Assembly: GCA_003255025.1 (NCBI GenBank) | Contig: QANY01013423.1 | Span: 1,787,779-1,851,778 of the forward strand | Source: Datisca glomerata | Taxonomy: Eukaryota; Streptophyta; Magnoliopsida; Cucurbitales; Datiscaceae | DNA: 64,000 nucleotides | Direction of reading: 5' to 3' | Part shown: positions 1 to 64,000 of the stretch, in pieces | Numbering within the stretch: position 1 is the first letter of the stretch | Layout of the letters: each line of letters opens with the position of its first letter | Notes under the pieces: model-generated | Seen by the model: the letters and a program-made list of their open reading frames with translations, nothing else | The model's database searches: none | Told to the model about the DNA's origin: nothing | Made by a program: the position numbers and the translations under genes

Positions 1-1062
1 AATACTTAGATATTGGGGCATAAACTCTACTGCTTGGTAACTGTAACAACATAACATATGCTTAACACCTGATTAAGTGCAAAGACAGAGTCTTAGGTAA
101 AAGTTCATGGTTCCCTCACAACATACTTCCTGACTCTATCGCTATACTCCAGACTCAAAAAGTGAAGGGCAAACTGCAGGGGATAAAAAACACCCGGACT
201 AAAGCCTACTCAATAATATTTCTGAACAAGGCTCAATACTCTCATTTCTTGGGTAGGGCCCACATTAAGTCTAAACCGAGGACTCATCGGTGATCGAAGT
301 CACCATGAGGACCGAGGCACCCTCCACGACCAGATCGATAGACACGACCCCACCTATACTTACATTATCGAGGTCACACGGATGACGGAAGTACTCTCAA
401 ACCTAAGATCACGGTTACTCGAGATAGTCGATATCATTTTGCCATCACGATAAGATATAATAATCAGTCATACAAGGAAAAGATAGGAACACATCAAATC
501 TATCAGTCAATCTTAATGATTGTTAAAGAAGATAAGATGATAACTAAAATATCCTGATTTGTGAAATATTCTTCATGAATATCTCCAATTCCTTATCAGA
601 ATAAGAAGTTACACTGAACTAGAATGTTTGACTGATATGAAAAATTATTATAAATATATTATGGTCATCATAAAATGGTAAGCGATTCTCCACACTACTA
701 CTTTTCTCTAAACACTCTACTGACTGATCATCAGAGTGCATTAGGTGGGACACTCCCGGTGCCCTACTTACTACTTTCACGACCGTTCTTGATTTTGATA
801 GACCTCTAGACAAGTCACCGAACGACATGTGACGGAGCCCACGACATTCGATACTTGTACATTTTTCGCATCAATAGATACCACAAACCATCTTATGCGT
901 CTTTTACTATTTAAATTGATTTTTTTGCTTTACAAGACAGCGAAAATGAAAGCTAGCCCCAGATTATACGTTGATATTGAAAAATAGGAAACTCGGAGCG
1001 TCATAATGAAAACAGAGCAATGATGGGATTTAAGTAGGGAGTGAGAGAAAAGTAGAGTGAGA
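1..1062. other. No gene recognised
   Basis: No reading frame here resembles a protein I know. The base composition and the gypsy LTR just downstream make decayed transposon sequence likely, but I see no diagnostic domain, primer site or LTR end. The 69-codon antisense frame at 619-828 has no recognisable motif. Confidence 0.4.
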
Positions 1063-1124
1063 GAAAAATCAGTCAAAACAAATTTCATGTATGATTTCAA
1101 GTAAATTGTTTTGACTGATTTTTC
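1063..1124. repeat. Hairpin-forming inverted repeat
   Basis: A 19-bp perfect inverted repeat (1063-1081 and 1106-1124) surrounds a 24-base loop. It begins GAAAAATCAGTCAAAACAA. It could be a stem of a small decayed element; no target duplication was found. Confidence 0.6.
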
Positions 1125-2211
1125 AATTGAAATTTGTTTACTCAGTGTAAACTTTAATTTCGTTAAGATTACATTTTGATGGTATCAGATTTACATTGTT
1201 TTTGTTGTAGTTTCTTCAAACCTTGATTCTTTCATTTGTCCACTTCTACGTGGCATTTATGACCTCATCCAAATGGGCTTTGTAATAAATTGAATCGATT
1301 GGTTTCAAACAATTAAAATAAGTTATTTTAATGTGATTCAATAGTTTTATAAATTAGTAAACAATTGAACTAATATTTGAATTGATTTTGAATGTTCACT
1401 GGATTTTTATAGTCTTTAAACAATTTTGTGCTTCACCCCTTTTGTTTGATTGCTTACTCTCAATCCGTGTAAGTTATTTAGACTTGTCAAACCTGATTTA
1501 AATCAATCCGTTCCAGTTTAGACCCAATAATTTGAACCCAATCAAACCAAACTGAACCAGTCCAACATAATAGAACCAACCGGGTTCAGACCAACCAGAC
1601 TTAGTTGAACCGATCTGAACCGCTCGATCAATTATTACCCAGCTTATTTCTCACCGTTCTATCACCATTTATTTTTATTTAATTAAATAATTATAGTATT
1701 ATATGAATATTTTGTGATCTGAGATCTTTGGATTTCATGTCATTAGTTGCTGAATTTGATTCATAATGATCTAAGTGAATTTACATTGTAATGTGACCCA
1801 CGTGTGATAAATGTAAGATGTGTTATTCTCATCAGTTTTAATTGTATGTAAACATGTTATGTTCATATATATGTTTTATGTAAGTGAGCTTATATAGTGA
1901 TTTGACTCCGATGTTATAATCGTATTATGTATTTATATTTAATATTTGTTCAATTATTTTTCGATAATGTTTATATCCATGAACTCTTTGATAATTATTT
2001 ACTGTTCAGTTATTAATTTGATTATCATGAGATAAATGTCTGAGTATGTTTGATTATGTCTGATTATACGTTAGTATGTTATTATGTATTATTCCGTTAT
2101 ATGTATCATTATGCATTATATATTTAAATGTGATCCATATGATTGATTGTTATCAAGCATTGGAAAATTTGAACTACTTAACTAAATTAAGTCAAGTGGT
2201 AGCTATGCAAG

Positions 2212-3264
2212 ATATGAATTTAAGCACAAGCCTTAGCTAACAAGAAATTAGGTTGTTCACGTTTTGTTCTGTTATAAGAATCGAGTGTCATCTGTTCATG
2301 TTTTGGTCACACATAAGGTGTCATCTGTTCATGTTTTGATCACATATTGAGTGCCATCTGTAAAATGTTTTCCGGTACTCATGAGGTGTCATCTGTTCAC
2401 GTTTTCCATCACCTAGGAGTGCCATCTTTTCTATTACCCAATCAGTGTCATATGTTTCCGTCGCGCATTGTGTGTCATCTCTTTCGTCGCCAATTCGTCA
2501 TGTTACGTTTCAGTTCACGTGTGAACAGTTCTAATTAGGTTGTTAATTAGAGAATATGTCAAGACAATATATGAATAAGTTTGTTATATGATTATGTTTG
2601 AGACACGTGTTCTCTACGTGCTATGTTAAGCCATGTCATAATCAAGTATGTTACATTATTTCATTCATGATATATGTCAAGTTCAGTTATGTTTTGTCGT
2701 GATTGCATTTATGACATGTGGATGCATGTTATTTCATGAGTTTGTTTACTGAGTATTTTAAAATACTCACCCCCATAGTTGTTTATGATGCAGATGGTGA
2801 TGGCGAGGAGCATGAATGAAAGACCGTCATAACCAGTTTGATCATAAGAATTTATGATTTTCAATTTTATTATTTGCTTCAAGACTTGGGAAAACATTTT
2901 CTGTTAAAGTCAGTTATTCAAGTAGTTTATTTTACGCTAAGTTCTTCTACACATTAGGATTGTGAAAATTTCAGAATTATGGTTTTGAAGTTTTGACTTT
3001 ATTTTAGAGTTTAATTATATTTTATCGAGACTTTATTAATTTTGCATTTAAGATACATCATTGCTTCCGCTATTTAATGATTAAGATTCTAATTATGGAT
3101 AAGTTTAATGCTTCCACTATTTGAGGTCAAGGTTTTTCTATCATGGGTAGAATAAGATTTTAAAATATTTCAGAATTTTCTCAAAATTGTGGTTTGTATC
3201 GAATTTGAGATCTTGAAATTGTGAAATTACATGCATGCTTAACCCTCGAGGATTAGAGCGTTAC
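2212..3264 (+). repeat. Gypsy LTR, upstream copy (3' part of a 5' LTR)
   Basis: About 1.05 kb that is repeated in direct orientation at 3755-4812. It ends in GCGTTAC, followed at once by a tRNA-Met primer site (TGGTATCAGAGC, 3269-3280), so this is the 3' part of a 5' LTR of a Ty3/gypsy element. A run of short direct repeats built on GTGTCATCTGTTCATGTTTT lies at about 2280-2500. The true LTR start is upstream of 2212 but was not located. Confidence 0.75.
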
Positions 3265-3754
3265 GGTTTGGTATCAGAGCAAATGCTTTAGATTCTGTAA
3301 ACTTTTCTTAGTGAAAAATATGGCATGTCGCTCACTCTGCTCCTCCATCATCTTACAAGTTCGCTAAGCATGATATGTATGTTTTAATTATTGATCCAGT
3401 ATGATGTGCTTTAGTTTCATTATGGCATGTTTGATTATGTTTATGCTATATTTACACGATAAGACCAGGCTTTTGGTTAGTCAGGACTTTTGTGGGTAGC
3501 GAAGTATTGGCTCCCCTTACTAGAAACAACAATCACGCACTGATCGATCATGCTGTTAACCCTCTGACAACCATGATCGAAATGTTTCAAGAATTTTTAG
3601 AGTTGTTAAGGCAGACAACGACGGCTCGCCTAGCTCAATAGTGATCAAGAATAAAGGAAAGGCGTTCAATTTGACTTCCCAAGAAGCTGACGATTAGAAC
3701 GCAGTTGTTGCCGGTATACTTCTTACTCTTGGAGATTAAATCTTGATATTCAAA
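3265..3754 (+). pseudogene. Gypsy primer site with fused gag and protease scraps
   Basis: The tRNA-Met primer site at 3269-3280 is followed by a short gag N-terminal frame (about 3519-3633; residues NNNHALIDHAVNPLTTMIEM are readable). It ends in a stop, then comes a frame reading KGKAFNLTSQEADD, stop, NAVVAGILL (about 3654-3737). That second stretch resembles the linker and start of a gypsy retropepsin. The capsid, zinc knuckle and all of pol are missing, so a large deletion joined gag to protease. It encodes nothing functional. The Tekay/Del type is an inference from the linker. Confidence 0.55.
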
Positions 3755-4812
3755 ATATGAATTTAAGCGCAAGCCTTAGTTAACAAGAAATCAGGTTGTT
3801 CACGTTTTGTTATGTTATACGAATCGAGTGTCATATATTCATGTTTTGGTCACACATAGGGTGTCGTCTATTCATATTTTGGTCACATATTGGTTGTCAT
3901 ATGTAAATATTTTCCGTCATTCATGAGGTGTCATCGCTTCACATTTTCTGTCACATATAAGTGTCACGTGTTCTGTCACTCAATCTGTGTCATTTGTTTC
4001 CATCGTCCGTTGTGTGTCATATGTTTCATCACCCAATTCATCACGTTACGTTTCAGTTCACATGTGAACAGTTCTGATTAGGTTGTTAATTAGAGAATAT
4101 GCCAAAACAAGATATGAATAAATTTGTTATATGATTCTGTTTGAGACACGCGTTATCTACGTGCTATGTTAAGCCATGTCATGATTAAGTATGTTATGTT
4201 ATTTCAATCATGCTATATGTCAAGTTCAGTTATACTTTGTCATTATTACATTTATGACATGTGGATGCATGTTATTATGTGAGTTTGCTTACTGAATATT
4301 TTAAAATACTCATCCCCTATAGTTGTTTATGATGCAGATGGTGATGACGAGCAGCATGAGTGAGAGACTGTCTTAACCAGTTTGATCATAAGAATTTATG
4401 ATTTTCAGTTTTATGATTTGCTTCAAGACTTAGGAAAATATTTTCATTAAAGTCAATTATTCAAGTAGTTTATTTTGCGCTATATTTTTCCACGACTTGG
4501 GATGGTGAAAATTTCATAATTATGGATTTCAAGTTTTGACTTTATTTCAGAGTTTAATTATATTTTATCGAGATTTTATTAATTATGCATTTAAGATACA
4601 TTATCGCTTCCGTTATTTAATGATTAAGATTCTAATCATAGATATGTTTAATGCTTTTGCTATTTAAGGTCAATATTTTTTTACCATGGGTAAAATAAGA
4701 TTTTAGTATTTGTGAATTTTCTCAAAATTATGGTTTGCATCAAATTTAAGATTTTAAAATTTTAAAATTGTAAATTTGTAAAATTACATGCATGTTTAAC
4801 CCTTGAGAATCG
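3755..4812 (+). repeat. Gypsy LTR, downstream copy
   Basis: Direct repeat of 2212-3264 with many substitutions. It lacks a following primer site, as expected for a 3' LTR, but its 5' part is missing because the copy starts abruptly inside the LTR after the protease scrap. The pair therefore looks like an element shortened by deletion. Confidence 0.75.
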
Positions 4813-5500
4813 GGAGGAATATCAAACTTTCTGAATTTTCCATCAGAGGGAATTAAAGCTTAACCCGCAAGTCCATGACACAAGAATTGGCTGCTGGGCA
4901 ATGAGAAACAGAGAGAGGGGAAAATATTATAAAAAATACAGGCAGATAAAAGTCTTTTTTTACTAGCATTTTCCTTTCCTTTCTCTACAACCAATCAAGG
5001 CCTTAACGTTTTAATAAACCAGTTAGTGTTCTCCACAATACAAGACTCAAATGAGATAGTTTCTTCCCCTGTTTTTTCTTTCCCGGCAACCAAACAGAAA
5101 GCTAAAAATATATAATCATCAATTATGCCGCATTCCCGGTCCTAAATTTTGATTGAGAGGAACAGATAAAAGAAGCTGACCTTCAAGTGAGAGAGAGAAG
5201 TTGAGACAGGGAGGGAAGCAGAGAGCGAAAGAGAGAAGCAGATAGTTGCAACAAAAAGAGATAAAATAGAAAAAAGAGAGTGGGAGAGAGAAGCAGATAC
5301 GTAGAGAGAGAATCAAAGAGAGAAACAGAGAGACGAGCAGAGAGATAGAAGAGCAAAGAGAGAGGGGGAAGAAAACGGTGGCGCTGGGAAAGTTAAAAAC
5401 CATAATCTGTGAAGGAGAAGATCGTGAGAGCCGTGTGAAGTAGCAGAGAGAATAGAGAGAAAACGAGTCGTGAAGAGTGATGTTTTAATTGATTGACATG
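4813..5500. other. Purine-rich tract, no gene
   Basis: From about 5145 to 5465 the + strand is strongly purine-rich, with repeated GAGAGAGAAGCAGA motifs. The antisense open frame across it (5119-5403) is a low-complexity Leu/Ser/Phe product of the tract and is not a gene. A similar GA-rich tract lies at 10195-10300. Confidence 0.6.
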
Positions 5501-7238
5501 TAAAAAATTATTCAAAAATTGATGAAAAATGTCACGTTATTAACAATCATGTCATCTATTTATTTTTTAAATGAAAATTACAGTAGAAATGATTTTAAAA
5601 GAGAATAAAAAATAAAAGAATAATACTATAAAATTTTAAAGGTGAAGATATAATTTAATAAATACGATACAAGTTGAAGTGTATGTAAGGTAATTAACCA
5701 TTTTACATATCTTCAACTTTATGATTGATAGACTAGTGCCTTATGTTGTTTCTGTAAGTCCTCCTTGCGGGCTGGGTCTATCCAGCCTATTACAGAAGAT
5801 CTTTGTTTTGTTGATTGTCATTCTGGTTAACGAAAGTTTGCTTAGTTTCAAAAAGCCACGTCAGGATATCCATCAAGGAAAGTGTTGCGTATAATTTTCC
5901 AACTTTATTAATTTACAAAAATAGTTTTCTCTATTGGTTTAGTCTGTCAAATATATAAAAACATTATCATGCAAGTGTTATTAGCAATTAAATCTCTTTT
6001 GTATTATGATTTTCCCATACTCATCAAGACGTTAATTAACGATTACGCTACATAATTTAGTCTTTCTTGACACTTTTTTTATAGATTTAGTTATCCAAAA
6101 ACTTGTTTATTTTAAAATAGTATAGCAGGATAATGTTTAAAATATATTTGTAAATTATTATCGATAACTTCAAATTATTTCTAGAGGTCGTATTGATAAA
6201 ACATATATTAAGACTTGATTGTTTAATTCTTTTTTAAGGTTTAGATGACTCTCTCTAGTAGTGTAATTTAGAGTAATAAGAATCGGTAATTAAATTTATG
6301 GAAAGAAAATAACCTAAATTTATTCTATATTATCTATTAATGATAAATCTACGTACTTAAAATACGTTTACTAAATAATTATAAGAAAACCAATTAAATA
6401 ATATATCATTCATTGATTGAGAAAAATGAGCAGGAAAATTCACCAGTAAGAATAATATCATGAAGAAATAATTAAAAGTTAAGATTAAATAATTAAAACT
6501 ATCAAACAACTTATAGTGGGTAGACTAAATGAAAAAAAAATATAAACTCAAGGACAGTAAAGTCAGGGTGATGAGCAAGAAATAGTTAAAGAATTATATC
6601 TCGAGTCGTAGTTCATTTGAGTGATAGTAATAGAGAATATTTTTTCACATTCTCTTTTCTCAACCAAGATAAAGAAGCAAAACATAAAAATTATAACCAA
6701 GATATTTTGAAAAAACCCAAAGATCTACTGAACCTAACTATCCAAAATGGGAAGCGTGTTAATGGAGAAGTAAATGAACTTTAAATGTTAGTGGAATATA
6801 TGGTGATTGAATATGAATGTGAAGAGATTATTAGAGTTTCAAAGTGTTAATTGGGAGTGGGTTGGACATGAAAGAAGTAAATGAAACTTGATTGGATTGA
6901 GTACTGAAATAGGTAAAATAATACAAATTTAAGCAAAATAGAATATGATTTACAAATCAACATAGTTTAATAAAAAAAATTTAAAAACCAAAAAGAAAGT
7001 TTAAATTTTAATTAATAATTAGAGAAATTATGATTTTACTTCAAAGTGTGGAAATAATCACATGTAGTAAATTGAAATAATAAAATACTAATTTATATAA
7101 TTAATTAGTAGTTAAGTTATTATGATATAATTTAAGTAATATATTTGTTACTATATGAAAAATATCATTGTCGTTTAATAATTTTGCGTGTAATAATATA
7201 ACTTTATCATTGGCGTTTACTATATTATTAATTATTAA
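5501..7238. other. AT-rich spacer, nothing recognised
   Basis: Very AT-rich DNA with no open frame of note. A small block at about 5755-5800 is GC-richer and contains GGCTGGGTCTATCCAGCC, a 6-bp stem with a 6-base loop. I could not assign it to a family. Confidence 0.4.
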
Positions 7239-7394
7239 TCACTACTACTTCTAAAGTGACGTTAAAAATTGTGGGTTAGGGGTTGAAGTTGACGTTCAAA
7301 GTTGTAGGGTGTTTTCGGAATTTAATTAATTTAGTTGGATAAATGTGTCTACAAATATTTCTCCACCCTAAGCCATATTTAGAAGTAGTGGTGA
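7239..7394. mobile_element. Tourist-type (PIF/Harbinger) MITE
   Basis: A 156-bp element with 17-bp terminal inverted repeats starting TCACTACTACTTCTAAA (7239-7255 against 7378-7394, one mismatch). It is flanked on both sides by TAA (7236-7238 and 7395-7397), the 3-bp target duplication expected of PIF/Harbinger elements. It has no coding capacity. The repeat also contains CACTA, but a CACTA element would start exactly there and the flanks would then not match. Confidence 0.7.
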
Positions 7395-7539
7395 TAATTT
7401 CAAAGTTTTTATAGGCCATTATCTTCTACCTCATTCATGTTAAATGTTTTGATATATATTATTAAATATAAATGCATATGACAGTTCCTATCAATAGGCT
7501 CACAAGCGTGTAGACATAGCACTAGTCTTGATTAATTTT

Positions 7540-8425
7540 GATACCCCCTCAAACTCAAGGTGGAAAAGCATATGTCATGTTAAGTTGGATGTTAAGCCTA
7601 AAAAATGTCCTAGTGGATGAGCTTTGGTGAAAATGTCAACAACATGACTAACAGTTGCAACATAGAGGACTTGAATGACCTCGAGAGATGTGTTGATGAA
7701 TGAAGTGACAATCTATTTCTATATGCTTAGTTATTTCATAAAAGACAATTTTTTGTGCAATTTGAATTGTATTTTGATTATCACAATGGAGAATTGTAGT
7801 GGAAACGTGCATAATATCCATAGCTTCAAGTAACTATCCGAACCAGATAAGTTCTTGAGAGGCAATTGGCCATAACTCAATGTTAAACCTTTATACTTGT
7901 TCTTGTTGTCACAGTTTATTGCTGACTACACTGAGAGATCAGGTAGTTCTTAAGAAGAAGCAAAAACCTTTAGTAGAACATCTGTCAGTAGGATCATTTT
8001 CCCAATAAGCATCAAAATAAGCATGAAGTTCAATAATACTTTTAACTGAGAAGTGCATGCCATGAAATAGGGGTTCATATACGAATAACAACAGAAAATG
8101 AGTAAAGCGGGAAGCAGACAAAAACTGATTGACAATATGGACGACATAAGCAATGACAGGTCTAGTAACTGTGAGGTCAACAAGACTTCGCACAAATTGG
8201 GGATAAAAAAAGTGTTGCATCGTTTGGTGGATAGATATAAAGAGGAGTAAGACATATATTTTGCTCAAGAAGAGTGGGGACAGTCCTACTATCACTTATA
8301 CCAGCGTAAATAAGAATATCATACGCATTTTGGCTTGAGAAAGATAATAAACATCAAAATCATATGAGACCTCAAGTCCAAAAAAGTAACTAAGATTCTC
8401 GAGATCCTTCACACAAAATGGTGAC
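7540..8425 (-). pseudogene. Copia polymerase fragment (end of RT, RNase H), antisense
   Basis: Read on the minus strand from 8425 downward, this is the end of a Ty1/copia reverse transcriptase and its RNase H. The order is a degenerate KDLENLSYFFGLEVS block, DVYYLSQAK, then SLVDLTVTRPVIAYVVHIVNQF (split here by its position in the frame 7939-8295), then the RNase H acidic block AYFDAYWENDPTDRCSTKGF. The tail includes a KHIEID-like stretch near 7700, and a purine tract (TTGAGTTTGAGGGGG) near 7545-7560 is probably the 3' polypurine tract. Stops and frameshifts are present. The upstream part of the same RT lies at 20702-20960. The two were separated by the Tat insertion 8426-20701. Confidence 0.8.
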
Positions 8426-8525
8426 TGCTATGAGTGTTTTCTTAACGACCCATGACACAATGACACATGTCACGCCACATTAGAAATCTCCCGACATCAG
8501 GGAAAGAGTGTGACCGACATCGTCT
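8426..8525 (+). repeat. Tat 5' LTR, first 100 bp
   Basis: It matches the first part of the intact LTR at 19971-20701 (TGTTATGGGTGTTTTCC there, TGCTATGAGTGTTTTC here). It stops at CGTCT (8521-8525), where a Tekay-type LTR begins. The same pentamer begins the rest of this LTR, found inverted at 14891-15461. Confidence 0.75.
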
Positions 8526-9884
8526 TGTAACACCCTCATACTAAAAAATACCTTATTGATTAAATTATAGGAAGTGTTATCATTTTTAACGTTAGTTAAT
8601 CATTAAATATGAAAATGTTGCTTAATTTAAAACCTAACTTAATCAAATTCTTTATTTAAAATTATCAATATTAATTTTAAATTACTTAAATAATAAAAAT
8701 TAACAGCAGAAACATAGTAATTTACCAATCAATATTTTTAAGCTAAAACGTCAAAATAAAGAATAATTAATCATAAGGCATTTGTCTGAAATCTTTATTC
8801 AAAATATTCTACTAAGACCGGTCCGCCCACAAGGTGTTGTTTTGCAATTACTCCTAACTTGAAAAGTATAAGGAAAAATGAATGAGCTAAAACCCAATGA
8901 GTAAAACTTTACACATACTTGGCAAACACATAAGCATTCAATAAATCATTTGTGTTTTGACATAAAATTTATATAAATCATTTTTATCAATTTATTGCAT
9001 TTGCTTTAACATTACATCTTTCATTAAAGTTCTTTCATGCAAACTTTTGCCACATTCTTTTCTTTATTAAAACCCAATAGGTAAAATCTTACACATACTT
9101 GACAAACACATGCGCATTCAAATCCAGTTAAATCATTTGTGTTTTGACATAAACTTTATATAAATCATTTTTTATCAATTTATTGCATTTGCTTTAGCAT
9201 TACATCTTTCATTTAAATATTTTCATACAAACTTTTGCCACATTCTTTTCTTTACTATTTCCATTGCATTCTTTTCTTTACATTATTCACGAGTTCACTT
9301 GTGTAATGTTCAACCAATCAGACGCAGTGGGTCGTTATTACGAAAACTATTTCAACTACCGGATCATTGGTAGTATCGCCGGATAAGTCAAACGATCATT
9401 CATTAACATTAACCATTAAACATTATCGGGTCCCCCGGTCCCCCACATCCCATTTCCTACTCACCCTTTTCATGGCATAAATATACACCTAGTCTTTTAA
9501 ATCTTTATTTATTATTAATTATATTCATATTATAAACCATAAGGTTTAAGTGTGTACGTATTCTCATTCATTAACATCACAATGCATATACACCATAAAT
9601 AACATAATAATATATACAGTTAAGCATGATATCACACACACAAAAATTTCATATTGGAGATTTCAATTACAAAGAATTGAGCGAGAGCACCATGATAAAT
9701 AATCATTTTCAGAGTATGATAAATATTAAAATATTTCATATGTGAGATTCAAAAGCATTTCAAAAATATTTCATATGTGATATTCACTTACAAAGAATCG
9801 AGCAAGATCATCATGATAAATAATCCAACATCATAATTTTTAGAGTATGACAAATATTAAAATATGCGTAAAATTTTACTTACC
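8526..9884 (-). repeat. Tekay-type gypsy LTR, antisense, copy 1
   Basis: It begins TGTAACACCC, the reverse complement of the LTR end GGGTGTTACA seen next to a primer site at 16988-16995. It is similar along its length to 15462-16613 (same orientation), and its first third matches 16614-16995 (opposite orientation). The LTR probably continues past 9884 to about 10150, but no second copy of that part is available for comparison. A local duplication of about 190 bp (8930-9060 and 9090-9250) is visible inside. Confidence 0.65.
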
Positions 9885-11079
9885 TTAAATGAAACCAACT
9901 ATTGACCTGAAATTCAAGAATCTCATATCACAAGATATTCAAATAATAATTAAATATTTAATAAATTAGGACGGTGAAGGAGGTCGGAAAGTGGGGAAAT
10001 AACACGGGTGTAATCTGATCAAAATGGTTTAGAACTAGCTCAACTTGTTCTGATTTGTCTGAACCGGTTCCATATAGTCTGATTGAACTAGTTTGTATGG
10101 GTGGTTCAACAAGGTTGTGTTAGAGTAGCTGTCGGGTTACAAAACCCGATTATAGATCGATAGAAAAATAGAGGAAGAAAGAATGGGGAAGGGAAGAAAT
10201 ACTTGCTAGTGATGGCAGAGAGGGAGAGAGAGAAAGAGAGAGAGAGAAGCAAAGGGAGAGAAGGAAAGAACAGTGAGAATAACCATAAACTAAACGAGGG
10301 AAAGAAAAAGAAAGGAGAATAGGAAGCTTACAAAATTGAAGCTTGCAGACGACGATAAGCTTCCTATTCTCCTTTCTTTTTAGGGATCGACAAACCCATT
10401 TGAAAGGGGATTAGTGGGTCTAATGTTTGAAATTTGTTTATTCATGGAAGAATGGTTAAATTTGGTAGCTGAAAACAATCACTTTAGAAGTTGTTTCTGT
10501 AAAACTATAGAAATTATTGTCTAATGTTGTGAAATTACTTAGCAGATGTAATGTTTAATGAAATGCCTCGATAAAGATGAGGCTTCTGCCTACTAGAGAA
10601 AATCCTTTTGAATTAGAGGTGACTTTAGCAGCCATTGTTCTAATCTCCTTTAGTTTAAGCGTTTGAAAAATTGGAAAATTGAACTTGTAGATGAGACAAC
10701 GAGATCAATGTAAATCTAATAATCTTGTTGTTGCATGTAAATGATGACAAACGATTGTATAATTCAGTATTATCATGTACTAAATAGTGTACAAAGTAAT
10801 ATTATTTTTATATGATACAGCACCAAACACTAGACAATATTATTTAATCTAATACAATGCAGTATAATACAATATGATAGATTTAGTACGGTACTACCTA
10901 ATATTATACTGACTGTCAAACGATGCCTAAATATTTACATTTATGTTAGGGTTAGCTTTAGGTGTAAGCATGTATTGATGTGAATAATAAAAATAAGAGG
11001 GAGGTCCATGATGTAACCACTTAAATATTTAAAAATCTATTAAAAATATTTCCTCCATGATGTTACGATAAAAAATGAT
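9885..11079. other. Probable LTR remainder and GA-rich DNA, no gene
   Basis: The stretch to about 10150 carries the GAACCGGTTC-type motifs often seen in Tekay LTRs and is probably the 5' part of the antisense LTR. From 10195 to 10300 it is GA-rich, followed by a perfect hairpin (listed separately) and AT-rich DNA. No coding sequence was recognised. Confidence 0.4.
10305..10381. repeat. Perfect 26-bp inverted repeat
   Basis: Arms 10305-10330 and 10356-10381 are exact reverse complements over 26 bp, with a 25-base spacer. The left arm reads AAAAAGAAAGGAGAATAGG and continues AAGCTTA. An exact arm match inside otherwise decayed DNA suggests a recent event or a template-switch artefact. Confidence 0.85.
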
Positions 11080-12717
11080 AGCTTGTCTCATCGAGGGGTG
11101 AAATCTAAACTATCCCCTATCGCATTGAGACTCTTCTCGTTTGGTTAACGCCCAAATATCTCCACATCTAGCTTAACCAATCATTAATGGTTTTGGTCGC
11201 CTTGACCCCATTGAATAACCTCTAAGCAAGGATTCAAATGTACTTCAGTCTAAGTCTTTAACCAACACATCGACTCATAAAAGTTGCTATGGACTAACAG
11301 TCCGTCTATGGGACAGTCCTGCTCCACCACTTCCTTTAGAAGTCTTAGCTTCTCAAGCAACTCGATAACTCAAAGCGACACGACTCCTAAATTTCTCCCA
11401 TTGAAGAGAAGACCTCTATGAGCGGTTCTAAACTATTCCTCATGGCACGATCAAGTTCACGTTGGAGACCTTGTGAACGTTACGTAAACGACTCTCCCAC
11501 TTAGTTTTAAAAAAAAAAACTTTGGATTTTTGTTTGTTTTCAAAACATATTTTTTATTAATATAAAAAACGTGATGAAATTTATAAATCATTTATTTAAT
11601 TTTAAATCTCAATTTAAAATCATAACCATTAAAAATTTCACATTGTAATTAAATTATAACCATTATAATTAATCTACAATGATGCATATACATGCTACAT
11701 GGTAGTTTGATATTGACACATCCCTAGTTCTATATGACATGTTATATGATGATGTGTGATTAAAATTAAATCATACATTTAAAATTAACATCCCTATTGG
11801 CTCATTTCTAATTACAACCCAAAAAATTATAAATTAATTTACAAATCTTCATGACGTCTGTAATTATCTTTTTGTCCTTAAGGTTGTCCCACCACTTTGT
11901 AACTCTTTATAAAAGTTCATTTCCATTTTAAAATCAAATTTCAAATTTCAAAATTTTAAAATTTAAATTTTGATTAAAACTCTTTAATTAAGGAAAACTA
12001 TTTTACTAATTAAATAATCTCATTAATTATCTTTTTTCTAAAAACAAAACAAAAAATAAAAAGATAATATTGATAATTATTTTTTGAATTCAAAATTTAA
12101 CAAAGATAAAAAGATAAAAATATAAAATAGATAATTATCTTTGAATTCAAAATTGTCTTTTATCCGTTTAAAATTTAAAAGATAAAAAAATATGATAAGG
12201 TCTATCGTGAAATATCACATGATTTCTTACACCCTAATTGTTATCACCTAGGGTTTTATAAACCCTAATCACCATGCAAGGCACAGGAGTGAACAACGGC
12301 GATGAATGGCACCGGAATAGTTCTGCGACCGCCGAAAGCAGCAACTCATGTGAGAACAGTAATTCTAGAGTGAACAGTTTTTCCACGTGAAGAGTGCACT
12401 TCCATCGACTTCTCGGTGGCTGTCCGGCGGTTTCGAGTAGTTTTCAGTGATAATATCGAGGCGAAGACGGTTTTACATCAAATTTATAAAATTACGACTT
12501 TTGAAACAAAATAAATTACATAAAATCTTATGCCTAAAATCCTGTGCACATAAATTCTAAATTGAAATAAAAACGCCTAGAGCCAATAGTTAGGGATTCA
12601 ATCACATAGTACATTCAACACAGTTTTGAATCTACAAATACAAAATCATTTGCCAATATTCACAAAATTCATGATTCGTTCGTTTCAAATATCATTATGC
12701 ATAATCGAGAACATTGT
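11080..12717 (-). other. Internal leader of an antisense copia-type element
   Basis: This lies downstream, on the minus strand, of the LTR and primer site at 12718-14564, so it is the untranslated leader and internal DNA of that element. It includes a TAAGTGGGAGAGTCG stretch near 11490-11510 and a GC-richer block at 12230-12440. No gag or pol frame is recognisable. The element is either truncated or a large non-coding derivative. Confidence 0.45.
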
Positions 12718-12730
12718 GCTTTGATACCAA
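12718..12730 (-). other. Primer-binding site (tRNA-Met type)
   Basis: On the minus strand this reads TTGGTATCAAAGC, one base from the standard initiator-Met primer site, directly after the LTR end. It fixes the orientation of the 12732-14564 LTR. Confidence 0.75.
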
Positions 12731-12731
12731 T

Positions 12732-14564
12732 CGCTGGGATCGATTGATTTAAAATTAATTAAAAATAAATTTGAACCACGAACGGTTCGTGAGCGGAATA
12801 TAAAAAAAATTCAATTAACTTTTCTAATCAAATTAAATAACTTAAAACCAAACAATGTGCGATTATGCATGTACGACATTAAACGAGAACATAAGGTTAG
12901 AAACGATTTTTTCACCTATACTTTGTATCGAATAATTTCTAAACTGATGGAATTCCTTCGAGCGTTCTTCGTGTTATTCAAACTTCAAGATGTGAATCAC
13001 GCACTTGAACTTCAAAAATGATTTGTGAATTTCGTCTACCAACAACCACCCGTTAATTTCATAAATATATCTCACGAGAATTTTGTGTAGGAATTTGAGT
13101 GTGGACACTCAAAACGATTGAAAAAAAATATTTTTCTCATTTTGCTTTCTTATACAATATCTATCTGCAATCAGATTGCTATTAGATATTGATAAAACAT
13201 TATTTTTTATATTTATAAATATACCCATATATTTTTAAATTTCCAAAAATTTACCACATATATTCATAATTACTGAAAATTGCAATATTCCCTAGAGTTT
13301 GAGTTGTATTAAGATTCATCAATCTAATTGATAAATTAATTAATTTATTTTTATTTACTAATTATCCAATAAGTAGAAAATAATAAACTAATTAATTTCA
13401 ATACATATAATCACACTTAACTAATTAAGTGACATCACTCATCACATATAAGTGTAAGAAATATGTCTTGGCACCAAAATACATTTTAATCCAATTTACT
13501 TTATTTCTCTATTCCTTTTCTTATGAGCTATTTCTGAGTTCGAATGTACCCACATGAACAAAGCTAAGGATTCAAATACCTGACGAATTTATCCTGGCCT
13601 ATTTAATCCTTACATCGTACAATTCCAGTATAGGTTCGATGTCGAATCAACTCTCAATCCACTATACGTTTTTCGTTGGTGTAAATAAACCATTTTATTT
13701 TTACGGTTCACAGAATATTTTAACATAATACTCATCATGAGTATCAATAACAAGATCAAAATATAAAATTATCATCTTACCCCTCTTTTTATTATTTTTT
13801 TAACTCTTTTATTGGTTGTAAATAAGAAAAACATAGTAGTAAATTGTCTCGTACAATTCACAAGTCTTAATTAATCAATGAGTCAATTCAATGAATACCT
13901 GGTCGGGTTAATTTATTCAAACACCAATCAATAAAGCATAAGGTGATATTGTTGCTTTCGCAATCGAACCACGAATCTCCATATATGTGAATCACGTAAC
14001 TCCAACTTAATTGAATTACAATCCCAATAGTTGAGGTATTGCCCGCCAATTCGAACCCATTCATTTGAAAAATAAAATATTGTAAGTAACTAAGTCAAGT
14101 TATGTATTCACCTAAGGATTAAGGTAATTATGGAAATACCTTTAAGGTCTAATAATTAGATTTAGAGTTTGGTAAATAGTTTTAGGCTTTAAACTAATTT
14201 GTTACCGGTCTATTCAACATGTCCATAACATGTCTAGGTTAACCGTTTGAGTCTCCACTCTCATGCTCCAAAACTGACATCTATCGGTTCAACTTAACAG
14301 TCGTAATCAAATTTGATTGCCCAGTTGATCCTAAGACTGCGAATATCGTTCTAACATTTCTTAAAAGAGTTCGTCTAGAGACGTCTCTGTCTTCACTTTT
14401 TGCTCATTGATGAAAGTTTCAGGACTTGAGTAATTTATAAACACACTTTAATTTAATATAAAACTTTCAATTTATTTGTAAGAATTTAATAATACTATTA
14501 TCTGAGAAATACCTAAATATAAATAAATAGTTATTACACGCTACTTTATGGACATATTCCAACA
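12732..14564 (-). repeat. Copia-type 5' LTR, antisense
   Basis: A 1.83-kb LTR on the minus strand. It starts TGTTGGAATATGTCC at 14564 and ends CCCAGCG next to the primer site, where CCCAACA would be expected. It abuts antisense Tat gag DNA at 14565, which suggests insertion into that gag. No matching 3' LTR was found in the window. Confidence 0.65.
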
Positions 14565-14567
14565 TGC

Positions 14568-14890
14568 ATTTCTTTGGTGAACCTTCGAGTCGTAGGGGAG
14601 GACTATTTCCGCGTAAAATATCTTATGGCTTGAGCAGTGATTGGCATGCTCTTCATTCTTTCTCTAGTCACTTTAGGGGATGTAACATCCGCATCCTTCT
14701 TCCTTCATTGTGTAATCGGCATGGCGGCTGAAAGTTCTCCTCCCGCTGGGGTGAATGGTGAATTTTCCCTCTCATCTTGGGTTTCATCGACGTAGGATGC
14801 CAAGGCCATTCTCTATTTTTTCTGGAGAAGAGGGGTCTCAAGTACTTAAAATAGGGATGATTTATCGCCGTCCCCATAGAGGACGTCAAT
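14568..14890 (-). pseudogene. Tat gag start and primer site, inverted segment
   Basis: On the minus strand, right after the Tat LTR end (14891), comes ATTGACGTCCTCTATGGGGA. This is a degenerate form of the TTGGCGCCGTCTGTGGGGA-type primer region of Tat/Athila elements. A frame follows that can be read as ASYVDETQDERENSPFTPAG, then a stop, then PKVTRERMKSMPITAQAIR. This fits the N-terminus of a Tat gag. It is cut at about 14567 by the copia LTR. Confidence 0.6.
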
Positions 14891-15461
14891 TGTTGATGTC
14901 AAAAACTTCAACAGTATGAATGCTTGTATTCTTATCTCTCGTGCTATGTGCAGACATCCTCCTGACCAAGGGAATATGCAACGGTGATGTTATATATGTT
15001 CTTCCCTCTTGATGGAACTTCTGACAGCCTCAATGTCTGTAAAACATAAACAAAGAACCCAAAGAACGAGGAACCAGGGGTGGTTGCCTTGCGTAAGGGC
15101 CTCTGATACATAAGTCATTATATGATCGATATTTTGGCATAACTTCCTTAGGGAAGAGAAAGCATACAGGTGGGAGGGAGCGTGTCGAAGAAGTCTCTTG
15201 GAGGCGTGCTGGGGAAGCCTCACAAGACACGATGTTTGTCTTCGATTCGATAGAAAAGAGGCAATGTTTGACATAAAGTGATAGTCATTGATTGATCGAC
15301 GTGCTTTTGAGGCCACGTCGATAGAACTTCTATGGTGATACTTTCGATGAGTAATAATAGCCTTGTGTTCAGGATTATCCGAGCTCTCTTGTGAACTTCA
15401 TTATTGAATTTTCATGTGCTCAGGTCTGTGCATCCTGAACTCCATAGAGATCGACCAGACG
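14891..15461 (-). repeat. Tat 5' LTR, second part, inverted
   Basis: The reverse complement of this stretch matches the intact Tat LTR (19971-20701) from just after its CGT position to its CA end. Read on the minus strand it begins CGTCT (15461-15457). That pentamer also ends the first LTR part at 8521-8525, so the LTR was split at this point by an insertion with a 5-bp target duplication and this half was later inverted. Confidence 0.7.
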
Positions 15462-16613
15462 TGTCACACCCCCATACTAAAAAATATATTATTGATTAAA
15501 TTCTAGGAAGCGTTATCCTCTTTAACGTTAATTAAACATTAAATATGAAAAATGTAGCTTAACTTAAAACATTACTTAATTAAATCCTTTATTGAAATTT
15601 ATCAATATTAAATTCAAAGTACTTAAATAATAAAAATTAGCAGCGGAAACATAGTCAATTAGCAACCAATATTTTTAAACTAACACGTCTAAAAAATAAT
15701 TAGTAATAAAGCATTAGTCTAAAATCTTTATTCAAAATATTCTACTGAGTCTGGTCCGCCCACAAGGTGTCGTCTCACAATTACTCCTCACCTGAAAAGT
15801 TTAAGGAAAATGGAATGAGTTAAAACCCAGTAAGTAAAACCTTATACATACTTAGCAAGCACATGTGCATCCAAAACCGTTAAATCGTATAACAAAAGCT
15901 ATGTGTTTGACATACACCTTATAATCATTATAATCACTTTGTTTCCTTTGCTTTCGTTTTACATTTTCCGTTAAGTTCTTTCCATGTAAACTTGTCACAT
16001 TATTTTCTTTACATTAGAGGTCTTTACATTTTTTATTTCATTCTTTACATTAATCGCGAGCTCGCTTTGTGTAATGTTTAGCCAGTCAGAGGCAGTGGGT
16101 CATTATTATGAAACTTGTTCGACTACCGGATCTTGGTAGTATCTTTCATTCACATTGTATCGTTGGACAAGTCAAACGATCATTTATTCACATTGTATCA
16201 TTGGACAAGTCAAATGACCATTCATTCACATTGTATCGTTAGACAAGCAAAATGATCATTCATTCACATTAGCTATTAAAAATTGGCGGGTCCGCCGGTC
16301 CCCCACGTCCCAATTCTCACTTACGTCTTTCATGACATAAATACACACCAGGTCTTTTAACTTTTTATTATTATTTATTATATCTATTTTATTAATCATG
16401 ATGTGAAAGTATTTAAGTGTGTATATTATCACACATTACCAAAACAATGAACACATTCCAAACAATTCATTAACATATAATTAAACATCTAATCACATAA
16501 GAACATTACCATACATGAAATTTACATACAACGGCAATCAAACGAGAATAAAAAGACATACAATTCATCCACCACAATTTTTAGAGTGTGTCAAACATTA
16601 AAGTATGCGTAAA
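15462..16613 (-). repeat. Tekay-type gypsy LTR, antisense, copy 2
   Basis: It starts TGTCACACCC and is similar along its length to 8526-9884. A triplicated 38-bp block built on CATTGTATCGTTGGACAAGT lies at about 16150-16260. It ends at a head-to-head junction with the opposite-orientation LTR at 16613/16614, within a locally palindromic stretch (GTAAAATTTTACTTAC). Confidence 0.7.
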
Positions 16614-16995
16614 ATTTTACTTACTGGGCTTTAGCTCATTCTTTCCCTTAAACTTTTTAGGTAAGGAGTAATTATGAGACGACACTTTGTGGGCGGATCG
16701 GACTCAGTAGAATATTTGAATAAAGATTTCAGACAAATGCTTTATGATTAATTATTCTTTATTTTGACTTTTTAGCTTAAAAATATTTATTGCTAATTAA
16801 CTATGTTCCCGCTTCTAATTTTTATTATTTAAGTACTTTGATTTTAATATTGATAAATTTAAATAAAGGATTTGATTAAGTTACGTTTTAGATTAAGCTA
16901 CATGTTCATATTTAATGTTTTAATTAATGTTAAAGAGGATAATACTTCCTAGAATTTAATCAAAATAAGGTATTTTTTAGTATGAAGGTGTTACA
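16614..16995 (+). repeat. Tekay-type gypsy LTR, sense, 3' end
   Basis: The reverse complement matches the start of both antisense copies (8526 and 15462). It ends GGTGTTACA at 16995, one base before a tRNA-Met primer site, so it is the 3' end of a 5' LTR. Confidence 0.8.
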
Positions 16996-16996
16996 G

Positions 16997-17010
16997 TTTG
17001 GTATCAGAGC
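16997..17010 (+). other. Primer-binding site (tRNA-Met)
   Basis: TTTGGTATCAGAGC, containing the exact initiator-Met primer match TGGTATCAGAGC (16999-17010), directly follows the LTR end. It sets the element's orientation. Confidence 0.9.
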
Positions 17011-17227
17011 AAAGGTTTAGACGACTCTATAGACTTCATAATTTTTCTTTAAATATAGAAGGAGAAAAAACTAATGAGTCACGTGACAAGAGGTCTTCTC
17101 ACAATCTCATGGTAAGATTTAATGTTTAGTTGTTAGAATGAAATTATTGTATGATTTTGCATATTATATGGAACTTCAATGAAATGGTAGGCGTGTTAAT
17201 TTATTAAAATCGATATGTTGTACCAGA

Positions 17228-18135
17228 ATGCCTCATATGAACGTTCAAAATTGTATTAATTATGAGCTGGTTGGGGTGAACGGTAATGAGATAGGGAATG
17301 GCCAACATGGAACCCCGTTGACTTTGTAGACGTTTATGCAAGCGATAGCTACTTTAAGACAAGATCATCAACAACATGTGCCCCCTCCGCACAATAGTCA
17401 AGGGAAATTTTCTAAATTTAAGAAGTTATCTCCACCACCATTTGAAGGAACTGCCGATTCCCTTAGAGCTGACATGTGGATTACTGAGATGGAAAAAGCA
17501 TTTCTTATTGTTAGGTGCACTGATTCAGATAAGGTGAACTTTGCTTCCTACATGTTATAAGGAGATGCTTATAATTGGTGGCGGCCGATTAAACGTCAAT
17601 ATGAAAATCATACTAAAGCCTTCATTTTTTCAACCATTACTTTTTGAAAAACGTTCGACAAGAAAAAGAGAGAGAGTTTGTCAAGTTCGATAAAATTGTC
17701 GTGGAGTACGAAGCTACTTTTGCACAATTAGCAAGGTTTGCTCCAGATTTGGTGGCTACAGAAGAAAGTCGAGCCAGACATTTTGAGGAAGGGCAGAAAT
17801 CTAATATCAGGAAAATAGTGATTTCATTCGAGCTTGCTACCTATAACAGAGTGGTCAACAAAGCATTACTAGTGGAAAGAGCACAATGTTTTAACTCGGG
17901 CCATAGCAACTTCCGTGTAAGTGGAGAGGAGCTTGATGGAAGCAACTTTAAGGAAAATTTCTGGAAGGGGGACGATCAAAAGGGGAAGTTTGAAAGTGAT
18001 AGCAACAACAAAAACCAACAATGAAAACAACATAGGGAGACATGTCAGAAGTGAGACAAGGAACACCTTGGTGAATGTCGTATGAATACAAGTATGTGTT
18101 TCAAGTGTGGTAAGCATGGTCACCTTTGCTAAAGA
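17228..18135 (+). pseudogene. Tekay-type gypsy gag
   Basis: A gag polyprotein frame starting at ATG 17228. Readable blocks in order are: a linker rich in Gln and Pro; KKLSPPPFEGTADSL and MWITEMEKAF (17430-17500), the capsid start of chromovirus gags; GDAYNWW (17561-17581); a second block to 18024 with FDKIVVEYEATFAQLARFAP; then two zinc knuckles (CQKCDKEHLGEC and CFKCGKHGHL, 18045-18130). Stops occur at about 17327, 17558 and 17647, and a frameshift follows the second knuckle. The protein would package element RNA. Pol is missing, since about 100 bp downstream the sequence is already at the polypurine tract. So this is a gag-only deletion derivative or a heavily deleted copy. Confidence 0.8.
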
Positions 18136-18220
18136 CTGTAAAGGGAATTTCTACAACAATAATGATTAGAAGAAGGATGGAATGATAAGGTATATTCCAT
18201 TCGAGGATGAAAGTTTTTTT

Positions 18221-18538
18221 AAGGAAGGGAGGATGTAATATCCAGACCTTCCTTAGGGGTATCTTAGTAAAATAATTTATAGTATATTATTCTAAGTGCG
18301 AAATAATTTATTTTTTATATATACATTTAGATATTTTTGTTTTCAAAATTTGATTTTTAAATTCTAAAACCTAAATTATTTCATTATTAAACTCTAGCCC
18401 ATATTCTAAAACCTAACGCTTACCCTATTTTTTTTTGTTTAATTCGGTAACCCCTTTCTCTTCTTCAAACACTTACTCACACCTATGTGCACATAGACCA
18501 AAGGCAAACCTTAACCTTTTATTTTATTCGGTTATTCC
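18221..18538 (+). repeat. Polypurine tract and start of Tekay-type 3' LTR
   Basis: AAGGAAGGGAGGA (18221-18233) is a typical polypurine tract, preceded by the remnant IPFEDESFF of the end of pol. The 3' LTR begins TGTAATATCC at 18234 and breaks off near 18538, where Tat internal DNA starts. Its start does not match any other LTR stretch in the window, so I cannot confirm that it pairs with 16614-16995. Confidence 0.65.
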
Positions 18539-19970
18539 TCGGTGATCTAGCCCGCCAGTTAGGATTAAAAAGTGTTGATTTGCGTGGTGCTTCAGCCCAC
18601 TAGTCGGGATTAAAAAGTGATAACTGGCGTGGTGCTTCAGTCGAGATTAAAAAGTGATGGCTGGCGTGGTGTTTCAGCCCGCCAGTCGAGATTAAAATGT
18701 GATAACTGATGTGAGCCCACCAAACGGGATTAAAATGTGATGACTGACGTGGTGTTCTAGCCTGCCAGTCAAGATTAAAAAGTGATGTTTGTCGAGCATC
18801 CCAACTCGTCATATGAGATTCAAGGGTTTAGTCAGAGTTGGCACGTCTGGCTAGACATTAAGGAAAGATGCCTGCTGAGCACCCATGCTCGCAGACGGGA
18901 TAAAAGGTCTAGCTAGAGTAGGCACGCCTGGGTAGACATCAAGGAAGATGTATGTCAAGCACTCATACTCATAAACGGGATCAAGGGTCTAGCCAAGGCA
19001 AACTCGCCTAGCTAGACATAAAGGAAAGATGTATGCCTCGCATACGGGGTCAAGGGTTTAGCTAGAGCAGGAATGCTTGGCTAGACATCAAGAAAATATG
19101 TCTGTCGAGCAGTCATGCTCACAGACGAGATCAACGGTCTAGTAAGAGAAGGCATGCCTGACTAGACATCAAGAAAATATGTATGCCAAGCACTCATGCT
19201 CGTATTACGAGATCAAGAGTCTAGCTAGAGCAAACACACTTGGCAAGACATCAAGGAAGGATATCTACCGAGCACTATAGCTCAAAAGACAAAGATAATG
19301 CACTCTGATGAGCGCTTCAACTCGATGATTTATCTAAAGCAAGAATGTCTGAATAGGTGATAAAAGAAAAGTCCTCTGGAAAAAAAATCAAAGGAATTCA
19401 ACTTGCTTTCTAGATCGCCAAATCAGGAAACTATTCGACTAGGAGAGGGCATGCTCGACTAAATGTCAAAAAGATAAACCCCCAGAGTGAAGAAAGGTCA
19501 CCCGACCAAACCCTCTGAATGGGAACACACTTAAGGTTTCGTAAAGGTCATGACAGGTCTGTACGACCCCTGAACTATGAATAAGGCAACCCGTTGAGGT
19601 CATCCCAAGCGTAATGAAAGGCCATTTTGTGAATCGATGAGAAGATCTTGGGATACTAAATGACGATTCAAGAAATCGCAGGGAACGAAGCGACACATGA
19701 GAGAGTCAGGTTTCATCATTCGTGCCCGCGTGCCATTAATGGCTTTGAACCACAAAAAGGGTGAAACAAAGGATGCGTGATGAGTGGGTCATGACAAAAA
19801 ATGAGCAGGCAATTGATTCCATTTGGTGCGGTCTCCCTTAACAAATAAAAGTTAAGGCACAAGAGTGAGATGCCCACAACAAGTGAAGTCTATCACACCA
19901 AGGTAGCTCAAATGATGGAGTCTTCGGACCCGGGTATACGAGGCCATCCAAGTCCTCGACCGGGGGCAAT
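18539..19970 (+). other. Tat 3' internal region with two tandem arrays
   Basis: Non-coding DNA between pol and the 3' LTR of the Tat element, ending in a GGGGGC purine stretch before the LTR at 19971. About five copies of a roughly 45-bp unit (GGGATTAAAAAGTGATGACT core) occupy about 18550-18800. About six copies of a roughly 84-bp unit (AGACATCAAGGAAAGATGT core, alternating with GGTCTAGCTAGAGC) occupy about 18826-19310. Antisense frames here only follow the repeats. Confidence 0.65.
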
Positions 19971-20701
19971 TGTTATGGGTGTTTTCCTAACCACCCATGA
20001 GGCAACGACACATGTCACGCCACATTAGGGAGCTCCCAACATTAGGGAATGAGTATGACTGACCTCGTATGATCATTTTTTATAGAGCTTGGGATGCATA
20101 ATCCCGAGCACGTGAAAGGGTAGGAAGGAAGTTCATAAAGAGAGCTCGGATAATCCCGAACATGAGGTCATCATTATTCGTCGAAAGTAGCACCCTACAG
20201 GTTCTATTGCCGTGGCAGAATATCATACCAGTCTCCAAACCGCCACCTCAAAAGCACATCGACAATCAATGCCTATCACTTTATGTCAAAGGTCGCCTCC
20301 TCGACACGAAGACATGCATCGTATCTTGTGAGGCTTCCCCAACACGTCTCCAAGAGGCTTATTCGACATGCTTCCTCCCACCCAAAGACTTAGGTATAAT
20401 TATATCTACCAATAAATAGAAGAGGTATGTCTTCTCTCCCCTAAGGTAGTTATGTCAAAATATCGACCAAATACTGACTTAGGCATTAGATGCCCTTAGG
20501 CGAGGCAACCACCCCCAATTCCTCGTTCTTTGAGTTTTTTGTTTATGTTTTATAGACACTGAGGGCGTGAGAAGTTCCAGCCAGATGAAATGACACATAT
20601 AACATCACCATTACAAATTCCCTCGATCAGGAGGACGACTGCACTTAGCACGAGAGACAAGCATACAAACATATGTACTGTTGAAGTTTTCGATATCAAC
20701 A
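19971..20701 (+). repeat. Tat 3' LTR, complete
   Basis: A 731-bp LTR from TGTTATGGGTGTTTTCC to CGATATCAACA. It is matched by 8426-8525 plus the inverted 14891-15461, apart from small indels. The downstream flank TTGAC (20702-20706) pairs with GTGAC before the 5' LTR. Confidence 0.8.
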
Positions 20702-20960
20702 TTGACTTAAAAAATATATAGATCAGAGATCCATGCACGTAATCATCGGTGATTATCATATCATCAACATAGAGCAAAATAAGAAGGATTCATTTATTAC
20801 ATTTTCAGACAAATAATGAAAAATCATGATGATTTTATGTGAATCCAAATTGAGCCATGGTGATACTGAATTTTACGCGATGCTTGTTTAGGTTCATAAA
20901 GTGCGCATCAGATTTAATTGTATAGAGTATGTTTTACAAGGTATACTGTTAGTGGTTATA
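20702..20960 (-). pseudogene. Copia RT fragment with YVDD motif, antisense
   Basis: On the minus strand this reads KQASRK near 20890, then LYVDDMIITDDYVHG (20730-20775), the catalytic-motif region of a Ty1/copia reverse transcriptase. It stops at the Tat insertion. The next residues expected in this family (FEMKDLG...YFLGLEV) are exactly those recognisable at 8425 and below, so the two fragments were once contiguous. Confidence 0.8.
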
Positions 20961-21140
20961 ATATATCTTTTAGTGATTAATGAATCATGTTTGTGTAAAA
21001 AAAAATTTTAACGAGGCGTTATCACTTGACACCGTAAACCCAAGAAGGACAACTTTAGAAATTAAAAAAGTTTGAGGAAGATTAGCTCATTCTAAAAATT
21101 CCAGGCCTAACTCGCTAAAGCCTAAAGTTTATGTTAACAA

Positions 21141-21276
21141 AAAAAAAAACTCATCGCGGGCTCTCTCCTCAATCTCAAGCTGTATGCGGCACAGAAGCAC
21201 ATCAAATTTCTAGAACATACAATCTTGTGTTCCCCCCGAGCCGTTGATCAGATTTATCATCTTTGCCGCGCACTAG
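21141..21276 (+). other. Probable 5' leader exon of the GATA gene
   Basis: A GC-richer stretch ending CACTAG before GTAAGATC (donor at 21277) looks like a non-coding first exon. The start at about 21141 and the acceptor of the leader intron, somewhere in 21600-21710, cannot be fixed without transcript data. Confidence 0.4.
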
Positions 21277-21738
21277 GTAAGATCTTCAATTTAAAACACA
21301 TCGCAATCATGGATATTCTTCTTATTTGGTTCGTTAGCTTTATATCTGAAGAGAATTAGAGATTGGTCTTCTCGCATCTCGGATTTTGGGTTCCATAATT
21401 CCATTCCAGTAGATTATTAATTAATCCTGCCTTCGTCGTGTCCTTATTTCTGGCTGTTCGTCTGTTATGATTCATTTTTGCCGATTGACGTGGAAGTTAA
21501 TTAATTCAATCTTACTTGTATGTTTGAGCTCTGTAGACTTGAACTCCCATTACTCTCCTCGGCTATTAAGTTGCTTGACTTCCCCTGTTTCTTCTATGTT
21601 CATTGACGATCAATCAGACTGATGACATACTGGTAATTGGGTTAATTGTTCTGGCATTGATGTGAGGTGGAAGCACCTGGAATACATAAAATTTGCAAGT
21701 AACCTTGTAAGGAATTCTGCACATCTTTTGAGACTAAA

Positions 21739-24700
21739 ATGGATGGAGTTCATGAGGGTGATGGTGGGATGCATCTGAGCCAAGTGCAGCATGCGATACA
21801 TGCACAGTACGTGCAAGAGCAGGAACATCATAGTTTGCACCATTTGAGCAACGGTAATGGGATGGTTGATGAACATGACAATGGTGGTGGCATTAGTGAG
21901 GGCGAAGGTCACGATGTCCCCTCTGAACCCGGGGATTTCACTGATAATGGTAGTGGGCTGTTAGATCGCGGTATTGATTGTGGTGACCAGCTTACACTTT
22001 CTTTTCAGGGTCAGGTTTATGTCTTCGATTCTGTCTCACCTGAAAAGGTGATTCGATCCTTCAAGCTTGTTTTCACTGGTGTAATTGCTTTTACATGATA
22101 CCCGATAGATTATCTTTAACTGCTTGAGTTATTTGTTGCTGGATCTTTTGTATAATTTATTGAGCATCTAAACAAACTGCAACATGTGATTTGAAAGGAT
22201 TGCTCAAGTAAACAGTGTCTAACACGAATCTATTTAATATATAAATTCTATATTATTTGGCCTTCTCAGACTTTGTTGTCCATTGTCATGCGTGTCAAAT
22301 AGCAAAAATTTAAATGCATCAGTTTGGTGGAAAGGAAGAGTTTCTGATTGTATGGAAGATGCAAAGGTCATAGGTAGACTTTCATTCAAATAAAGTGGGA
22401 ATCTGTGATGGTAGCTTGATGCAGTTTGCACAATATTCCCCGGAATTCGGTCTGCTAGTCTTACTCTCCAAAACGTACTTTCCGGTGTTCTTGGTCTTAA
22501 AAAAATTGAGAGGAAATTTGCAAAATGGGAAGGAAGATAGGTTTAGAAGTTCTATGAAGTAACGAATGTTGCCAATATTTCTTAGTAAAAGGTTCAATCT
22601 ACGGAACTACGATATAAATGATGACAAAAAGTGGTGCTGCATTCTGGTAAAAAATTTGAGATCATCCCTACGCGATTACGAACATAGATACTTCTGTCAT
22701 TTGTTCACGTGCAACCTTAATTGTTAAATTCGATTAAAAATATTGTAAGACGTGTTGATGTTTCGTATCAGTTTTCTTAAATGGATTCGTCTCTTGAAAT
22801 TGAGGCTCGTTGATGGCCATCTTCTATCTATTGGCAAGTGGAAACTAATTATGTATTGGGTTATTGTTATCATTTCAATAGGTTAAAGGAGGTATAGAGG
22901 ATATATTAATCAGTTCAAGATTTTTCTCAGGTTCAAGCAGTGCTACTACTCTTGGGAGGTCGTGAAGTACCTCCAGGCATGGCTGCTATCCCGATAGCTA
23001 ATCAACACTCCGGGGTATGAATATGAATAGGTTACTGTGAAATGTAAATGTGCTACATAGCATCTAATGTCTTTCTTGGTGAAACGTTTTCAACCAGGCA
23101 CTTGTTGGTACCCCCCAACGTTTTAGCGTCCCCCAGAGACTGGCGTCTTTGATTAGATTTCGCGAAAAGCGAAAAGAGCGAAATTTTGACAAGAAAATTA
23201 GATATACTGTCCGTAAAGAGGTAGCGCTTAGGTAGGCCATCTTCCTTTCTGGTGCACTCAACTAATCTTTGTTCTTCAGGAAAAAACTTTTTGTGCTTCA
23301 ATAGTTAGGGTTCAGTATAATTTGCTGGGTTCTGATTGGACTTTAGTTCTATGTGCATGCTGTAATTAGCCAGTAGATGTAGAAGCTCTAGGATGATGAT
23401 ATGAGCCCTTTATGCTTGGCATGCATTATTTTTAAGCTTTGAACCTTCAGCGAAGATAGGTTTATGTGCAAACTATTAATACCATGTTTTGCTTGCTGGC
23501 TTTGGGGTTGCTTTTGGGTGCAGGCTGGGACAGGAACTACATTTCTGATCTGCTTTCGACCAATAATCCTAGAATTCTCTAACTAATATGTACTTGTTTC
23601 CAAGAGTGCTTCTTATATTAAATGAGCAACCTCCTTGGACATATATTTGTAATCGTAGCCTTCGATATTAAGATGCAATTACTTTACCATGTCAGCATTA
23701 CCACATTTTATATTTGGAAACCGGAAGTTGAACTTTTGTCATCCAATTTGCTTGGTTTTTTTGGAAGATTGTTATCTCTTTCGGTGAAGAGAGGTTTATT
23801 GGTTGTTCCTGTATTTGTATGACTCTTTCATTGTGCGTTATGGAGGAATGCTGAACAGTAGAAAGTTGACATGCCTTCCCTTGCATTTCACCTTTTGTAT
23901 CAATAAGGCAAGCAAAACACACTATGCACTCGTAGCAGCTGTCTGAGAAGGATTCATCCTCAATCCAATAATAATTATACTGTTTTAAATTGTATATCCT
24001 GGCAGTGTCTAATGTCGTTGTTGAACTTAGCTACAAATTGAAGCTTGAGTAATTATTTTCTGAAATCAATGAATTTATTTTGATAGATATTGTCATCTTC
24101 ATGGAAAGCTATGTGCTTAAAATGCAGTTAACATTTTGGCTTTAAGTGTATGTTATGTTGCTAATTTATAATATGACCAGCCTGATAGATGTCATTCTTA
24201 AGATATTGTATGAATAAAGATGTCATAATCATTGCTCCTCTATTGTCTTCTCGACTCTCGCAGGATGCAACGTAATAAAGGCCAATTTACATCTTCTAAG
24301 CCCAATCATGATGATTCTGCATCAGCTGTGACAAGTTGGGGATCAAATGAGAGCATCGGTGTGGATGGAAATGGATCCCAACTTCAAGAGACTGTGTAAG
24401 TTTGTGTACATTGTCGTATTAGGAAGATAATGATAGTTGTATCATTCAACTGGAGTATACCATGAAACATCAGAGTTAGTTGTAGTAAATTCCCTAGTTT
24501 TCTTTCTTACTTGGCGGGGGAGATTGAAACATTGGTAGGCATTTGGTGCTCACCTATGGAAGAGTTTCCTTCACTATTTTCCAAAGCTCCGCCTCCTGAA
24601 ACTTGAAGAAAGGGTAAATTTTAAGAAAAACGTGGAGCACACAAAAGTGGAGACAATGGGAGCGCAATGTATATTTTCTTATATATAGTCAATCTGCATG

Positions 24701-25857
24701 CAGGACGGTTAAATTCAAGGTTCAAGGCATTAACGCTTTCCTGGAACTTACTTTTATAATCCATCTATGTCAGATGCCGGCACTGTGGCATCAGTGAGAA
24801 GTCTACACCGATGATGCGACGTGGACCTGACGGGTCAAGGACCCTCTGCAATGCTTGTGGACTCATGTGGGCAAATAAGGTACAAATTAGGGCCTAGTAC
24901 AATCTCATATAAAGTTTTCTTTTCCCCTTGAAAAGAATGACGGTCCATGGGGAAAGGGTGGTATGATATTAGTTAATTGAACTGGTGAATTTGTTTGCTA
25001 TTGGTTCCATAGAAGTAGTAGGTTTTATTAACTACGGTAATTTCCACATATGATTAAATAATTTCTTGAACTTAAGTCCGCCACATAGTTCAAATGTTGA
25101 CTTATGTGGTTGAAGACATAGTGGTGGTAAAATGGACTACAAAAGCTGGTATTTGCAATTGTTGATGGGGAAAAGAATTTGAAATGCCTGTGCACGTTTT
25201 GTGGGTAGTGTCATTCGTTTTTCACAAACGTTAGACAATATATTAGAAGAAGAATCTTACATCCAAGGAGGAGGTCAATGAAATCAGGCCTCCTTAGTTT
25301 TTTGAGGTAGCAAACTTGGCGAGATTGTGTGCATGATTGTTTAAAGATCATGCAAAGTATTATTGAATAACTGCATATTGAACATCGATGCAATGGTTGT
25401 CCTGCATAGTGCTTTTTCAAACAAATGATCAACTTCAGGACCTGATTTCTTGACTTCTGACATTGGCATACTCTTTATCATTTGGATTTTCGTCCATATT
25501 TTTATTGCAAAGTTTTAACCATGAAGGGATGCGGATCATAGTGCTTCAACTGTGAGGAAAACAATTTGATATAACTTTCTGTATATTTTCTTTTGGCACG
25601 TGACTCAATGAAACACAGGGAACTTTGAGGGATCTCTCCAAAGCAGTGCCTCAAGGGGGACAGAATCCTTCTGTAAATAGGATTGAGGTAAGCAGTTGGT
25701 GTATATATTTGGACATGGTTCTTTCCACTTTGTCTATGATATTATCTTCTCTTTTTGGTCTCTCAACGTTAACTGTCTATGATATTTGCAGAACGGAAAA
25801 TCTAAGCCTGACCAAACGGCTCATGGAATTGCAGCAGATCAAAATGGCTCCACCTGA
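21739..25857 (+). CDS. GATA24: GATA transcription factor with TIFY and CCT domains (GATA24/ZML1-like)
   Basis: Seven coding exons give an uninterrupted 299-residue protein: 21739-22047, 22931-23014, 23098-23231, 24264-24395, 24774-24879, 25619-25687, 25792-25857. All introns are GT-AG and all phases agree. Residues 1-83 are rich in His, Gly, Asp and Glu. The TIFY domain starts at residue 84 ([20 protein letters not shown], so TLSF in place of TIFY) and runs into exon 2. The CCT domain (about 145-187, [20 protein letters not shown]) is in exons 3-4. A C-X2-C-X20-C-X2-C GATA finger uses Cys221, 224, 245 and 248. This domain order defines the ZIM/ZML subgroup: nuclear DNA-binding regulators, in Arabidopsis GATA24, 25 and 28. 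GATA24 is preferred over GATA28 because of the nearby BBX32-like gene. No defects were seen. Confidence 0.93.
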
Positions 25858-26243
25858 TAATAACCGTTTTGGTTCTGGCTGCCATCAGTAGAGGGATTTG
25901 GATAATGAGTTTTTGGAGTATTCGTCTTGGTGAGTTGGTTGATTGTGCGGTAAGTTAAGTTTAAGAGTGATGAAACCTGCAATTGAAGGTCTATACTGTA
26001 ATATTGGGTTTTAGTTCCCTTTCATTTTCTCTCTGACAGATGAGACGACAATTTTCGTTGAGTAGTTTTTACGAGTCACTCCTAAAATTGTAATACCATT
26101 TCATTGACATTTAAAGTATGAAAATCTAAGATATTAACTTCATATATTTAGTAATTCCCCTTGTCCTGAAAATTTGTCTCTCCCTCTCCCTCTCCCTCTC
26201 CCGGCCCCTCCCCCTCTCCCGGCCCCTCCCCCTCTCCTTCGCN
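25858..26243 (+). other. 3' untranslated region, then CT-rich low complexity
   Basis: AT-rich transcript tail after the stop codon. From 26178 to 26240 it is a run of CCCTCT and GGCCCCTCC repeats, ending in an ambiguous base N at 26243. I see no single convincing poly(A) signal. Confidence 0.5.
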
Positions 26244-26394
26244 TCATGCCGTTTGCTTCATTTGATTTATTTTGAACGAGACAATTTTCACGCAGTTAAT
26301 CATACATGACCCCTCTCCCTCTCTCTCTCATGCCGTTAGCTTCATTTGATTTATTTTGAACGAGACAATTTTCACGCAGTTAATCATACATGAC
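26244..26394. repeat. Tandem duplication next to an ambiguous base
   Basis: A 67-bp segment starting TCATGCCGTT (26244-26310) is repeated at 26328-26394, a period of 84 bp, with one difference (T/A) noticed. The copies are separated by CT-rich DNA, and the first directly follows the N at 26243. It is either a recent duplication or an assembly artefact at a low-complexity run. Confidence 0.8.
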
Positions 26395-27562
26395 ATAGTA
26401 TCAAGTTTTCATTCATTCTTCTGTTAAAAAATCACTTTCATTTGTTGTGTTAGACTAACTGTACAAATTCGGTAGTGACAGGTGATGTAATGGTGGATAC
26501 GTCACTGGAACTGTCCTAAACTCCTAACTAGTAACTAGGTCAGTGCCATAGAAAAATGGGTCTGGACCTCCTTAAGTTGAGACCGTAAGAAGTTTTGTTT
26601 GTGTAGTCTGAGCTCTCCGTTTTTAAAATCGATGATCTAGATCTCTCTGTTTTTATTTTTATTTTTTTCTTGTTTTTTTGTTTTTTTTTCTCTCCTATTC
26701 GAACAGGAGAAGGAGAGGATCTATATTCTAGAAAAATCTCCATTTGTTAGCTTTTATAATTCATTATCTAAAAATTGGAAAACTGTCTTCGAAGTTGAAT
26801 TACGGTTCTAGTGATTTGCCAATATTAATGACAAATAAACTAATCTATTTATGGCAGTTTTATCAAATATATGATATGTAGTGAAAACCTTCTCCTAGTT
26901 TACATAACCTAATATCATACTAACTACATTTTATATTTAATGCATTACCTCTAATTTCAAGCTCCAATCTAACAGATCTACATTAGCTTTATGGTTGGAG
27001 ACTTTTGGAGTCTTTCGTCTTTCAATAATTGGAAATATATTGATATATTCGATTCCTATGCGTGAAGATATATATAATTATAAACTTTATAAATTATAGG
27101 GAGAACTGTTAAAAAGATCCCATTTATAGTTCAAGTTTCAAAAATATCGAGAAAACCTTTTTATCGTAAAAATGGCCGAAATTCAGTAAATAAATTATTT
27201 ACCATAGTGTAATTTTAGTAAATAAACTATTTACTATGGTCATATTTCGACATTTTTGCAAATAAAAAAACTTTCTGACATTTTTGCAACTCCACCCCGA
27301 AACCTGTCTTTTCCTACTATTTTTCATAAATTTATGATGAATGTAATTTGATTGTTTTGTAATTACATTCTCTACACAGATTTATTGAATGATTTAGTTC
27401 ATGCATTTAAATATTTTTACAATTAATACCCGAATAACATAAAATCCGATGGTTTTGAAACATTTAACAGTAAAAAAAAAGGTTTCTTGTCCCTCCCACA
27501 ATCATTTAATAAAAAAAATTATTGATTTTTTTAATTACGGATATAGGCTATAAATTACATTC
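26395..27562. other. AT-rich spacer with short repeats
   Basis: No gene. A T-rich run lies at 26640-26690. A short tandem pair built on AGTAAATAAA(T/C)TATTTAC lies at 27180-27240. The block 26545-26760 (T-rich plus CTCCTATTCGAACAGGAG) looks like decayed transposon DNA, but I cannot name the family. Confidence 0.4.
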
Positions 27563-27567
27563 TCGAC

Positions 27568-27916
27568 TAATGAAACTCGATCAATCGATATTCGAATATG
27601 TAACTCACGGTGTTAGGAAACACTATTCTTAACTCGCGGTGATAAGAGACACAAAGGATTTCCTTAGAAAAATACTTTATTAACCATTCACCGAACAATA
27701 GTACTCCATTATATATCCGGCTAAACAAAAGATCTACTACACAAGCACTAACCGAAAATTACATCAATCAATCACCAACTAGCTGAAAACTACCATAACC
27801 TCCCCAAACAACCCAACTAAAGATTAGCTACTAATTAACCACATAGTCATTTAATCGCACGTTACTATACTTGATGATTACCATGCCGAAGCATATCATT
27901 ATCGTCCGATCCATCA
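27568..27916 (-). repeat. Reina-type 3' LTR, antisense
   Basis: 349 bp. On the minus strand it starts TGATGGATCGGACG at 27916, preceded by a purine-rich stretch, and ends near 27568, where the terminal CA has become TA. It corresponds along its full length to 34423-34771 and, in the opposite orientation, to 28968-29317 and 30703-31050. Confidence 0.85.
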
Positions 27917-28720
27917 ATACTCTCCATGGGAAAATGAATCTTGTCCTCAAGGTTCAAATCCGAAAATCGTTCATAGTACTTAAATCGGCTCTCACGTTGC
28001 GTCTTCTTGGGGTAATTCCCACCATTGAACCAATGCTTCCCGAACACGTGTACCACGTTGTTGGACCCAACGAAAACTGAGCACCAATGCGGGTTCTAGA
28101 ACCATACGCCCGTCTTCATCTATGGATGAGTAGAAGGATGAATTAGGGCATGAGATCCCACTCGACGTTTCAACAAAGACACATGAAAAACCGGATGTAC
28201 CTTCGAACCTTCGGGTAGCTCCAATTTGTAGGCAACTTCTCCTATTCATTCCATCACTTTATACGGACCATAATACCGCGCCGCAAGTTTTTGAAAGGCA
28301 CGCTTAAACATCGATTGTTGTTGATACGGTTGGAGCTTTAAAAATATCTAATCTCCTTCTTAAAAATATTTGGGCCTATGTCCCTTATTGGTGAATTGCT
28401 TCATTTGATTCTGAGCATGATGAAGATTATCCTTAAGATCGCACAAAATATCACTACGAGACCGAAGAATTCAGTCAACTTCTTCAACCTGAGAACTTCC
28501 CGCACTATACTCAACCAATCTGGGCGAAGATCGACCATAAAGTGCTTCGAACAGTGTCATATCAGTCGAACGATGATACACAGTATTATACCAATATTCC
28601 GCCCAAGCCAGGAAAGACTCTCATTTCTTCGTAAATATTGTTCTTAACAACGATTCACCACTTCCGTTTGTCCATCGGTCTCTAGATGATAAGAGGGAAC
28701 TATATTTAATTTGTGTACCT
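27917..28720 (-). pseudogene. Integrase C-terminus and chromodomain remnant
   Basis: The minus strand carries the end of pol. Recognisable are QWWELPQEDAT (about 28015, in a neighbouring frame) and RFSDLNLEDKI just before the 3' LTR, the C-terminal edge of a chromovirus chromodomain. Such chromodomains tether integrase to modified histones. The region between integrase core and chromodomain is degraded by frameshifts. Confidence 0.65.
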
Positions 28721-28739
28721 TGAAGATGAAAAGTTCCTT

Positions 28740-28967
28740 CCAAAATATGCTCAAGAAAACCTGATCACGATCACCATAATGCTTTTCGGAACTCCATGTA
28801 GCCAAACAATATGACTAATAAAAAGCCCAGCAATCGTCTTGGCTGAATATGAGTGAATTAGAGAAATAAGATGTGCATACTTACTCAACCAATCTACCAC
28901 AACAAGAACCGTATTTTTTCCCCCGAATAAAGGCAGCCCATCGATGAAGTCCATCAAAATATCTGCT
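28740..28967 (-). pseudogene. Integrase catalytic core start, interrupted
   Basis: On the minus strand from 28967: ADILMDFIDGLP, then GKNTVLVVVDWLSKYAHLI, then GLFISHIVWLHGVPKSI. This is the start of the gypsy integrase core with the first catalytic Asp (MDFIDGLP). The preceding zinc-binding part lies at 31051-31280, on the other side of the nested element. Confidence 0.8.
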
Positions 28968-29317
28968 TGATCATCAGACGATATTGATATGCTTCGACGC
29001 GATACTCGAGTCAAGATAGTAACGTACGATTAAATGACTATGTGGTTAATTAGTAGTTAAATTATTAATTGGGTTGTTTGGGGAAGTTAATTAGTTTCGG
29101 CTAATTGATGATTGATTGATGTAATTGGACGGTTTTGATGTATTGTGGATCTTTTGTTTAGCCTGTTATATAATGCAGTGTTTTGGTTAGTTGAATGGTT
29201 AATGAATGAAGTATTTTCTAAGGAAAACCCTTGCATCTCCTAACATCGTAAGTTAAGAACAATGTAACCTAACACTGTGAGTTGAGAATTCAATCCTCGA
29301 TCCATCGAGTTTCATCA
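28968..29317 (+). repeat. 5' LTR and primer site of the nested derivative
   Basis: 350 bp from TGATCATCAGACG to GAGTTTCATCA. It is followed by TTGATATTAGAGC (29319-29331), a tRNA-Met primer site with two transitions. Confidence 0.85.
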
Positions 29318-29343
29318 GTTGATATTAGAGCAGCTGCTGCGTC

Positions 29344-29960
29344 ATGATGAATTGTGAATTGCTCGACCAGATTGAAGGGGTGGTAGACGAGATTCACGAG
29401 AGTCTTCCTACGCTCATTGAATTATCAACATCGAATCAAGAATCAATTCGACAACTTGTCAGCCTAGTTCAGGACAACACTGTCAAAAACAAAGGAAAGA
29501 AACGACATGACACGTCAGAATCGAATAGTTTATCTTCAGATGCCTGATCGGTTTCTTCAGCAAGAAATGTGAAGAATCCAGTGAGTGAGATGTCTTAAGA
29601 TGAAAGTAGCAACATGTCGAGTAGTGGACATTCTAAGAAGTCCAAGAAGCGAATGTCGCGGCTCAGAATGGATTTTCCAAAACTTTCCGGTGCAGATATG
29701 ATATTATGGTTAGACTGGGCGTGACAATATTTTTCAATCCAAGAAATAAAGCAAAGGAGGGCTCAAAACCTTTGCTTTAACTGTCATGGAAAAATTATTT
29801 ATGGCCATCAATGTCAAGTGGCTCAAGCGGTGTTGATCGATGCGATGGGTGAGGATGAAAAGACTGACCAAGAAGAGTGGCCGATGGAGTATGTTGATAG
29901 GGAGACGTCTCCGAAAACTGCAAAGGGAAATGCATCTGTTGCTAATTCATTGTCTGAATG
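29344..29960 (+). pseudogene. Shortened gag of the nested derivative
   Basis: The N-terminal frame 29344-29547 (MMNCELLDQIEGVVDEIHES) and a continuation with RMSRLRMDFPKLSGADMI (about 29650-29700) match the start of Reina gags. The sequence then jumps from QYFSIQE to IKQRRAQNLCFNC (about 29740-29800), deleting the central capsid but keeping the zinc knuckle (CFNCHGKIIYGHQC). The same knuckle block exists in the outer element near 33430. Stops are present. Homology to the outer element fades after the DEKTDQEE stretch (about 29860-29880), where captured DNA probably begins. Confidence 0.75.
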
Positions 29961-29979
29961 AAAATAAGACATGGGTATT

Positions 29980-30530
29980 CAAAAGATCCATAGACTGAAA
30001 ATTTTAAAGCTAAGGAGGAAAGTAGTAGTGGTCCTTATAAAGAGGAAGAAGAAGCACACTATTGTGATGATCGGATTGCCAATTCAGTAACCAAAACAAG
30101 GGGTAGATTGTGTAACACAAGATACTCCATTATCAAGAGTTTAAGCCATCAAAATATACAACTTTCAATTGAGAAAGGAATTCGAGCTACTCAAGTCATG
30201 AACAAAATCATTTCGGAGGAAGCCTTCCTTAATTCTACTAAAGTAATTCTAATATTTAGTGTCAATATGAGTGGCTTCTTCCAAGGGTATGCCCAAATGA
30301 TGTCATATGTCGGATGGATGTGTGATGATGTCTGGAGTAAAGGAACTGGTAAAAGTAATCCTTAGGGCCACAATTTGAAGGTAAAGTGGTTGTGGCTAAA
30401 TGTCTTTCCCTTCCAAAAGACTCTTCATCTAAAGATCCCATTCAATGATTACAAACCTGTGAAAATTAGTCGAGGCAGTCTTGAATTATCTCAAGATATT
30501 AAAGAAGCTCTTTGCAATCTTCTTGATGCG
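29980..30530 (+). pseudogene. Captured YTH-domain segment (YTHDC-type m6A reader), broken
   Basis: From 30117 one frame spans essentially a whole YTH domain: TRYSIIKSLSHQNIQLSIEK at the start, then KVILIFSVNMSGFFQGYAQM, VGW, then after one stop VKWLWLN, FQKTLHLK, NDYKPVKIS and a closing LLD. This order and wording are those of plant YTHDC-type proteins (the At4g11970 group). Upstream residues (29997-30116, KEESSSGPYKEEEEAH and similar) are probably the same gene. There is one stop at 30363-30365 where the family has Trp. The first aromatic-cage Trp (GIWATQ) is Arg here (30183); the second (VGW, 30315) is kept. No intron interrupts the domain, which suggests capture from mRNA. As it stands it cannot encode a full reader. 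Confidence 0.85.
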
Positions 30531-30599
30531 ACATGTGATTTTAAAGGCCCACTTACTCAGTTGTTAAAGAAAATGAGATTTATTTGGGTTGGAGGTGGC

Positions 30600-30702
30600 A
30601 GGATTTGCCTAGAAGACACGACTTGGGAGCCTATTCCGGTTCTACGTCAACGTTTTTCAGATTTGAACCTTGAGGACAAGGTTCCTTTCCAGCGGGGAGT
30701 AT
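30600..30702 (+). pseudogene. Chromodomain tail and polypurine tract of the nested derivative
   Basis: LEDTTWEPIPVLRQRFSDL followed by NLEDKV is the end of a Reina chromodomain and matches the outer element's tail. It is joined to the YTH segment by a short stretch (30530-30600) that appears frameshifted. AGCGGGGAGTAT precedes the 3' LTR. Confidence 0.75.
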
Positions 30703-31050
30703 TGATGGATCAGACAGTATTGATATACTTCGGCACGATAATCGAGTCAATATAGTAACGTACGATTAAACGACTATGTGGTTAATTAGTAGTCAAATCA
30801 TTAGTTGGTTGTTTGGGGAAGTTAATTAGTTTTGACTAATTGATGATTGATTGGTATAATCGGATGATTTTGATGTATTGTGGATCTTTTGTTTAGCTTG
30901 CTATATAACACAGTGCTTTGGTTCGTTGAATGGTTAATGAATGAAGTATTTTCTAAGAAAAATTCTTGTTTCTCTTAACACCGTGAGTTAAGAACAATTT
31001 CCTAACACTGTGAGTTAAGAATTCGATCCTTGATTCATCGAGTTTCATCA
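30703..31050 (+). repeat. 3' LTR of the nested derivative
   Basis: 348 bp from TGATGGATCAGACAG to GAGTTTCATCA. It is followed by CCGCC, the target duplication, and then the interrupted integrase. Confidence 0.85.
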
Positions 31051-31420
31051 CCGCCCAAATTTGTGTTGGAACGAGCAACGGGTTGAGTAATCCTGCAGGT
31101 GATTGAGCAACATACTTATTTTTCTGGCATATTTTACATTGATCAATGAATTTCTTAACGTCACGACGTGTGCTCGACCAAACAAAAGATAGCCTAAGCC
31201 TCCGATACGTACGTAATTCACCTGAATGCCCCCAATTACTGAATCATGGCACTCATGTATCAAGTCTTTCCTTATTCCTTCATCGTTCGAAACTAGAGCA
31301 CAATCTTCTTGAAAAATACATCATCCCCGAATTTTTCTTTCAAGGTTATCCCGATCGCCATTCTTTATTTCAAGAATCAGCTTACTAAGTGTAGGATTAG
31401 CAGCGGTAGCTTCCTTCAAT
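31051..31420 (-). pseudogene. Integrase zinc-binding domain, antisense
   Basis: Minus-strand remnants of the HHCC domain: HECHDSVIGG near 31250, then CKICQKN-like and SPAGLLNPLLVPTQIWA (31051-31120, frames shifted). Together with 28740-28967 it restores the expected gypsy order and proves the nested element's insertion point. Confidence 0.75.
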
Positions 31421-32720
31421 AGTTCCCATCCCATAAAGACCGGTTTAGAAATCACGATTAATTCAGCCGAATCTTCCCTTCGGGAAAAAACGTCTGCCTC
31501 ATGGTTCTCACGCCTGGGTCGATACGCAATCTCATAATCAAACCCAATCAACTTAGAAAGCCATATTTGTTGTTCCGGTGTATTATCCGTTGCTCCCAAA
31601 GATATCAAAGACTCCGCTAATCAGTGCAAATACGAAATCTTTTACCGAGCAAATAATGGCGCCATTGTTTTACTACTTGCAAAATGGCCAACATCTCCTT
31701 AGCATATATCGACCATTCTTTCTTAGTTGGCTCAAGAGTCTTACTAAGATAGGTGATAGGTCATCCTTTCTGCTGTAAAATAGCACCAATCCCAAAACCC
31801 GATGCATCAGTTTCAATCATGAACGTATCAGAAAAATTTGGTAATGTAAGACTTGTGTAGTAGTCATCGCTTACTTTAATTGTTGAAACGCACGATCGGC
31901 CTCCTCCGTCAACATAAATCTTCCTTTATTTAATAATTGAGTGAGAGGACGAGCGTTACTACCATAATGTCATACGAATTTCCGGTAATTACCGGTCAAT
32001 TTGAAGAATCCGCGTAGCGCCGTGACGCTTTGAGGTGTAAGCCATTGAACCATTGCCGTGATCTTTTACAGGTCTACCTTCACCCCATTTGATGTAATAA
32101 TGTGTCCCAAATACTCGACTTCTTTCTAGCTAAATTGACATTTGGATATATTTGATGTAAAATTGATTAGTGGCTAAAATGGTCAGAACCGTGCGTAGGT
32201 GATGAAGATGATCCTCCCAGGTTCGGCTGTAAATAAGAACATTGTCAAAAAATATGAAAAATAAAATGACGTAAATGAGGTCTCAAAATATCGTTCATGG
32301 CTACCTGAAACATTGACGGCGCGTTGCATAGACCAAACGACATGACCAAATATTCATAGTGGACGTTGTGAGTCTGAAATGCCGATTTGTGAACATCTTC
32401 AGGGTGTAGCTGAATCTTTTGGTAGCCCGCGTGAAGATAAAGCTTGGTAAAGAAGGTGGCACCAAAGAGTTCGTCAAGCATATCCTCAATCGTATGAATC
32501 AAAAATTGATCATTGATGGTCACTTCATTCAAAGCCCGATAGTTGGTGTAGAATCTCCAAGATCAATCTTTATTTTCCACCGAGAAGGCTGGCAATGAAA
32601 ATGGGCTCGTACTATGTCGAATTAATCATGTCTTTCGAATGTGAGCATAACGATCTCATCCTTTTGGAAATTCGCATAATGATATGGTGCAACGTTAACT
32701 GGCCGGCTTCATCTTTTAAT
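31421..32720 (-). pseudogene. Reverse transcriptase and RNase H of the outer Reina element
   Basis: On the minus strand: PSMINDQFLIHTIEDMLDEL-type and TKLYLHAGYQKIQL, then FGLCNAPSMFQ (32300-32530), the N-terminal half of gypsy RT. The FVDD-equivalent position is lost in a degraded stretch. RNase H follows (31900-31450), ending QQIWLSKLIGFDYEIAYRPR and DVFSRRED, the tether after RNase H. Several stops and frameshifts. Confidence 0.8.
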
Positions 32721-32974
32721 CAAATGTGATGATCAAAAGAACGAGACGATGGTAAAGTCGAAGGTACCTCCATAACTTTTTTGACTTCTTGAAGTAGTGT
32801 CGGCCACTCTTCTTGAATTCCCTCCATTGACATTCCAACTCCCGATATAGCAAATAATTCAGCTTCAGCCCGCCACTCGTGAAGTAAAGCATTTATCCCA
32901 ACAACAGACGAGACGAGAACCATACTTCCTTAGTCATGTGCTTGTAGTAAGAAATAATCGGTCCAAGATTCGCT

Positions 32975-33250
32975 AACCATTAAACCCCCAAAACGACATC
33001 CAATCCGGTAATGGGTAAAGAATAAAGGAAAGTAATAAACACGTGTCCTTGAATATTAAGCTTGACCCCATCATACCAGTTCCGACACCACATACGATCT
33101 TCGATAGCCACCTTAACTGTGAACGACATGATTGGTGTAACAACCAACTGTAATCTTCCCGCAACTTGTTCATTAACAAAATTATGGATCGATCCGTTAT
33201 CCACCAAAACGCTAACGGTCTGATTACACATCTTTGCCTCCATTCAGATA
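32975..33250 (-). pseudogene. Retropepsin-like protease of the outer Reina element
   Basis: On the minus strand: VSVLVDNGSIHNFV (family motif L-D-S/T-G; here DNG), then LPITGLDVVLGV, the C-terminal flap motif of gypsy proteases. The changed active-site triad (DNG) would be inactive. Confidence 0.8.
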
Positions 33251-33387
33251 GTCTATTTCCCTGCACCCCCAGCTATAGCATTCAGAGAGATTTCCGACTC
33301 TGATTCATTTGATTCACTTTCTTGATTGATCATTTCCTCTTCTTGGTCATTCTTTTCATCATCACCCATTGCATTGATCAACATTGC

Positions 33388-34340
33388 TTAAGTCACTTGA
33401 CATTGATGGCTAGGGACATACTTTTCATCACAATTAAAATAAAGATTTTGAGCCCGCCTCTGCTTCATTTCTTCGAATAAAAGGCTCTTAATCGTACCGG
33501 ATGGAGATGGTTTTGCCGATAAACTGATCCTCGAACTGTATTTTGTCGACACACCGATCCCTGAATTATAACCCAGTTTACTAGGAATCCTCATGGAACT
33601 AGTGTTGCTGCCCTTACGTGCATGTACTAACTTCTCATTTTGTCGTCATGCTAAATGAATTGCCTAAGATAGCTTTTTTCGGCTGGAACATCATATCTTC
33701 TGAAGCAATGTCTTCTTTCAACCGCCTAAGAATGTCCCCATCAATGCTTCAGTTGACCACCATTTTGCTTGGTTGGACAATCTCTCAAAATCACGTAGAT
33801 AATCATCGAATGATCCTCCTTGGCAAATCTTGGATAAAGACTCATCAACATTCTCGAAACTAGTCGGTCCGAATCTTTTGAGTAGCTTTTTCTCAAACAC
33901 CTTCCAAGTGACATCTTTTTCTGATTCTTACCCAGCCATTGCCACCACCGATTAGCATCTCCCTTCAAACGGAACGAATCCAACTGAACCTTTCATCGTC
34001 CTTGAATCTCTTGATAAAAAAATATTATCGCGCCCGGTCTAACCATACAAACGGATCCGCGTCAGAAAATTTTGAAAAATCCATTTTGAGTCACGGCATT
34101 CGCATCTTGTACTTCTTAGAATAACCATTGCTTGACGTATTGCTACTTTCGTTTGAAGACATCTCACTCATTGGATTCTTGACGTTTCTTGCCGAAGAAA
34201 TTGATCGGGCATCGGAAGAAGAACTCTTCGACTTTGACGTGTCGTGCCGTTTCTCGCCTTTCTTTTTTACAGCGTTATCCCAAGTTGGGCTAACAAGTTA
34301 CCGAATGGATTCTCGGTTCGATGTGATAACTCAATGAAAG
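33388..34340 (-). pseudogene. Gag of the outer Reina element
   Basis: On the minus strand: start near 34170, a DPFVWLDRA block (34050), LDSFRLKGDANRWWQWL (about 33950-33985), a capsid stretch to 33720, and the knuckle QRRAQNLYFNCDEKYVPSHQC (33405-33470), where the first Cys of the CCHC is Tyr-shifted. It is broken by several stops. The gag is longer than that of the nested derivative, which lacks the capsid. Confidence 0.75.
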
Positions 34341-34422
34341 CTCGAAGACTCTAGCGAATCTCAATCTGGTTCAGTCGTTCATTCACGGTTCGTCACTCCA
34401 AAGTGTTGGCTCTAATACCAAT

Positions 34423-34771
34423 TGATAAAACTCGATCAATTGATATTTGAATTCCTATCTCACGGTGTTAGGAGACACTATTCTTAACTCACGTTGTTAA
34501 GAGACGCAAGAGATTTCCTTAGAAAAATACTTCATTAACCATTCACCAAACAATAGCATTGCATTATATAGCAAGCTAAACAAAAGATCTACTACACAAG
34601 CATCAACCGAAAATTACATCAACCAATCACCAACTAGCCAAAAACTACCATAACCTCCCCAAACAACCCAACTAAAGATTAACTACTAATTAACCACAGT
34701 CCTTTAATCGTACGTTATCATACTTGACCTGATTACCGCGCTGAAACATATCATTACCGTCTGATCCATCA
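34423..34771 (-). repeat. Reina-type 5' LTR, antisense, with primer site
   Basis: 349 bp. On the minus strand it starts TGATGGATCAGACGG at 34771 and ends TTTTATCA at 34423. The primer site TTGGTATTAGAGC (34409-34421) follows. Outer flank TCGGC pairs with TCGAC at 27563-27567. Confidence 0.85.
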
Positions 34772-34776
34772 TCGGC

Positions 34777-35534
34777 TCAATCAAAATATAATCTATGTGA
34801 TTTGTTACTTCAAAATATAAGTACATGAGAAATTTATTAGAAGATGTATAGCAGATCGAACGAAAAAAAATTGTAAATGGATAGAACATAGATGCTAAAA
34901 CTAGATGATTTTATGCCATAAGGGTATCGTTGCAAAAAAAAACTTATCCTCAGTCTCTTTTCTGCTACATGATACACCCAAATGAATTTGTTGTTTATAA
35001 GTTATAATCACATAGTACTCGGGGGGAATAAATAGGGAGGTAAATTCTACCTGCATATTTGGGTATCCGTGAATACCTTACCCAAATGGTGCACATATGA
35101 ATATTGTTAAACGGCGCTTTGGGGTGGGTATAAATATAGATTTTAAATAACCTCGTGAATTTGGGTAGGATTGCGGATATTAGAGAATCCCCTCTGTTCA
35201 CACGATCATATGCCTGGTTATATATATAAGTATGTTAGTGTATATGAATTAAAACACTCACACGCATATATTTTAATAACTTTGAAAGTTTGAAATATTA
35301 TTATTGAATTTTAAAGAACATGTGTTATAAATATTATAACATATAAAAATCATTATCCAAGTATACGTGGATATTTCATAACTGGAAATTTAGCCCTAAA
35401 TTAATAGATATTACGTTTTTTAACATTCAATGTGTCAGCTTACATACATCTCGAGTAACCCATTCTCGACAGTTTTAAGGCCACACTTCCTTACATTGGT
35501 CTAGTGCGTTTAAGAGTTATTAAACTCTTGTACT
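34777..35534. other. AT-rich spacer before a copia gag
   Basis: No gene. The 5' LTR of the downstream copia element would be expected here, but I find no match to its 3' LTR and no primer site. Confidence 0.4.
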
Positions 35535-35930
35535 TACACTTGAAAAATTGAATGGTGATAATTTCATAACATGAAAATCAAATTTAAACTGATACTAATT
35601 TGTGAGAATCACAAATTTATTCTTACTGAGGAATGTCCTGAGGAGCTCGCTGCCAATGCCCCTAAGAATGTTAGGGACAAGTTTGATGCTTGGATTCAAT
35701 CCAACAACAAAGTGAAGTACCAAATACTTGTGAGCATGAATGATGTTCTAAGAATTAAGCATGAGAGCATGGAGGCTACCTATGAGATTATGGAATCTTT
35801 GCATGCGATATTTGGGCAGTAGTCTGATCAAAGTCGTCATGAGGCTACTAGGAGCTATATGACGACCAAGATGAAGAAAAGTACTTCTGTGCGTGAACAT
35901 GATCAACATAATACATAAGGCAGAAGTAAG
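35535..35930 (+). pseudogene. Copia gag, N-terminal part
   Basis: From LEKLNGDNFIT (35543, then a stop and frameshift) into KFILTEECPEELAANAPKNV, then VRDKFDAWIQSNNK, MNDVLRIKHESMEATYEIME and, after a stop, RHEATRSYMTTKMKK. This is the conserved gag of one copia group (UBN2-type capsid). It can be followed, after another frameshift, to MINIIHKAEV at 35930, where foreign DNA begins. Confidence 0.85.
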
Positions 35931-36119
35931 GAATTGAATTATTAATATCTCGGATAAATTCAGTAATGAGATAAAAAATGCTTAACATAGATTGTTACTT
36001 GGAAAAACTTTGTTTGTAAGGATTTTCAAAACATGTTTTGCATATTTCTAAAGAATTTTTTATGTCTAAAGAAAATTGTATAATTTGATTAATTGTCTTA
36101 TAATGAAAAAAATAAATTT

Positions 36120-37690
36120 CAAGTCCTGGAAATCTATTCTTAGATTGAAACAATTTGACTTTTTTTGCAAATATAACTAAACTATTTTGTTTTATATATT
36201 GGCAAACAATTTAAAGTATTCCAGTATTGTTTAATAATAATATTACTAATGTAAAGAATTGAGAAATTCAATCAGTATTCTTTGATAAGAATGTATACAA
36301 TTAAGAAATCATCGAATTGGTTGAAAATTTCATTCATTGTACTTGGAGCATTGCGACTTCAAGATCCAAAGTATTTTGTATTTTGTTAAAAGAATAAAAT
36401 ATTTGATGAAAAGAGATCTCAATTGGTAAGGATTCGTAAACCTTTAAAAATAAACTGAAACATTGTTGTAAATTAATTGATAAAAGTTCTAAGGTAAGAC
36501 CATGAATGGACCACCATTTTAAGAACCAATTTGAAAAATCAATTTTGAAACTGTTATCAAAATTTAAAAATTAAAAGTGAGAAAAATCACTATTTTGATG
36601 CAGGAAAGTCCTGGGACATGCATCAATATACTAAAAATAATTATATTATTTTTTATTTAAAAGTATTTTGAAACTTGAATGATGAATTTTCCAATCCTCC
36701 ATAGTTATGATTCTGAGGATAGAGAAATAATGGTAAATGATTCTTTCCTCAGAATTTCTGATTGGGCTAATTTATATGGATTCTATTTCAAAAAAAATGT
36801 TTCTGTAGAAACTGAGGTTTTTATTATTATGTCCAGGGACATAATGGAATTTAGGAATGAAATGAGCTTTGACAATTTGAGCATGATCCTTCAAATGAGC
36901 AAATGAAGCTCAATATGAAAGAGATTTTCACTCGATATTTTTCTAAAATATTGAGATGATTTTTTATATTTCGTGATTGCTTGATTGAATGATTGGGCAT
37001 TAAAAGGTTGAGTAATTGAGTCAAATTAGTTGACCAAGACTTATTGGTAATTGAGTCTGATGGACCCAAATATTGTTGATTGGGCTTGGTTAGGAGTAGA
37101 AGACTCCTATTTAATTTGAGTTTTAAGGGCCAATTGTTGAGTTGAAAACTCTTCTATAATAAACCATTCATCATTTTTACTTGATTTTTGAAAGTGATAC
37201 TGATTCTTTTGGTTAATGATTATACAACATGCCTATGACCTTTTTGAAATCCGTCAGGCATGACGAAGAAAGTTCCTTCCAGTATAAAAAATTCTTTGAT
37301 TGTTTTATTTGAAAATTCAATTTTAAATATTGCTTGTCCCAAAAAGTTCATAGTTAAATTTTTTATATTATCATAACCGATTTTATTATCTTTGTGAAAA
37401 CCTATTTTTCCATTTTTTTTCATACCATTATTGGTTTCCACACGTCCAATAATGAAGTCAAATATGAATCATCGTTAAATGGGTCCTTCAATTGGGTGAT
37501 TCGACTCTACTGATGATTCAGAGTCAGAATCAGTATTGTTGTTAAGGAAGAGTAGCAAGCTTTGCAATTATTTTCGCTTCAATTTGGACTTTGGCTTCGT
37601 GGCCTTTGATTTACCCTTTGAAGAGGGTCTGGATTTAGGTTTTGATTTGGGTTTGGAAGAATTAGTAGACACAAGTAGAAATGTAAAATG
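36120..37690 (-). pseudogene. Pararetrovirus-like fragment (Caulimoviridae type), antisense
   Basis: Minus-strand frames include a Lys/Ser/Pro-rich basic stretch (about 37565-37680), a 73-codon frame at 37220-37441 and, near 36440-36600, a block with an FLNFD motif followed by NWFLKWW and regularly spaced hydrophobic residues. That block resembles a conserved segment I know from endogenous pararetrovirus polyproteins in plant genomes. Stops are frequent and nothing is expressible. No RT or movement-protein motif is left, so the family call is tentative. An unclassified retroelement is the alternative. Confidence 0.4.
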
Positions 37691-38299
37691 TTTTTACTTT
37701 TGTAGAATATAATAATACAGGTAAGTGATGAGTTATCGCTGAATTTCACTTTACGTGGCTATAAATAGCCAACCCTCTCCCATTTGTTTCTCAAAACTTA
37801 TTTTATAATCTTAACTATTTGAGAGCAATAACTGGTTTTGAAAACAAAGATTTCTTCATCTCCTCTTTTGTAATCTCTTCTTCTTCTTCTTTTCAACATT
37901 AAATAATGAGCGGGAGCACTATTTAATCGTTACAAATTAATTTTCTTAATTTGTGTAAGTCTTGAATCTTACCTTCTAATACAATTTTACTGTTTGTGAT
38001 GTTTAATTCTTGCATCTTAATACCGGTCTTTAATTTACTTAATTATATGCAATTTCGCCTCTTTTGGTATCAAAACCAAACCTGGTAGGATGTATTTACA
38101 CTATTTATCGAATTTATCTGCATAATCATTGTTATTCTCCGCCTTTATCGCTGGTTATTGCTTTCACTATTTCTTAATTGATTACTTGAATAATTACTTT
38201 TGCTTAATCTCACTCTCTGCCCAAGTGACTGGTTATTTTTATGCTTGATCATTTCTCTGTAATCTTTGATTATATAATCTATAAATCTGATTTAGATTC
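37691..38299. other. Inserted block with promoter-like stretch
   Basis: This lies within the DNA that interrupts the copia gag. GGCTATAAATAGCC (about 37757-37770) is a strong TATA-box-like sequence, followed by a CT-rich stretch. TTTGGTATCAAAACC near 38067 is a poor primer-site-like match. It may be the regulatory region of the pararetrovirus-like fragment or a foreign LTR end; I cannot decide. Confidence 0.35.
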
Positions 38300-38695
38300 T
38301 TGGTTACCTGTGGAGTGAAGTACACTAGGTGCTGTCAGGTACTCTACTGGGGTTGTTCACCTTAACTCTGTATCGATTGGTGAGGCCAAAATTTTCCTGA
38401 GCATCAGCATGACTGTTCTTACTGTGAGGAAGTTGTTGTATGTCAAAACGTTGGAAATGATCTTTAAGTTGCAATACCATATGGAAATATGAGATCATGT
38501 GAGTATCTTTAGCTTAATAATTCATGTTTATTTGATTCACGATCAATTGTGAGTCGCTAAAAACAATTAGATTGGATGCCCAATAGTCTTAGCAAAGTTC
38601 ATCCCTCGTATCAATGATTCATATTTGACTTCATTATTGGACGTGTGGAAACCAAACCTGAGTGATTGTTCAATGATTGCTCCTTCTAGAGTTTT
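38300..38695 (-). pseudogene. Tat-lineage gypsy RNase H fragment, antisense
   Basis: On the minus strand: EGAIIEQSLRFGFHTSNNEV, KYESLIRGMNFAKTIG, then VFSDSQLIVNQIN, then AKDTHMISYFHMV and, in a final block, SHADA. This is the RNase H typical of Tat/Ogre elements (NNEAEYEAL and SDSQLVVNQ motifs). One stop interrupts it. It is a fragment embedded in the copia gag with no LTR of its own here. Confidence 0.75.
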
Positions 38696-39030
38696 CAGTA
38701 TTAACCCTGCTCTGTAATCCTTAGTATGAATGAACTGTAGAATTTTGAGTCACTCAATATGAGAATGACCAAAAAGGACGAGGCAAATGTTGCCGAGCAA
38801 AAACCTTCTTCCTTTATTGTTAAAAGTAACAAGAGGAAGAAATCAATGGTAAGGGCAAATGTAAGAACAAGAAAGGGAAGAAAGCCAAGACATCACCAAA
38901 AGTCAAGAAGAACAAAAACGACAACAAGCCCAAGGGAAAATGTTTCCATTGTGGGGTTGAAGGTCATTGGAAAAGAAGCTGTAACAAATATCTTTCCGAA
39001 CTGAAAAAAAAAGGTAAATATGATTTACGT
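38696..39030 (+). pseudogene. Copia gag, C-terminal part with zinc knuckle
   Basis: Gag resumes at VMNEL (about 38725), stop, NFESLNMRMTKKDEANVAEQ, a Lys-rich linker, and, in a shifted frame, KCFHCGVEGHWKRSCNKYL (38937-38993), a complete CCHC knuckle. It continues the gag cut at 35930. Confidence 0.8.
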
Positions 39031-39059
39031 GTACTTGAAACTTGTTTAGTAGAATATGA

Positions 39060-40332
39060 TTTGTCATCCTGGACACTAGATTCATGAGCCACTAACCATA
39101 TATGTTCTTCTTTGTAGATGTTTGATTCGCAAGGGAGCTGGCTGATGGCGAGGTTATTATGAGAGTCGGCAGTGGTGCGCTTGTGTCAGCGAAACCATTG
39201 GGGACAGTCCATCATAATTTTGAAAATAATTATTTAATTTTAAATAATGCTTATTATATTCTTGGACTTTCGAGAAATTTGATTTCTCTTTCGTCACTGC
39301 ATGAATAATTTTTGAAGTTTCTTTAATTAATAATGAGTTTATTATTTCTAAGAATGGATTCAATATTTGTCATGTAAAAATAGCGAACGAAATGTATATG
39401 CTTAAACTGACTGAACACGCGTTAAATAATACTGATTTATTTAAAGTAGCAAAACTAAAAGTAACAAACGATAAAGAGTTTCTCATGATGATGATAACAA
39501 GTATCTATGGCATCTTATGTTGGGACATATTAATCTAGATAGGTTAAAGAGGTTAACAATGCATGGTGCATTGAGAGAGCTGAAAGTTGGAACTCTTCCT
39601 GTTTGTGAATCCTGTTTAGAGGGTAAAATGACCAAGAGACCTTTCACATGAAAGGGCCAAAGAGCCAAGGAACCACTTGATCTAGTGTATAGTGGTGTCT
39701 GTGGACCGATCAATGTACAAGCTAGTGGTGGGTATGCGTATTTTGTCACTATCAATTCGAGGTGTGAATACTTGAATTTAGAATTTAACGATTACTTGCT
39801 GGAGTATGGAATCATATCCCAACTCAGAATCATATCCCAACTCACAACACCTGAAAAGCCACATCAAAATGGTGTTTTAGAAAGGAGAAACCGAACCATA
39901 TTAGATATAGTTAGGTTGATGTTAAGCTACTTATCACCACCACTTACATTTTGGGGATATGCTTTACACACGACAACATACATTTTGAATGTAGTGCATT
40001 CAAAATCTGTAAGCAATACACTTTTAGAGTTATGGAATGGATCCAAACACAGTTTATGTCATTTTCATATATGGGGGTGTCCAGCTCACGTTCTTAGACC
40101 CAAGATTAGAAAGTTAGACTCAAGGTCAGAAGTGTGCATATTTGTTGGCTATGCTCCAGAGACTAGAGATGGGTACTTTTATAGTCACAATGATAAAAAG
40201 ATGTTTGTATCCAAAAATGCCACCTTCCCTGAACATCACTATATGGAAAACTACAAATCTCGAAGAAAAGTAGTTCTAAAAGAATTTGTGTTTGATGAAA
40301 TCAGACAACCTTCATCATCAGCTGATAAATGA
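39060..40332 (+). pseudogene. Copia protease and integrase
   Basis: A protease remnant starts at 39063 (TLDS, family motif DSGA) and continues to 39360 with ILGLSRNLISLSSLHE. The pre-integrase domain (39500-39680) has WHLMLGHINLDRLKR and CESCLEGKMTKRPF. The integrase core 39685-40332 reads VYSGVCGPINVQASGGYAYF, then jumps by deletion to the second half (PHQNGVLERRNRTILD, LTFWGYALHTTTYILN, and a KKMFVSKNATFPE end). The last part is a 215-codon open frame, the longest in the window, but the deletion removes part of the catalytic core. Confidence 0.85.
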
Positions 40333-41830
40333 CAAACCACAGAAACCACTGTTCCTGTTCAGGAAACCCCGGTGCAACTTCATAGTGGGAGGGTTGCAAG
40401 ACAACCTATTCACTATGAATTAGAGGCACATGTCCTAGTGTCTCACACTGATAAGGATGATCCATTAACCTTTAAAGAGGCGATGGATGATCCTGAAAAT
40501 AAGAAATGGCAAGATGCCATAAACCATGAAATTGAATCGATGTATTCCAATTCTATATGGAAACTTGTAGATCCACCTGAAGATGTCAGGCTCATTAGAT
40601 GTAAATGAATCTTTAAGAAGAAAAGAGGTGAATATGAGAAAGTAGAGACATTCAAGGCACGGCTGGTAGCCAAGGGCTACACACAAAGAGAATGAGTCGA
40701 TTATGAAGATACATTCTCCCATGTTGCCATGCTAAAATTCATTCGCATTCTTTTGTCCATTGCCACTAGTTTGGACTATGAAATATGGAAATGGAAGTCA
40801 AGACAACTTTTTTTAATGGCTCTCTTGAATAAAGCATCTATATGATGCAACCCTTCTAGATCTTGGAATCTTACCTTTAATGAGATTATTAAAACATATG
40901 GCTTCGAGAAAAATGTTGACGAATCTTGTGTTTATGAATACTTCAAAGACAAGACAGTGGTTTTCTTTGTTCTTTATGTTGATATTCTACTCATTGGGAA
41001 TGATGTAGAAACTTTGTCAAAGGTAAAGAAGTGGTTGGCTGAGAAATTCCAAATGAAAGATTTAGGAGAGACGAGCTATGTTCTAGGTATTAAAATCCTA
41101 AGGGATTAATAAGCTCTTTGTACTTTCTCATGCATCTTATATTAATAAGGTGTTGGAGAGATTCTCTAGAGAGAATTTCAAGAAAGGTCAACTACCAACC
41201 AAACACAGAATTGTCCTCTCCAATGAGCAATGTCCTAAGATATCTCAGGAGAAAGAGGATATAAGAAAAGTTCTTTATGCTTCATCTGTTGGTAGTCTCA
41301 TGTATGTCATGTTGTGTACAAGACCATACATCTATTATGCAGTGGGAATCGCCAGTCATTATCAATCGAATCTTGATTTGGAACATTGAATTGCAGTAAA
41401 GCACATTTCCAAATATCTTAGAAGAACGAGAAACTATAATGATTCTGATTTTGAATCAGACAGAGATAGTCGAAAGTCGACGTCTGAAAGCCAAATATAT
41501 AGCGGCTTGTGAAGTTGCGAAATAAGCGGTATAGCTGAGAAAGTTTTATAATGATCTGGAAGTAGTTCCGAATATGGACAAGCCATTGATCCTATATTGT
41601 GACAACAGTGGGGCGGTAGCTAATTTCAACGAACCAATGAGTCAAAAGAAGGGCAAGCACATATAGAAGAAATATGATCTTTTAAGAGAGATCGTGCATC
41701 GATGGGCTGTGACAATTATAAAGATAGCTTCAGATCAGAACCTGACTAATCTTTTCATCAAGAGACTTTCTACAAAGCCATTGAGGGTCATGTGCGTAAC
41801 ATGGGGTTAAGAGAGATGCTAAATTTTCTT
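40333..41830 (+). pseudogene. Copia reverse transcriptase and RNase H
   Basis: RT starts with KEAMDDPENKKWQDAINHEI and NSIWKLVDPPEDVR. After a stop come FKARLVAKGYTQRE and DYEDTFSHVAM. A deleted middle follows, then FVLYVDILLIGNDVE (40972-41010), where the catalytic YVDD has become YVDI, and FQMKDLGETSYVLGI. RNase H follows (SVGSLMYVMLCTRP near 41290, then ILYCDNSGAVAN near 41590, KKGKHI and a tail to about 41815). Many stops. Confidence 0.85.
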
Positions 41831-41856
41831 TAGGGCAAGTGGAAAATTTTTGGGGA

Positions 41857-43760
41857 TCATGCTATCAAAACATGTGTATTGACATTTTAATATAAAATTT
41901 AATGGAATTACATTTTTCTTATAATTGTTCTTTTAAATCATTGTTGAATAGTTTATATAAATATCTGAAAATTCTATACTAATTAATGATACTATGATCT
42001 TGTATAAGTACGAGAGCATTAAGATTATAGATAATGAATAAAAATGTCAACAACATATTAAAGTATGGAATCATTAATGAATGGTTGCTAGTACGGTTTA
42101 CTAAGTATTATGAATACATGTAATCTAGATCCGGATCATTGATGTGGATAGACATCTTAGTGAATGTACTTTATATAATAAGATTATATATGACATAACC
42201 GATATGAATTAATATCTTTATTAATGTACTGTTTATCATAAAAATTTAATACACATCAATCTGATGATCATATGTAGATCATTCTGAATCCTGAGTAGTC
42301 ATGAACTCCTATACATGTCTAGTGGATCTTTGATTCACTCGTTAAGATTTGTTTGTAAAACAAGCTAGTGACTTTTATTTGGGAGATTCAGTGATATGGA
42401 TGGTTGGGAACATGATCTTATAAGATTTGGAATCTAAGTTTTCCTAACGGATAGTATATTGGTTCTCTTAAGTGTTAATTCTGGAACTTAATGGTTATTG
42501 AGCTAAAATTTATAATTCGATTATAAATTAGTCATTCACTAGTGAATTAATGGTACTTAAGGATCAAGAGGTAATTATAAGGATAAATCGGTAATTTTGA
42601 TCAGCTCTAATTTACAAATAAATAATTAAAGGACAGAACTGCATGAAATGATTATATCAATGAAATTAATAAATAAGATTCTTTAATTAAAGAGTTTAAC
42701 TAATAATCTAGTTTATTTGAGCTTAAGATTATAGGTCCATGGTCCCCAAATCATCTATGTACTATGCGGTCTAGGGTGTGAATATTTCAGGACAGGAGAA
42801 AATGACTGACTTGCAAAAAGAATTTTTATTTTGAGGCAAGTACGTAATCATGAGATAATTATGTGTGATTAATTAATTGAATTATTTAGATATAATTTTG
42901 AAAATTATATATATAATTATATCAATTAATTTTTTAATTATCGATAAGTGAGATAAAATATCTAATTTATAAAATTAGATAATTATAAATTATTATTATT
43001 AGATAATAATTTAAATCAACTAAATCTAGATAACAGATACGTTAGTTGATAGAGATAATCAGATATGTTAATTTTGAATTAACTGATATCTAGATATTTA
43101 TTTTATTTAAAATAAATATTTAATTCACAGTAATTAGCACGTGTCAATCACTGATTAGGAATCACAGATTGACATGAATTACTGTACTGTCACGTGACAC
43201 TACAGTAATGGAGGTGTAATATTGTAGTGTCACACAACACTATAGTAGTATCGTGGCACATGCTGCCGTGAGGCACTGTGATAGCTCACGAGAACTACAG
43301 TGTCGCGTGGCACTACAGTTGTGCACAAATTGCAGTGGGTCTCACTGTAATGGTAATTTTGAAATTAAATTTTATTTTCAGTTTATCCCTAAAAATTTGA
43401 TATGTCATTATCTAGAAAATATATAGATATTATTCTATTTGCCTTAGTGTTGAAAGAGAGTGAGGAACACAATTGTTATCAGGGTGAATTTTTTCTGTGA
43501 TTAAAAAGTTTATCAAAAAGCTATGTGAGAATAATCATCGTATTCTCTCAGAGGATTGTCTCATAAAAATTAATCATTCACAGTAAATCTCTAGATCTCA
43601 TATGTTGAGTACATCTAGATACATAAAAATATTTTTGATTATTCTACGTGCCTACACACATTCTAGTGCATTCGATGATTGGTTTGAAAAATCTTGGTGT
43701 GGATCTCAAAGTCCGTTGTTTGTAAGAATGCATGATCGTTGGTTTGTGAGGACACCCAAT
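41857..43760 (+). repeat. Copia 3' LTR (approximate ends)
   Basis: After the pol end, AAGTGGAAAATTTTTGGGG resembles a polypurine tract. The following DNA (CATGTGTATTGACATTTTAA and on) has the look of the long LTRs of this copia group. No second copy exists in the window, so ends are estimates. A GC-richer stretch (43129-43330) carries palindromes such as GTCACGTGAC (43189-43198). The end near 43760 is inferred from the start of an unrelated LTR. Confidence 0.5.
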
Positions 43761-43778
43761 AGAGACTTAAACAGGGAA

Positions 43779-44394
43779 AAAACCTCTCAAGACACGTGTA
43801 CTGAAAGAACCAATCCTGAGAGGAAAGAGCACAGAAGCGGGAATCCTCGTTAGAACGGGAAAAAGTACAGAAGCGGGAAACCTCATCAGAATGGGAAATG
43901 AAGGGTAAGTAGAAGAGTAGAAACGGACAAAAGGGATAAAAAATGACAGACAACTATGATTGATTGAGTAAAACCAAATTATTTGGATAAGACAGATTGA
44001 TATACCACCAAGTGATTGTAACTGATTGGCTCGAAACCATAAAAATAGCCAAGAGCATGTGATTGATTGGTGGTTGAGCGGGACATAAAGGAAAATGGGG
44101 CCATACCCAGCAAAATGACTCCCACGAATGGGTGCAATCCATAGGCATAATGAGTACCTCCTTTCATGCTGTTATTTTAATCAACTCATGGATATTAGGA
44201 AGCCTATATAAGGCCAATATACTAGAGGAAAATGGGGGACACATTTAATTCAACAACAAGCACACCTTAGACCCTCTCTCCCTCTCCCTCTCCCTCTCTC
44301 CCTCTCTTTCACTTATTAATACTTATATAAATTAGGCATTATCAATATTTCCCTCCCTATTTGGTCCCTGGCTAAATGGAAAAAATCTTTTACA
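43779..44394 (+). repeat. Tat-type LTR, apparently solo
   Basis: It is similar throughout to the 3' LTR at 60325-61051, including a 35-40-bp repeated motif (AGAAGCGGGAATCCTCGT), a TATATAAGG promoter-like stretch at 44202-44210, a CCCTCT/CTCT microsatellite (44272-44311) and the end TTTGGTCCCTGGCTAAA...TTTTACA. No primer site or gag follows; copia RNase H begins about ten bases later. It is best read as a solo LTR. Confidence 0.7.
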
Positions 44395-44403
44395 TTTTTA
44401 TAC

Positions 44404-45009
44404 TTTCATTGTCAATTTATGCATTCTCATACTATATCTCATTTTGCTATTGTTAAACGTATCTTAAGATATATTTTAGGAACCATTGATCATGGCATCT
44501 GTTTTACTCCTAGTACTCCTCACTTGCATGCTTTTAGTGATACAGACTGGGCTGGAGATCCCTCAGATAGGAGATCCACTTTTGGCTTCATTATCTTCCT
44601 TGGTTAAAATGTCATTTCCTGGAGTGATAAGAAATAAGCCACAGTTGTCAAGTCTTCAACTGAAGCTGAATACTAGGCACTAGCCAGCATTGCTGCTGAG
44701 TTAAGCTGGTTAAGATAAGTGTTATGTGATATGCATATTTTTCAGTCTCAGGCACTTGTTCTCTATTGTGACAATATTTCAGCAATAAGTTTATCATCCA
44801 ATCCAATTTTAGATGCTCGAACAAAACACGTTGAAATCGATTTTCATTTTGTCTGAGAAAGAGTTATGAAGAAAGACTTAATTGTTAGACATGTTAGCTC
44901 TCAAGAACAACTTGGTCGCAGACCTCTTCAAAAAGCATTTATCCACTCCTCAATTCACTTATCTCAAGGACAAACTTAACCACGATCCGTGGATAAGTTT
45001 GAAGTAGGG
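44404..45009 (+). pseudogene. Copia RNase H fragment
   Basis: Frame HSHTISHFAIVKRILRYILG, HAFSDTDWAGDPSDRRST (44540-44580, the RNase H acidic motif), then in other frames STEAEY, CDNISAISLSSNP, RTKHVEIDFHFV and a C-terminal LADLFKK-like stretch to 45009. It is a different lineage from the copia at 35.5-41.8 kb. It is cut on the left by the solo LTR. Confidence 0.85.
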
Positions 45010-45257
45010 TGTTAAAGGATAAAGTTTTGAAGTTAGGTTTCTATTTTGTAAGTTGTTGTTTATGGTCCTTTTCATATTTTTCCCTTTAGTCTTGTTTTGC
45101 CTTTTTTTATCATCTCCTTGCTTAGAAAATGATTCAGAAAGGTGAATATGTTTCTTTAAGTTTTCTTCTTGCTCGATCTCCTTCTCCTCTGCTTCTTTCT
45201 CGCTTCCTTTCGTTGTTTATGTTTTCTCTCAACATCTATTTCTTTGTTACCCCATCA
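45010..45257 (+). repeat. Probable 3' LTR of the copia fragment
   Basis: It begins TGTTAAAGG after GAAGTAGGG (a short purine tract), as expected for a copia 3' LTR. The CT-rich second half fits an R/U5 region. The end is estimated. Confidence 0.45.
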
Positions 45258-45581
45258 TATATTAGGTATAAGTACATCTCCCCTCTAGATTAAATTCGAT
45301 AGGTGAACATGGTGAGCTTAGATTTCTACTGCCTGGATTGACATAAAAAATAAAAAATTCACAGCCATTTCTTTAAAGATTTAGTGTTGGTCATTTCAAC
45401 TTAACCCCTTACGTTGGAGAGTGGATTCAAATCCATTATTAGGGATAATGTTTCTCTGTCATTGAGGAGCAAAGACAGAGGTTAAAAAAGAGTTAGATCT
45501 AGACAGTCAAATCTAATTCTAATAGTCAAGATCTACTTAGGGAAAAGTCGGGAATTTTTTTTTATCTTTTTTCTTTTTCAG

Positions 45582-45832
45582 GGGCTTGTATATTTCACAG
45601 GAACGTTGGATGGCCCATTGGAGTCTAATCTTTACTGTGCAAATTTATTTGTTGATAGAAATAAAACCTTAGAGTCACCAGTAAGAATAACTCGCGGCAA
45701 GGGGAAACATGTCGTTATACTCGATCATCATATGCGAAGTTTCATTGATGTCCACGATTCACTTGATTCTCCCCCAAGCGTGTTACTCTGCTCCTTACAG
45801 GATGGAAGCGTTATAATGCCTCTTTGCGAGAT
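45582..45832 (+). pseudogene. Orphan exon of a dipeptidyl-peptidase-IV-like gene
   Basis: After a polypyrimidine run and CAG (45579-45581), a clean frame begins GLVYFTGTLDGPLESNLYC, continues VRITRGKGKHVVILDHHM, FIDVHDSLDSPP, and ends LLCSLQDGSVIMPLCE. This matches, as I recall it, the N-terminal beta-propeller part of the plant DPP8/DPPIV-like S9B peptidase (the At5g24260 group). Homology stops at 45832 where the family continues YEQP, and the frame ends at a stop 45852. The preserved acceptor site suggests genomic rather than mRNA origin. No other exon was found nearby, and the catalytic domain is absent. Confidence 0.7.
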
Positions 45833-45852
45833 CAACATTATAAATCTGATCT

Positions 45853-46640
45853 AATGACTTAGATGAGTTAAACTTCCCTCTATCATTGAATCCATTTTCA
45901 TCTATTAGTGCTCTCAATTAGATCCTTCAGAGTTTAGAAATACTTTTCAGACGATCTGAATTATTGGTTTGTTTTCGCAATATCTCTCTAAAGCTTTCGA
46001 AATTTGAGTGATCTATTTGCCTAAGTCAATGAAAATGAAACATGGTTCATATCAACACCGAAGAGCGTCTCCAATTTGCAGAAAACTAAGGAACATCTTT
46101 AATGAAAAGGATACTAAAGATGATGTTGATCCTTACTTTTTCAATTCTATTGTTGAGTGTGCTAAGAATTGTAACGACTTTTGAATCATTCTTTCATTTA
46201 GGGGGTAGTGCACACAAAGTCCACATAAATGGACCTTTATAATGAGTTACATGCATCACGTATATATGTACATTGTCCACAATATTTCCTTTATACTATT
46301 TTCAAGTTTAAGCTTTACTTACAGTCACCATATACTAATCATAACGGATGTCATTTCTCACCATGTCTGAATAAAATAAACAAACTAAAGGAAAAAAACT
46401 GAAGTATATAACATGCATGCATATTTGTGCTCCTAATTCATTGTATGGATTGAGTTATCACTATAACTCGTACTTAATATTCTTGGTTTTTTTCAAAAAC
46501 ACGTCGATAGATAACCTCTGTGTTGGTTGTAATGATTTTTACATCACGGCTTTTGATAAGTGCCAACTCAATTTATCTTTACCAAACATGGACCCTTTCC
46601 AATGCCGGAAAAAATTTTCCCGGCATTGATGCTGGAAGTC
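45853..46640. other. No gene recognised; palindrome near the end
   Basis: No convincing coding sequence. AATGCCGG (46601-46608) and CCGGCATT (46620-46627) form a near-perfect 27-bp palindrome around AAAAAATTTTC. Confidence 0.4.
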
Positions 46641-46644
46641 TTCC

Positions 46645-46736
46645 TAGCCGTTGGATGAGTTAAGGAGACTTTTAGCCGTTAGATAAAAAAGAGTAAGGTA
46701 AACAGACTCTTAGCCGTTAGATAAAAAAGAGTAGGG
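46645..46736 (+). repeat. Short tandem repeat, 38-bp period
   Basis: TAGCCGTTAGATAAAAAAGA occurs at 46673 and 46711, with a degenerate third copy at 46645 (TAGCCGTTGGATGAG). Confidence 0.8.
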
Positions 46737-46818
46737 AAAATGATTTTACCACTTGCCTCGTTGCAGGTTACAACCTTTTTGAAGTTTCCTTCGAAAGCTT
46801 CCTTCCTCCTTCGTTAAG

Positions 46819-46929
46819 ATGCGTCCTTCTTCGAAAGCTTTGACATCAAACTCAACAACATCACGCTTTCCAGGGCACGCAATTCTCACCCCAATCTCCA
46901 GGCTCTCTCTTTCCCCTTTGTTGTTGTAA

Positions 46930-46971
<42 letters not shown>

Positions 46972-47200
46972 AGCGTCTATCTTTCTCTTTGATTCTTGTT
47001 CTTTCCTGAAAATGAGCTCTTATATTTGCAGATCTGTTCTAGGCCAATCAGGCCTTTCCTTTGCTCTCAAGATGGTAGAAGTCTACAACTGAAGTGATTA
47101 TCTCCTTTGGTGACTACAGTGTCGGTGACTCTCAGAATGAACCCTAGCTCCACTACACATTGGTGAGTCGATTTCTGCCCAGTACACATTACACTCGTTA
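46819..47200 (+). other. Gene-like 5' end of unknown identity with CT microsatellite
   Basis: ATG at 46819 opens a Ser/Thr-rich frame (MRPSSKALTSNSTTSRFPGH) that runs about 36 codons to a GTAAG donor-like site (46927), followed by a (CT)n microsatellite at 46932-46968 and a TTTGCAG acceptor-like site (47025-47031). The next block has SFGDYSVGDSQNEP in one frame (47100-47140) but no clear continuation. It could be the start of a decayed or non-coding host gene. I do not recognise it. Confidence 0.3.
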
Positions 47201-48585
47201 TCCTTTCCTGGTATAGTTGACCCATAGATTCTCCTAACCTTGGCACAAGTTGAAGCTGTTGAAAGTTATACGTAAATATCTAATCACCCGCTTCATAAAA
47301 CGAGCAAACCAAACATTTTATCTCTAAATATCCATTATGCCAAGGTGTGGTGCTTTCCAATAGATGGTTTGGTTAATTATACATCCATTTTTGTCTCTGG
47401 TGCAATATAGTCTCGTAAATCAAATTCAGTGTGAGAAATCATATTAAGAATATATTGAGGATTGCCTTGACAAGACTCGTGCTAAAATATTTGATTGTCC
47501 ATCTGGACAGATTTTATCAAGGTTCTCCCTCCATCCCTCCCTCCCTCTCTTTTGTTCTGACGTTCAATTCTAGACTTGCATTTTTATTGAAGATTAATGG
47601 TTTAGAAGGCGATGTTTCTATGGTAGGTAACAAATGTAAAAGAGCTACTCACGCCAAAAAGCCTAACACGTTCTTGTAGATATAAGATAAAGTTGTTTTC
47701 TTTCAAGCAAAGTATCCCACAACCTAAATAGTGAATCCTAATTTATTTGGATTCACTAAGCAGATTGTGGTTATCACCTCTTGTACTAAAATATGTCTTC
47801 TGATTTCGGTTGGTATTTGTGTGCTGCACTCATGAATAATGTTCCTTCTATATATCATTGAATATATGAGCCAATCAAGAATTCGAGGTGCAAGTTGTTA
47901 CTGTTCATGCCACCAATAACTACTATGTAACTGTATGGCTTGTGGAAACTACAGGACAAATGGAAAACAGTGGTTAATATCGCCTCAACAAAGAAGAGAA
48001 CCTTTTTTCTGTAGGATCTCTTGGACATCAAATCATTAGCTTGTTACAGAAATTTATGAATGTACTTTAAAATTGCTTTTATATGATTGGTAAATGCTAT
48101 GTTTGATGTTTTCAAGTTGTTTGAATCGTAAAAGAAATAGTTTTTGCTGCATTCAATCACCTACTGAGGAATCATGAAGCTCTTTGCTCAAATAAGGTTT
48201 AGCATGAATGCATTATCTACCATTCTTGGCCATCGAGTTATATTTCTACAAGATTGGAGCTCTAATCAGAAGCTGTGATGGATCTGATGTATTTTATTTG
48301 TTTACATCTTAAACTTATTGTTTACATCTAGAAGCTGTGATGGATCTGCCCATGTACTTGATATTTTTACTTGTGAATTTTGTTGTATGTATTAATTTGA
48401 GTGGTTGACTTGGTTGGTGTGTAACTTTTGTTTTCCTAAGCCCAAGATGTCTCCCCTCTTCTATTCGACAATAAGGATTTCACCTCTTGGTACCATAATC
48501 CTCATGATAGCTGCTATTTAGCTTTTAGGCAACTAAAATGTTAGGACCAAATTTCAATTAACTAATACTTGACTAGGAAGTGAAT
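47201..48585. other. Unresolved DNA, no supported gene
   Basis: A 28-codon frame near 47880-47960 (FEVQVVTVHATNNYYVTVWL) has a faint protein-like look but no stable family match. The rest is AT-rich. CCCTCCATCCCTCC repeats lie at 47526-47548. Confidence 0.35.
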
Positions 48586-48589
48586 TTAG

Positions 48590-49080
48590 TTCAGAATGAC
48601 TAAGTTTATGACTAGGTGCATCAAAATAGCTAAGTGATTCAAAACAAGTACATGAAAATGGTAAAGTCTGAGAAAATTACTAAGTGAATGAAAATTGTCA
48701 AGTGCATGTGACTAAGTTGTAAAAATGGCTAAGTGTATTTCAAGATACCTAAGTGTATGAAAACACGACTAAGGGTATGAAAATACGGCTAAGGGTATGA
48801 AAATGACCAAGTGTGTGAAAATGGCTAAGGGTGTGAAAATGTTTAAGTGTATCAAAACACTTGTGTGAAAAAGGTTACGTTGTGAAAATGACTAAGTACA
48901 TAAAAATAGCTAAGTTTCATCAAAACAAGTACAAGAAAATGGTAAAATGGAGAAAATTACTAAATGAGTGAAAATTGCTAAGTGTATGTGGTAAGTTGTA
49001 AAAATGGCTAAGTTTAGGTAAAAATGCTTAAATGCATGAAAATATGGCTAAGTGCATGAAAATAGCTAAGATGGCTATTA
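48590..49080. repeat. Minisatellite based on GCTAAGTGTATGAAAAT
   Basis: Many degenerate 16-20-bp units of the form (G/A)CTAAGTG(T/C)ATGAAAAT. At a larger scale a block of about 110 bp (48630-48740) is repeated at about 48910-49018. Confidence 0.8.
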
Positions 49081-49155
49081 GGGGAAAAATGGCAATTACG
49101 GCCAAATAAACTGGCGTTTGGCAACAAAGGAGGGAGATTTGCACCTTCACGATGT

Positions 49156-49218
49156 CGTTTGGAGGCTGAAGAATGGCGTTTAGATGCTGAAGAATGGCGT
49201 TTGGAGGCTGAAGAGTGA
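49156..49218. repeat. Three tandem 21-bp units
   Basis: CGTTTGGAGGCTGAAGAATG-type units at 49156, 49177 and 49198. The antisense frame 49014-49262 reads them as SASKRH three times. I do not consider that frame a gene. Confidence 0.85.
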
Positions 49219-49299
49219 CGATTGAGTTTTTTGGTGTTCATCAAATTCGTAGTGGGGTACAAAAGAATATTGAAGGTTTACCAAAAATTAAAAATTTAA

Positions 49300-50215
49300 T
49301 TTTTTTCAGGTTCACCAAAAATGTATCGGGGTTTACCTAATATATACTGGGGTTCACCAATTATGTAGTGTGGTTCACCAAATACGTACAAATTAATAAT
49401 TCTTAGAGGAGTTCACCAAATATGTACTGGTGTTCACTAAATATGTAGGGGTTCACCAAATATGTATTATGGTTCACCAAATACGTATAAATTAATATTT
49501 TTTAGAGGGGTTCATCAAATATGTACGGGAGTTTACCAAATATATACTAGGGTTCATCAAATACGTATAAAATTAATAATTCTTAGAGTGGTTCACCAAA
49601 ATTGACTTTGTACATATTTGGTGAACCCAAGTACGCAATTGGTGAACCCCAATACATATTTGGTGTATCCTTCCAAGAATTATTAATTTATATATATTTG
49701 GTGAACTCCGATACGTATTTGGTGAACACCTATACATTTTAGTAAACCCCTCCAAGTATTATTAATTTGTACGTATTTGGTGAACCTTGATACATTAGGG
49801 GTTCACCAAATATGTATTGGGGTTCATCAAATATGTAGTGTGATTCACTAAATATGTATAAATTAATAAATCTTGAAGGAGTTCACCAAATATGTACTGG
49901 TGTTCACCAAATATGTATTGGGTTCACCATAAACGTATAAATTAATAATTCTTGAAGCGGTTCATCAAATATGTACTGATGTTCACCAAATAAGTACTAG
50001 AGTTCATCAAATATGTATAAAATTGACTTTGTACGTATTTAGTGCACTCCAATACATATTTGGTGAACCTCTATATATATTTGGTGAACCCCTATATATA
50101 TTTGGTGAACCCCTCCAAAAATTATTAGTTTGTACGTATTTAGTGAACCCCATTACATAGTTGGTGAATCCTAATATATATTTGGTGAATCTCAGTACAT
50201 ATTTCATGAACTCCT
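49300..50215. repeat. Orientation-switching minisatellite (GGTTCACCAAATATGTA)
   Basis: Units of about 22-25 bp around GGTTCACCAAATATGTACTG occur in the + direction at about 49300-49605 and 49798-50025. They occur as the reverse complement (TTTGGTGAACCCC) at about 49608-49790 and 50030-50215. Spacers of the form AATTAATAATTCTT(A/G)GAG recur between groups. The alternation would let transcripts fold into long imperfect hairpins. Confidence 0.85.
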
Positions 50216-51517
50216 ATAAAAAAAGAACTTGTGACCTGCTGGGCTTTGTGTGGCCCAAATCATTTAAAAACAATTTAAGGGTCACAATCCCCCAACATTC
50301 ATGTAGGGGGAAAAACCCAGCATGATAAAGTTTCCCTAGCAAACAACAAGTGAGGACAACCATTCAATTAGAAATTGTCGGTGCAATTTTGTTGGAATTT
50401 TTTTTAACGTTCTTTCAGAGAAGTTTTTAATTTAGGAGGATTTTTAGGAAAAATATTATATGATATGACATTTAATGAGAATCCTATTTTAAATAGAAAA
50501 GTTAAAATTATTTATAGGGCGAATATGAACATATATGATTATGTAAATGCTTCGATGGCTCTGTTCCGACGGAGGGTGAAATGTGACTCTACTTAAAGGG
50601 AGCATGGTGATGATGATCTATTCTAAAAGATAGAGAGAAACTCTAAGATGTGAAAGAGAACTTTATCCCATGAGGGCATACCCATGATATTGAGATTGAG
50701 AGGATTCCAGCTAGAGATAATTTCTAAGCTGGTGAGTTGGCTCTAGTCCGATCGAGGAGTAATGACTTATGTCTAAGCTTGTTATCATTTTCAATGTGTG
50801 TTAAATATATATTTGGATATAATGAGATTTAAATTAGGTGATTGTGACTTTTGAAATATGTAATGATGATAATTGATAATAAGATAGTTGGTCAAATAAG
50901 GAAATTGGTCGAACTATGTTAAAAATATTGTTTTTATCATTGATGTTTCCGTTACAATATTTCAACTTAATAAACTCCCATATACACCTATGTATCGATA
51001 CTACAGCTTTACCCCTTTTGGATCAAGCATAGAACAAAATGGGAAAAATATAAAAATGGTAAAAAATGAGACCCGGTTTTCAAAAATGGCCGAGGGAAAA
51101 AGTTATGAAAATGATCAAGAAACTAATTTCGTTATGTAGATGATATAGGTATAGCTAACTTATGTACATAACTAAACTAGTTACGTCTGGGTTATTTATA
51201 TAATTAAATTTTTTATCTATCTATTTTTGTAGCTTTTTTTTATATTTTCTTGATCAACTCATTGAAGCCTGTCTTTTTTTATCATGTTAAACATTAAGAA
51301 AAAATGTGATGTTAAAGCTCAATGCAAATAAGGGAGAAAATATTCAATACACCTAGAGTACTGAATATTCAGTACTCCTTCGTATCATTGATTGTCACGT
51401 GTCTAAAAATATACTTTAACAACACAACAAACTCATAATCCAATATATAAATTTTAAAATGTTGATATAAAATTAAAAAATATAAACAAAGCATCATGGT
51501 GCATGTTTTCTCTTTTT
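50216..51517. other. AT-rich spacer, nothing recognised
   Basis: No coding sequence or known element. A short inverted pair, GAGTACTGAATATTCAGTACTC (22 bp, palindromic, about 51356-51377 and given here as two half-sites of 11 bp), lies near the right end. Confidence 0.4.
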
Positions 51518-52150
51518 TTACAAAGCATCATGTGAATGTTTTGTACGTCCTTCAAGTTTCACATCAGATTCAGTATCTTCATCATCATCATCTTGGCATT
51601 CATCATCATTAATTGAATCTTCACTATTGTCATCATGACCTTGACCATTACAAGTGTGCATTACCTTCATCTTCTTCATCATCATCATCATTACCTTCAT
51701 CTTCATTTTCTTCCTCTTCTACGTTATCCCCATGCATGCTTGATTGAGTTTCATACATTTGTAGGCGTCTTTCCAATTTCACCTACAAGTGTACATGCTA
51801 AAAAAAATAAGAGTTAATTTGTATATTTTGATAAAGAAACCAAAAAATAATTAGGAAATGAGAGTGAGTTTACAAATTTCTTATCCTTGTTTTCCATTGC
51901 GGCTTTTGCCTTTATCATCGCCTCTCCCGCTCAACATTTTTTTGAATAACACCTTGTTGAGACCACCAATGCGTAATGCTTGCCGTTGGCACCTGCATAT
52001 GGATCATTAATGCGCGCTAATATAATAATTAATAACTAAAAGAATAAATATTAGCATGATAACTCACATAATCGACATCAGCTGCTGGAAGACCCCAGAC
52101 TATGACATCTTGTGGAATGTCAACCAACTCACTACCAATATCTGGGAGTT
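51518..52150 (-). pseudogene. Split, acidic protein fragment of unknown type, antisense
   Basis: Three minus-strand blocks look like exons: IGSELVDIPQDVIVWGLPAA and DVDY (52150-52069) ending at GTGAGT; VPTASITHWWSQQGVIQKNV and ERE, then KAKAAMENKDK (about 51990-51880) after TATGCAG; and VKLERRLQMYETQSSMHG with an acidic Glu/Asp tail encoded by a GAT/GAA-rich repeat (51783-51520) after TTGTAG. One frameshift lies in the middle block. It may be the C-terminus of a decayed DNA-transposon or plant protein. I do not recognise the family. Confidence 0.35.
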
Positions 52151-52605
52151 TATATTTTATAAAAAAAAAATAGTTTATTCAGATTTTGAGGAGGGAGAAA
52201 TAAATAAATTTTTGAAATTTATAAAACGTGTACACGTGTCATCAAATAATATGGTCTACAAAAAAATGAAAAGACTAAAATCTTTTTGTGTTAGACTTTG
52301 GTCTACAAAAAAATTACTATTTGACCATTATCTAGCATTCTGCTATCAAAATTACACTAGCTAAACCACGATCCAGTAAAAAAAATTGTCTAGATTTTGA
52401 TCTAGCAGTTATCAATTTTAACGAAAAAAACTTGAACTAAAGAGACAATTTACTCTTTTCCTCCATAAAAATATGAAATTTGTTAAAAACATAGAGTGGT
52501 CCTAATTTTGTTTCTTTTACAAACAAGTTGTAGCCTATTTTTACCCTTAAATAAAATTGTCAATTCATTCTCATTCTTAGCTCCCTCCCCCCTCCCGGTC
52601 TCTCT
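52151..52605. other. AT-rich spacer
   Basis: Nothing recognised. The 102-codon frame 52056-52364 is AT-rich chance sequence. Confidence 0.4.
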
Positions 52606-53113
52606 TGTTAGATAAAATTCTTATCAATATAAACTGTATCTTAAAACCTTAAGAACTCATGTTGAACACGTCAAGAATCAAACAACTAATAAAATGAAAG
52701 CGTGCCTGAATCCATGACAGTGGATCGCAATTTAGAGCTGAGCGGTTGGCCTTCCAAATCTACATGATTCTCTATCAGAGAATCTCCTTTGATTAAGCCC
52801 CTATGTTTTCTTTCTAACGATGAGATATTAGGTAGAATAGAATAGTTGCCTTTAATCGTGTGACATGGGGATCATAAACAGTTATAGATAACATATTTAT
52901 TATCTTTTGATATTTTTATTTTTACCCATCATAAAAAATATAAATTACCCTAAAGTCTCTATACATCAAAAGGTCCACAACTTATAAGATACATTAAAAC
53001 TCAATTCATCTAAGACCTTAGTCAATCACTTTAAATTAGGTTTATCCTTATTTGACAGTCTGTAATACATAATAATTCACATAAAATCTCAACATTGGAT
53101 TAAGGATCCAACA
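52606..53113 (-). repeat. Copia 3' LTR, antisense
   Basis: 508 bp. On the minus strand it starts TGTTGGATCC at 53113, preceded by the purine tract GTAGGAGAT, and ends TATCTAACA at 52606. The partner 5' LTR is not in the window. Confidence 0.7.
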
Positions 53114-53559
53114 ATCTCCTACCTAGAATATATGTGTAACCTTATAATTATGCTTTGCAAAAAATAACCGGACAAGCTCAACTTTGCTGTCATTACTGAA
53201 ATGTATCTATAATCAATATAGTCTATGAATCATACCAACATAGGATCAAAGCGGCATTCATTACATCAATCGTAGCTCAACTCATTTATGGTCACTTATG
53301 TCAATACAACTGAATAACATGGATTATGATGTGGATGTGTAGCAAGGAAAATTCATGTAATGTGATCTTAACATGCATATTTCCACTTGATCCACAAAAC
53401 ACTTTAGTGAGATTAAACCATACTAGAGTCAGAGTGTGAATAAACTAAAACTTTATTTCTGCATAAAATAACCTCATAATATCCATAAACCAAAATAACT
53501 GAAAGCATGTCTGTAAAGATGTCCATCCAAAAGCACAAACTCCCACTAAACCTGAATAT

Positions 53560-54842
53560 CATCAACCAATATGACACCCATAAGAGTAGTGTGCTCATGA
53601 AACTATTTTGGTGGCAATCCCTTAGTAAATGGTTCCGCAATCATAGAGTTTGTTTCGATGTGCTCAATAGACAACCGTCAATTCTAGACTCTTTCCTTAG
53701 CGCCTAAACTTGATGTCTATGAACTTCGACTTTGTTGAGCTCATGTTGTTATTAGAATAGAGAACTGCTGATTTATTATCATAAAATAACTTGAGTGGTC
53801 TCTTAATATCGTCCATTATGCACAATCATGTGACAAAATTCTATAACCATATTTCGTAATTGAACGTCTCATAACATGCTATAAACTCTGATGCCATGGT
53901 GGAAGAGGCTATAAGAGATTGTTTAGCACTCTTCCAAGAGACAGCACCTTCAGCCAGTAGAAAAATATACCCGACATAGATTTCATACTATCTTGAGATC
54001 CTGCAAAATCAGAGTCAGTATATCCAACAATCTCAAACAAATCCAACCTCCGATACATGAGCATGTAGTCTTTTATTCTCTGTAAGTACTACAAGACTAG
54101 TATAGATGCTTTCCAATAGTCTATGCCTGAATTACTTAAATATCTACCCAACATCTCATTCACGTATGCAATATCCAGACGTGTACAAACCTGAGATACA
54201 TCAGCCCCCTACTACTAAGGCATAGGGAATCTTGTGCATTTCCTTTTCGTCAAAATTTTTTTAGTGCACTGATTGAGACTAAACATCTCTCTCTTAGCCA
54301 CAGGGTATCACCTAATTTGCACTCTTGCATGCCGTATCTTTTGTGAACCTTTTCAATATAGCTCTTTTGTGAGAATACCTTGAGAATGCTCTCGGTGTAT
54401 TTGGATGCCTAATACAAAAGAAGCATCACCAAGATCTTTCATCTCAAAATTCTTAGCTGGAAATCTCTTAGTGTCGTGCAATAAGCATATATCGTTGTTG
54501 GCAAATAAATGTCATTCACATATAAAACAAGAAAAATATGATTGTTCTCATAGAACTTATGGTATATACAATCATCGACCAAATTCATCTCAAAACTGAA
54601 CGAGGTTATCACTTGATGAAACTTAAAATATCATTGTCGAGATGCTTGCTTGAGTCCATAGATAGATTTTTCAAGTTTGCAAACCATATTCTTTAGGTCT
54701 CCCGACATAAAATTTTCTAATTGCACCATATAAATCGTCTCTATAATGTCACCGTTGAGAAATGTTATCATTACATCCATCTGAGTAACTCAAAATTGAA
54801 ATACGGCACCAATGCTATTATAGTCAATGTCTTCCTTCTGTG
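53560..54842 (-). pseudogene. Copia RT and RNase H, antisense
   Basis: On the minus strand from 54842: a QMDV block, ITFLNGDIIETIYMVQLENF, KSIYGLKQASRQ, stop, KFHQVITSFSFEMNLVDDC, FLVLYVNDIYL (YVDD altered to YVND), and KSYIEKVHKRYGMQECKLGD. RNase H follows in pieces, ending with STSKQTL and LLRDCHQNSF (53600-53680), the usual copia C-terminus. The 450 bp between 53560 and the LTR are the 3' untranslated part. The element is truncated at 54842. Confidence 0.8.
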
Positions 54843-54867
54843 TAAAGCTCTTTGGAACAAGACGAGT

Positions 54868-55017
54868 CTTGTATCTTTCCACATTACCTTTGAAATCTCT
54901 CTCCAAAAAACCAAACCATGCCTCGAATTAGGTCGAACACCTCTTGTATCTTTCCACATTACCTTTGAAATCTCTCTCCAAAAAACCAAACCATGCCTCG
55001 AACCAGGTCGAACACCT
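54868..55017. repeat. 75-bp tandem duplication at a gag start
   Basis: Two copies (54868-54942 and 54943-55017) differ at few positions. Each contains an ATGCCTCGAA start; only the second leads into the long gag frame (ATG at 54993). Confidence 0.85.
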
Positions 55018-55935
55018 CCCTCAACGAAGGAAACGAAAACGAGGATGAACAAGCCAATCACCCTACTCCCCCAGCGGAGATGCTTCAGACTATCCTAAGC
55101 CAAATGTAAGAAATGGAACAACGAAACGCTGAAACACTACACAACTCATGGCAGACTATACAGGAACATATCGCTGCGTTAAAACAGGACCTTGCACAGA
55201 CACAGACATAAGTCACTCAGCACACTAACCATGAAGGAAGGGAGAACTGCCAAGAAGAAAATAGACACAGTCAGATGGGAGGGCGACAATGAAAATAGTA
55301 GAAATATACAGAATGAATATGGGGAAGTTCAGTCCAAGGAACATAAAAAGGAGGAGGCAGGAGAAATTTGCCAACCAAAAGTCATGACGGAAGTTTCAAT
55401 GGAGGAGATCATGGAAAGAAAGATGATGGAACTGAGGAGCCTGGGAAACACAGGAAAAACTAACCTAGAATCAATGACTAGAACTCTATTATGTCCAGAA
55501 GTCTTAGCCGCCCCAATTTCGAGTAAGTTCGTTGCACCTAAATTCAAATGTTATGAAGGAAAATCTGACCTTGTAGATCATATCAGACGATTTAAGTAAG
55601 TAATGGCATTATACCAACACTAAGACTCTTTGATGTGCAGGATATTCCCTACAAGTCTAGACGAGACTACACTTAAATGGTATCACTCCCTCCCTGCTCA
55701 ATCCATTACAAACTTTATTGCCATATCCATTATCTTCTTGGTACAGTACTCTACTTACCGGGCAGTAATAGAGGACTCGGACTACCTTTTAACGATAAAA
55801 AAGAAACACTTCGGGAATACACTCACAGATTCAAGGAGGAGATGGATAAGGTGGAAAGTTGTGATGACAAAGTGGTGAGACTGGCTTTTAGACGAGGGCT
55901 GGATCCAGAATCAACCTTTTTTGAAGATTTATAAA
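54993..55935 (+). pseudogene. Tat gag
   Basis: It starts MPRTRSNTSLNEGNENED, with stops at about 55110 and 55209. A frame 55192-55599 holds EVSMEEIMERKMMELR and PISSKFVAPKFKCYEGKSDL, then VDHIRRF, the conserved capsid start of Tat gags. It continues after a stop with MCRIFPTSLDETTLKWYHSL and, in another frame, LREYTHRFKEEMDKV and LAFRRGLDPES (55800-55915). The core is nearly complete but spread over three frames. Confidence 0.85.
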
Positions 55936-56049
55936 AAATAAAGCCCTTGACCATTGGCTAATTTGGGGTTTTCACTTTAACTCCCACGAAAAAAAACGTA
56001 CCAGTTGAATTCTTGGAAAGACAAGACATGACAGTCAAAGAAATAGCAT

Positions 56050-57142
56050 AAGTAAATATGGGAAGGAACCAAGTTGGCAGTACGATGTAATACGTTTCTT
56101 GAAAGAAGGGATCCTACCTCGAGACAGACTTCATGCTAGGAAGATTCAACAACATAGTGCCTGGTACTCCATAATTAACGATTCATTGTATAAACGGTCT
56201 TTTTCAGGGCCATATCTGAAGTGCCTAAAGGAAAAGGAATTTGAATACATGTTAGCAGAAATTCACGGAGGGGTGTGCAAGAATCATATCGGGGGAAGAT
56301 CTCTAGCCCAAAAAATACTGAATAAAGGGTATTACTGGTCGAAAATGCACCAGGATGCCAAACAATGTGTAAAGAAGTGCGACAAGCGTTAACAATTTAC
56401 CCCCGTGATAAAATTGGCCACATGAGAACTCAACAATATGACGAGTCCCTGGCCATTCATGCCTGACATCGTCGGACCACTTCTCATGGCACCCCTCAGA
56501 AACGCTTCCTGCTAGTTGCCACTGACCACTTCACCAAGTGGATTAAGGTAGAAGACTTTGCTAGGATTTGTGAAGAAGGAGTAAGGGGATTCCTGTGGAA
56601 AAATATAGTGTACAGATACGAAATTCCTCAGGTATAAGTATCTGATAATGGACTTCAATTTATTGGAAAGACTGTGAGGGCTTTCTGCGAAGATCTACAA
56701 ATTACCAACCGATTCTCTACACCCTGCTATCCACAAGGAAACGGACAGGCTGAAAGATCAACTATGGGCATGTCGAACAACTCCAAGAGAGGCGACGAGA
56801 AAAACATCATTTACCTTAGCCTACTGAACGGAAGCGATTATACCCGTGGAAATAGGAAATTTAACTCTCAAATCAGAACTAATTGAACAGCAAAATAAAG
56901 ATCTCATGAAAGGAAGTCTTGATCTACTAGAAGAGAGAAGGGAAACGACACACGTGCATATAGCTAATTACAATCAGAAAAGGAAAGTTTGGTCCATCTT
57001 GGGAAGGCCCTTTCATCATCAAAACAGTGGGCGGGGCCCTGAAACATTAGTTACCTTAAGAAATACTTCATTTAAATTGTCGAATGTTATTGCAATATAC
57101 AATTTCTCTCGTGGTTTTTTCCCACAAGAGTTTTTCACGTAA
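56050..57142 (+). pseudogene. Tat integrase
   Basis: Frame 56099-56392 has the zinc-binding domain: LYKRSFSGPYLKCL, EIHGGVCKNHIGGRSLAQKI, GYYWSKMHQDAKQCVKKCDK (HHCC). The catalytic core follows with stops (SPWPFMPDIVGPL, then the FSTPCYPQGNGQAE motif at 56715-56755). The C-terminal part is LLEERRETTHVHIANYNQKR to about 57142. No protease or RT precedes it. Confidence 0.85.
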
Positions 57143-57699
57143 AAACCTGGTGTCAAATCTTTTCTTCTTTCTCACCCTAAAAAAAGGGAAAGGTCGGCGG
57201 ACTAAAAGCCTAAGCCCTTGAGAGCGAGAAAAAAATTCTCTCTAAAATGTGGAAAGTAAAGCAAAAAATGAAACACAATGCAAGGAAATGAGAAAAGAAA
57301 AACTCAGAAGAAGATGGAAGCGGGAAAGCTCATCCGCTCTAAACAGGAAACGACTCAGAAAGTAGAAAAATCACTGTGAGCAAAAAAAAAATCCTTTACA
57401 TTTTGGTCCTTTAAATTACTGAAGTCTAATCTAAACTGCTATTAGGAATAATTTGGAAATTAAAAATTGCTACGTGCTAAAATGCTAAGTTAATAATTCT
57501 TCTTCAAAATATTTGAAAAATTATTTGATTAAAATATGTTAAAAGTACGAGATTCTGAAAGTTCTACTTTACTTACTCAAATCTTACTAAGTATAAGAGA
57601 AAGACATTTCATTGATAAAATGGAAAATTACAAAATGCCTTAAAAAAGAAAAGAAGAGAAGAAAAAGAAAAGGGAAAATACAAGTTGCATAAATGAAAA

Positions 57700-60120
57700 A
57701 AGAAGACTAAGATTCATCCACAATGATGTCCCAGCAGCAGGAGGGTCATTCGCAGCGCCCTCAGTATCCTACGCGATGAACATACTAGCTTCTTCAGGAG
57801 GTGGGATTTCGGCCTCCTCAGAAGCAGGAACATCCTCGGCAGTGGCTGGGGGAAGGTTCTCATTTTCATCCTTATACTCGGCAAGGTAAACCTTCTTTTC
57901 GACCTTGTCAAAGAGAGCTTGGTAAATATCACCAGTCTCCTCATCTCTTCGCCCGGCCTCCTCTCAGGCAGTTTCAACAGCGACCAACTTCTCTTCTACA
58001 ATTTAAATTTAAAAAAAAAAAGAGTTTGGCAACTCTCGGACTCCTCAAAGGCCTCTTTCGTAGCCCTCAATGACTCTTTAAGCTAGGAATGCTCTACTAC
58101 CATGACCGCTGCCCCCCGATCTAACTTTTCAACAACATTTTAGAGCCCAGCTTCTCTTTTAGAGAGTTGTTCGATTCCAGTCCTCTAAGTCTTGAGAACC
58201 ATGTGGTTGCTCTCGATCTCCCTCTTCCACTGAGCAACAGTCTGATCCTTGTCCAGGAAGTGCTTAGGAAGACCGTTGTGGAAGATAATGGCCTGAAAAA
58301 TATAAAAGGCAACACCGCTCAGTAAAATAAAGATGGAAAATAAAGAAACACAGGAAAATGAGGAAAAGGGAATACCTTTATCAAACCATGGCTTAGGGAA
58401 TAGAGCTAGTTCCCAACGGACATGTTGTGAGTGGCTGCCATGTCTATGTATGACTAGACCCTGCGAAGCATAATGTGAGTTGAGCGGTGGTCACCTAGGA
58501 AGTTGACGGAAGCGGGGACCTAGGGGATCCCATGAAAATGCTTTCATCTCCACCAGGAAGGGTCTTTGCCCACTCCTTGGGAACCAAAAGGCTGGACGGG
58601 AGTCATATCCCATTGTGTAGGAGGCGGAGGGGAAAGACGCCACTGGGAAGTCTCAGCCACAAAAGAAGGACCAGGAGAAATGATCGAGGATGAAGCGAGA
58701 ACAGTAGAAGTCTCGTAGGAAGCAGGAGAAAGGTCCGCTTGGGAAGAGCTCGAAACCTCACGCTGAGGACGGACGTTCCTCTCTTCCTCAGCAACATCCC
58801 CAACGATAGCACTCCTTAGACACGCGTGCCTCTACATAACGCTCACTAAAAAGTTATGAAGCGGACATTCCCGTCTTGCGTCTTCCCATTCAGACCCAAG
58901 AGAAACGGAAGTACTAGAAACGAGAATTGGAGACTGTAAATCAAGAGTACCTAGTGGAATTTCAAGAAAAGATGTGGATGGCTACGCTAAGGATAGAGGC
59001 ACTGCATTAAGAGGTGAAGCTTGGTTGTCTTCCAGGATGAATGCGATGTGGATTTCTCATCTCGGGTCTAAGAGATCGTCACAATCTCGTCCACGGATGC
59101 TAAATGCAACAATTATCTTTTCCCTTAACTACTGGGATAGATAGGGAGGTTTGTTCCTTTTGTTATCTACAAAACAAACAAAAAGAAAGAAAGTTAGCAA
59201 AAATAAACAAGATAAAAATAAAAAATAAAATAAAAAATGGAAAGCAAAGAAATGGGAATTGGAGCTTCGGTGACTTACGGTAGACTCCCCATCTAGGGGG
59301 AATCATCAAGCGACCATCACCACCCAAGTTCCCTCATATCTAGAGATTATCCCGTTCCCAGCTGTTGTCCCCTTTTGGGATCCCAATTATCATTTTCCTT
59401 CTCTCAGCACCGGGGCGAGGGGCCAGATAGTAACACTCAAACTCAGCGCGATACTTGATGATGTAGCACGCCCTATGTTCATCTACTTCTAAATTTAAAC
59501 CATGTCTCCTATCAAGGCTTCAAAATTGAGTAAATCCTATATGAACTAGGGGTAAACTGCGACAAAGCTAATATACAGGTGTGGAAGAATTCTTGAAAAA
59601 AAATGGAGAAAGGAAGCTTAAGCCCCTAGGCTATGTACACGGGGTTTAAGGTTATTTGGTATGGAGGACTACAGGGGTGGCCTGCGGCCCCACTTTCACC
59701 TAAACCACACACTACGTCGGAGGGAAAGACGTCACGGTGGGAATCTAAAAAATGCTCTAACTCAGCCTGATTTCTAACTAAAGGTACCGTGCGCTTAAAC
59801 TTAGAAGTGTTGCCTCGCGCTATGGATGAAGGAGAAAGGATTTCAGGTAAGAAATTCAGGAAGAAAACGAAGAAGAAGAAGATAGTGAGGGAGAATATCT
59901 TACCACAAGAAGACAAAGATAAGAAAGAATGAAGAAAACGTATCCTTAAATAGATTGTGGACTTGAAAAAGAAAATAAAAAATGCTCCATGAACTTTTGA
60001 TAATGGGAATCTGAAGGGAAGTTTTTGGAAAGACGTGACTGACAAGACTAAACCTTCACATGCGCCAGCAAATGACACGATGGCAGCTGGAAAATGAAAG
60101 AGAGACAAAGCACGCATCAC
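57700..60120 (-). pseudogene. Antisense ORF of the Tat element (gypsy-type transposon domain)
   Basis: On the minus strand, opposite to gag-pol. The first exon (60120 downward) ends with a block KRTVPLVRNQAELEHFLDSH, then VYIA, stop, GLKLPFSIFFQEFF and LALSQFTPSSYRI (59560-59640), and in another frame RACYIIKYRAEFECYYLAPR (about 59410-59470). This resembles the plant Transposase_28 / putative gypsy-type transposon domain. A GTAAGT...TTTTGTAG intron (59278-59167) is visible. Downstream (58100-57715) lies an acidic, coiled-coil-like C-terminus (LFDKVEKKVYLAEYKDENEN). Antisense ORFs of this kind are known from Tat elements; their role is unclear. Broken by stops. Confidence 0.6.
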
Positions 60121-60324
60121 TCAAAATAATCAAAAACGAGAACCGAAGCGTCATCACAGAAAAAACATGCATCCCTCTTGATTGAAATTAACATTATATA
60201 TTTCGTTTGTTATTTCCAAACGAGTCTAGGTTCCCGAGAAAAGACAAGATGATATTCGTAAAAGCGCGTGCAAATTAAAAACTCATCATCATTACACATC
60301 AAAAAGTGAAACCCTATTGAGTGT

Positions 60325-60934
60325 AATGGCGGGAAAATGAAGAGGGAAAAGACCTCCCAAGATATGTGTACAGAAAGAATCAATCCTGAGAGGACGCGTG
60401 GACCATAATCATAACAAGGATTAGGGCTAGAGGGGAAAGGGCACAGAAGCAGAATCCTCGTCAGAATGGGAAAGAGCACAATAGAGGGAATTCTCATCAG
60501 AACGGGAAAGAGCACATAAGCGGGAATCCTCGTCAGAATAGGAAGAGTATAGAAGCAGGAAACCTCATCAGAACGAGAAAAATGGTAAGAAGAATAGCAA
60601 AAACGGAAGAAATAGATCTGAAATGACAGACAACTATATTGACAAGCCACCAAATGGTTGTGACTGATTGGCTCGAAACCACAAGAAATAGCCGAGATGT
60701 TGTGATTGATTGGTGGCCGAGCGAGACAGAAAGGAAAATAGGGTCATACCCAGCAGAATGACCCCCACGAACGGGTGCAATCTCTAGGTATAATGAATAT
60801 CTCATTTTATATTGTTATTTTAATCAAGTCATGAAAATTAGGAAGTTTATATAAAGTCAATGTACTAGAGGAAATGGGGGGACACATTCAATACAACAAG
60901 AAGCACAACTTAGACCATTTTATTCCCTACTCTC

Positions 60935-60975
<41 letters not shown>

Positions 60976-61051
60976 AATACTTATATAAATTAGGCATTAT
61001 CAATATCCCCCCACCTTTGGTCCCTGGCTAAACGAAAAAAAGTCATTTACA
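60325..61051 (+). repeat. Tat 3' LTR
   Basis: About 730 bp, similar to 43779-44394 from GGGAAAA...ACCTC to CATTTACA. It contains about four copies of a 35-40-bp unit (AAAGAGCACAGAAGCGGGAA) at 60440-60570, a TATATAAAG promoter-like stretch (about 60848-60856) and a CTCTCTAT microsatellite (60931-60976). The left end, TGTAATGGCGGG, is a likely TG start. Confidence 0.7.
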
Positions 61052-63480
61052 AGATTATTAGAGGTATACGATTTCTATCCATGTATGTCTCAGATTTAAT
61101 ATATAAATATATAATAGATTCTGATTGAAAGTAATTTTTCAATAAAAAAATTTACGTTCAAAACCGTTACATCGCGTTTATTTTCGTTTTATCGAAAAAC
61201 ATATGATTTGTTTTTAATAAAAATTTTAAAAGTCACCGAAACTCTATTGCGCGTGCGTCAGGTTTTTCAACAATATTATCAACATCTTATACGTTGGTAT
61301 TTTTGTTAGCCCATGTCATGAATGTCTATTACCCACATGACTGAATTGGATTGATTATATTAAAAAACTCAACCAATGTAATACTTACACGTGGATCAAC
61401 TTGGATTAAGTAGCGCTGTTACAAGGATGAATGAATGCATAAAAATTAGAAGTAGATCATCTCCTGTTTTAATAAACAAGAGACTATCTATTCAATCTAC
61501 TCCATTTATTTTGATAGACTGAAGGCGCAAATAATCTATGTTAAGAGACAAAATTCTTAAAAAAAGTTACAATTTTATGAATACACAATGACCAGATCTA
61601 AATCGTGGTAGACATATAAGCGGGACAATTAAATTTAAATCTAACTATCATCATCTCTTATGTTAGATCTAAAACATGAGGGGTTGCGTGTAGACAGAGT
61701 TTATTGAACCACGGTCTTTGCGTGCACTACCGTCTAAATCTTGCCGCTGCGTCGAAACCAATAAGCCGCCACTTCGAAAAAATCCAAAACCTCTGTTCTT
61801 TTCAAAAATGACACGTGTCCATCTTCTCATGGTTGTCCTTCCTTTGTGGTATTCGCGCTGATGGATTTATGTGGCTGTTATTTAAGGTAGCTTTCATTAC
61901 CTGTCGGTGCATTTGCCTCCCACGTCATCTTTATATTATTTTTGTGGGACCTCTCCTTTCGCTCTCACCTTCTGCCATGCGACGACGACTCTGTTTGATT
62001 CTTATGTTTTCAGAACGTGAAGTACACCACCAGAATTCCACACCTTAGAATTTCAAGTGAGAAATATTATTTTCCGGTCAATGTCTTTTTTTTTAAATAT
62101 GGAAAAAATATTCGAAAATAGAATATAAATCACATGCTCATAAGTCATATCTTCCCTTGTTATAAGTATCTAAGTTCCATGTGAGCAAATACATATGGTA
62201 AACAATCTTTGAACTTTCAATTGTCCAGTAAAAATACACGTTTATGGCCAGAGAACAATTCAATACTTACCTCTAATTGAGATTGAAAAAAAATTAATAA
62301 CTGACTATTTTATTGTAAGTATTTAGTGCTACTGTAATGTGTCAATACAGGTAGAGTGTGATCACATTATTACCTCCTCATAATGTTGCGAAAAGATGCA
62401 TGGTTAATGGATTTAGATCTCTACCGTAACAATCGAGACAAATGATATATCTGAACCGTTTGATCATATTTGAACAATTCATTTAATTAAATAAAAAAAT
62501 AAAAAGAATTATTTTTTTATTTAAATAAAGTTAATTTTCATTTTAAACTTACTAGACATAAAATTCATTTCCCATGATTGAGCGGCTTGTGGGACCTTTA
62601 CTAAATTCTTCCCTCCACACACCATGCAGTTGTTATACTGTCCAAGATATTTTTTTAAGTTAGACCAACCACTCGTGATTGTTTGTCCATTTGTTCCATC
62701 CATTCAATTATGTCTATCTTAATTCACTTCTTGTTTACTATATTTGGAACTTATTAACTAACCCCCAATCAATATTAATTCAATTGGGTTTTTGCTTCCC
62801 TTTCCTATGGGTGGATGAACAAAACTACATAAAATTTGATTTTTTTATATTAATTATAAATTTGAGATAATTTAGGTTAGAGTGATCGTCATAAAATAAA
62901 ATTATCAAGAATGATCATTAACGAAACAATTACAACATTGATTTAAGTTCAATTCTGTTAAAAATGAAAGTCTATGAAAATATTTATTCGAGCTATAAAG
63001 ATGACGGTCAATCATGAATAAGATCACCATCTTTAATAACTATGTGAGAGTAAATCAATTATATAAAACTTGATAATATACGAGAATTCATGTCAGTGTT
63101 AAAAATTTAGAAAATGACAACTGATTTTAAAGAGGAAACAACAAATCAAACCTAAATGGAAGAACTTGGCTGAAATTGAATGGAATAATTAATTTATATT
63201 AAAAACAAAGATGAGAGTAGAGAGATGGGCCGGGGGATTTGAAAATTGAGAAGTTCGAGAGAAACGAGGATTATGTGGAGAGGAAGATGGGAACGAAATA
63301 GACAAGAGATAGTAGAGAGAGCACGTCTAAACCTTTTCTAACCACACCGTCTTTTCCTTTTATTTTTTCTTTTTTTCCCCACAATTTATTTATTATTTAT
63401 TATTTCCTCTGGTCTTGTCTCAACTTCCTTTACTTTTCTTCCAAAGAGCCCCACAGCTGACAGCCCCCCCAATCTGTTGG
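61052..63480. other. Intergenic region upstream of the B-box gene
   Basis: AT-rich, no transposon domain recognised. ACACGTGT (61811-61818) is a G-box palindrome about 2 kb upstream of the B-box ATG. The frames 61815-62048 and 62679-62870 show no protein-like features. Confidence 0.45.
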
Positions 63481-63796
63481 CTCCCTCATCATCATCCACC
63501 GCTTAAATTATTCTCTCTCCATCAAATCTTTTTCTTCCATTTCATTGATTCCTTTCCTAGACCACATAATCTTCATGGTCTCCCTTTGATCTCTCCGTCC
63601 CACTCTCGTATCTATATCTCTCTCCTAAATCATTCTCTCTTCCCACATTAACTCTCTAGTCCCTTCAATTGGTTCCCGGCCCCTCTCTCCCCCAATCTTT
63701 AGCTACACATATACGAGCTACAATCTCTCTCCTTTTATTTTCTCCCCCTATTTTAGTATTACCTTAGCCTTACTTCCTCCGTCTGCCGGTATTTTT
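63481..63796 (+). promoter_or_regulatory. CT-rich leader of the B-box gene
   Basis: A strongly pyrimidine-rich stretch leading to the ATG at 63797, typical of a plant 5' untranslated region. The transcription start and TATA box cannot be fixed; AT-rich candidates lie at 63388-63404. Confidence 0.45.
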
Positions 63797-64000
63797 ATGA
63801 CGATGAGAACTAGGGTTTGTGAGCTCTGCAATGACCGAGCGGCTCTTTACTGTGCGTCCGATTCTGCTTTTCTTTGCTTCAACTGCGACTCCAGAGTTCA
63901 CCGTGCTAATTTCTTAGTAGCACGCCATGTTCGTCAACCTCTCTGCTCTGTTTGCAGTGGCTTCGCTGGTACTCATTTCTCCGGCGCCGAAGCCATTCAT
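63797..64000 (+). CDS. BBX32: B-box zinc-finger protein, BBX32-like, N-terminal part
   Basis: The first 68 codons of a gene cut by the window edge. The frame is open to the last base. The B-box runs from residue 8: Cys8, Cys11, Cys19, Asp22, Cys27, Cys30, Asp31, His35 and His44 (VCELCNDRAALYCASDSAF, then CDSRVHRANFLVARH). After it comes LCSVC, without a full second B-box. That single-box form and the SAFLCFNCD wording fit group V BBX proteins, closest to BBX32 as I know it. These are small nuclear cofactors that act in light signalling (Arabidopsis BBX32 works with the HY5/BBX21 pathway). The start is chosen as the first ATG in frame; a second ATG at codon 3 is possible. Assignment to BBX32 within the group is less certain than the B-box itself. 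Confidence 0.85.
   Translation, partial: MTMRTRVCELCNDRAALYCASDSAFLCFNCDSRVHRANFLVARHVRQPLCSVCSGFAGTHFSGAEAIH

Follow-up and report, generated by a model that had tools for sequence, protein, structure and literature searches.

A decayed YTH domain in place of pol in a small LTR element nested within a Ty3/gypsy relative in Datisca glomerata

The window, i.e., the whole stretch of 64,000 nucleotides of Datisca glomerata DNA that was analyzed, contains two nested LTR elements of one family, and the inner one (2.08 kb, 28968-31050, with an LTR at each end) carries a YTH domain between its gag remnant and its 3' tail (Table 1). Upstream, outside both elements, the forward strand contains exons of a gene for a ZIM-like transcription factor with TIFY, CCT, and GATA zinc-finger domains (21703-24885). 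Two direct repeats of 67 bp, 99% identical and 84 bp apart, are found within CT-rich sequence at 26244-26394, a stretch that starts with an N. On the forward strand at 39652-40329, there is also a retroelement integrase remnant with an SH3-like domain (Pfam 1.4e-18), which we take to be Copia-like.

Table 1. Features of the two nested elements, in positions of the window
Feature	Positions	Strand	Basis or remark
Outer Ty3/gypsy element, same family, interrupted by inner element	27570..34775	-	LTR pair, Pfam
5' LTR, inner element	28968..29317	+	88.6% identity to 3' LTR, K2P 0.127
Primer-binding-site-like sequence (GTTGATATTAGAGCAGC...)	29318..29340	+	Directly 3' of 5' LTR
gag remnant with large internal loss, frame of 29344	29389..29877	+	DNA homology to outer gag
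Foreign segment replacing pol, YTH inside	29878..30607	+	Without counterpart in outer element
YTH domain, one in-frame TAG, first cage Trp = Arg	30117..30530	+	Pfam PF04146, PDB matches
3' coding tail and purine-rich tract, in YTH frame	30608..30700	+	79% DNA identity to outer tail
3' LTR, inner element	30703..31050	+	LTR pair comparison

The inner element has the features of a Ty3/gypsy LTR element: paired LTRs, a gag of the family, a putative primer site, and a purine-rich tract. The identity of its LTRs was computed over 350 columns, and a second comparison gave 88.4%. The outer element has TTGGTATTAGAGCC where the inner one has the primer-site-like GTTGATATTAGAGCAGC, which we presume to match an initiator Met tRNA, and a purine-rich tract sits just 5' of the inner 3' LTR; "primer site" and "purine-rich tract" are names that we assume for these sequences. 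The gag remnant aligns with outer gag in two pieces (79.1% and 81.8% DNA identity) and is interrupted by three stops, at 29545, 29596, and 29722. Changes between inner and outer gag fall on the three codon positions as 24/16/33 in the long piece and 9/5/9 in the short one, which is a slight bias, and no Pfam match to gag was found in the inner pieces. The initial annotation had described an LTR element with a primer site, a polypurine tract, a target duplication, a gag, and a chromodomain tail. Much of this anatomy holds, including gag by its DNA homology to the outer copy, but the 5-bp flanks (CTGCT and CCGCC) are equal at three of five bases, a possible target duplication that is weak and degenerate. 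No Pfam match to a chromodomain was obtained in the 3' tail of either element, and the tail is presumed to be one solely from the motif EDTTWEP...LRQRF. The Reina-type chromovirus named in the initial annotation is a candidate assignment.

The outer element is 7.2 kb long, with LTRs at 27570-27916 and 34425-34775 that are 88.0% identical (K2P 0.150, a value that includes flanking columns outside the LTR ends). Its gag, protease, and reverse transcriptase (RT) pieces score above the Pfam cut-offs and its integrase below. The integrase frame is split by the inner element, between a PTQIWA piece and an ADILMDF piece, and the outer LTRs flank the inner element, which bears out the earlier claim that it had inserted into another element; it did so in reverse orientation. 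Inner and outer LTRs are ~79% identical to each other, and gag 79-82%. Since the inner element interrupts it, the outer element is the older of the two. This order is shown by the nesting and not by LTR divergence alone, which is about the same in the two pairs. The nesting also creates inverted arms (29428-29877 versus 33337-34324), with matches of 312 bp (79%) and 146 bp (81%), and a read-through RNA over these arms could form a long hairpin and yield small RNAs against the element family.

When the two elements are aligned, gag ends at 29877 and the 3' tail restarts at 30608, and the 730 bp in between are found in the inner element only. Pol is absent from the inner element, and the gap it leaves is exactly the position of the foreign segment. 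A comparison of 29878-30590 with the rest of the window gave no other match above chance. A Pfam profile search of the kind that had been proposed for the suspected YTH domain gave two matches to PF04146, both well above the Pfam cut-off of 22.1 bits: 30042-30365 (E 7.7e-19, 68.2 bits, profile positions 1-78 of 135) and 30369-30600 (E 4.2e-8, 33.5 bits, positions 84-134). The two share one forward-strand frame, that of 30042, with a single TAG (30363-30365) between them, and together they match the family significantly across the whole domain. Apart from this TAG, no stop occurs in the frame between 29994 and 30752, while random sequences of equal length and composition contain a mean of 17 stops and none of 5,000 had as few as one. 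The YTH observation is therefore confirmed, well beyond chance. There is a negligible probability that the similarity arose by chance or that an intact host gene runs across the site with the segment as one of its exons, an outcome that the initial annotation had named as counting against it; no evidence was found for either. Chance is ruled out by the E value of 7.7e-19; as for a host gene, element sequence bounds the segment on both sides, and its pieces match nothing else in the window. Searches for relatives gave 20 and 7 pattern matches in viral contigs and 75 in prokaryote genomes, of which none was confirmed in either case, and this fits a plant gene.

In a comparison with PDB sequences, the first half of the domain has as its top chain 5zuu, labelled CPSF30 (1.5e-11), followed by YTHDC2 and YTHDC1 chains, and 5zuu again comes first for the second half (2.3e-6). 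Like the plant YTHDC proteins (DCA, i.e., CPSF30-L, and DCB), the copy has a DC-type YTH domain over its full length, but it differs from them in its damaged frame and aromatic cage. With cage residues taken as in PMC7384225, the first Trp has been replaced by Arg (GVWATQ in 5zuu reads GIRATQ in the copy). Both this loss and the in-frame stop had been noticed earlier and are indeed there, and the copy has neither the intact cage nor the open frame of a working reader.

Which host gene supplied the domain can be narrowed down. Over 63 aligned residues, the copy is equal to CPSF30 at 29, to YTHDC1 at 28, and to YTHDC2 at 27. A young copy of CPSF30-L would, we infer, be equal to it at more than 29 residues, and this gene was rejected as donor. 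The other plant clade, DCB, has ECT12 as a member. PMC10606907 distinguishes two plant DC clades, DCA, which is CPSF30-L and has zinc fingers, and DCB, and reports that monocots have lost DCB. Since the low identity excludes CPSF30 (DCA), DCB is the likeliest source, and the donor was probably a DCB/ECT12-like mRNA of a non-monocot plant, a candidate reached by exclusion. In two plant family papers, every YTH gene contains introns (in wheat mostly 5-8; in Camellia, whose set includes one DCB gene, mostly 5-9). The YTH domain of the copy is intron-free over its full length, which, set against these intron-bearing genes, points to a spliced host mRNA as the probable source, with splicing deduced from the intron counts in the literature. 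The proposal that pol had been replaced by a spliced YTHDC-type mRNA segment is thus upheld for the replacement, which lies between gag and the 3' tail, and is probable for the splicing. The flanks of the domain within the segment (29878-30116 and 30531-30607) would come from the same host mRNA. A different set of YTH genes is reported for Salvia miltiorrhiza in PMC12110915, where 12 YTH genes are clustered, none is a YTHDC member, and most of the proteins have an F-box-associated domain; this set is a candidate for transposon involvement.

The junctions offer a glimpse of how the segment may have entered. At both points of divergence between the inner and the outer element, the outer gag end and the outer 3' tail have in common a 9-bp repeat, CCAAGAAGA. 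When the letters of the two 30-bp stretches were shuffled, 34 of 5,000 trials shared as much, a figure that serves as a guide only because the points were picked where homology ends. The central loss in the gag of the inner element likewise ends at 16 bases that align to both sides. The presence of CCAAGAAGA at both junctions suggests template jumping by RT, and strand transfer during reverse transcription would fit both marks. No word longer than six bases is common to the two junctions, the longest being AGAAGA; neither junction window contains a repeat of at least 10 bases; and there is no A run longer than four in 30501-30620. A LINE retrocopy was rejected on the absence of such an A run and on the shared word of at most six bases. 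Plant retrogenes are mostly flanked by LTR elements, according to PMC4838847. The LTR-mediated template-switch retrocopies described there and in PMC13317346 resemble the present case in that LTR-element sequence flanks the host mRNA copy on either side and that poly-A is missing near the junction, but here a complete element with both LTRs encloses the segment.

It is decidedly improbable that a retrocopy or DNA fragment of a host YTH gene entered the element after its insertion, through a LINE or during repair, and was never mobilized by LTR machinery. In its favor, one copy is known, the capture is not dated directly, and the AGAAGA at both junctions might represent a very short duplication. 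Such a late entry is at odds with a pol gap lying exactly between the junctions, with the occurrence of one 9-bp repeat at both departure points in the outer element, as expected for a jump during reverse transcription, and with the lack of an A run longer than four near the 3' junction.

We consider it likely instead that a pol-less Ty3/gypsy derivative captured a spliced YTHDC-type mRNA via a template jump, inserted into a relative, and is now dead. In such a course of events, a pol-deleted derivative would have been copied by the enzymes of a relative, and RT would have switched template at AGAAGA-type microhomology to a spliced host mRNA of YTHDC type, probably DCB/ECT12-like, most of whose coding part was thereby brought in. 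The chimera would then have landed in an older member of the same family, after which its frames would have decayed as neutral DNA. The capture was probably a single event, and it may well have taken place in the same round as the insertion, the switch occurring while this very copy was being made. The initial annotation had inferred at least one move of the element after the YTH segment replaced pol. This does not follow, since capture and insertion may coincide and the window contains one copy.

How far has the captured frame decayed, and is this decay compatible with the age of the insertion? With 1.3e-8 or 7e-9 substitutions per site per year, the K2P of 0.127 between the inner LTRs dates the insertion to about 5 or 9 million years ago. 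Neutral change since then was taken as half of the LTR divergence. The frame of the YTH domain and tail (236 codons from 29997) has one stop versus 1.7 (uniform) to 2.8 (GC-to-AT biased) expected; the insert read from 29961 has two versus 1.4-2.3, and gag has three versus 1.5-2.6. Free drift to K of at least 0.15 leaves one stop or none in at most 0.5% of runs, and drift to K 0.1 does so in 5%. One stop versus 1.7-2.8 expected implies an open or nearly open frame at the time of insertion, and the present state of the frames matches the neutral expectation, so that decay since insertion would explain it. An open frame at that time is predicted equally by the fresh capture of an intact mRNA and by selection within a family of elements.

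Such a family is the more elaborate possibility, and to us a rather unlikely one: the capture would have been earlier, in a non-autonomous family with a gag-YTH-tail frame mobilized repeatedly by autonomous relatives, perhaps because m6A reading on its own RNA or that of the host helped. Besides the open or nearly open frame, three observations speak for it. First, 708 bp contain no frameshift, although the LTR pair predicts ~3 indels (P 0.048), which speaks slightly against plain decay. Second, of the 25 residues that do not vary among three PDB proteins, 18 are kept and 7 are changed, which is about twice the expectation from LTR age; the excess may reflect either an older capture or just differences of the donor clade. 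Third, although the gag frame differs from that of the YTH domain and tail, the change falls between 29958 and 29994, and the gag and tail codons at the 9-bp repeat are 740 bases apart, i.e., one frameshift from a single frame. Given one frameshift between ~29958 and 29994, a gag-YTH-tail fusion may thus once have existed. Against a family stand the single copy in the window, the equal power of a fresh capture to account for the open frame, the loss of the first cage Trp, and the lack of enrichment of m6A-type motifs. In addition, YTH goes unnamed among the non-canonical domains of LTR elements in the text of an RT-anchored screen of 121 genomes (PMC9289625).

The motif counts are close to expectation for DRACH (36 versus 35.6 expected in the element) and give no enrichment for RRACH (22 versus 24.6) or URUAY (6 versus 8.3). 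As far as its sequence can tell, the element is probably without a function of its own today. A working RNA-mark reader is unsupported, with a broken cage, a stopped frame, motifs that are not enriched, and one copy in the window. Silencing of the donor gene by small RNAs from the element is likewise unsupported. A bolder form of the family idea, that this is a decayed member whose intact copies encode a gag-YTH-chromodomain capsid that recognizes m6A in its own RNA or in that of the host, is in our view highly improbable. If true, such a capsid would select RNA for packaging or blunt m6A-based control, and an RNA-mark reader would be found aboard an RNA-based parasite.

That plant LTR elements capture host genes is itself well known, and PMC13317346 names Bs1, Rider, and 1,343 transduced sequences in sorghum. 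The same source allows a closer comparison with Bs1 of maize and similar elements, which are also small, pol-less LTR elements with host coding pieces, captured via RNA as is probable here. For the Datisca element, the position inside the element termini and the replacement of pol are seen directly, and splicing is read from intron counts. The difference from the Bs1 type is that the cargo here is a YTH domain, in one decayed copy in the window known from DNA alone. A precedent for the m6A pathway is found in orchids, where Ty3/gypsy elements carry an AlkB-type m6A RNA demethylase; as PMC9289625 reports, these elements are 25 kb long, the added ORF is present in many consensuses, and the demethylase is active in vitro. 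It was found by an RT-anchored screen of 121 angiosperm genomes. In both cases, an m6A-pathway domain was taken up by a gypsy element, but the Datisca element is 2.1 kb, has had its pol replaced, and carries a broken reader domain in one copy in the window. Among the matches listed in our literature search (titles and abstract openings, mainly from the open-access literature), there was no report of an LTR element with a YTH domain. YTH is likewise absent from the text section of PMC9289625 that deals with non-canonical domains, and that screen, being anchored on RT, would miss pol-less elements such as the inner element. What appears to be new here is the YTH cargo; gene capture and an m6A eraser in LTR elements were already known.

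Taken together, these findings add an m6A reader to the host pieces found in plant LTR elements, beside the m6A eraser of orchids (PMC9289625). The copy in the inner element is, as it stands, a decayed fossil. If intact multi-copy relatives exist, the manipulation of m6A reading by transposons would become testable.
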